Positions 1 to 33,088 of a stretch of DNA of 33,088 nt are shown here, in pieces. The notes beneath the pieces are model-generated. The model made no database searches. It was not told the DNA's origin and saw only the letters and a program-made list of their open reading frames with translations. Source of the DNA: Nitrospirota bacterium (GTDB lineage: Bacteria > Nitrospirota > Nitrospiria > Nitrospirales > UBA8639); NCBI GenBank assembly GCA_027623995.1, contig JAQBUF010000039.1, positions 1 to 33,088 on the forward strand. The letters are read 5' to 3'. How positions within the stretch are numbered: position 1 is the first letter of the stretch; every line of letters begins with the position of its first letter. The position numbers and the translations under genes are program-made.

Positions 1-56
1 GGCGTATCCTCCTTTTGTCTGAAAGGTTGGTGATGTGCTTATCACCAGGATACGCC
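1..56. repeat. nested perfect inverted repeat at the left edge
   Basis: A 10-bp arm GGCGTATCCT at 1-10 is matched exactly by AGGATACGCC at 47-56. Inside it, GGTGAT (29-34) pairs with ATCACC (41-46), so the right part folds as a hairpin next to the closing stem. It lies downstream of the minus-strand DsrE-like gene. No T-run follows on the minus strand as far as the window shows, so it is not a textbook terminator. The element may continue beyond the window. Confidence 0.6.
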
Positions 57-104
57 GCCTTTGATTTTCAGGTCATCCCCAACTTTTGAGTATAACTCCT
101 GGGC

Positions 105-434
105 TTAATTAAAGGCGATGAATTGATCGCATCCAGTCACGATTTGTGTCAGCACTACCAGCCCGCAAAAGGTGACATCTAGACCATATCCGTCGGTTGA
201 AATTTTGTGTTGTTGGCATCCATAGGCGCAGACACTAAGTTTGACCCCTGCTTGCGTGAGTTCTCGAATTTTCGGATTTTCAAGATTTTTCACTCCTTCA
301 TCAATCAAATACAAATAGACTTGAACCTTAGCCTCTTGAGCGGTTTTGCTTAATTGCGCCACCGTTTCCGCATTGGGATGAGAGGGTGGAGTCGAAAGGA
401 GAAGTCCGAGTTTTTTTCCTTCGAGATTACTCAT
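105..434 (-). CDS. DsrE/DsrF-like small protein
   Basis: This 109-residue protein has the compact alpha/beta pattern of the DsrE/DsrF/TusD fold: an early hydrophobic strand (KLGLLLSTPP), a helix, then VQVYLYLIDEGV and VKLSVCAYGC, ending in VVLTQIVTGCDQFIAFN. Members of this fold relay sulfur on conserved cysteines or serve other small redox roles. Cysteines occur in the CAYGC segment, in TFCG and in TGCDQ. None can be assigned as catalytic without an alignment. There are no neighbouring dsr or tus genes, so a sulfur-relay role is not supported by context. The ATG at 434 lacks a clear Shine-Dalgarno sequence, but a good promoter lies about 45 bp upstream. Confidence 0.75.
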   Translation of the reverse strand: MSNLEGKKLGLLLSTPPSHPNAETVAQLSKTAQEAKVQVYLYLIDEGVKNLENPKIRELTQAGVKLSVCAYGCQQHKISTDGYGLDVTFCGLVVLTQIVTGCDQFIAFN

Positions 435-478
435 GATATGGGCTTGGACAAGAGAAAGAAATAGTGGGACTTTTCGAG

Positions 479-508
479 ACTATACTGTTCGCAAAAGGAA
501 CGGGTCAA
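479..508 (-). promoter_or_regulatory. sigma70-like promoter for the DsrE-like gene
   Basis: On the minus strand a TTGACC box (503-508) is followed after 18 bp by TATAGT (479-484). Each box matches the consensus at 5 of 6 positions. Transcription would start near 472, leaving a leader of about 38 nt before the ATG at 434. Confidence 0.5.
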
Positions 509-707
509 GAAAATTGAGGCAGAGGGGAGAATGTGAACATAATGGGCCGATATACTGTTTTGTCAGGTTCATTCGTTGACGCATCGAAATAGGAAAGAAC
601 ATGATATCGTGTCTTTCCAAAATAATGAAAATGGCGGTTCAATGTGTTTGATTCTTGGATTGATACCGGGATTCCAGGAATTATATTCAGAGGAGATTAG
701 AGATTCT

Positions 708-1025
708 ATGGACATTCAAATATTTCGAGACATGGTGACCAAGAAGCCTGACGGATTTTTGGGCCGGTATGGTTTGGGCGATAAAATCATGCAAACCGGT
801 GGAGATTTAGAGGAAGCTGTTGAGCATCTTCGTGTGGCGGTTCAATTAGATCCGATCCATGTGGCTTCGCATTTTGCGTTGGGCCGAGCCCTTGCAGGGT
901 TGGGCAGAAAACAAGAGGCGGATGCTGTGTTAAAGGTGGGGATCGAAGCGGCAACCTCAGGCCGTTCCAATGGTGGCGGGGACCTTGTTCCAGAAATGCA
1001 AGCGCTACAACAACAATTACGATAA
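708..1025 (+). CDS. small TPR-repeat protein
   Basis: The protein has 105 residues from the ATG at 708. I chose that start because AGGAG (691-695) sits about 12 bases upstream. A longer in-frame reading from 576 adds 44 residues that do not look conserved. The core carries tetratricopeptide-like helices: GRYGLGDKIMQTGGDLEEAVEHLRVAVQLDP, written here only by its shape, is a canonical TPR start (residues 20-50). It is followed by a second unit around HVASHFALGRALAGLGRKQEA. TPR modules bind proteins, and no enzymatic part is present. The gene stands alone, so its partner is unknown. Confidence 0.75.
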   Translation: MDIQIFRDMVTKKPDGFLGRYGLGDKIMQTGGDLEEAVEHLRVAVQLDPIHVASHFALGRALAGLGRKQEADAVLKVGIEAATSGRSNGGGDLVPEMQALQQQLR

Positions 1026-1143
1026 GTGAGTCTGGAAAATTTATCTTTATGATCGAGATGCTCGGTATCTGGTTGGATAATGTACGGAAGTCTCTTTACG
1101 TGTTTTCTTTGGGTGGGTCACTTGGCCAACGAAGGTGATCTGC

Positions 1144-1368
1144 CTACATATCCAGGGTGAGGCCTTCTGGCAGGGTCTCCATATTTTGTTGTAACCCTTG
1201 AAAGGGTTTTAGTGTTCCGTGGACTCGAAAATTTTTTCTCTTATACCAAAAGACTTCCTGTTCCTGTTTTAATTTCTCGATTGATGAGTTCAGCTTTTCC
1301 ATGATGACGGTTTTTAGGTATTGAAGGTCGTTTTCAAGACGAGCCATGGCATGGGCCATAGTAGTCAT
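1144..1368 (-). CDS. small hypothetical protein with helical N-terminal half
   Basis: This is a 74-residue unknown. Residues 5-40 (HAMARLENDLQYLK through IEKLKQEQE) have the heptad pattern of an amphipathic or coiled-coil helix. The C-terminal part (KNFRVHGTLKPFQGLQ) is more extended. The ATG at 1368 is preceded by a strong Shine-Dalgarno sequence (AGGAG, about 8 bases upstream on the minus strand), which is the main evidence that it is translated. I recognise no family. Confidence 0.6.
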   Translation of the reverse strand: MTTMAHAMARLENDLQYLKTVIMEKLNSSIEKLKQEQEVFWYKRKNFRVHGTLKPFQGLQQNMETLPEGLTLDM

Positions 1369-1441
1369 AAGTTTCTCCTGCTCAGTCGTACGATTGCCCT
1401 CGCGATAAGTTGGTCGCCCCCTAGTTTGTGCCTAATGAGAA

Positions 1442-1775
1442 TTATGTAAACCCTGTGGTGTTAAAGATGAGAATGATCTTATAGATTTTATTGTTTCGCA
1501 TCTCAAAGAGTTGAGCCATGGGAGTTGAAACGCCTGGTTTCTTAAATTGATAGACAAGGCAAACCGTGGATGAATGTTCAAGTGTGTGGATGAGCGTATA
1601 CGAGCAGTTTTTGGAGGGATCGGTTTTAAGTGCAGTGATGTATTCCTCTGCCGACCTTGACTGGAAGAGAGGACCCTCACATACACTGTTCATCAAGGAT
1701 GTGATGTAATGCGTCAAGGTTCGTCCCTGAGAAAAAAATATCCATGTACGTCAACGCAAGCTCTAAGGGTTTCAA
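1442..1775 (-). pseudogene. SnoaL-like (NTF2-fold) protein, disrupted by one frameshift
   Basis: Two overlapping reading frames join into one SnoaL-like protein. The N-terminal part starts at a TTG (1773-1775) behind a GGAG. It reads MKPLELALTYMDIFFSG, then NLDALHHILDEQCM, the usual first helices of this fold, and runs into TGA at 1677-1679. The next frame continues with EGPLFQSRSAEEYITAL and a typical sheet, including VCLVYQFKKPG and FEMRNNKIYKIILIF, and ends at 1442. Restoring two bases (or removing one) near 1677-1682 rejoins the halves. SnoaL-like proteins are small cone-shaped enzymes or ligand binders. A sequencing error cannot be excluded. The second half alone could only be translated from a TTG at 1717. 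Confidence 0.7.
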
Positions 1776-2024
1776 GTTTCTCCCCCCCTTTCTGTCTCTG
1801 GTGAACGCCCTGTGAAGACATACAGGAAAACTATGATCTTCTGAACGTGTTCCTAAGCCTAACGCTCATGGCCATTTTATTCAATAAGGCATGATCGTGG
1901 TTCCCAAGGAACTTGGAATAAGATTGTATTCCGAAACTACCAGCGATGATTAATTTTTCTAGGAGGCGTGTTAGGATATGATGTGTGTGAACGGAATATG
2001 GACTTCAGGAAGGAGTAAAGACAG

Positions 2025-2477
2025 ATGAAGTTTCACTCACATATTGAATGCGGCCTACAGTGGGTGAAGATTCTCAGTTTTGTGATGGTCTTCTGTTGGC
2101 CCGGTCAGATATTGGCCCAGCAGGCACCCTTAACACCTGGCGATGTTGTGCAACTGTGGCTCACAGTTTACCCCGACAATTTGGAGAGGGCGGCCAATAT
2201 GACGACCTTAAACTTTCGTCAAGGCATACCACGCCAAGATTGGATTGATGGGCAAGGTCCAATTCTCCAGGGGTTGAAAATGAAATATGGCCGTGGTCGG
2301 ATCCTCTACGAAGACATTCAGGGCAACGAAGCTCGCGTCATTCTTCGTGTTCCCATCTCGTCTTGGATGGGCTCTGCGGTCAAAGATGAATTGTATTCCC
2401 TTGTGAAGGGCGAAGAAGGTCTGTGGTTTATTGACCGTGTCGATGAGTATGTTCCGAATAATAACCAGATGCGTTAA
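2025..2477 (+). CDS. exported protein of unknown function
   Basis: The protein has 150 residues. The N-terminus is a Sec signal: a charged stretch, a hydrophobic core (ILSFVMVFCWPG) and a likely cleavage after ILAQQ near residue 33. The mature part begins with LTPGDVVQLWLTVYPDNLERAANMT. Together with the C-terminal strands (EARVILRV, ELYSLVKGEEGLWFIDRVDEY) this resembles the NTF2-like exported proteins (DUF4878-like), in which a helix is followed by a curved sheet. A strong AGGAAGGAG lies just upstream of the ATG. It is probably periplasmic; substrate and role are unknown. Confidence 0.7.
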   Translation: MKFHSHIECGLQWVKILSFVMVFCWPGQILAQQAPLTPGDVVQLWLTVYPDNLERAANMTTLNFRQGIPRQDWIDGQGPILQGLKMKYGRGRILYEDIQGNEARVILRVPISSWMGSAVKDELYSLVKGEEGLWFIDRVDEYVPNNNQMR

Positions 2478-2577
2478 GTATTTGGTCCTGCCGAATGAGT
2501 AGTCCCCTCATGGTTTCCCAACCCTGCGACGACGGGTTTGCGTGAATCCGAGATTTGCTTCCTGAAGGTCAATAGAC

Positions 2578-3540
2578 TTAATCAGGACGATCAAGGAGCA
2601 CAAACATCACCTGCTCCATGGCTTGTTTCCAGACCTTGCCAGTCAGGGGGAAGGCCTTCTTATGCCAATGGACCCCATCACGAACAAAGTAGCTTCTTGG
2701 GTCGGACTGAGCTTGGATTTCTTCAAAGAGGTAGGCAACGGGAATGTGGTGCTCCTTGCAGGTTTCCACCAGAGCCTCGTTAAAATCCCCCTCTTCTCCT
2801 TGTGAATGTTTTTTAAATGAGGGGGGAATGGTGGCAATAATGGGCACGGTTCCGTTCTTGGCACAGGCTTGGGCTATCTTGAGTAAATCTTTCATCGCTT
2901 GAGCATTACTCGAGGCGTCTTTTCGGTTATTTGTTCCATACAGAATGAAACAGAATTCTGGGTTAACCTGTTTCAAGTCACTATCAATAATTTCTCGTCC
3001 ACTTGAGGTTTTCCATCCTGCGCGACCACGAGCTTCTATTGAATAACGTCCTAACGCGGATTCCGCAGCTGTCCGATATAAATAGGCACCCGTGAGGCTG
3101 TCCCCAAATTGCAGGATCCATCCCTTTCGTACTTTATCTTTCCCAGCTTGATAAATGTCCCGAATGTGTTGGCCATACTCCCGCCGATCAAGTTCATATT
3201 TTGAGTGCGACAAAGCAGGGAAACTCTTTTCCACGGTCATTGAAGTGGTCTTAGACCAAGCCGACATATTGTTTTCGAAGTCAACGGCCAATACACGGTA
3301 CTGATAGGTCCCCGTGCTTGAAGGGTGATCAACGTATTCAGGCAGAGAGGATTCAGCAATCTTTGTGAAGGCATTCTTTTCTCCGGCACGACTGATGACG
3401 TAGAGGGCTGCTCCAATATTATCGATGGCTGGTGACCATGAAAGTTGAATGCCCTGTGGTGTCTGTTTGATAGAAATGTTGGTTGGAGTCGTGGGGGGAG
3501 ACCATGTGAAATTGTTGCAGGCATAGGGTGTATGGGGGGC
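2578..3540 (-). pseudogene. FN3-SGNH/GDSL hydrolase with missing or frameshifted N-terminus
   Basis: The open frame runs from a TGA at 3541-3543 down to 2578 (320 residues) and codes for two domains. The first 85 or so residues are a fibronectin type III module (PTNISIKQTPQGIQLSW, ALYVISRAGEK, YQYRVLAVD). The rest is an SGNH hydrolase. Its block I is QFGDSLTG with the nucleophile Ser, block III is LYGTNNRKD with the Asn, and block V is RDGVHWH with the catalytic Asp and His. SGNH enzymes are esterases or lipases. No ATG, GTG or TTG precedes the FN3 module in frame. The first usable ATG of the hydrolase frame (3291) would cut FN3 in half. An ATG at 3524 is in another frame and would join if the six-C run (3493-3498) gained one base. 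No signal peptide is visible even then. It may be an N-terminally decayed exported esterase, or an assembly indel. Confidence 0.65.
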
Positions 3541-3803
3541 TCAGTCAGTGGCTGTGTTGTCTATAAAGAATCCCGTGAATCATATTACTTTTCCCTAATA
3601 AAATCGGATAGTTAGGCGTTTTACTTTAGGAGGATTCAGATGGACCTAGGGAAGAAGGGTGATGGTCATGCCAGGGAAGAAGGTACGTTGTATGTGATTA
3701 GAAAGAGTTTCGTGTGACTGGCGTCTTTTTGTGTTGTTTCACTCATTTATTCCATAAGGATGGGCGGAGAGATGGGACAGGTACATTTTGTGGAGGTGTG
3801 GGT

Positions 3804-4820
3804 TTATGATTCCCCTAAAATGACGGTTAATTTTCGAGGTGTATTTTGCCGGAGAATGGTGATGTGGACCTGTTGTCCTGGGTGGGTGTGTTCGATGAGG
3901 TAGTTTTTTAGTTGTGCTGAGGTGTGAATGGCATGGTCGTTAATGGCCAACACAATATCCCCCTTTTTGAATCCGGCATGTTGGGCAGGGCCAGTAGCTT
4001 TTTTTACGGTGATGGCCCAGCGATCATCGTACTTAATGACACTGAGTATGATGCCAAGTTTTGAAAATTTATGTTGCTTGCCTTCGATAAGGGATTGAAC
4101 GATATTCCTTACGACCAAACCAGGAACTGCAAAAGCAAAACGACTGCAGCGACGTTCTCCCTGAGTGGCTTCTGTTTGAATAATGGCATGAACAACCCCA
4201 ACGATTTCACCGTGGTTATTGAACAACCCGCCACCAGAATTACCACTACAGGCTGAAAGGTCCACCTGTAACAGGCGTGATTGAATGGTGTCCAGAAAGG
4301 TATTTGGGTTTCCCACATGTCCAAAGCTCAGAGCGGGACCCCAGCCTAGTGGGTAGCCAACGGTAAAGACTTCATCCCCTGCAAGCGATTCAGTGGGGGA
4401 AAATGCCGCCTGATCTAAACTGCTAATGAGGGCAGACTTAGGCAGGCGATAGACGGAAATATCAAGAAAGTCGTTGGTCCCTACGAACTTGGCTGACAGT
4501 TCGTGTAAATCCCCTGTGATCACTTGAATAGTTTCTTGTGGAATATATTTTCCTCCGGCTTGATATTCAATCGCATGTCGTGCAGTGAGGATATAGCCGT
4601 CACCAATGTGGGTGCCTGAGCCTCTGATAGAAAATGGGGCCGTCCCCGACATGGTGGCCCGTTCATTGATGGGACTTAAGATCCCAACCGTAGACTGTTT
4701 CGCCTTTTCGGCGGAAGTCGATAACAAGGGGACATCCGACGACATGGCGATCGTCGGGAGGAGGCTGATGAGGAAGATTGCAAGGGTGATGATCGAAGAT
4801 CGTTGGTTTCTTGCACGCAT
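3804..4820 (-). CDS. HtrA/Deg-type periplasmic serine protease with one PDZ domain
   Basis: The protein has 338 residues. A Sec signal (SIITLAIFLISLLPTIAM) ends near residue 27. The trypsin-like domain shows the triad: His82 in TARHA, Asp120 in FLDISVY and Ser195 in CSGNSGGGLF, with the usual GNSGGP-like oxyanion loop. The C-terminal 85 residues form one PDZ domain (AGFKKGDIVLAINDHAI, LKNYLIEHTHPGQQVHITI). One PDZ and about 340 residues is DegS-like in length, but the cleavable-looking signal and the lack of an rpoE/rseA neighbour leave its role open. General periplasmic quality control is most likely. It is monocistronic, with a candidate promoter 50-80 bp upstream. Confidence 0.88.
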   Translation of the reverse strand: MRARNQRSSIITLAIFLISLLPTIAMSSDVPLLSTSAEKAKQSTVGILSPINERATMSGTAPFSIRGSGTHIGDGYILTARHAIEYQAGGKYIPQETIQVITGDLHELSAKFVGTNDFLDISVYRLPKSALISSLDQAAFSPTESLAGDEVFTVGYPLGWGPALSFGHVGNPNTFLDTIQSRLLQVDLSACSGNSGGGLFNNHGEIVGVVHAIIQTEATQGERRCSRFAFAVPGLVVRNIVQSLIEGKQHKFSKLGIILSVIKYDDRWAITVKKATGPAQHAGFKKGDIVLAINDHAIHTSAQLKNYLIEHTHPGQQVHITILRQNTPRKLTVILGES

Positions 4821-4872
4821 AATTCACCTCTTTGAACAAGGTCTGATCAGTAATTTTTTGAAAGATTCTTAT

Positions 4873-4900
4873 ATTGTATAGGGAATATGAGTATCGGCAA
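4873..4900 (-). promoter_or_regulatory. candidate promoter for the HtrA-like gene
   Basis: On the minus strand TTGCCG (4895-4900) is followed after 16 bp by TACAAT (4873-4878). This would place a transcript start about 45 bases before the ATG at 4820. The minus-10 is good (5 of 6), the minus-35 moderate. Confidence 0.35.
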
Positions 4901-5047
4901 TAAATTTGTAAAGGACTTGTATTCTGTAGGAACGGTTCAGTAGTCTTCGCCCAGATTCCCTAGCAGATTGGTGCTGAGGGTGATTTCTCATGAATCCGAT
5001 TGTAGCCCATGCCTCTTGTGCCAGAAACAAAGTCCAATGATAAGGTT

Positions 5048-5428
5048 ATGAATGGGCGGTTAATGAAGAATCCATTTTTCTCGTGTGTCATAAGTCTTGG
5101 CTTGGTGTTGGGGTTCTGTGGGCTCTCATGGGGACACGGAGTGCTCATTGAGTCTTCCCCGGCTCATGGAGCAATTCTAAAGAAATCCCCATCGCTTATA
5201 TCGTTGCGTTTTAATGCCGCGCTTGAGCCTTCGATTACCCAAGTGTCATTGGTTGATCTGAAACATCAAACACACACCTTGAATATCACCGATGAGTCAA
5301 CGGTTGAACGCATCGTGGCGACTGTTCCTCCGTTGCCCCCTGGGGTCTACCACGTGCATTATCAGGTCTTGGCGACCGATGGTCATGTGACCGAAGGCTC
5401 TATTCGATTTACCATCCTCACACAGTAA
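5048..5428 (+). CDS. copC: CopC-domain periplasmic copper-binding protein
   Basis: This is a small exported protein of about 126 residues from the ATG at 5048. ATGs at 5009 and 5063 are also in frame and none has a clear ribosome site. A signal peptide ends ...GLSWG, so the mature protein would begin HGVLIESSPAHGA. An N-terminal His followed by the LxxSxPAxGA pattern is the CopC Cu(II)-binding N-terminus. The C-terminus shows the family strand YQVLATDGHVTEGSIRF with the conserved Asp and His. CopC binds copper in the periplasm and hands it to CopD. The CopD-like gene starts 9 bp downstream, so the two are co-transcribed. Confidence 0.88.
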   Translation: MNGRLMKNPFFSCVISLGLVLGFCGLSWGHGVLIESSPAHGAILKKSPSLISLRFNAALEPSITQVSLVDLKHQTHTLNITDESTVERIVATVPPLPPGVYHVHYQVLATDGHVTEGSIRFTILTQ

Positions 5429-5437
5429 CTTAAGCGA

Positions 5438-7063
5438 ATGACAGATCTTCTCGAATTCATCAGCGGGTTGCTCGATGGCGTGTCACTTATCGCTCTGGCC
5501 TTAGTGCTTGGCGGCATAGGGTGCGTGCTGGCCGTTCTTCGAATCACTCAGGACGACCGACCCATTTTCCACGCAGGAGCTCAACGGGTGCTTGGCGTCA
5601 CGCTGGCGAGCGCCGTGTGTCTCACAGGACTTCGTGCACTCCAACTCTTCATGAAACCTTTGGCTTTATCCAATGCGATGGGTCGTTCAGCGTTTCCCGC
5701 GTTTGCGCAGACACAGGTGTTTCATTATAGCGTGATCAGTGTGGTACTCCTCATCGGATTAGTGGGAGCGTTGTGGGTCGTCAAAAAGAATATGGTGTCC
5801 CTTGGCCGCTGGAGTGGGGTGGTTTGTGTGGTTGTGGCGTTTATGGTGAATGAAGGGTGGCTGAGTCACGCCGCCAGTCGCCTTGAAGGCGGAGGGCTGT
5901 TGATGGTGGTGACGATGGTCCATGTGTTTGGCGCAACAGTGTGGGCCGGTGGCGTCGCACACTTACTCTTGTTGTGGCAATTTCTGCGAAAGCAGGATTT
6001 ACCATCATGGTCGGAACTGGTTTCCAGATTTTCTCCCGTTGGAATTGTCTGTGTCTGTCTCATCTTTCTTCCAGGAGGATATTTGACGTGGAGTTATGTC
6101 GGTGGATGGAACGGCCTCATTGGCACGGGGTATGGCAATATGGTCGTCGTGAAAATAGGATTATTCGCCTGCGTCTTGGTGCTTGCGGCACTAAACTTTT
6201 TTGCTGCACGGGAATGGAAACGATCAGGGCAATTCACCACCATGGTGAAACGTGTGTCGGCTTATATTGAGGTCGAGATCATTTTGGCTGTGGCACTACT
6301 GTTTACAGCTGCCTCCTTAACCGGTTTCCCTCCGTCGGTGGATGTTGTGGCAGATGCGCCCTCTCCAGCGGAAATGTGGACGATGTACAATCCCAAGGTC
6401 CCAAGGTTAGCTGGTCCAGAGCGTATTTTTATCGATGCCCCGGAACTCACCGATCTTCGAACCGGAGAAATGGGAAAGAAAGAAGATATGAGCTGGGATC
6501 GGTTTAACCACAATTTCTCGGGAGTCGTGGTCATTGCCATGGCGATTATCGCGTTGTTCGATCGACTTGGGCGGTATCGTTGGGCACGGCCCTGGCCACT
6601 CATGTTTATTGGGTTTTCTGGGCTGATTTTTGTGTTTGCCAATCCCGATCATTGGCCCCTTGGGCCGATCGGGTTTCTGGACAGTTGGCAAGACACGGAG
6701 GTGGTGCAGCATTGGCTGGCGGCGATCGTGGTGTTTGGCCTGGGATGGTTTGAGTGGCGAGCACGAGATGAAACCTCCCGCCAAACACATGTGCAATTTG
6801 TTTTTCCCTGGTTGTGTATTGTCGGCGGGATTATTCTTCTGACCCATTCACACAGCGTCGGTGAACTCAAACAGGAATTTCTCCTTCAGAGTACGCATGT
6901 GTCGATGGGGGTCTTGGGAGTGCTTCTTGGGTGTGGGCGTTGGTTAGAGATACGTCTGCCGGCACCTTATGATCGAGTGGCAGGCGTGATGTCGATTGGG
7001 GCTATGATGTTGGTCGGCTTTATCTTGTTGTTTTATGTCAAACCTTATCTGTCCATCTACTAA
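5438..7063 (+). CDS. copD: CopD-like copper transport membrane protein with extra C-terminal membrane domain
   Basis: The protein has 541 residues with about 13 hydrophobic segments. Residues 1-300 form the CopD core: several helices, then GGGLLMVVTMVHVFGATVWAGG, where a His in the membrane is typical of the family's copper site, and a VVKIGLFACVLVLAALNFFAAREW helix pair (described by shape). A polar loop (about 310-365) leads to a second membrane domain of about 180 residues with His in or near helices (RFNHNFSG, NPDHWPLG, VVQHWLAA, LTHSHSVGE, STHVSMG). CopD moves copper across the inner membrane, usually with CopC. The extra domain resembles the C-terminal half of longer CopD/YcnJ-like proteins, but I cannot name it. 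It ends 3 bp before the convergent stop of the glycosylase gene. Confidence 0.82.
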   Translation: MTDLLEFISGLLDGVSLIALALVLGGIGCVLAVLRITQDDRPIFHAGAQRVLGVTLASAVCLTGLRALQLFMKPLALSNAMGRSAFPAFAQTQVFHYSVISVVLLIGLVGALWVVKKNMVSLGRWSGVVCVVVAFMVNEGWLSHAASRLEGGGLLMVVTMVHVFGATVWAGGVAHLLLLWQFLRKQDLPSWSELVSRFSPVGIVCVCLIFLPGGYLTWSYVGGWNGLIGTGYGNMVVVKIGLFACVLVLAALNFFAAREWKRSGQFTTMVKRVSAYIEVEIILAVALLFTAASLTGFPPSVDVVADAPSPAEMWTMYNPKVPRLAGPERIFIDAPELTDLRTGEMGKKEDMSWDRFNHNFSGVVVIAMAIIALFDRLGRYRWARPWPLMFIGFSGLIFVFANPDHWPLGPIGFLDSWQDTEVVQHWLAAIVVFGLGWFEWRARDETSRQTHVQFVFPWLCIVGGIILLTHSHSVGELKQEFLLQSTHVSMGVLGVLLGCGRWLEIRLPAPYDRVAGVMSIGAMMLVGFILLFYVKPYLSIY

Positions 7064-7066
7064 AGG

Positions 7067-7669
7067 TTATATCGTCTGGCTCAATCCACGAAGCTGCAGA
7101 AACAACTCAAGCATATCGTGAAATGAGTAGTGGGCATTTCTCCCACTAGGATTAGGCAAGACAAAAACTTGAGCCCCGCCAAACATATCTTCCTGGAGTC
7201 CAACCCGAGGATGAGGATGTATTTTCTTTTCTCCTGATTTGGTTTTAGGCGTTGAAGAATACAACGCATTCCTTACCGTGATACCCAATAGGGCTAGGAT
7301 CTTAGGTTGGTACTGACGAACCTTTCTTAATAGTGTGATGCGTCCTTTGGTATAATCAAGAGGAGTCAGGTCATGCATCCCTGAGGTTGGTCGCGCCACA
7401 ATGTTCGTGAGCCCGTAGCCCCATTCTGGGAGCCGCCAATCGTCTTGATAGGTGAGGGGGAGGGGAATGCACTGTGACTCAAAGAGTAATTTCCAAAATC
7501 GATTTGAATGCCCGGCATAATGGTGCCGCACAGCTGCTGATCGTAGCCCAGGATTGATGCCGACAAATAAGATCTGAACATCCGGGTGAATATGGTCAGA
7601 TAAACCCTGTGATGTTTTAGGCGGCAAAGGCTGGTCTCCTTTTGGTGGCTGGGATTTGGAGTGCAACAA
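7067..7669 (-). CDS. mug: Mug/TDG-type mismatch-specific uracil/thymine DNA glycosylase
   Basis: The protein has 200 residues. It shows the two hallmark motifs of the Mug/TDG branch of the uracil-DNA-glycosylase superfamily: ILFVGINPG (catalytic Asn in GINPG) near residue 40 and VLPNPSGRNAHYS near residue 175, the loop that enters the minor groove. Between them lie RFWKLL and GLTNIVARPTSG, also typical. The enzyme removes U or T opposite G, and ethenocytosine, to start base excision repair. The listed start is a TTG with no strong ribosome site, and the first 35 residues are Pro/Lys-rich and not conserved-looking, so the true start is uncertain. Confidence 0.88.
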   Translation of the reverse strand: MLHSKSQPPKGDQPLPPKTSQGLSDHIHPDVQILFVGINPGLRSAAVRHHYAGHSNRFWKLLFESQCIPLPLTYQDDWRLPEWGYGLTNIVARPTSGMHDLTPLDYTKGRITLLRKVRQYQPKILALLGITVRNALYSSTPKTKSGEKKIHPHPRVGLQEDMFGGAQVFVLPNPSGRNAHYSFHDMLELFLQLRGLSQTI

Positions 7670-7775
7670 TTGCCTACAGTAGCTGACTGTAAAGAGGTAG
7701 CGAGATGAGAAGCAACATATTCTCCGAAAAGCAAAGGCGAAGTTTTTTGGGACAAGATCATCAAGGAGGTGGAAA

Positions 7776-8402
7776 ATGAAAGTCTATAAATTGCTAGGGT
7801 TACTCGGAGTGGGATGCGTGTTAGTGCTGAGTTTTATGAGTGGGCCGACGATGAGTCAAAGTCCTCAATCTGAAGGGAAATTGGCTAACGCCATTTTCGC
7901 AGGAGGGTGTTTTTGGTGTATGGAACACCCGTTTGACGAAATCGAAGGGGTGGTAGCGACAACATCTGGATATACCGGAGGGCACAAAATGGATCCGACC
8001 TATCCTGAAGTATCTGCAGGCACAACGGGTCATACGGAAGCCGTACAGGTCGTGTTTGATTCTTCAAAGGTCAGTTACAAAGAGTTGTTGGAGGTGTACT
8101 GGCGAAATACCGATCCGACGGTCGGTGATGCGCAGTTTTGTGATCATGGTAATCAGTATCGGCCGGAAATTTTCTACCAAAACGAAGATCAGAAAATGTT
8201 AGCAGAAGCCTCAAAAATGGAAATCGAACAAACCAAAACCTTTACCCAGCCTATCGTCACTAATATTACCAAAGCGACGACCTTTTATCCGGCGGAGGAA
8301 TATCACCAAAACTATTATCAAACCAACCCTATTCGGTATAAATTCTATCGGTTAGCCTGTGGTCGGGATGCGCGGTTGGCCGAGTTGTGGGGTGAGGCCT
8401 GA
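7776..8402 (+). CDS. msrA: exported peptide methionine sulfoxide reductase A
   Basis: The protein has 208 residues. After a signal-like N-terminus (LLGLLGVGCVLVLSFMSG) comes the MsrA signature GGCFWCME, with the nucleophilic Cys at about residue 45. It is followed by GVVATTSGYTGG, TGHTEAV and EYHQNYY. A late Cys (LACGRD, near residue 195) is a likely resolving residue. MsrA reduces the S-epimer of methionine sulfoxide in proteins. The signal implies periplasmic or membrane-anchored repair, which needs an exported electron donor not present here. Cys14 of the signal (GVGCVLV) is not a convincing lipobox. The ribosome site AAGGAGG lies 6 bases before the ATG. Confidence 0.93.
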   Translation: MKVYKLLGLLGVGCVLVLSFMSGPTMSQSPQSEGKLANAIFAGGCFWCMEHPFDEIEGVVATTSGYTGGHKMDPTYPEVSAGTTGHTEAVQVVFDSSKVSYKELLEVYWRNTDPTVGDAQFCDHGNQYRPEIFYQNEDQKMLAEASKMEIEQTKTFTQPIVTNITKATTFYPAEEYHQNYYQTNPIRYKFYRLACGRDARLAELWGEA

Positions 8403-8451
8403 GAAGTTTCAGTAGTATCTTGCCCAGGCGAGATGTGGTAGTTATTTCAAT

Positions 8452-9105
8452 GTGACCTGGTTCCCTCAACAATTCATCGACATCACTCTGCCCTTATCCC
8501 GGGATACCATAGTGTATCCCGGAGATTCTCCTCCTGAAATTCACCGCGTCACAGATCTTCACGCGGGCGATTCTTTGACGGCTTCCGTTGTCACGTTAGG
8601 GTGCCACATTGGTACGCATATAGATGCTCCGGCTCATTTTTTGGCTCAAGGCAAGATGGTGCATGAGTTGCCCTTGGAATCTTTTTACGGATCGGCGTTG
8701 GTGGTAAGCCAACAAGGGAAAGAGTGCATTCATCAATCCGACCTGGAAGAGCTTTCGATCCCATCCCAATACCATATTTTCTTTAAGACCGATAACGGGG
8801 TCTTATTGAATGAAAAAGTATTTTCTGAAGAATACTGTGTCCTCTCGAGATCAGCCGCAGAGTTTGTCTGCCAATTTAAACCCCTCTCCGTTGGATGGGA
8901 TTATTACAGCCTGGATGCGTTCAGCGATTCGAAATCCTTCCCCGCCCACCGGGTCTTTGCGGAAGCCAATATTCCAGTGTTTGTGTGTTTAAATCTTCAA
9001 GATGTTCCCGAAGGCCAATATGGGTTCTCGGGATTTCCTTTGCGATTGGAAGGGGTGGAAGGCGCACCCGTGAGGGCTATACTTATTCGTGAGGATAAGT
9101 CATGA
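8452..9105 (+). CDS. cyclase/kynurenine-formamidase-like metallohydrolase
   Basis: The 217-residue protein starts at a GTG. The metal-binding signature of the cyclase family (KynB-like) is clear: CHIGTHIDAPAHF at residues 51-63, giving His52, His56, Asp58 and His62. The N-terminal FIDITLPLSRDTIVYPGD is the family's usual opening. A conserved-looking region around SVGWDYYSLD, and a C-terminal GFPLRLEGVEGAPVRAILI, also fit. Members hydrolyse amides or cyclic substrates using Zn or Mn. No tryptophan-degradation genes are nearby, so kynurenine formamidase activity cannot be assumed. It follows msrA by 49 bp and may share its transcript. Confidence 0.85.
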   Translation: MTWFPQQFIDITLPLSRDTIVYPGDSPPEIHRVTDLHAGDSLTASVVTLGCHIGTHIDAPAHFLAQGKMVHELPLESFYGSALVVSQQGKECIHQSDLEELSIPSQYHIFFKTDNGVLLNEKVFSEEYCVLSRSAAEFVCQFKPLSVGWDYYSLDAFSDSKSFPAHRVFAEANIPVFVCLNLQDVPEGQYGFSGFPLRLEGVEGAPVRAILIREDKS

Positions 9106-9163
9106 AGAGGGGAGAGACGTCTAGGAATAAACCCAAGAAATTAAGTGGATTGTTTAGTGGACC

Positions 9164-9811
9164 CTAGCGCGAAACCAGGTATTTTGATTGCAGGTGAGAA
9201 AGGGTCCGTTGTGATTCTTTAATGAAGTCTTCCTGCCCGGATTCCTCTGAATATTTTAACGCATCGGTGGCTAATGAAATCGCCTCAGGATAATCGCCAT
9301 CATCGGCAAGGACTTTGGCTAAGGTCAATCGGGCATTGATACATGTTGGTTCTTCACGAATCACTCGTTGAAGGAGTTCTTTGCCTTTTTTCATATCGCC
9401 ACCAAAGAGGCTGGGTAGCCTGACAAGAAATGTCGCTTTTGAAGAAATCGCACTCAGATGGTTCGGGTTGAGTTCCAAGGTCCTATCTAATGCTGCCATC
9501 ATCTTTGGGAATCCAAAAGCCCCCATGAGGCTTTCGCCATCAATTCGTAGTTGTTCGCCAAGGGTACAGAAGAGTGAATAGTGGGCATCAGGCAATTGGT
9601 CATTCAAGGCCACCGCTTTTTCCGCAAGTTCCTGGGCTCGTTCAAAGTGGGCCATCCGGATATCTCGTGCCTCAGCTGACCGTCCACGTTGACATTCTGC
9701 CATCGATTGGGTCGCCAGTTCGGTGGCGGTTTGGTTGGCAAAAACGGCCTGAGGAAAAACACAGGCGATGAAGACCAAAGGACCTAAGACGGTATGCAGA
9801 AAATGTTTCAT
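9164..9811 (-). CDS. exported TPR-repeat protein
   Basis: The protein has 215 residues with a Sec signal (VLGPLVFIACVFPQAVFA). The mature part is nearly all helical and reads as tetratricopeptide units: ERAQELAEKAVALNDQLPDAHYSL, then ALDRTLELNPNHLSAISSKATFL, then INARLTLAKVLADDGDYPEAISLATDAL (named by shape). TPR proteins are scaffolds; a periplasmic location follows from the signal. Its stop is 58 bp from the stop of the convergent cyclase gene. No further function can be read. Confidence 0.8.
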   Translation of the reverse strand: MKHFLHTVLGPLVFIACVFPQAVFANQTATELATQSMAECQRGRSAEARDIRMAHFERAQELAEKAVALNDQLPDAHYSLFCTLGEQLRIDGESLMGAFGFPKMMAALDRTLELNPNHLSAISSKATFLVRLPSLFGGDMKKGKELLQRVIREEPTCINARLTLAKVLADDGDYPEAISLATDALKYSEESGQEDFIKESQRTLSHLQSKYLVSR

Positions 9812-9939
9812 GAATGATTCCTTATCAATGAGAGCAACTCTGTTAACGTAATGAAAAAAATACGCAAAATCAATGCCTAAACCAACTCCTTATTAATTCG
9901 GCAAAACCCTTAATAAAATTGACAATTTACCTCAATGAC

Positions 9940-9979
9940 CTGTTTCGTTTTTGCCAGAAGTGTGGCAAAAACGAAACAG
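9940..9979. repeat. 17-bp perfect inverted repeat between divergent genes
   Basis: CTGTTTCGTTTTTGCCA (9940-9956) is the exact reverse complement of 9963-9979, around a 6-base loop GAAGTG. It lies between the start of the minus-strand TPR gene (9811) and the plus-strand gene at 10074. Neither side has a T-run after the stem and neither gene ends here, so it is not an obvious terminator. It may be an operator, a structured leader of the 10074 gene, or a remnant of a mobile element. Confidence 0.8.
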
Positions 9980-10073
9980 CAACAGAGGTATGATGTCCTT
10001 AGGTGGGTGGTTTGCTCGATCAAAGAGTGTTCGATAAGGTGCAACACCCCCATCATACTGGATCAACATCGAG

Positions 10074-10472
10074 ATGGCCATGCGCTTGTCCGGAAGACAA
10101 ATTGGATTGCTCAAAGAATATATGCACGATCTCGTCGAGCAAGCCAAGCAAGATGAAGCCACGACGCTAGCTTTTGGGTATGCCGTCCAGGCCTATCGAT
10201 CTGATCAAGCCATTTCTGATCTCTTGGCGATCCTCGATGATCGGATTGAATCCGAGGGAGTGCAAGTCGGGTTACCCGTTGAATTTCTTCATCAGATGTG
10301 GACGCTGTGTAATCAAGCCAATTCTGATGTGGAAGGTACGGTGTGGTTACAGAGGAATCTTGACGGGGAGCCGGCGACCAAGTCTCGGGTGCGGGACCTG
10401 ACCTATCGGGCGTTAATTGAGTATCTTGAACATCTTCCAGAAGAACCAACTACGGCTTACTTTGATGAGTGA
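10074..10472 (+). CDS. hypothetical protein
   Basis: This is a 132-residue soluble, acidic, mostly helical protein that I do not recognise. The N-terminal half (GLLKEYMHDLVEQAKQDEATTLAFGYAVQAY) is helical. A LPVEFLHQMWTLCNQANSDVEGTVWLQ segment and an acidic tail (HLPEEPTTAYFDE) follow. It has no signal peptide and no metal motif. The start at 10074 has no strong ribosome site; the second Met is two codons later. Its last 23 bases overlap the end of the convergent prmA gene. Confidence 0.6.
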   Translation: MAMRLSGRQIGLLKEYMHDLVEQAKQDEATTLAFGYAVQAYRSDQAISDLLAILDDRIESEGVQVGLPVEFLHQMWTLCNQANSDVEGTVWLQRNLDGEPATKSRVRDLTYRALIEYLEHLPEEPTTAYFDE

Positions 10473-11319
10473 GTTGGAGCGCCAACCATTCATTCTTAAT
10501 GCGGCTTTCCAGGACCCTCCATCCATGCCTGGCAAAAGCCTCGCTGATTTCTTCGCGATCTTCCACTAGTAAACCCGAGAGAAACAGTTGGCCGCCAGGC
10601 GACAGGAAGGAATGCATTTGTTCGGCAATCCCGAGCAGAGTTCGACGGTCGACATTTGCCACGATCACATCCCAGGAAGATGGTGGACATTGCTCGAGAG
10701 TCGCCACCCTAAATCCCAATTCTTCCCCGAATCCATTGGCGCAGCCATATTCTCGCGCACAGTCGATGGCCTGTGCATCGCAATCAACACCTAATGCCCG
10801 TTTGGCCCCTAGCCGAATTGCCACCATGGCAAGAATCCCCGTGCCGGTTCCGATATCTAAGAGAGTCTCTCCGCCCTCGATCACCGTTTCCAACCATTCA
10901 GTTAACAGTTGAGTCGTGGCATGATGCCCCGTACCAAACGCCTGCTTGGGATCGATGATCAGGTCAATGTCTTGCGGATTCGTCGAGGCCGGTTCCCAAC
11001 TTGGCCGAATCCGAACATGTTGGCCAATGCGAATGGGTGTCACCTGCCGTGCCCATTGTGCATTCCAATCCTGCGAAGGAAGGTCACGTATTCCAATCAC
11101 GTCTTCAGGATGAGGCATACCTAACGTGCGGAGAGCCGAAAGAATGGACGCATGGACTTGCGTCGACCAGTGAGCAGGATCCCAGTACACGTGAATCGTG
11201 TGGTCTTTTACCCAAGTTCCTAGGAGCCCAGGTTCATTGAGCAAGCCAGTCAGCTCATTAGCGTCCACCGAAGCGGCAATAAGAATATCAATGGAGTGAT
11301 TGGGTGAAAGGTCAGGCAT
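10450..11319 (-). CDS. prmA: ribosomal protein L11 methyltransferase
   Basis: The protein has 289 residues, the normal PrmA length. The family signature FGTGHHATTQL lies near residue 130, just before the Rossmann methyltransferase core: LLDIGTGTGILAMVAIRLGA (SAM-binding glycine loop), LGVDCDAQAID and the catalytic-loop equivalent VIVANVD. The C-terminus (LSPGGQLFLSGLLVEDREEI) is also canonical. PrmA trimethylates lysines of ribosomal protein L11 in the cytoplasm; the mark is usually dispensable. The first 100 residues are the substrate-recognition domain. The gene is divergent from the MutS-like gene, with starts 45 bp apart. Confidence 0.93.
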   Translation of the reverse strand: MPDLSPNHSIDILIAASVDANELTGLLNEPGLLGTWVKDHTIHVYWDPAHWSTQVHASILSALRTLGMPHPEDVIGIRDLPSQDWNAQWARQVTPIRIGQHVRIRPSWEPASTNPQDIDLIIDPKQAFGTGHHATTQLLTEWLETVIEGGETLLDIGTGTGILAMVAIRLGAKRALGVDCDAQAIDCAREYGCANGFGEELGFRVATLEQCPPSSWDVIVANVDRRTLLGIAEQMHSFLSPGGQLFLSGLLVEDREEISEAFARHGWRVLESRIKNEWLALQLTHQSKP

Positions 11320-11364
11320 GAGTGTTGACGATTTTTAACGTACCACGTATCGTCCGCGGTCGAT

Positions 11365-13227
11365 ATGGCAGATGATGTGAAGACAAGACCGCACCGCGAA
11401 CAGATCATTCGTCGTGGCATCGAGCGCGGCACGCGCATGCTCGAACGCGGCAAAACCCAAAGCGCCAGATTTAGTCGTGGCCGCATGGGTATTGTCCTTC
11501 TGGCGTTGATGGTGTGTGCGTTGCTCTATAACCATGAATGGTTCGTCATAGGCAATTGGGTGTTAGTCGCTTGGGTGATCGTGTTCGTGATGGTCGCTCG
11601 CTATCATAGTCGCTTAGAAGATGGTTTGGCCAGACTCCAACAGTGGATTCACATCAAACAGAGCAACCTCTCCCGCTTACGCCTTGATTGGGAAGGGATT
11701 CCCGAATCTTCCTTAGTGCTTCCCGCAGACCATCCCTATGGAGGAGACTTGGATCTGGTGGGCGGGCATTCACTTCTTCGGTTACTCGATACCACGGTGT
11801 CTAATGAAGGGCAAACGCGTGTCGTGTCCTGGGTGGCTGATCAAAACGAACATCCACTTTCCTTTGCTGATTGGACATCACGACAGGCCTTGGTCAAAGC
11901 CTTCACGCGTTTTTCCGGGTTACGCGATCGCCTGCGTCTTGTCGCCAAAATGGTGAGCCATGTGCCCATCAATGGGGATCGCATTCATGTGCTGCTGAAA
12001 CATACGTTTGATATTCCATACCTGCAACTCCTCCTCACTGCCGCAGGCATATTGGCGAGTATCAATGTCGTGTTGTTTCTCGTTTGGGCGTTAGGTTTGG
12101 GTCCGGGGTATTGGATTATCTCGTTTCTCTCTTATGGCTTCCTCATGTTAATGACTGGTGGCCGCCTGAGTCATGTCTTTGAACGAACCCTCAACTTACA
12201 GATGGAACTGGAAAAACTGGCAGCGGTGATTGGGGTCTTAGAAAAGAGATCGTTCAAACATGAGACAGCCATTCGCCAGGTCACTGAACCTTTGCGAACT
12301 GGGGATGAGCCGCCGTCCTTGGCCATCAAACAGTTAGCCAAAATTTGTAGCGGATTGAGTATCAAGGGCCATCCCTTAATTCATATGGCCGTGAACTTGG
12401 TGGTGCCCTGGGATATGGCGTGGACGTGGTATTTGCAAAAAGTCTGTCAGCGTCTCCGACCGGTGTTGCCAGTGTGGTTGGAGCAGATGGCCACGATCGA
12501 TGCCGCCATGTGTCTAAGTACCTTTGCGTTTCTCAATCCTGGCTATACCTGGCCAATACGCCGGGAAAATCCTGGGGCGCAAGAAGCCGGAGTGGTGACG
12601 AGGAACATAGGGCATCCCTTGTTGGCTCATGACAAACGTGTGAGAAATGATTTTGATCTTCAATCCGTGGGCCAACTGTATTTAGTCACGGGATCGAACA
12701 TGTCAGGGAAAAGTACATTTTTGCGGACCATTGGCATCAACGTGTGCCTGGCCCAAGCCGGGGCGCCCGTCTGTGCAGAGAGCTGGAACTGGTCCTGGAT
12801 GTCTCTCCATTCATGTCTCCGAGTGGGGGATTCTCTAGAGGAAGGACTGTCGTATTTTTATGCGGAAGTCAAACGGTTGAAAAGCATCTTAGTGGCCGTT
12901 GGGCATGCCGAACGGGACCCCGTGTTATTTCTGATCGACGAAATTTTTAAAGGGACGAATAATCGTGAACGATTATTGGGCAGCGAAGCGTTTATCCGAG
13001 AACTAACTACTGGGCATGGGTTAGGGCTCGTCACGACACATGATTTAGAACTCGCTCGACTTGAAGACGAGTTCTCAGGCATTACCAACATTCATTTCCA
13101 AGAAACCGTCGATGAGAAGGAACTCAAGTTCGACTATCAACTTCGCACGGGTCCCTGTCCCACCACTAACGCCCTCCGCATCATGGCCATGGAAGGCCTG
13201 CCGGTTCCGAAAGCAGAAAATAGCTAG
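11365..13227 (+). CDS. membrane-anchored MutS-like ATPase
   Basis: The protein has 620 residues. Two hydrophobic helices near the N-terminus (IVLLALMVCALLY, WVLVAWVIVFVMVARY) and two more around residues 210-265 (LLLTAAGILASINVVLFL, WIISFLSYGFLMLM) predict membrane insertion. The C-terminal third is a MutS-type ABC ATPase: Walker A GSNMSGKSTFLRTIG at about 443-457, the signature region LEEGLSYFYAEVKRLK, Walker B LFLIDEIFKGTNNRER from about 521, and the H-loop TTHDLELA. The lever and clamp part in between is short. The mismatch-recognition domain I is absent, so this is not the housekeeping MutS. Related 'MutS family' membrane proteins are known only by annotation; their role is unclear. Confidence 0.85.
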   Translation: MADDVKTRPHREQIIRRGIERGTRMLERGKTQSARFSRGRMGIVLLALMVCALLYNHEWFVIGNWVLVAWVIVFVMVARYHSRLEDGLARLQQWIHIKQSNLSRLRLDWEGIPESSLVLPADHPYGGDLDLVGGHSLLRLLDTTVSNEGQTRVVSWVADQNEHPLSFADWTSRQALVKAFTRFSGLRDRLRLVAKMVSHVPINGDRIHVLLKHTFDIPYLQLLLTAAGILASINVVLFLVWALGLGPGYWIISFLSYGFLMLMTGGRLSHVFERTLNLQMELEKLAAVIGVLEKRSFKHETAIRQVTEPLRTGDEPPSLAIKQLAKICSGLSIKGHPLIHMAVNLVVPWDMAWTWYLQKVCQRLRPVLPVWLEQMATIDAAMCLSTFAFLNPGYTWPIRRENPGAQEAGVVTRNIGHPLLAHDKRVRNDFDLQSVGQLYLVTGSNMSGKSTFLRTIGINVCLAQAGAPVCAESWNWSWMSLHSCLRVGDSLEEGLSYFYAEVKRLKSILVAVGHAERDPVLFLIDEIFKGTNNRERLLGSEAFIRELTTGHGLGLVTTHDLELARLEDEFSGITNIHFQETVDEKELKFDYQLRTGPCPTTNALRIMAMEGLPVPKAENS

Positions 13228-13421
13228 CAGGGAATGTTGAAAAAAGCCGCCAGCGGCGTTCTCGCCAGTTTGCCGTGCTCACGTACTAAGAGTACGCTCC
13301 GCGCGTCAAAATGGCTGCGGCCTTGCTGGACGGACTTTTTTGAACATTCCCTCCCAATGACGTGAGTAGTCTGACCTGAAGCATTTATGGGTAATGGCCA
13401 TGAAATATTCAACAGGCCCTA
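13228..13421. repeat. dispersed repeat R1, copy 1 (TIR-bearing, MITE-like)
   Basis: The core runs from AGGGAATGTTGAAAAAAG (13229) to CTTTTTTGAACATTCCCT (ending 13352), imperfect terminal inverted repeats of about 28 bp. Inside, CGTACT-AAG-AGTACG is a perfect hairpin. A conserved tail (13353-13421) contains GGCCATGAAATATTCAACAGG and ends with a third, weaker version of the terminal sequence in inverse orientation (compare AGGGCCTGTTGAA with AGGGAATGTTGAA). The second copy is at 25703-25968. It sits just after the stop of the MutS-like gene. It has no coding capacity. Confidence 0.85.
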
Positions 13422-13533
13422 GCCGTTGAAAACGTAATTTTGTTGGTCGTCCGTGGGGATAACGAAAGCCTCACTCGCTTGCACCGCAAGTTTCATCATG
13501 CGTGAGGAGTCATGCGTGGGGAAGGTTGTTCCC
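13422..13533. other. non-coding interval after repeat R1 copy 1
   Basis: Together with the repeat this makes about 306 bases without a gene between the MutS-like gene and the zinc-ribbon gene. I see no convincing reading frame, promoter or hairpin in the non-repeat part. Confidence 0.4.
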
Positions 13534-13815
13534 TTATGGGATAATGAGCTGGGTATCCTGCTGGTTCTGGTCGGTTTTTTCACCGGTAGAGGTGCCGCAG
13601 TGGGCGCAGACATATTCGTATTTGTTTCCGGAGGGGAGAACTAACAACAGGCGTTCGCGAGCAGGGGTGGCTTCCTTACAGATCGGGCAATACAGCAGAG
13701 AGGCATTCAACGATCGAAACTGGGCATTGGGGTTTGCCTGAGGAGGCGCAGGTTGAGGTTGTATGCGACCAGGCTTTGCGCCAAAGGATCGAGGGTCAAA
13801 GGGGAAACGTGCCAT
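13534..13815 (-). CDS. small zinc-ribbon protein
   Basis: The protein has 93 residues. Two knuckles, CPIC at residues 43-46 and CAHC at 70-73, are separated by a 23-residue beta-hairpin segment (LLLVLPSGNKYEY). This is the form of a zinc ribbon. The N-terminal 35 residues are Pro/Gln-rich and probably disordered. It has no signal peptide, so it is cytoplasmic and could bind nucleic acid or protein. I do not recognise a family. The ribosome site is weak. Confidence 0.6.
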   Translation of the reverse strand: MARFPFDPRSFGAKPGRIQPQPAPPQANPNAQFRSLNASLLYCPICKEATPARERLLLVLPSGNKYEYVCAHCGTSTGEKTDQNQQDTQLIIP

Positions 13816-13981
13816 GAGTCGATCTTACTGAGCGTATACCCTAGGGTCAAGGTGATTATTATTTTTTAACCAGGTTTTTGCGCAGGGCCGAAACCCTGAA
13901 AATTATAATTTCCCAAGTGAGCTACCCATGTAACCTCATTTTTCCACGAAGGGAAAGGGAAACCCCCAATGTGGTTGCCGA

Positions 13982-14923
13982 TTAATTTGACTGAAGAAAT
14001 TTCAGGAGTGCGGGGTTTACGACTTGGGGACTTTCCCATTGTGGGATATGGCCGGCGTTGGGCACTTCAAGGAATGTGCTGTGGGGCAGTGTTGCGTGCA
14101 TGGTTTGTCCGACCGTTGGAGGAAAGACCTTGTCATGTGTTCCCCAGATGATGAGCGTGGGTTGAGTGATGTTGGTTAATCGTGGCGCGAACTGTTTTTC
14201 CCATTCGGGTATCTGCTCGGCTTGAGAATAGAGTGGCGGAAGAAATCCGGGGGACTCTCGGTTTTGGTAGGATCGTTCAATGACGACTGGAGTGATGAAG
14301 GTCTGGTCATGAATGATTTCGTTCAAGATGCGTTCAGTCGCCCATCGACCGGCGAGCCACAGGCCAAAGCGTGCCAACCACATTGGGGGTCTGTTGTGAA
14401 CAAATCGTTTGTATGAAGGCGAGGCGATACTTTCTACGACATTGGCTGGAAATCCATCGATGAGGATAAGTTTGGATACACGTTCTGGGTAGGTCAAGGA
14501 CATGCCTATCGCCACCCCTGCGCCTAGGGAATTGCCTATGAGCGTGGCCTGTGGGATGTCGAGATTATCCATAAATTCTGTGAGAGAGTTGAGCATAAAG
14601 CTCGGTGTGTAATCAGTGATTGGTTTATCTGAGAGTCCTGATCCCAACATGTCGAGGGTGATGACTCGAAAATGTTGGGCTAGTTCTTCTTGTTGATGTT
14701 CCCATTGCCACATGGATCCGCCGAAGCCGTGAATGAGGATAATAGGCTGACCTTCCCCTTCGTCGAGATAGGCGAGTGTGTGACCCTTGACGGTCGTGGT
14801 CTGGACGGTATGTCGGTGTACGAGGTTGATGTGTTGGGGAGGTGCTGGTGATATGGTGGTGCAGCTAGTCACAAGAATGGTGAGGAGCAGTAAAGGAATG
14901 GACACGTGCAGGGAGATAGGCAT
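13982..14923 (-). CDS. alpha/beta hydrolase, probable lipoprotein
   Basis: The catalytic features are complete: oxyanion HGFGG, nucleophile elbow IGNSLGAG (Ser151 in the longer numbering), acid in IIWGTHDKVFP and His in VPNAGHIPQWE. I take the ATG at 14923 because it gives a short signal with the lipobox LVTSC (Cys at residue 21). A GTG at 14980 would add 19 residues. The protein would then be membrane-attached and could hydrolyse esters or related bonds. Substrate is unknown. It lies downstream of the carboxyltransferase gene on the same strand (21 bp from the GTG, 78 bp from the ATG), so it is likely at the end of that operon. Confidence 0.85.
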   Translation of the reverse strand: MPISLHVSIPLLLLTILVTSCTTISPAPPQHINLVHRHTVQTTTVKGHTLAYLDEGEGQPIILIHGFGGSMWQWEHQQEELAQHFRVITLDMLGSGLSDKPITDYTPSFMLNSLTEFMDNLDIPQATLIGNSLGAGVAIGMSLTYPERVSKLILIDGFPANVVESIASPSYKRFVHNRPPMWLARFGLWLAGRWATERILNEIIHDQTFITPVVIERSYQNRESPGFLPPLYSQAEQIPEWEKQFAPRLTNITQPTLIIWGTHDKVFPPTVGQTMHATLPHSTFLEVPNAGHIPQWESPQVVNPALLKFLQSN

Positions 14924-15001
14924 GCTGCCGGGAGAATTGATGGCTGTCTTTTCTGTATCGTGCGTCGATGCACTCGTCACGATCGTGTTTTCAACTTTGA
15001 C

Positions 15002-16948
15002 TTATTCAATTTGGATCAGGGTTTCGTCGGAGTTCACCTGATCGCCTTCTTTGACATGAATGGCTTTGACGGTTCCGTCCATCGGTGCTGTGACTTGATT
15101 CTCCATTTTCATGGCTTCGATCACCAGCAGGGGGTTGCCATTGGCGACCTGATCCCCCTCAGCTACCAGAACTTTGACCACCCGACCCGGCATTGGGGTC
15201 GTGACATCCCCTGGTCCGCTGGGTTTGGGGCGTCCACCCTTGGCGGTGCCTGAACTAATTGGTGCTTCAGGACCGCTGGCCAAGACTTCCTGCAACGGTT
15301 CAAGGTAGACCTCTTCGAGCTTGTCATCCACTTTGATGTAATAGGGTTTACGTCCATCAATCGTTTGTCCTGAACCGGACACATGAATATGATACGTTTC
15401 CCCATGCAACATCACCCGAAATTCGACGGGGGCCAAGTGAAGATTCTGAGCCGTTGGGGATTTTCCACCTTGTGAAATCGGTTCGAGCACTTCGGGTTTG
15501 AGCTCACCTCGTTCTCGTTCATCGATGAATTGTAATGCCACCGACGGGAAGAGCGCATAGGACAAAATATCTTCCGGCGAGACTTGATGCTCAGATAATT
15601 CCTTTTTGGCTACTTTCAATTCTGGGTCTAAATTATCCGCTGGCCTGCCTGTGATGGGTTTTTCCCCCGCCATAGCTTTTTGCCGAACTTTGGAGTCTAA
15701 CGAACCGGGTGGTTTTCCGTAAAACCCGAGGAAGTAATTTTTCGTTTCGTTGGTGATGACTTTATATCGTTCCCCTGTCAGAACATTCATTGTCGCCTGG
15801 CTTCCCACGATTTGGCTGCTCGGCGTGACAAGAGGGGGATATCCCATATCTTTGCGAACCTTGGGGATTTCTTCTAACACTTCCTGCATTTTTTCAATGG
15901 CATTTTGTTCAGCCAATTGCGAGGCGAGATTCGAGAGCATGCCGCCTGGTACCTGGGAAAGCAAAATGTCAGTATCGACCCCCGTAAAGTCACTTTCAAA
16001 TTGGTGATATTTTTTTCGGGCCTCCCGTAGAAGGGCGGCTGCCGGTGTCAGCTGTTTCAGATCTAACCCTGTATCGTACGGCGTGCCCTTCAATGCGGCA
16101 ATAAATGTTTCAGTAGGAGGATGCGATGTGCCGCCGGAGAGGGGAGACATGGCCGTATCTAAAATATCAAGGCCACCAAGAATGGCCATGAGCGAAGACA
16201 TGGAGGCCATCCCGGAGGTGTAATGCGTGTGGAGATGAATTGGCACACGAACGGCGGCTTTCATGCGTTTGACTAATTCGTAGGCTTCAAACGGGGGGAG
16301 TAAACCGGCCATATCTTTGATGCAGATGGAGTCTGTCCCAAGGTCTTCGAGTTCTTTGGCCTGTTCCACATAATGGTGCAGGCTATGGACAGGACTCACG
16401 GTATAGCAAATTGTGGCTTCAACATGTTTCTTGCACTGCTTGACGACCTTCATGGCCGGCTTGATGTTGCGAATGTCGTTGAGGGCATCAAAGATTCGAA
16501 ACACATCAATGCCATGTTCCGCTGACTTTACAATGAATTCTTTCAACACATCGTCAGCATAGTGGCGATAACCGACCAAGTTTTGTCCGCGCAGTAACAT
16601 TTGGAGGCGGGTATTTGGGGCAGCCTTGCGGAAGGTTTTTAGGCGCTCCCAGGGGTCTTCTTTTAAGAACCGTAAACAGGCATCAAAGGTGGCACCGCCC
16701 CAGACCTCCAATGACCAGAACCCAACCTTATCCAGTTCCTGGGCAGCGGGGATGAGATCTTCCGTTCGCATTCGGGTGGCCAAGAGGGATTGATGTCCGT
16801 CACGCAACGCGACATCGGTGAGGTAGAGCTTTCGACTTTTCGACGGCTCTAGCTCAAAGGAGTCTGTTTGTTTTTTTACGGCCTTCTTTTTTACGGCTGC
16901 CTGTGGTGCGGCTTTTGGTTTCGTCGGTGGCTTTGGTTTCTGTGCCAT
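15002..16948 (-). CDS. pycB: biotin-dependent carboxyltransferase subunit (pyruvate carboxylase subunit B type)
   Basis: The protein has 648 residues. A Lys/Pro-rich leader (1-35) precedes the carboxyltransferase TIM barrel, which opens with LTDVALRDGHQSLLATRMR and includes WGGATFDACLRFL, LLRGQNLVGY and the metal-site HLHTHYTSGMA. The C-terminal biotinyl domain carries EAMKMENQV with the biotinyl Lys at residue 614, linked by a Gly/Pro/Ser segment. The subunit transfers CO2 from carboxybiotin to pyruvate or a related 2-oxo acid. The paired biotin carboxylase upstream argues for an ATP-driven carboxylase and against Na+-pump oxaloacetate decarboxylase. 2-Oxoglutarate carboxylase (CfiA type), known from rTCA organisms, is an alternative that sequence alone does not settle. 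Confidence 0.88.
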   Translation of the reverse strand: MAQKPKPPTKPKAAPQAAVKKKAVKKQTDSFELEPSKSRKLYLTDVALRDGHQSLLATRMRTEDLIPAAQELDKVGFWSLEVWGGATFDACLRFLKEDPWERLKTFRKAAPNTRLQMLLRGQNLVGYRHYADDVLKEFIVKSAEHGIDVFRIFDALNDIRNIKPAMKVVKQCKKHVEATICYTVSPVHSLHHYVEQAKELEDLGTDSICIKDMAGLLPPFEAYELVKRMKAAVRVPIHLHTHYTSGMASMSSLMAILGGLDILDTAMSPLSGGTSHPPTETFIAALKGTPYDTGLDLKQLTPAAALLREARKKYHQFESDFTGVDTDILLSQVPGGMLSNLASQLAEQNAIEKMQEVLEEIPKVRKDMGYPPLVTPSSQIVGSQATMNVLTGERYKVITNETKNYFLGFYGKPPGSLDSKVRQKAMAGEKPITGRPADNLDPELKVAKKELSEHQVSPEDILSYALFPSVALQFIDERERGELKPEVLEPISQGGKSPTAQNLHLAPVEFRVMLHGETYHIHVSGSGQTIDGRKPYYIKVDDKLEEVYLEPLQEVLASGPEAPISSGTAKGGRPKPSGPGDVTTPMPGRVVKVLVAEGDQVANGNPLLVIEAMKMENQVTAPMDGTVKAIHVKEGDQVNSDETLIQIE

Positions 16949-16993
16949 AAAGTGCCTTTACGTTTAAAAGAATGTGTAGGTCGCCAAGGGGGC

Positions 16994-18412
16994 CTATAGT
17001 CCCTCATAAGCCGCGATGGCAGCCGAGATGGCGATAATCATATCCTCGGGTTCGAGGGCATGTTCATACTCGAATAATTCCGGGTGCGTTTCTAAGTAGG
17101 AAGTGTCAAAACGTCCAGCCCGAAAATCCGGTTCTTCCATGATCTTCATCATAAAGGGAATGGTCGTCTTGACCCCGCGCAAGACAAATTCTTCAAGTGA
17201 CCGATGCGTACGGCGGACTGTTTCATCCCACGTTCGCCCCTGAACCGTCAGTTTAGTTAACAGAGCATCGTAGTAGGGCGGTACCGTGTAATCTTTGTAC
17301 ACCACACCGTCAATACGCACTCCCACGCCACCAGGAGACAAATACGCTGTCACTTTTCCGGATGAGGGTCGAAAGCCGTTTTGTGGGTCTTCGGCGTTAA
17401 TCCGACATTGAATGGCGAAGCCTTGCAGACTAATTTCGTGTTGGCTAAAGACCAGTGGACGTCCAGCGGCAATCCAAATTTGTGTTTGGACAATATCCAC
17501 GGTGGTGATTTGTTCGGTGACGGTGTGCTCGACTTGGATGCGAGGGTTCATTTCCATGAAATAGTATCGGCCATCTTGATCCAGCAAAAATTCAATGGTG
17601 CCGGCGTTATAGAATTCGGCAGCGCGTGCGAGTGAGATGGCGGCTTCCCCCATTTGTGCCCTGAGGCGTGGGGTGAGGATCAGCGAGGGGGCAATTTCAA
17701 TGATTTTTTGATGGCGGCGCTGAATGGAACAGTCGCGTTCGCCCAGGTGGACGACGTAGCCATATTTATCCGCAAGCAATTGGAATTCGATATGATGTGG
17801 ACGGTCCACATACTTTTCAATAAATAACTCGGGGTTGCCAAAGGCGGCATTCGCCTCTCGCGCCCCGGATTCCATGGCTTCTTTGAGTTCCTCGTCTGAG
17901 TTTACGACTCGAAGTCCTCGCCCACCACCACCGGCACTGGCTTTGACCATGACGGGATAGCCCGCGGAATGGCAGAACTTCAGACCATCTTCATAGGATT
18001 CCACTGGACCATCGGTCCCTGGTACCACGGGGACGCCGACTTGTTTCGCGAGTTCACGCGCTTGAATTTTATCACCTAAGAGATGGAGGGCTCGGGGAGA
18101 AGGGCCAATGAAGGTGACGCCGGCATCCTCGCATAATTGGGCAAATTCCGCGTTTTCAGAGAGAAACCCATAGCCTGGGTGTATGGCATCAGCTCCAACT
18201 CGTTTGGCAAGATTGACGATTTGTCTGGCATCCAAAAACCCTTGAACGGGACCAGGTCCGACCAAGTAAGCTTCATTGGCTTTTTTGACGTAAATGGCGG
18301 TGGCGTCGCATTCCGCGTAGATGGCGACGGTGGCAATATTGAGTTCGCGGCATGCGCGGATAACTCGCATCGCAATTTCACCACGATTGGCTACAAGGAT
18401 TTTTTTAAACAT
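16994..18412 (-). CDS. pycA: biotin carboxylase subunit (AccC/PycA type)
   Basis: The protein has 472 residues, the size of AccC/PycA. It opens with FKKILVANRGEIAMRVIRACREL, the biotin-carboxylase N-domain (described by its start). An ATP-grasp glycine loop (ASAGGGGRGLRVV) follows near residue 165, and FMEMNPRIQVEHTVTE near residue 290 holds the metal-binding Glu and Asn. GFAIQCRINAEDP is the usual C-domain start. It carboxylates biotin using ATP and bicarbonate. The stop is 45 bp from the start of the carboxyltransferase gene, so the two form one operon and one complex. A separate AccC role in fatty-acid synthesis is possible but less likely given this pairing. Confidence 0.9.
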   Translation of the reverse strand: MFKKILVANRGEIAMRVIRACRELNIATVAIYAECDATAIYVKKANEAYLVGPGPVQGFLDARQIVNLAKRVGADAIHPGYGFLSENAEFAQLCEDAGVTFIGPSPRALHLLGDKIQARELAKQVGVPVVPGTDGPVESYEDGLKFCHSAGYPVMVKASAGGGGRGLRVVNSDEELKEAMESGAREANAAFGNPELFIEKYVDRPHHIEFQLLADKYGYVVHLGERDCSIQRRHQKIIEIAPSLILTPRLRAQMGEAAISLARAAEFYNAGTIEFLLDQDGRYYFMEMNPRIQVEHTVTEQITTVDIVQTQIWIAAGRPLVFSQHEISLQGFAIQCRINAEDPQNGFRPSSGKVTAYLSPGGVGVRIDGVVYKDYTVPPYYDALLTKLTVQGRTWDETVRRTHRSLEEFVLRGVKTTIPFMMKIMEEPDFRAGRFDTSYLETHPELFEYEHALEPEDMIIAISAAIAAYEGL

Positions 18413-18587
18413 AGTCGATCCTACCAGTCATCCGTAAAGTTCAGCGCCCTATGATCAACGGATATTGTGGATGGCTGTCCCGGTGGAATCGGTTGCCAGA
18501 GAGGGGCTAAATGTGTGGATTGATGGCGTATGTAGCACGCCCAGTCGGGCAGATGTCAAGAGGGCCAGGGATAAACCTATACTATAG

Positions 18588-19496
18588 TTATTGCCCCTTC
18601 AGGGGGTAATATTTCACGACCGCACTGTTTCGGTCCTGAAATAATCCGCTTCCGCCTGATTTGATCCCACGTTGGCCGGCAGGGGAGAGGACATATTCCA
18701 AAAAGGCTTTGGCCACGGGATTCTGTTCTTTTTTCATTACAAACACCACGGGACGTCGAATGGGATAGGTGGCATCAAGGACGGTCTGGTATTCAGGCTC
18801 GATCCCATCGATAAAGAGTAAAGTGACGCCGTACCCGTCCTTTCGTGCTTGGAGGGCTGGTCCCATGGAGACATAGGAGATGGCATAGATATCGCCATTG
18901 AGGGATTTAAACGTCTGTTGCTCTTCTTCAACAATCTTGGCACGCACTTTTTGGGTGGTATCCAGTTTGAGGTATTGCTCCAACGTTTGCCGGATATTTT
19001 GATTCCAGGTTCGGTGAATGATCCGAATGCGTGTCTCGGGCCCTTCTTCATACACTTGAGACCAATATTTGAGTGTTCCTTCAAAAATCTGTTTGAGCTG
19101 GTCAGAGGAAATCGCTTCAATGGGATTGGCAAAATTGGTGACGACGGCGACCCCGTCCCAGGCGATGATCGTTGAAGGCAACTTGTCTTCCAATTCTCCC
19201 GTGACGGCGATGTCGGCATCCCCGCGTTCGACTTCTTCCACTGGGCGAGCATTTTGATGCCAAAAGAAGTCAATGTTGGCTTTGGGGTGAAGTTCCTCAA
19301 AATTTTTACCCAAGGCTTCAATGGCGTACCGTTCTGGACCATTGCCAATCACCAAACAGTTTCCCGTGAGTTCTTTCTCTTGTGCAAAGGAAAAGGAAAT
19401 CTCAAAGACGACAGCACAGGTAAGTAAGAGGGCCGAAAGTCCAAATCTCAGTAGGTATCGTGCCTGTCTATGTTGTGGAGGTGCAAATGGGTTCAT
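18588..19496 (-). CDS. PstS-like periplasmic substrate-binding protein
   Basis: The protein has about 302 residues from the ATG at 19496; a TTG at 19511 is in frame. A signal (LLRFGLSALLLTCAVVF ending ...SFAQ) precedes a type-2 periplasmic binding fold. GDADIAVTG, WDGVAVVTNFANPIEAIS, LKQIFEGTLKYWSQV and a late PVAKAFLEYVLSPAGQ are typical of PstS-like phosphate-binding proteins. No pstC, pstA or pstB is adjacent, so it may serve a transporter elsewhere or act as an anion sensor. Phosphate is the default ligand of the family but is not proven here. Confidence 0.8.
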   Translation of the reverse strand: MNPFAPPQHRQARYLLRFGLSALLLTCAVVFEISFSFAQEKELTGNCLVIGNGPERYAIEALGKNFEELHPKANIDFFWHQNARPVEEVERGDADIAVTGELEDKLPSTIIAWDGVAVVTNFANPIEAISSDQLKQIFEGTLKYWSQVYEEGPETRIRIIHRTWNQNIRQTLEQYLKLDTTQKVRAKIVEEEQQTFKSLNGDIYAISYVSMGPALQARKDGYGVTLLFIDGIEPEYQTVLDATYPIRRPVVFVMKKEQNPVAKAFLEYVLSPAGQRGIKSGGSGLFQDRNSAVVKYYPLKGQ

Positions 19497-19627
19497 GAGT
19501 CTATTGTTCAAGATTTGTTCGTGAAGGAGCTGTGGTCCGATTCAGGTCGTGCTTGCAGTTGTTTTCCGTCTCCCGATTTTAATCAAGCGGTCACGATAGA
19601 ATGTTACGTGAGGGTCCAGTGATGGGG

Positions 19628-19948
19628 TTACCCCTCTCCAGGTCCCGATGCTCCCGAATCGGATGGAGGTGCCATGTTTTGTTCAGTTGGTAGAGCTCTC
19701 GCACCACCCATGATGGGAGGAAGCTTTTTAAATCGATCCATACGATCGTTCAGCATATCGTAGGCTTTCATTTCTCGAAACCCAGTCTTATGATCCCCTT
19801 TGATTTGAGAGGCAAAGGAGGACATGAGACGATTCGATTTCATTTCATTACACTTTGGGCAGCTGGTGTCTTCTGGGCGAGCGTTGATGGATTGCATTAG
19901 CTCGAATTTGTGTTCGCAGGATTGGCATTGATATTCATACAGTGGCAT
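19628..19948 (-). CDS. FmdB-family zinc-ribbon regulatory protein
   Basis: The protein has 106 residues. The FmdB signature is at the N-terminus: MPLYEYQCQSCEHKFELMQS, then CPKC, giving Cys8, Cys11, Cys30 and Cys33 for one zinc. The rest is a low-complexity tail ending in Gly/Pro/Ser-rich sequence. A good ribosome site (AAAGGAG) lies upstream. FmdB proteins are named for a putative regulator of formamidase/amidase genes, but the general role is unknown. Nothing nearby points to a target. Confidence 0.85.
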   Translation of the reverse strand: MPLYEYQCQSCEHKFELMQSINARPEDTSCPKCNEMKSNRLMSSFASQIKGDHKTGFREMKAYDMLNDRMDRFKKLPPIMGGARALPTEQNMAPPSDSGASGPGEG

Positions 19949-20157
19949 AACGAATTCTACTCCTTTAATTAATTAGTCGATATCATTGGCCCATTATAGC
20001 TGATTGAATTTGTCGCTGGCCAATATCTGAGGAAAAAATAACTTTCAGATGCCTGATTTGTCTAATCTGGTCTTCTCTTGACTGACTCACGGCGGCTTCT
20101 TTAAAATAGCAAAGTTTGGCGGTTTTTGACAATTCTTTAACGTGCTGGAGGAAGCGT

Positions 20158-20337
20158 ATGTCTGTCCTGATTCGGAAGTATAAGTTGGCAAGTGGTATGG
20201 AACAAGAAGAGCGTATTGATGACGACGATCGTATTGAGCGGTATATGAAATTATTTGATCGCGAAGATGTCAAGAAGATTCAAACGGGCGTGAAGGTGAA
20301 AATTGAAAAAGATGAGTGGCAGTTGTTAGAAGATTAA
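20158..20337 (+). CDS. small acidic hypothetical protein
   Basis: The protein has 59 residues from the ATG at 20158. I chose this start because GGAGGAAG lies a few bases upstream; an in-frame start at 20116 would add 14 residues. It is rich in charged residues, with an EERIDDDDRIERYMKLFD stretch. It has no membrane segment or motif I recognise. It is the first of three small unknown genes on the plus strand before hemE. Confidence 0.55.
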   Translation: MSVLIRKYKLASGMEQEERIDDDDRIERYMKLFDREDVKKIQTGVKVKIEKDEWQLLED

Positions 20338-20383
20338 TTTCTCGGTCTTGGGAGCGCTCCAAAGAAGGAACGGTAACGCAATT

Positions 20384-20587
20384 ATGGGTCTATGGATAAA
20401 TATTCGACGTTCGCTCGATCAGGTAGTGCTTCACCGAGAGCGGTGCATCCAAGTCCCCTCACGACCGGGAAGTTCCGATCATTGGGAAGGCGGCTGGTTT
20501 GAATATCCAGACAAAGAAACGGCCCTGGATGCGCTTGAAGAGGCTGGCCCCTCCCAACAGATCAAATGTCCGATTTGTAAGCCCTGA
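20384..20587 (+). CDS. small hypothetical protein with a C-terminal CxxC
   Basis: The protein has 67 residues from the ATG at 20384; a TTG at 20348 is in frame. It shows a WEGGWFEYPDKETALDALEEAG region, which looks like a short alpha/beta unit, and ends in IKCPICKP. A single CxxC cannot form a full zinc site alone, although Cys21 is also present. It follows the previous small gene by 46 bp and is probably co-transcribed with it. Confidence 0.5.
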   Translation: MGLWINIRRSLDQVVLHRERCIQVPSRPGSSDHWEGGWFEYPDKETALDALEEAGPSQQIKCPICKP

Positions 20588-20690
20588 TACCTTCTTTCCC
20601 TTCTGGATTGGGATTCCCCTCACCAAAGTGAAAAGATGAACGAGATCATGCTGATGCCAAGTATTGTCTTTTTAATGTGGATGCTGGTCT

Positions 20691-21167
20691 ATGGCTGAAA
20701 AGTTTGGCGGGTCGCGGTGGTTTAAGGAGGGGTATTTAGATAATCGAACCGCTGGGCTTGTGGTGGGACGCCTCACCTTTGCCGCGATTGGCTCGGTTGA
20801 TGTGTGTTTAAAGGGAGACTTTAAGCCAGATATTATTGGACGGGTGATTTCGCTTGCCAATTCACAATTTTCTGATGATGCTGTAGCCGGTCACCGATTG
20901 GGTGATTTTGCGGACCCACAACTTGGGGCGGTGAGCCTCATTTCATTTGATCCACATCCCTTGTTGGATCCTCATCCCTATCTCGAATGGTTTTCCTTGG
21001 ATCAAGATCATTATCGCATTGAATTAACCGAGGGCGACGCCTGGATTGTGCAGAGTGAACACACACAGGAATTTGATGAAAACAGCCAGCGTCTTCGAGA
21101 CCAATTCGCAGCACAACTCGAAGCTCCACCCACTGAATCAACATCCTCAGAGCAAGAATGGTTTTAG
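20691..21167 (+). CDS. hypothetical protein, conserved-looking
   Basis: The protein has 158 residues and no signal peptide or membrane helix. The body looks like a beta-rich fold: AGLVVGRLTFAAIGSVDVCLKG, HPYLEWFSLDQDHYRIEL, DAWIVQSEH. The C-terminus is an acidic Ser/Thr-rich tail (APPTESTSSEQEWF). I do not recognise the family. It ends 53 bp before hemE on the same strand and may be transcribed with it. The start at 20691 has no strong ribosome site. Confidence 0.6.
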   Translation: MAEKFGGSRWFKEGYLDNRTAGLVVGRLTFAAIGSVDVCLKGDFKPDIIGRVISLANSQFSDDAVAGHRLGDFADPQLGAVSLISFDPHPLLDPHPYLEWFSLDQDHYRIELTEGDAWIVQSEHTQEFDENSQRLRDQFAAQLEAPPTESTSSEQEWF

Positions 21168-21220
21168 CCTTGAGGAATTCAAAAGGTCTTGCCTTACTCT
21201 TTGAACCGGAATAGGATTTT

Positions 21221-22273
21221 TTGACCATGGCTCCCCCATTACTGAATGATCGTTTCCTTCGTGCCTGCAGAAGAGAACCTGTCGACCGAACCCCAGTTTG
21301 GTTTATGCGTCAAGCCGGCCGATATATGGCCGAATATCAAGCCATCAGAAAGAATCATAGTATTCTTGATGTGTGCAAGATTCCGGAGTTGGCTGCGGAA
21401 GTCACCCTGCAGCCCATTGAGCGGTTTCCTCTGGATGCGGCGATTATCTTCGCGGATATTTTGTTGCCCTTGGAGCCTATGGGTCTGAATTTATCTTTTG
21501 TGGAGGATAAAGGTCCCGTCATCGCGAATCCCGTACGCAGCGGGGACGATGTCGCCCGTTTAAAGGTTGTGGATGCTGACGCGTTTAGGTTTTCTTATGA
21601 AGCCGTGGCGTTAACGATTAAGCAATTAGCTGGTCGGGTTCCGCTCATCGGGTTTGCCGGTGGGCCGTTTACCTTGGCGAGTTATGCCATTGAGGGTGGG
21701 AGTTCTCGCTCCTATATTACGACCAAGCGATTCATGTATTCGAATCCGAAACAATGGCATGCTTTGCTAGAGAAGTTTGCTGACGTGGTCACGAACTATC
21801 TCCTGAACCAAATTCGCGCAGGTGTCCAGGCCATTCAATTGTTTGATAGTTGGGTCGGATGTCTTGCCCCTCGCGATTATGAAGAATATGCACTTCCTCA
21901 TGTGACACGAATTATTGATCGGTTACGACCTGAAGGCCTGCCCATCATTTATTTTGGGACGGGAACCTCAACGTTGTTGCCGCTCATGAAAAAGGCCGGC
22001 AGTGACGTGGTTGGTCTTGATTGGCATGTGGAGCTTGATGAAGCCTGGGCGAGGCTCGGGTATGACGTGGCGGTCCAGGGAAATCTTGATCCAGTGGTCT
22101 TGTATGCACCGGTTGAGGAAATCGACAAGAGAGTCAAAGATATTCTTGAGCGGGCCGGTCAACGTCCAGGACATATTTTCAATTTGGGTCATGGTATTCT
22201 TCCTCAAACACCTGTTGAGCATGTAGATGCGGCTATTGCCAGTGTCCATAAGTATGGGCAGGTTGGCTCTTAA
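21221..22273 (+). CDS. hemE: uroporphyrinogen decarboxylase
   Basis: The protein has 350 residues, the normal HemE length. The signature PVWFMRQAGRYMAEYQ lies at residues 25-40, with the substrate-binding Arg and the usual RxAGRY motif. It is followed by FADILLPLEPMG, GFAGGPFTLASYAIEGG and FNLGHGILPQTPVEHV. The enzyme removes four acetate carboxyls from uroporphyrinogen III to make coproporphyrinogen III in the cytoplasm. hemG follows at 63 bp, so two late steps of heme synthesis sit together. The intermediate coproporphyrinogen oxidase step is not in the window. Confidence 0.96.
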   Translation: MTMAPPLLNDRFLRACRREPVDRTPVWFMRQAGRYMAEYQAIRKNHSILDVCKIPELAAEVTLQPIERFPLDAAIIFADILLPLEPMGLNLSFVEDKGPVIANPVRSGDDVARLKVVDADAFRFSYEAVALTIKQLAGRVPLIGFAGGPFTLASYAIEGGSSRSYITTKRFMYSNPKQWHALLEKFADVVTNYLLNQIRAGVQAIQLFDSWVGCLAPRDYEEYALPHVTRIIDRLRPEGLPIIYFGTGTSTLLPLMKKAGSDVVGLDWHVELDEAWARLGYDVAVQGNLDPVVLYAPVEEIDKRVKDILERAGQRPGHIFNLGHGILPQTPVEHVDAAIASVHKYGQVGS

Positions 22274-22336
22274 TAATTTTCTTGTTCTAGACACACATTT
22301 TCTCCCATCGCATCGTTCTGAAGGCACCCACCGAAC

Positions 22337-23803
22337 ATGTCTTTACCCGGATCCAAACCCAAAAGCGTAGTCATCGTTGGTGGGGGCATCGCTGGCCTGT
22401 CCACGGCTTTTGCGTTGGTGGAAAAGGCCAAACGAATGAACCAGAGACTCCAGTGTACGGTGCTTGAGGCTCAGGCGAATTGGGGTGGAAAAATTTCGAC
22501 CACGCTGGTTGATGGCTTGATTGTCGAAGGTGGGCCGGATTCTTTTTTGTCGATCAAACCCTGGGCGTTAGAGTTATGCGAAAAATTGGGATTGAGCTCT
22601 CAGCTCATCAATACCAATCAGGGAAATAGTCAAACCTTTGCCTATTCTCGTGGACGGCTTCGAGAATTTCCCCAAGGCTTGGTGTCGATGGTTCCCACAA
22701 AAATGGGACCGCTCTTTAAAAGCGGGCTCGTGTCTTGGCCTGGGATTGTGCGTATGGCTGGAGACTGGTGTATCCCATCGCGCAAAGCTGGGTCCCCTGA
22801 GGAATCACTCGCAAGTTTTTTTACTCGTCGCTTTGGACAGGAAGCCTTTGATCGCCTGATTGAACCGCTTGTCGCGGGAATTTATGCTGGCGATGCCACG
22901 GAGCTCAGCGTGGCGGCCACGTTTCCGCAATTTGTCGATTTAGAGACGAAGTATGGTGGCCTTATCAAAGGCGCATTGGCGCAACAAAAAGCCAGGCGTG
23001 CGCCGCAGGGAAAAGGTGGACCCCCACGTTCGTTATTTGTGACCTTGCAGGGTGGGCTCAGTGATCTTGTGGGACGGTTGGTGGAGGTCTTACAAAATGA
23101 AGGTGTGACCCTATCACTTGGAAAACCGGTTGGACGCGTGGAAAGTCCAACAGGGTCTGAGGTGCGCGGAAAGTGGAGAGTCCACCTCGTTGATGACGAA
23201 GTGTTTGAGGCTGATGGCGTGATCTTAGCCACTCCAGCATATATTTCCTCTCGATTGCTTGCCAGCAGTCACCCCGATGTGGCCGATCTGTTGGGGCAAA
23301 TTCCCTATGCCTCGACGGCCACCGTTTCTCTGGCCTTTCCAAAGGCGGACGTTCAGGCATATTTGAACGGATTTGGGTTTGTGGTGCCTCGAGTGGAAAA
23401 TCGAAAACTCATCGCAGCAACCTGGTCATCCTTAAAATGGGCGGGCCGGGCAAAAGACGATGAAAGTCTGATTCGTTGTTATGTCGGTGGTCGAGGACGT
23501 GAGGACATACTTGAATTGAACGATGATCGGATTGTGGCGTTAGCCTTGGCGGAATTACAAGACATGGTGGGCGTGAACACCACACCGCGTTCGGCGCATG
23601 TGTTTCGTTGGGCACAAGCCATGCCCCAATATGTGATTGGACATCGGGATCGCGTGAAGGCTATTCGGCAACTTCTGACCACTCATCAGGGCTTGTATGT
23701 GACGGGCGCAGCCTATGAGGGCCTTGGTATTCCTGATTGTATTCGTGATGGAACAGACACAGCACATGCGCTATGTGCTGCGCTATGGGAACAGGCGTCG
23801 TAG
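22337..23803 (+). CDS. hemG: protoporphyrinogen/coproporphyrinogen oxidase (HemY-type, FAD)
   Basis: The protein has 488 residues. The FAD dinucleotide loop VVIVGGGIAGLSTAFAL lies at residues 10-27. GGKIST, EGGPDSFLSIKPW and a C-terminal VTGAAYEGLGIPDCIRDG, which closes on the flavin, are typical of HemY/PPOX. The family oxidises protoporphyrinogen IX to protoporphyrin, or coproporphyrinogen to coproporphyrin in lineages using the coproporphyrin route. Which applies here is not decided by the sequence. The name hemG is the common annotation; the fold is HemY. It follows hemE directly and is followed by the acylphosphatase after 27 bp. Confidence 0.93.
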   Translation: MSLPGSKPKSVVIVGGGIAGLSTAFALVEKAKRMNQRLQCTVLEAQANWGGKISTTLVDGLIVEGGPDSFLSIKPWALELCEKLGLSSQLINTNQGNSQTFAYSRGRLREFPQGLVSMVPTKMGPLFKSGLVSWPGIVRMAGDWCIPSRKAGSPEESLASFFTRRFGQEAFDRLIEPLVAGIYAGDATELSVAATFPQFVDLETKYGGLIKGALAQQKARRAPQGKGGPPRSLFVTLQGGLSDLVGRLVEVLQNEGVTLSLGKPVGRVESPTGSEVRGKWRVHLVDDEVFEADGVILATPAYISSRLLASSHPDVADLLGQIPYASTATVSLAFPKADVQAYLNGFGFVVPRVENRKLIAATWSSLKWAGRAKDDESLIRCYVGGRGREDILELNDDRIVALALAELQDMVGVNTTPRSAHVFRWAQAMPQYVIGHRDRVKAIRQLLTTHQGLYVTGAAYEGLGIPDCIRDGTDTAHALCAALWEQAS

Positions 23804-23830
23804 GTTGAGTTCTGGGGTGATGGTGATCTC

Positions 23831-24133
23831 TTGAATGGGGCAACAATAAAACTTCAGGAAACGGTGCGAGCGCATGTGTTGGTGACCGGACGCGTTCAAG
23901 GTGTGGGGTTTCGGGCATTTGTCTGTCGGCAAGCGGAACAGCAGGGATTGACTGGATGGGTGCGAAATGTGGTCGATGGGCGTGTTGAATCAGAGGTGCA
24001 AGGGCCAAGGGACGTGGTTGGTAATTTTTTGCGAGATGTAGAACGTGGGCCGACTTTGTCCAGTGTGACGCAGATGGAGATTGACTGGGTCTCGCCGGGG
24101 CAAGAAGATACGAGCTTCGAAATCAAATATTGA
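23831..24133 (+). CDS. acyP: acylphosphatase
   Basis: The protein has about 100 residues. The active-site loop GRVQGVGFRAF, with its Arg, and GWVRNVVDGRVE, with its Asn, are the two defining motifs. The family is about 90 residues. The TTG at 23831 gives the full frame; a GTG at 23864 with AGGA just upstream would give a shorter and more typical N-terminus. It hydrolyses acyl phosphates in the cytoplasm. Its place between hemG and apt looks operonic but not functionally linked. Confidence 0.9.
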   Translation: MNGATIKLQETVRAHVLVTGRVQGVGFRAFVCRQAEQQGLTGWVRNVVDGRVESEVQGPRDVVGNFLRDVERGPTLSSVTQMEIDWVSPGQEDTSFEIKY

Positions 24134-24202
24134 TGGCAGGATAGCGGTACGAAAACAGGTCGAACTCGATTGGTCTGGCTTGATGCTGGAAAGGATGAAT
24201 TG

Positions 24203-24718
24203 ATGGATTTTAAAAGTTTGATTCGAGAGATTCAGGATTTTCCCAAACCTGGGATTTTATTCTACGACATCACGACGCTGTTGAAAGATTCGAAGGGTTT
24301 TCAACAATTGATTCAGGACTTGACCGACTATTACCGAAATGAACGAATTAGTAAGGTCGTGGGTATTGAGTCGCGGGGTTTTATTTTAGGCGGGCCGCTG
24401 GCGTTTAATCTGAACGCAGGGTTCGTGCCTGTGCGCAAGCCTGGGAAATTACCGGCCGATGTGTTTGAGGTAAAATATAACCTGGAGTATGGATCGAATT
24501 CATTGTCCATCCACCGAGATGCCATTGATTTGGGTGAGCGCGTCCTGGTCGTTGATGATCTCTTAGCCACAGGTGGAACCGCTGCCGCGACTGTTCATTT
24601 GTTACGGCAATTAGGGGCTGAAATTGTCGGCTGTGCATTTATGGTTGAGCTGCTCGAATTACAAGGACGAGAAAAGTTGGATGGGTGTGCAGTCCATTCC
24701 TTGCTGTCCTATCCCTGA
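24203..24718 (+). CDS. apt: adenine phosphoribosyltransferase
   Basis: From the ATG at 24203 the protein has 171 residues, the normal Apt length. That start has AAAGGA about 9 bases upstream, and the in-frame reading from 24170 adds 11 unneeded residues. The opening LIREIQDFPKPGILFYDIT is typical. GIESRGFILGGPLAF and the PRPP loop VLVVDDLLATGGTAAA are complete. The enzyme salvages adenine to AMP with PRPP. It is the last gene of the hemE-hemG-acyP-apt run. Confidence 0.95.
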   Translation: MDFKSLIREIQDFPKPGILFYDITTLLKDSKGFQQLIQDLTDYYRNERISKVVGIESRGFILGGPLAFNLNAGFVPVRKPGKLPADVFEVKYNLEYGSNSLSIHRDAIDLGERVLVVDDLLATGGTAAATVHLLRQLGAEIVGCAFMVELLELQGREKLDGCAVHSLLSYP

Positions 24719-24839
24719 TAATGTATGATGCGCGACTTCTCCGGGCCGACGGCGAAAGAGAGAGATAGTGTACGATGATTAAAATGGAGAAAGGTTTTTA
24801 GATTCTCCAATAAAATCGTGTTCGAAAAGGAGACGAGGG

Positions 24840-25487
24840 ATGAAGGGAAACACCACAAAAAACCCCGCAACCGCTACTCGCCAATCAATTAAAGTCGGGG
24901 CGGCGAAAACTGTCGCGACTAAATCTTCTACGACGACCAAGCGGGCGACCTCTTCTTCAACGAAAACAAAAGCGACAAAAGCGACAAAGGCGACCCCTCC
25001 GGTAAAGACTATGGCAACCCCAAAGACTCGATCTAAATCCGAACCTTCCCAACCTCAGGTGTCAAAAGACAAAGAGGTTCAACCTAAACGTCAATTTTTG
25101 GCAGCTTCTCGGGCCAAGTCCCTGCGTGTCATTTTGTTGGCAAAGCGTGAAGCCATTATGAAACAAATGCGTGAGCAATTGGGACAATCATTGACCGATG
25201 ATCAACAGCGTCAGTTGGAATCAGCCATGGATAGCGGCGATCAGGCGTTGTTTGATCTGGAACGTGAAATGGGCATTTCTATACAAGAAATGCGAAACCG
25301 CGAACGTCAATTGATCGAGGAAGCGTTGGTGAGTTTGGAAGAAGGCACTTTTGGGCTTTGTGCGGGATGCGATGAGGAAATTAGCGAAAAGCGTTTGGAG
25401 GCGCTGCCGTTTGCTCGTCACTGCATCAAATGTCAATCTCGCTTGGAACTCCTAGAGAAAATCGAAAAGGGTGAACAGCGGAGCTAG
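24840..25487 (+). CDS. DksA/TraR-family zinc-finger protein with a Lys/Thr-rich tail
   Basis: The protein has 215 residues. The C-terminal half is the DksA/TraR fold: a long helical hairpin (KREAIMKQMREQLGQS, LFDLEREMGISIQEMRNRE), then EEGTFGLCAGC and RHCIKC, giving a four-Cys zinc finger at about 174, 177, 195 and 198. The first 75 residues are a low-complexity Lys/Thr/Ala tail with TKATKATKA repeats, similar in composition to histone-H1-like bacterial tails. DksA-type proteins reach RNA polymerase through its secondary channel. The basic tail may add DNA binding. The ribosome site AAAAGGAGA is good. Confidence 0.88.
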   Translation: MKGNTTKNPATATRQSIKVGAAKTVATKSSTTTKRATSSSTKTKATKATKATPPVKTMATPKTRSKSEPSQPQVSKDKEVQPKRQFLAASRAKSLRVILLAKREAIMKQMREQLGQSLTDDQQRQLESAMDSGDQALFDLEREMGISIQEMRNRERQLIEEALVSLEEGTFGLCAGCDEEISEKRLEALPFARHCIKCQSRLELLEKIEKGEQRS

Positions 25488-25702
25488 ATAGCACATCGTT
25501 GCCCTGGTGTCGTTGGCATCGCAGTGGCTGTTCAAGATTGATGGCCCCGATCCACTCGCGTAAGTTTCTTCTCCCCAACTAGTAAGTTTTTCTTGCCCAC
25601 AGCATTACCCCTTCACTCTTTTTCCGTTCAACCTGAATGGATTTTTCTCATTGTCATCGTGATGTGAAATCGTTACCATGAGCGCTCGTCAAACTCCCTT
25701 TG
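25488..25702. other. non-coding interval before repeat R1 copy 2
   Basis: There is no convincing reading frame here. With the repeat that follows, this makes about 540 bases without a gene between the DksA-like gene and queC. I see no clear terminator hairpin for the upstream gene. Confidence 0.4.
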
Positions 25703-25968
25703 CAGGGAATGTTGAAAAAAGCCGCCAGCGGCGTTCCCTGGCTTTGCCGAAGCGGCTCGCACAGACATAGTCGCCCTTTTGCCTGACCTTCGGGCTCGCA
25801 GACTTGGCGCGTTGCGCCGCTCGCGCTCACGTACTGGGAGTACGCTCCGCGTGTCAAAATGGCTGCGGCCTTGCTAGGCGGACATTTTTGAACATTCCCT
25901 CCTACTGATGTGAGTCATCTAGCCTAAGGCATTTAAGGCTAATGGCCGTGAAATATTCAGCAGACCCT
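25703..25968. repeat. dispersed repeat R1, copy 2 (TIR-bearing, MITE-like)
   Basis: It has the same termini as copy 1: AGGGAATGTTGAAAAAAG at 25704 and ATTTTTGAACATTCCCT ending at 25900. The same inner hairpin CGTACT-GGG-AGTACG is present with a different loop. The central part is about 70 bp longer than in copy 1. The conserved tail (25901-25968) contains AATGGCCGTGAAATATTCAG. The copy ends about 60 bp before the queC start. It appears to have no coding capacity. Confidence 0.85.
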
Positions 25969-26027
25969 TGCAAGGAACCCCACTTGAGCGTATCAGAGCG
26001 AGAGCCCCAATTCCTGAAAGAAGCATC

Positions 26028-26711
26028 ATGAACGCGGTCGTCTTAGCTAGTGGAGGATTGGATTCGACCGTGACGGCAGCGGTGGCCAGGCAGGAAGGGT
26101 GGGACTTGTACCTGTTGACCGTGCTCTATGGGCAACGTCATCAAGTAGAAGTGGCCTGCGCCAAGAATGTCGCTGCCTGGGTTGAGGCCAAAGACCATAA
26201 AGTGTTGACGCTGGACCTGAGTGTGTTTGGGGGGTCGGCCTTGGTTGGTGATGGCGCGGTGCCAAAGAATCGATCTGAGCAAGATCGGGGGGGCGGGATT
26301 CCTGTCACTTATGTTCCGGCCAGAAACACGGTATTTTTATCACTGGCACTCGCCTTTGCGGAAGTCGTCCAAGCCCAGAGTATTTTTATTGGAGCCAATG
26401 TGCTCGACTATTCAGGGTACCCTGATTGCCGCCCAGAGTTTTTGCAGGCCTTTCAAGAAGTGGCACGTCTAGGAACGAAATTGGGCCTGGAAGGTCGAGC
26501 CGTAAAAATTCACGCCCCACTCCTTCAAATGAGCAAGGCGCAGATTATTCAGCGAGGTAGAGAGTTAGGAGTACCGTTTGAAATGACCCATAGTTGTTAC
26601 GATCCCGACGAAGCCGGGATGTCCTGTGGCCAGTGCGATAGTTGCCTCATTCGCCTGGAAGGTTTTCGCCAGGCGGGGCGAGAAGATCCGATCCCCTATC
26701 AGGTCCAATAA
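26028..26711 (+). CDS. queC: 7-cyano-7-deazaguanine synthase
   Basis: From the ATG at 26028 the protein has 227 residues, the usual QueC length; a TTG at 25968 would add 20 residues that come from the edge of the repeat. The PP-loop VVLASGGLDSTVTA is at the N-terminus. YVPARNTVFLSLALA lies near residue 100. The zinc-binding cysteines are in SCYDPDEAGMSCGQCDSC. QueC converts 7-carboxy-7-deazaguanine to preQ0 using ATP and ammonia, for queuosine. No other que gene is in the window. Confidence 0.95.
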   Translation: MNAVVLASGGLDSTVTAAVARQEGWDLYLLTVLYGQRHQVEVACAKNVAAWVEAKDHKVLTLDLSVFGGSALVGDGAVPKNRSEQDRGGGIPVTYVPARNTVFLSLALAFAEVVQAQSIFIGANVLDYSGYPDCRPEFLQAFQEVARLGTKLGLEGRAVKIHAPLLQMSKAQIIQRGRELGVPFEMTHSCYDPDEAGMSCGQCDSCLIRLEGFRQAGREDPIPYQVQ

Positions 26712-27235
26712 AAGAGTGAAACCCAGGTAAGGCTGAAAGGTCCTCGTTCGACAAAAGTGTAACGGGACCCAACCGCGTACATCCTTAAGGGCTTCCGCCT
26801 CCGGTGAGAAGGGGAATCCTTCAATCATAGAATTTGAGTCATCCCCACAACGGTCCCATCTCGGCAAATGACCGGCCCTTTGTAGCTGCGGCATCTCATG
26901 CCGCCGTCTTTGGTTTCACCGGATCGGGCGTGCCTGAGGAGGGCACGATGAGATCGTGCAGCTACACAAGAACTACTACAGAATCCCATCAAATCAATTC
27001 CAAGAAAAATATTCCAATGGAATCGTGAAATAGAGGTGTGGATCTAAATGTCTCTGTGATATACATACTTTTTCGAGAGGGGTAAATGGCAATGGAATTT
27101 GTGCTGATGATTTCGAGGAACGCCTAAATACCGTGGTTCTTCTGTCAGGATAATTTCCTTAATGAAGAGTATGTCATGGTGTTTGTGAGTCCTTTCTCAT
27201 AAAAGGCATGTGCCAGAAAGCAAAACCAGGCTGCC
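26712..27235. other. non-coding interval with one cloverleaf repeat
   Basis: These 524 bases between queC and the WYL gene hold palindromic repeat copy A (26879-26969). The flanks contain no convincing gene. The short readings that cross the repeat follow its palindrome and are not credible. Confidence 0.5.
26879..26969 (+). repeat. cloverleaf-like palindromic repeat, copy A
   Basis: The outer stem TGTAGCTGC (26881-26889) pairs with GCAGCTACA (26958-26966). The left arm is a hairpin GCGGCAT-CTC-ATGCCGC (26888-26904) and the right arm GCACGAT-GAG-ATCGTGC (26943-26959). Both have 7-bp perfect stems. It belongs to the same family as the copies at 28341, 29013 and 31088. Confidence 0.85.
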
Positions 27236-28220
27236 ATGCCACGAAATGATCAGATCATCCGTCAATGGCACATTCTTCGTGAGCTAGAGTCATCACGCGG
27301 AAAGACCATCAATGAATTGGCCCAGGGTCTTCCTTCCGATTACCCCAAACACGCACGTACGATTCGGCGAGATATGGAAGCGCTCGAAGCCGCCGGGTTC
27401 CCACTCATCACCGAACATCAAGACGGAGTTGTTAAATGGAAACTCATGGATGGGTATGGCAAGGTGCCCGCTCTAGGTTTTTCGCACTCGGAATTAATGG
27501 CCCTCACACTCGCGCGGCGGTTATTGGAGCCCCTAGAAGGGACCAATATCCAAGCCTCCCTCCAATCCGCTATGGCCAAGGCACAAGTTGGAATTCCCGA
27601 CAATACAGCAGGCGAACTGGCCAACATCCAAAGTGCGTTAGCGTTTGGACTGGGATCTCACAAATCGTACAAAGCGCATCGGGCTACCATCAACCAACTT
27701 AGCCAAGCCATTACCAACATGCACACCGTGCAAATGCGCTACTTCTCCGCCTCTCGGAATCAAACGACGCGGCGGGAAGTTGATCCCTATCGTCTCTGGT
27801 ATACGAGCGGGGCACTGTATCTCGTGGGCTATTGCCATCGGCGGAAGGATGTGCGGATGTTCGCCGTGGAGCGCATTCGCTCGCTCACGCTGACCGACCA
27901 TCCGTTTCAAATGGCGCTGGGATTTAACGTCAACGACTATGTGCAGGACGCCCTGGGCGTCCTGCGAGGCCGACCGATTCAAGTCGAACTGCGGTTCGAA
28001 AAAAATGACCGCGGCCTGGGTGAAGGACCGCATCTGACATGCCAGTCAATCTCTCACCTCACTGAAAACAGGGGAAATGAACATGGCGCTAACCGTGGCC
28101 AATAACCGTGAACTGGTTGGTTGGATCTTGAGCTTCGGCAGTGGAGTGCGGGTGATCAAACCCACGGGGCTCAAGCACATGGTCCGTGAAGAAGCCAAGA
28201 AAATCGTCTTGGCTAAGTGA
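27236..28220 (+). pseudogene. WYL-domain transcriptional regulator, disrupted by frameshift and stop
   Basis: The N-terminus is a DeoR/HTH_11-like helix-turn-helix (TINELAQGL, ARTIRRDMEALEAAGFPL). It is followed by the WYL domain (VDPYRLWYTSGALYLVGYC, DVRMFAVERIRSLTLTD). The intact frame ends its homology at about 28000, in a run of seven A (27999-28005), and then reads unrelated residues to a stop at 28105. The missing WCX C-terminus is in another frame: MTAAWVKDRI, then TGA at 28035-28037 where Trp is expected, then HASQSLTSL and RELVGWILSFGSGVRVI up to a stop at 28218-28220. Two independent lesions point to decay, not a single sequencing error. WYL regulators often control defence or DNA-repair genes, but none is adjacent. 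Confidence 0.8.
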
Positions 28221-28340
28221 TGGATAACGCAAGGTATGTGCGCGAACACGATATGTGGGTCTGCCAGAAGTGACTACAAGATTATGTCGATTTGGGTATT
28301 CCGCCTCTCTTGTCGGGCGAAGCGCGTCGTCAAAATTTTT

Positions 28341-28478
28341 GTGTAGCTGCAGCATCTTCCTGTCCTGAGCCCCCGTCGAAGGGATGCTGCCTCTTCCGGC
28401 GTCATGAACCCTTGGTGCATTGGCAGAAGGCACGACCCTTCGGTAGGACTCAGGGCAGGGGAGATCGTGCAGCTACAC
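28341..28478 (+). repeat. cloverleaf-like palindromic repeat, copy B (expanded arms)
   Basis: The outer stem GTGTAGCTGC (28341-28350) pairs perfectly with GCAGCTACAC (28469-28478). The left arm GCAGCATC (28349-28356) pairs with GATGCTGC (28383-28390) around a longer insert. The right arm GCACGA (28430-28435) pairs with TCGTGC (28465-28470). The two arm inserts (CCTGAGCCCCCGTCGAAGG and the CCTTCGGTAGGACTCAGGG type) are approximately complementary to each other. Confidence 0.8.
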
Positions 28479-28589
28479 AAGGAGGAATGCCTGGAGAAAG
28501 GGGGAGACAGGGGCAAGAAGTTCCATGTAGCCAGAATTGGATGGCGGTAGGGATCCCCTATGTTTTCGGTATGATCCGTCTCTTTGCGT

Positions 28590-28617
28590 TTCACGCTTCA
28601 CGCATTACGCTTCACGC
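28590..28617. repeat. four tandem heptamers TTCACGC
   Basis: TTCACGC, TTCACGC, ATTACGC and TTCACGC run head to tail, ending one base before the stop codon of the minus-strand Lrp-type gene. The third unit differs at two positions. Confidence 0.85.
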
Positions 28618-28618
28618 T

Positions 28619-28861
28619 TTATTCTTCCAACGTATACACGAGATGGGTATCGGTTTGCGCCACGCCTTCGATGGCGTGAATGCGAGTCAGGACTAATTTG
28701 GTAAGGGCTTCTTGGCTGGTGACTTCCACGCGGGCAAAGATGTCAGGCTTGCCCCAGCAGGCATCGATCGTTTTGATCTCGTCGATTTCTTCAAGCAGCT
28801 TTTTGACATTAAAGGTTTGACCTGGAAGAACGTTGATTAGCACGTACGCACTTTCCATCAT
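28619..28861 (-). CDS. Lrp/AsnC ligand-binding (RAM) domain protein, no HTH
   Basis: This 80-residue protein is a stand-alone RAM (ACT-like) domain. AYVLINVLPGQ opens the first strand, then come a helix (VKKLLEEIDEIKTID), ACWGKPDIFARVEVTS and a final helix-strand (RIHAIEGVAQTDTHLVY). It lacks the helix-turn-helix of full Lrp/AsnC regulators, so it should bind small molecules, probably amino acids, as an oligomer without binding DNA directly. Two adjacent Met codons could start it. A GGGAG lies upstream. Confidence 0.88.
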   Translation of the reverse strand: MMESAYVLINVLPGQTFNVKKLLEEIDEIKTIDACWGKPDIFARVEVTSQEALTKLVLTRIHAIEGVAQTDTHLVYTLEE

Positions 28862-29209
28862 GTACCTGACTCCCTGTTACAATGTCTATTGGCGTTTGCC
28901 CTGACTCGTTTCACCAAACGAGAAAGGCTAACGCAACCGACCCCTTCAAATCAAGGAATGGGGTGGTTATTCCATGCTTGTGACGTTGAAAAAATGAATT
29001 TCTCCAGAAAATTTTGTCGCTGCACGATCTTACCTGCCTTCGCCGTAGCGGCTTCGCGCAGGCAGGTCGTGCCCTCTTCGGGCCTTTACCTACCTGGGAC
29101 GCCCAAGAAGGAGCGGCATTAGATGCCGCAGCGACAAATTTCATGCTCTGGGGAACGCCCAAATCATGGCGTGGATCAATACTGAGTGTCTCAATAAAAA
29201 GGCAGACCA
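28862..29209. other. non-coding interval with cloverleaf repeat copy C
   Basis: These 348 bases between two minus-strand genes contain repeat copy C (29013-29138) and otherwise no convincing gene, promoter or terminator. Confidence 0.5.
29013..29138 (-). repeat. cloverleaf-like palindromic repeat, copy C (inverted orientation)
   Basis: The outer stem TTTGTCGCTGC (29013-29023) pairs perfectly with GCAGCGACAAA (29128-29138). Here the GCACGA arm is on the left (29022-29027 with 29067-29072, extended by ACCTGCCT with AGGCAGGT) and the GCGGCAT-TAG-ATGCCGC arm is on the right (29113-29129). That is the reverse of copies A, B and D. The outer stem bases differ from the other copies on both sides, keeping the pairing. 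Confidence 0.85.
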
Positions 29210-30994
29210 CTAATTTAGAGTTTTCTCCAAATCTCCCACCATGGTTTCAATTCGGTCGAATCCGGATTGCCAAAATTGCTCGGAACACATGTTCACGCCA
29301 AGGGGCTTGAGCAGGTCTTGTGGGCTTTTTGATCCGCCGCCCGCCAGTAAATCCAAGTACTTAGGAATAAACGCCTTGCCTTCTTTTTGGTATCGCTGAT
29401 AGAGCGCGAGTACTAACAAATTCCCAAAACTGTAGGCATAGCAATAAAACGGACTCCGATAAATGTGGGGGATGGTGATCCATTCCCATTGAAACTCGTC
29501 GGGGATCGTGACGCCTCGACCGAATTGTTCTTTGAGGAGCCCTAGGTAGGTTTTGGCCAGGTCGTTCACCGTGGTGCCTTTGGCAATTTGCTCGTGAGCC
29601 TGGTTTTCGAATTCGACAAAGTAGGCTTGGCGTAGGATGGTCGCAAAGAGATCATCAAGCTGCCCAAGAAGCAAGCGTTGTTTCATGCGCGGGCTAGAGA
29701 CTTCTTGCAAGAGTGCTTGGGAGAGTAATTGTTCGCCAAATACGGAGGCGGTTTCGGCCAGCGGCAGGGTGGAGTGAAAGGTAAACACGGAGTGGTGTTG
29801 TGCCATCATGCCATGGACCGCATGCCCGAGTTCATGGGCGAGGGTGGCCACGTCCCGGGCATCACCGGTGTAATTCAACAATACATAGGGCGTGAGTTTG
29901 GGGAGCACGCTGTAGCAGAAGGCTCCGCCGGCTTTTCCTGGCGTGGTGCCGGCATCGATATGTCGATCGACAAAGACTTGTTGCGCATGCTTCGCCAACG
30001 TGGGTGAGAATTGTTCATAGGCGTTGAAGACCAGTTTCTTGGCTTGGTCAAAGGGATAGGACGTTTTGGGACTTTTGGTTGGTGCGTAAATGTCGTAGCG
30101 GGTGAGTTTTTTGATTTTGCAGATTTTAGCTTTGAGCTTGAAGAATTCCTGAAAGATACCGCGGTTCTTTCGGCATGTTGAGAGCAATGTCGTGACCGCT
30201 TCATTGGGAATGTCGTTGTGGATATTGCGCACGGCGACTGGTGAGGCGTGATGTCGAAGATCGATGCCTTCATTTTTCCAATCCGCGACGAGTGTCTTGT
30301 AGATTTCGCCGAGCATGTCCGAGTGGCCTGAATAGACCTGGAGAACTTCCTGGTAGGCTCGTTTTCGAATCATGGCCGACGGGTGTCTGAAATACCCGGA
30401 CAGTTGTTCGCGCGAGAGGGGCGTGCTGGCCCCTTTCTCAGGAGACGTGAACGTCAGCCTGTTGGTGAGCACATCGTAGAGGGAGTCGAGCGCCGACCGA
30501 CCTGTGGTGTTTTTAATGTTGATGATGCGTTCTTCTGGCTCGGTCAGGGTGTGGGGCTTTAAGCGGCGCAATGAGGTCAGGTGATATCGCATGGAGGCAG
30601 TGTTGGCGAGAAGTTGCTGTGCGGTCTTGTTGGGAAGTTGCTGCCACCAGAGATCAAAAAAGAGTCCACGATTGGCCACGTTGGCCAGTCGATTTCTCAC
30701 TTTGCCTTCAAACGAGCGTGCTTTTTGATTTGTCGTGTTTTGTGCAAACCACAGATGTGAATACGCCCCTAACCGAGAACTCGATGCGGCGATCTCTTCG
30801 GTGAGTTGCAGCCCGGCTTCAAAGGTTTTTGAGCTGGTGTTGTTTTTGAGAGAAGGGCGGAGTTTTTCTAGTGCAGTGACTTTTTTGTCGAGGGTTTTTG
30901 AGATCGTGTCAAAATCTTTATCTGGGTGAGCGAGTAATTTTTTTAAATTCCATTGTGGGAGACGATCTGGAGTCGAAGGTGTATTGGTGGCCAT
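29210..30994 (-). CDS. PepF/M3-family oligoendopeptidase
   Basis: I take the ATG at 30994 because AGAGGAG lies 8 bases upstream. The longer frame to 31177 would read through repeat copy D and add 61 residues rich in Cys and His. From 30994 the protein has 594 residues. The thermolysin-like zinc motif TLAHELGHAVHGMMAQ lies at about residues 380-395, with the third ligand expected in the LPLAETASVFGEQ region. ITIPHIYRSPFYCYAYSFGNLL is typical of PepF near the C-terminus. These cytoplasmic metallopeptidases cut short peptides. Confidence 0.93.
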   Translation of the reverse strand: MATNTPSTPDRLPQWNLKKLLAHPDKDFDTISKTLDKKVTALEKLRPSLKNNTSSKTFEAGLQLTEEIAASSSRLGAYSHLWFAQNTTNQKARSFEGKVRNRLANVANRGLFFDLWWQQLPNKTAQQLLANTASMRYHLTSLRRLKPHTLTEPEERIINIKNTTGRSALDSLYDVLTNRLTFTSPEKGASTPLSREQLSGYFRHPSAMIRKRAYQEVLQVYSGHSDMLGEIYKTLVADWKNEGIDLRHHASPVAVRNIHNDIPNEAVTTLLSTCRKNRGIFQEFFKLKAKICKIKKLTRYDIYAPTKSPKTSYPFDQAKKLVFNAYEQFSPTLAKHAQQVFVDRHIDAGTTPGKAGGAFCYSVLPKLTPYVLLNYTGDARDVATLAHELGHAVHGMMAQHHSVFTFHSTLPLAETASVFGEQLLSQALLQEVSSPRMKQRLLLGQLDDLFATILRQAYFVEFENQAHEQIAKGTTVNDLAKTYLGLLKEQFGRGVTIPDEFQWEWITIPHIYRSPFYCYAYSFGNLLVLALYQRYQKEGKAFIPKYLDLLAGGGSKSPQDLLKPLGVNMCSEQFWQSGFDRIETMVGDLEKTLN

Positions 30995-31087
30995 GCAGCA
31001 AGCTCCTCTTCGGGGTGAATGTGTGACGTGAGTTGCGGATGGATTTTTATGACAATGTTGGCAAGAGGTCAAGGGGGATCTAAGATT

Positions 31088-31175
31088 GTGTAGCCGCAGC
31101 ATCTCATGCTGCCTCTTCCTGGCGTCATGAGCCTTTGGCATGGGAAGAGGGCACGATAAGATCGTGCAGCTACAC
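31088..31175 (+). repeat. cloverleaf-like palindromic repeat, copy D
   Basis: The outer stem GTGTAGCCGC (31088-31097) pairs with GCAGCTACAC (31166-31175), with one mismatch. The left arm is GCAGCAT-CTC-ATGCTGC (31096-31112), the right arm GCACGAT-AAG-ATCGTGC (31151-31167). A third, central stem CCTCTTCC (31112-31119) with GGAAGAGG (31143-31150) completes a cloverleaf. Confidence 0.85.
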
Positions 31176-31332
31176 AAGAAAGAATGTTTTCAGAAAGGGG
31201 AGGCAGGGACAAGGCATTTTCGGAATCCAGAGTAGTGGTAATCCCATGTTTTAGGTAGGACCCTTCTTTCTCTGCCTCTTGTGGAATGAAACACAACCGA
31301 ATGCCAGGCAATTTCATAGATTTATTTTTTAA

Positions 31333-31361
31333 TTGCAAAAACGACAAGTAAACATTACAAT
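31333..31361 (+). promoter_or_regulatory. promoter implying a leaderless transcript for the HTH gene
   Basis: TTGCAA (31333-31338), a 17-bp spacer and TACAAT (31356-31361) place the transcript start within a base or two of the ATG at 31368. No Shine-Dalgarno sequence is present between them, which fits leaderless translation. Confidence 0.4.
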
Positions 31362-31367
31362 TATTTC

Positions 31368-32552
31368 ATGCCGACAAAATCCAAAAATAGTCCAAAGTCT
31401 GAGCGAGTCTCTGAAGTCAGGAATCGGCTCAAAGAACGCCGTTTGGCGGTCGGCCTATCCCAAACCGAATTGGCTGGTCGGGTGGCCATCACTCGTCAGG
31501 CGCTCTATGCCATGGAAATGAATCAATATCTTCCCGGGACGGAATTGGCGTTGCGATTAGCGTCCAATCTGGGATGCGCAATCGAGGATTTGTTTTCGTT
31601 TGAATCTGAGGCTGACATTATTGAGGCCGAATTCATTGGGAAAGACAAGGGGAGTCTTCATTCAAGTCGTGTGAAAATTGCGTGCGTTGGGGGGCGGGTG
31701 TTGGCGAAACCGGTCTCCGAATTAGGGGGCATCTTAAATTACACGGTGCCTGCTGATGGCATTCAATTGGGTGGTGCCTCTTCTCCTTCACGTGCTGTTC
31801 ATGGTGCAGATCGTGTCTATGTTCGGCTCTTGAAGTCCCAACAAGAGATTGAGCGGCAGGTGGTGGTGGCCGGATGCGACCCCGCTATTTTTTTAGTTGG
31901 AGAACATATTCGTCAACATGGAGGGGATGCTTCGGTTCTTGGATGGGGCATGGGAAGCTTGGCGGCGTTGCAGGCGCTCAAGCGGGGCGAGGTGCATGTG
32001 GCCGGTATTCATGTGGTGGATCATCGATCTGGCGATTACAACCTGCCATTTTTGAGAAAATATTTGAAGGGTCATGCCGTGACGGTTGTTCGCTTTGCTG
32101 CTTGGGAAGAGGGGGTGTTGTTGAGACGAGGAAATCCTAAGGGCGTGCAGGGGATTGAGGACTTGGCGAGACCGGACGTACGTTTAATGAATCGTGAACA
32201 AGGCGCCGGGGCTCGGCTGTTGCTTGACCATTTGTTGGAGCAGTCAGGGATTCCTAGTCGGCGAGTGCGTGGATATGATGCACTCTGTCCGTCTCAACTT
32301 GAGCTGGGACGTGCCATTGTGGAGGGCAAGGCGGATATGGGCATCGGCGCACAAGCCGTTGGCTATTTTTATGATCTTGATTTTATTCCGCTACAAGAAG
32401 AACGCTATGATTTGGTCATTCCGACGAAGTATTTGCACGCACACCCTGGCATGCAGATGTTCTTGGATACCTTGGTGACGCGCGGGTTCCGTCAGGAAAT
32501 CGAAGCCTTGGGTGGATATGACACCAAGGAAATTGGAAAGATTATTGAATGA
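31368..32552 (+). CDS. HTH regulator with a PBP-like ligand-binding domain
   Basis: The protein has 394 residues. Residues 15-75 form an XRE/Cro-type helix-turn-helix (RLKERRLAVGLSQTELAG, ITRQALYAMEMNQYLPG). The rest is a periplasmic-binding-protein-like domain (PF12727 type), otherwise seen in molybdate-related proteins: VHVAGIHVVDHRSGDYN, FAAWEEGVLLRRGNPKGVQG, LMNREQGAGARLLLDHLL, GKADMGIGAQAVGYFYDLDFIPL. It should bind a small ligand, perhaps an oxyanion, and control transcription. No mod or moa genes are next to it. The next gene on the same strand is the porin start at 32773. Confidence 0.88.
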   Translation: MPTKSKNSPKSERVSEVRNRLKERRLAVGLSQTELAGRVAITRQALYAMEMNQYLPGTELALRLASNLGCAIEDLFSFESEADIIEAEFIGKDKGSLHSSRVKIACVGGRVLAKPVSELGGILNYTVPADGIQLGGASSPSRAVHGADRVYVRLLKSQQEIERQVVVAGCDPAIFLVGEHIRQHGGDASVLGWGMGSLAALQALKRGEVHVAGIHVVDHRSGDYNLPFLRKYLKGHAVTVVRFAAWEEGVLLRRGNPKGVQGIEDLARPDVRLMNREQGAGARLLLDHLLEQSGIPSRRVRGYDALCPSQLELGRAIVEGKADMGIGAQAVGYFYDLDFIPLQEERYDLVIPTKYLHAHPGMQMFLDTLVTRGFRQEIEALGGYDTKEIGKIIE

Positions 32553-32701
32553 ATGTCACCTGAAATTTGAATTACCTGGTTCATCATAATATTCGTCCCT
32601 CCTAATCCAACTTCCTTGACGTCACCTTTTTCCTCTGAATCGAGGTTTTTCATAATCCAAAGTGCAGGAATGGTGAATTTTAACATATAAAGTATACTTG
32701 A

Positions 32702-32707
32702 TATAAT
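32702..32707 (+). promoter_or_regulatory. possible minus-10 box before the porin gene
   Basis: A perfect TATAAT lies 66 bases upstream of the GTG at 32773. The region 17 bp further upstream has only a poor minus-35 match, so this call is weak. Confidence 0.25.
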
Positions 32708-32772
32708 CACAATTAAACATTACTATTCGAACATCATGATGATGTGATGAATTTTTGGAGGAGCCAAGTTTC

Positions 32773-33088
32773 GTGGTGATGACGAAGAGGGGTTTGGGAA
32801 GGTCCGGACCTTTATCTCTGTGGATGGCCGTTGTACTGGGCTTAAGTCTCATGGGAATATCCCTTGGAGCCCCGAATGTGTTTGCCGAAAAGGTCCCCAA
32901 CTCATCTTCCAGTCTTCACCAATTCACGCATGGCCTCATTGAGGGAGTACAGGCCACATCCAAGACCCCAAGACCAGAAACTGCTGATGCCATGCTCATT
33001 CGGAAAAAAGAATGGCAATGGAATCGCTACTTAAAAAGCGCCCTGCATCTTCCGGAATGGATCGACCTTGGCCTCGAAAATCGAACAC
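32773..33088 (+). CDS. alginate-export-like outer-membrane protein, start only
   Basis: The gene is cut by the right edge, after about 105 codons. GTG at 32773 is the likely start, with GGAGGAG at 32757-32763 and 9 bases of spacing; an ATG at 32779 is in frame. A signal peptide (LSLWMAVVLGLSLMGISLG, ending near VFAE) precedes a mature part that includes LKSALHLPEWIDLGLENRT. 'LPxWIDLGLExRT' is how the first beta strand of AlgE-type alginate export porins commonly reads in Nitrospira-like genomes, from memory. The barrel itself is outside the window. Confidence 0.6.
   Translation, partial: MVMTKRGLGRSGPLSLWMAVVLGLSLMGISLGAPNVFAEKVPNSSSSLHQFTHGLIEGVQATSKTPRPETADAMLIRKKEWQWNRYLKSALHLPEWIDLGLENRT

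Follow-up and report, generated by a model that had tools for sequence, protein, structure and literature searches.

MITEs are short elements with terminal inverted repeats that are mobilized in trans by DDE transposases, and RAYTs are HUH/Y1 transposases that act on single-stranded hairpins. GTAG-tagged REP families and their head-to-head (HH) dimers were described by Di Nocera et al. 2013 (PMC3733652). In these families, a GTAG head precedes, on the 5' side, a hairpin with a 7-bp stem and a 3-nt loop (GTMG degeneracy was reported for some), REPs form head-to-head heterodimers with complementary spacer ends and occur in clusters, and a tyrosine transposase is flanked by REPs (REPtron). The same study described REP dimers that are regularly enclosed by palindromes (Anabaena, Halothiobacillus) and REPs whose long loops are self-complementary (Bradyrhizobium); neither Nitrospira nor Leptospirillum is named in its main text. 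In the REPIN/RAYT systems of Bertels and Rainey 2011 (PMC3116915), two inverted REPs constitute the replicating unit. REP hairpins are also preferred insertion sites of IS1397, ISKpn1 and IS621 (Tobes and Pareja 2006, PMC1525189). The repeat family analyzed here consists of such GTAG-tagged head-to-head REP dimers, so that the "undescribed element" proposed in an earlier note on this DNA belongs to a known kind; the nesting of its members in MITEs and the palindromes in its hairpin tips go beyond that note.

Results

REPINs in the window

The stretch of DNA that was analyzed (the window, 33,088 nucleotides) comes from a Nitrospirales bacterium and contains four copies, A to D, of one REPIN family. 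The unit consists of two inverted GTAG-tagged REPs facing each other, REPa (GTAGCT followed by GCRGCAT-CTY-ATGCYGC) and REPb (GTAGCT followed by GCACGAT-CTY-ATCGTGC), with 7-bp REP stems and a CTN loop in the window copies. The tag beside the short perfect hairpin is GTAG in A, B and D and GTCG in C. Copy A (26881–26966, plus strand) is located between queC and a gene for a WYL regulator and has no significant MITE flank; its REPa hairpin (26888–26904, GCGGCAT-CTC-ATGCCGC) and inverted REPb hairpin (26943–26959, GCACGAT-GAG-ATCGTGC) have GTAG heads at 26882 and 26965 (the latter on the minus strand). Copy B (28340–28479, plus strand; 28341–28478 in the earlier note) lies between the WYL and Lrp/AsnC genes, and both of its hairpin tips contain a type-2 palindrome. 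Copy C (29013–29138, minus strand), an inverted REPIN between the Lrp and M3 peptidase genes, has its REPa hairpin at 29113–29129 and its REPb hairpin at 29022–29072, the latter interrupted by a type-1 tip palindrome. Copy D (31088–31175, plus strand), between the M3 peptidase and HTH-PBP genes, has two uninterrupted hairpins (31096–31112 and 31151–31167) and a central stem, CTCTTCC/GGAAGAG. All four copies, including the inverted C, were thus located by sequence where the earlier note had placed them, and their noncoding location and the gene neighbors of each bear out its claim that they lie between genes.

Patterns combining an arm with the GTAG head had 0 matches in 100 dinucleotide-preserving shuffles of the window. 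In the window itself, the first-arm pattern matched A, C and D and the second-arm pattern matched A and D; copy B, and copy C at its second arm, escaped detection only because palindromes of 24–34 bp interrupt the hairpins there.

Each copy folded as ssDNA far better than its own shuffles (z from −4.0 to −5.8). An alignment of 34 standard-length copies, on which pairs were counted directly, supported the proposal that the four copies fit one model: two REPs are inverted head-to-head with a short conserved spacer, 89.6% of cells in the named structure are paired, and the two arm hairpins are 99.6–100% paired. The stems do covary, as had been suggested, with 37 double-changed cells, whereas shuffling of the partners gave 15.4. 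A small correction concerns the outer stem, which in copy D has a C.A mismatch at its base (GTGTAGCCGC/GCAGCTACAC). Because the GC of the outer stem is also part of the arm hairpins, the outer-stem fold and the arm fold compete.

A dispersed family with nested tip palindromes

Copy counts were obtained from whole-genome pattern searches and fetched stretches. In the host genome, the REPa half was matched 93 times with no more than one mismatch, compared to 0 times for a control pattern, and copy D had 56 BLAST matches, which substantiates the idea of a dispersed REP/MITE-type family with many further genomic copies. A total of 83 distinct REPINs were extracted. Tandem arrays at C59 and C21 show local duplication.

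Palindromes of 24–34 bp nested in the hairpin tips, which the earlier note had missed, account for the unusual shapes of copies B and C. By comparison with uninterrupted sister copies, B contains a type-2 palindrome in its REPa hairpin (CCTGTCCTGAGCCCCCGTCGAAGGG, 28359–28383, plus strand) and another in its REPb hairpin (CCCTTCGGTAGGACTCAGGGCAGG, 28436–28459, plus strand), and C has a type-1 palindrome after ...GATCTTA| in its REPb loop (CCTGCCTTCGCCGTAGCGGCTTCGCGCAGGCAGG, 29033–29066, plus strand). Most type-1 palindromes share one loop position, 21 of 25 being placed after ATCTYA| in the REP loop. Some REPINs carry a tip palindrome and some do not, the sisters being otherwise near-identical, and the palindromes are also dispersed outside REPs. 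These inserts contain no gene and have no target duplication.

MITEs that carry REPINs

Many REPINs reside within longer repeats, which the earlier note did not report. Three classes of such repeats were distinguished; 47 of the 83 REPINs had a class flank and 36, including A and C, had no MITE flank. Classes 1 and 2 have the hallmarks of typical MITEs, namely terminal inverted repeats (GGATCA...) and target duplications of 8 bp. Class-1 elements have GGATCATAC... and class-2 elements GGATCARTCGCAATTTTGGTGG at both ends. Flanking 8-mers matched at 7 or more of 8 positions in 7/17 class-1 and 7/9 class-2 elements, and flank identity was highest at k=8 (mean 0.76 for class 1 and 0.94 for class 2), where taking the best pairing of alternative termini inflates the class-1 value somewhat. 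Class-3 repeats end in TATAG.../...CTATA in several copies, their termini being not fully defined, and no class-3 transposase was found for an IS630/Tc1-mariner-type reading. Assignment of A and C to class 3 was rejected, as the match of C was weak (E = 2.3) and A had none.

Copy B is a MITE-borne copy. Its class-1 MITE (28292–28585, plus strand) was recognized by nhmmer from the left (28292–28342, E = 2.4e-8) and right (28478–28585, E = 4.1e-22) flanks; the right terminal repeat, GGATCATACCGAAAACATAG, is at 28558–28577 on the minus strand, and the left terminus, which is unrecognizable, may start near 28223. Copy D is the remnant of such a MITE, of which the right part was detected (31174–31270, plus strand, nhmmer E = 2.9e-14) and the left part is missing or decayed. 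A and C are either free or too decayed for assignment.

In another genome of the same genus (G002), a 1427-bp IS with the class-1 terminal inverted repeat encodes a DDE_Tnp_ISL3 transposase of the ISAon1 family. Furthermore, MITEs of a different genus (G048) have the same class-1 terminal inverted repeat and perfect 8-bp duplications and lack REPs. The class-1 IS in the same genus, together with REP-less MITEs having the same termini elsewhere, suggests that DDE transposition spread REPINs as cargo. The fetched parts of the host genome showed no intact IS with ends of class 1 or class 2, and an autonomous IS with class-2 termini was likewise not seen.

RAYT and the orthologous locus

The host assembly (110 contigs) yielded no cognate RAYT. 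It encodes four Y1 transposases, which were ruled out as partners, since none of the four (0/4) has these GTAG REPs nearby: two near-identical 226-aa proteins have their own termini (GGGGACGTTACCC), and a 320-aa protein has a GGGGTCAGGTCTTGA sequence upstream. A REP-flanked RAYT gene could lie in a gap of this assembly. The suggestion that a RAYT/TnpA-REP gene be sought was fruitful in G002, where a 149-aa Y1 transposase (L112:1441-1890) has GTAG REPs of this REPIN family on both sides. A relative in the same family (G018), 70% identical to this protein, is also flanked by GTAG REPs. For the RAYT, the closest solved chain is E. coli TnpA-REP (4er8, E = 5.7e-11), with both the HUH region and the C-terminal Tyr region aligned. 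E. coli strains that have lost the REPtron are on record (PMC3733652), and a REP-flanked RAYT is therefore not required in each genome.

A comparison of empty sites had also been proposed. At the orthologous locus of a same-genus genome (G001), where queC, Lrp, M3 peptidase and HTH-PBP genes are kept in order, none of the four REPINs is present and synteny is intact; G001 took the place of named relatives that are about 56–72% identical at the protein level.

Discussion

With a probability of about 0.87, we consider that the REPINs were spread by a RAYT and partly captured in DDE-mobilized MITEs, and that tip palindromes were added on top. In this history, REPINs would be non-autonomous mobile DNA first spread by a RAYT (TnpA-REP), as the REP-flanked gene in the same genus suggests. 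Some REPINs of the window lineage would then have been captured inside MITEs, whose transposition, with an ISL3-type transposase as the putative mobilizer, probably multiplied them further. Palindromes of 24–34 bp may have entered many REP hairpin loops by insertion at one fixed position, and would thereby have lengthened the arms of B and C. A tentative and rather unlikely joint reading is more specific: in a RAYT-less lineage, REPINs would now be both maintained and amplified by unrelated DDE transposases via at least two MITE types, and gene-less palindromes of 24–34 bp, a separate class, would insert precisely, perhaps through an HUH/Y1 enzyme, after CTYA in single-stranded REP loops.

It is improbable that RAYT spread explains all copies, with shared flanks arising by segmental duplication or conversion. 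The 36 of 83 copies that lack a shared flank, the REP-flanked RAYT in the genus and the local duplication in the arrays at C59 and C21 are in agreement with this explanation. However, segmental duplication would not yield flanks that terminate in inverted repeats with 8-bp duplications at their borders, nor the same termini on REP-less elements of another genus and on an ISL3-type IS of the same genus. A structured RNA (a riboregulator, or a terminator or mRNA stabilizer) conserved for its function and copied within mobile DNA is very improbable, even though the copies fold strongly, have covarying stems, lie between genes and often adjoin gene ends, and REPs of other bacteria can influence termination or the stability of mRNA (cited in PMC8049555). 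No Rfam match was obtained at the gathering threshold or at E≤1, and the element is an inverted palindrome which covaries equally on both strands, so that covariation offers no specific support for an RNA. Moreover, the copies do not keep one orientation with respect to genes (C is inverted), all of them are absent from the same-genus locus, and their mobility is explained without RNA. The least probable alternative is that each copy would be a binding site, e.g., for IHF, gyrase or Pol I, kept by selection at its locus. E. coli BIMEs are known to serve as such sites (cited in PMC1525189 and PMC8049555); at the orthologous locus of G001, none of the copies is conserved.

The RAYT-spread and MITE-captured REPINs favored here also differ from the described systems. 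Unlike in the GTAG families of PMC3733652, the REP dimers here are embedded in MITEs, which have 8-bp target duplications and more than one type of terminus, and the palindromes of the loops form dispersed elements found outside REPs as well. As in PMC3116915, a RAYT is flanked by the same REPs, here in a same-genus genome; in the host genome, however, it was not found, and DDE-type MITEs carry many of the REPINs. The class-1 elements resemble IS and MITEs of the ISL3 family (ISAon1 group) in termini, 8-bp target duplication and the DDE_Tnp_ISL3 transposase of the same-genus IS; however, a REPIN forms the core of the MITEs here, and the G002 IS, a putatively mobile element, has no visible target duplication. 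Cyanobacterial small dispersed repeats (SDR) are palindromes of very small size, scattered and able to insert into other repeats. SDR, which are named in PMC3116915, and the tip palindromes are both very short, dispersed and found in other repeats, but differ in sequence and phylum. Likewise, IS1397, ISKpn1 and IS621 target REP hairpins, whereas the inserts here are gene-less palindromes of 24–34 bp.

The tip palindromes would be a clear and easily counted example of very small DNA inserting at one hairpin-loop position, as REPINs that have the insert and sister copies that lack it coexist in one genome. The current view is that REPINs depend on one domesticated RAYT. If they can persist in genomes without it by hitchhiking in MITEs, they would have another way of being maintained and spread, and RAYT activity could no longer be read from REPIN counts alone.

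REPIN structure and covariation of the four repeats

The genome carrying the window (3.13 Mb, 110 contigs, 99.7% complete; the window is its contig C60) had Nitrospira/Nitrospirales MAGs as nearest named relatives, judged from one protein. Sequence inspection placed copies A (26881-26966), B (28341-28478), C (29013-29138, inverted) and D (31088-31175) exactly where an earlier note had located them, and each was a REPIN, i.e., two GTAG-tagged REPs in an inverted pair: REPa (GTAGCT-GCRGCAT-CTN-ATGCYGC-CTCTTC) and, on the opposite strand, REPb (GTAGCT-GCACGAT-CTN-ATCGTGC-CCTCTTC). Such hairpins were absent from shuffled windows. The outer stem described in that note is simply both REP heads paired together; the central stem of copy D is CTCTTCC/GGAAGAG. 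The proposed covariation was borne out by an alignment of 34 standard-length copies (those of this genome and two adjoining the RAYT of the same-genus genome G002), in which arm stems were 99.6-100% paired, double changes included A-U/G-C and G-C/A-U/C-G, and 37 double-changed cells were observed, compared to 15.4 in shuffles and 4-12 with partners slid. This covariation supports maintenance of the fold in the REPIN family, equally for DNA and RNA readings because both strands fold alike.

Distribution of the REP family

The repeats also belong to a dispersed multi-copy family, as had been suggested. Pattern searches (at most one mismatch) detected 93 REPa matches in the window's genome, 16 in G001 (same genus), 47 in G011 (other genus of the family) and 2 in the incomplete G002; genus g4 had few, 64 of the 79 genomes searched had none, and a reversed control pattern gave none in the same searches. 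REPIN copies in the window's genome were single or arranged in tandem arrays (L069:2483-3256, contig C59; L070:3291-3720, contig C21) with a period of ~130-140 bp and common GGGATGTCGGGACGGTGTG spacers. Contigs C6, C37, C39, C45, C47, C97, C98 and C107 start or stop near REP copies; thus, REPs probably break this assembly, and their true copy number is likely higher.

The proposed empty-site comparison was possible in G001, which retained the gene order of the window (queC, Lrp, M3 peptidase, HTH-PBP) without any of the four REPINs. The Lrp-M3 and M3-HTH intervals measured ~54 and ~181 bp in G001, compared to ~262 and ~353 bp in the window. The WYL gene was also absent from this locus. In the window, the WYL regulator (27236-28222) looks frameshifted, with its conserved C-terminal end (LVGWILSFGSGVRVIKPTGLKHMV...) in another frame to 28222, directly preceding the region of the class-1 MITE with copy B; either gene decay to a pseudogene or an assembly error could account for this.

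RAYT and other Y1 transposases

The search for a RAYT (TnpA-REP), the cognate Y1 transposase, had a divided outcome. None of the four Y1 transposases in the window's genome was flanked by REPs of this family, whereas G002 possessed a 149-aa Y1 transposase that matched E. coli TnpA-REP (4er8) and was preceded by a complete REPIN and followed by REPs. In G018 (same family), GTAG REPs sharing the CATCTCATG tips lay around a 70% identical protein, and the GTAG REPs around more distant relatives within the order differed in their stems, as would be expected of co-evolving pairs. The G002 RAYT had no match in the assemblies of the window's genome, G001 (2 contigs) or G011, so REPINs there look orphaned, although an assembly gap may hide the gene in the window's genome.

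The window's genome encodes two near-identical 226-aa RAYT-like Y1 transposases (L001:1462-2142, contig C39; L002:1462-2142, contig C24), each with AAAAGGGGACGTTACCCTTTT-type ends in inverted orientation on either side. These ends also recurred as short copies clustered near L066:7445-7710. In contrast to classical RAYTs, these proteins look mobile. A 320-aa Y1 transposase (L003:185-1147, contig C55) had a weak match to the DnaA C-terminal helix-turn-helix and was preceded by a GGGGTCAGGTCTTGA sequence that agrees with GGGGWSAS, the motif reported for TIRYT ends (PMC3733652).

Nesting of REPINs, MITEs and palindromes

Alignment of whole copy neighbourhoods showed that conservation extends well beyond the REPIN borders, with three types of flanks. 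Class 1 elements (~300-350 bp) had GGATCATAC(GCAATATA or NGAATTTA) at both ends, class 2 elements (~260-340 bp) had GGATCARTCGCAATTTTGGTGG termini, and class 3 had TATAG-type ends with partly defined boundaries. Exact flanking 8-mer repeats were present in class-1 elements L007, L040, L157 and L314 and in 7 of 9 class-2 elements. Mean identity of flanking repeats at k=8 was 0.76 for class 1 and 0.94 for class 2 (other lengths, ≤0.46); alternative termini were paired by best 8-mer match, which makes the class-1 figure somewhat generous and to which class 2 is insensitive. In a profile search, 47 of 83 REPINs had a class flank, 37 of these with the same class on both sides, and one REPIN was a class-3/class-1 chimera. 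Copy B had class-1 flanks to its left (E 2.4e-8) and right (E 4.1e-22), and copy D had the right one (E 2.9e-14); copies A and C had none.

All 29 class-1/class-2 TIR pairs detected in loci of the window's genome enclosed REP heads. G002 contained a 1427-bp element with class-1 TIRs and an ORF for an ISL3/ISAon1-family transposase. Elements of 444-560 bp in G048 and G027 (another genus) had class-1 TIRs without REPs, two of them with perfect 8-bp duplications. Thus, the class-1 terminus family exists independently of REPINs, and we infer that REPINs were captured by elements with such termini.

The hairpins of copies B and C were themselves interrupted by palindromes. A 34-bp palindrome (CCTGCCTTCGCCGNAGCGGCTTCGCGCAGGCAGG) occurred 25 times in the window's genome. 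In 21 cases it occupied one fixed REP-loop position, following ATCTYA, and the hairpins concerned were REPa-like as well as REPb and had several types of stem; the remaining 4 were in another repeat after TGCTGGA. The 34-bp palindrome was also found outside REPs in G002 and in a REP loop in G011. A 24-25 bp palindrome (CCTGTCCTGAGC...GTCGAAGGG) behaved similarly and was found outside REPs too. In one otherwise almost identical REPIN pair, only one member had the tip insert. The simplest reading is that tip palindromes arrive by insertion. Another dispersed repeat of this genome (GCTGCGGCCTTGCTGGA...CGAACTTTTTTGAACATTCCC; L178, L185, L186, L012) also hosts the 34-bp and 24-bp palindromes.

GTAG REPs, REP dimers and RAYTs are well described, as are strains without REPtrons and REP dimers within palindromes (PMC3733652, PMC3116915, PMC6006769), and REPs are known insertion targets (PMC1525189). 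In the open-licence PMC literature, we found no paper on this REP family in Nitrospirota or on REPINs borne by MITEs with defined target duplications; the passages retrieved from a REP survey that tabulates Nitrospira moscoviensis (PMC12306157) contain no comparable description. The idea of an undescribed element is therefore not supported as to kind: repeats A-D are ordinary REPINs, and it is their nesting that is unusual.
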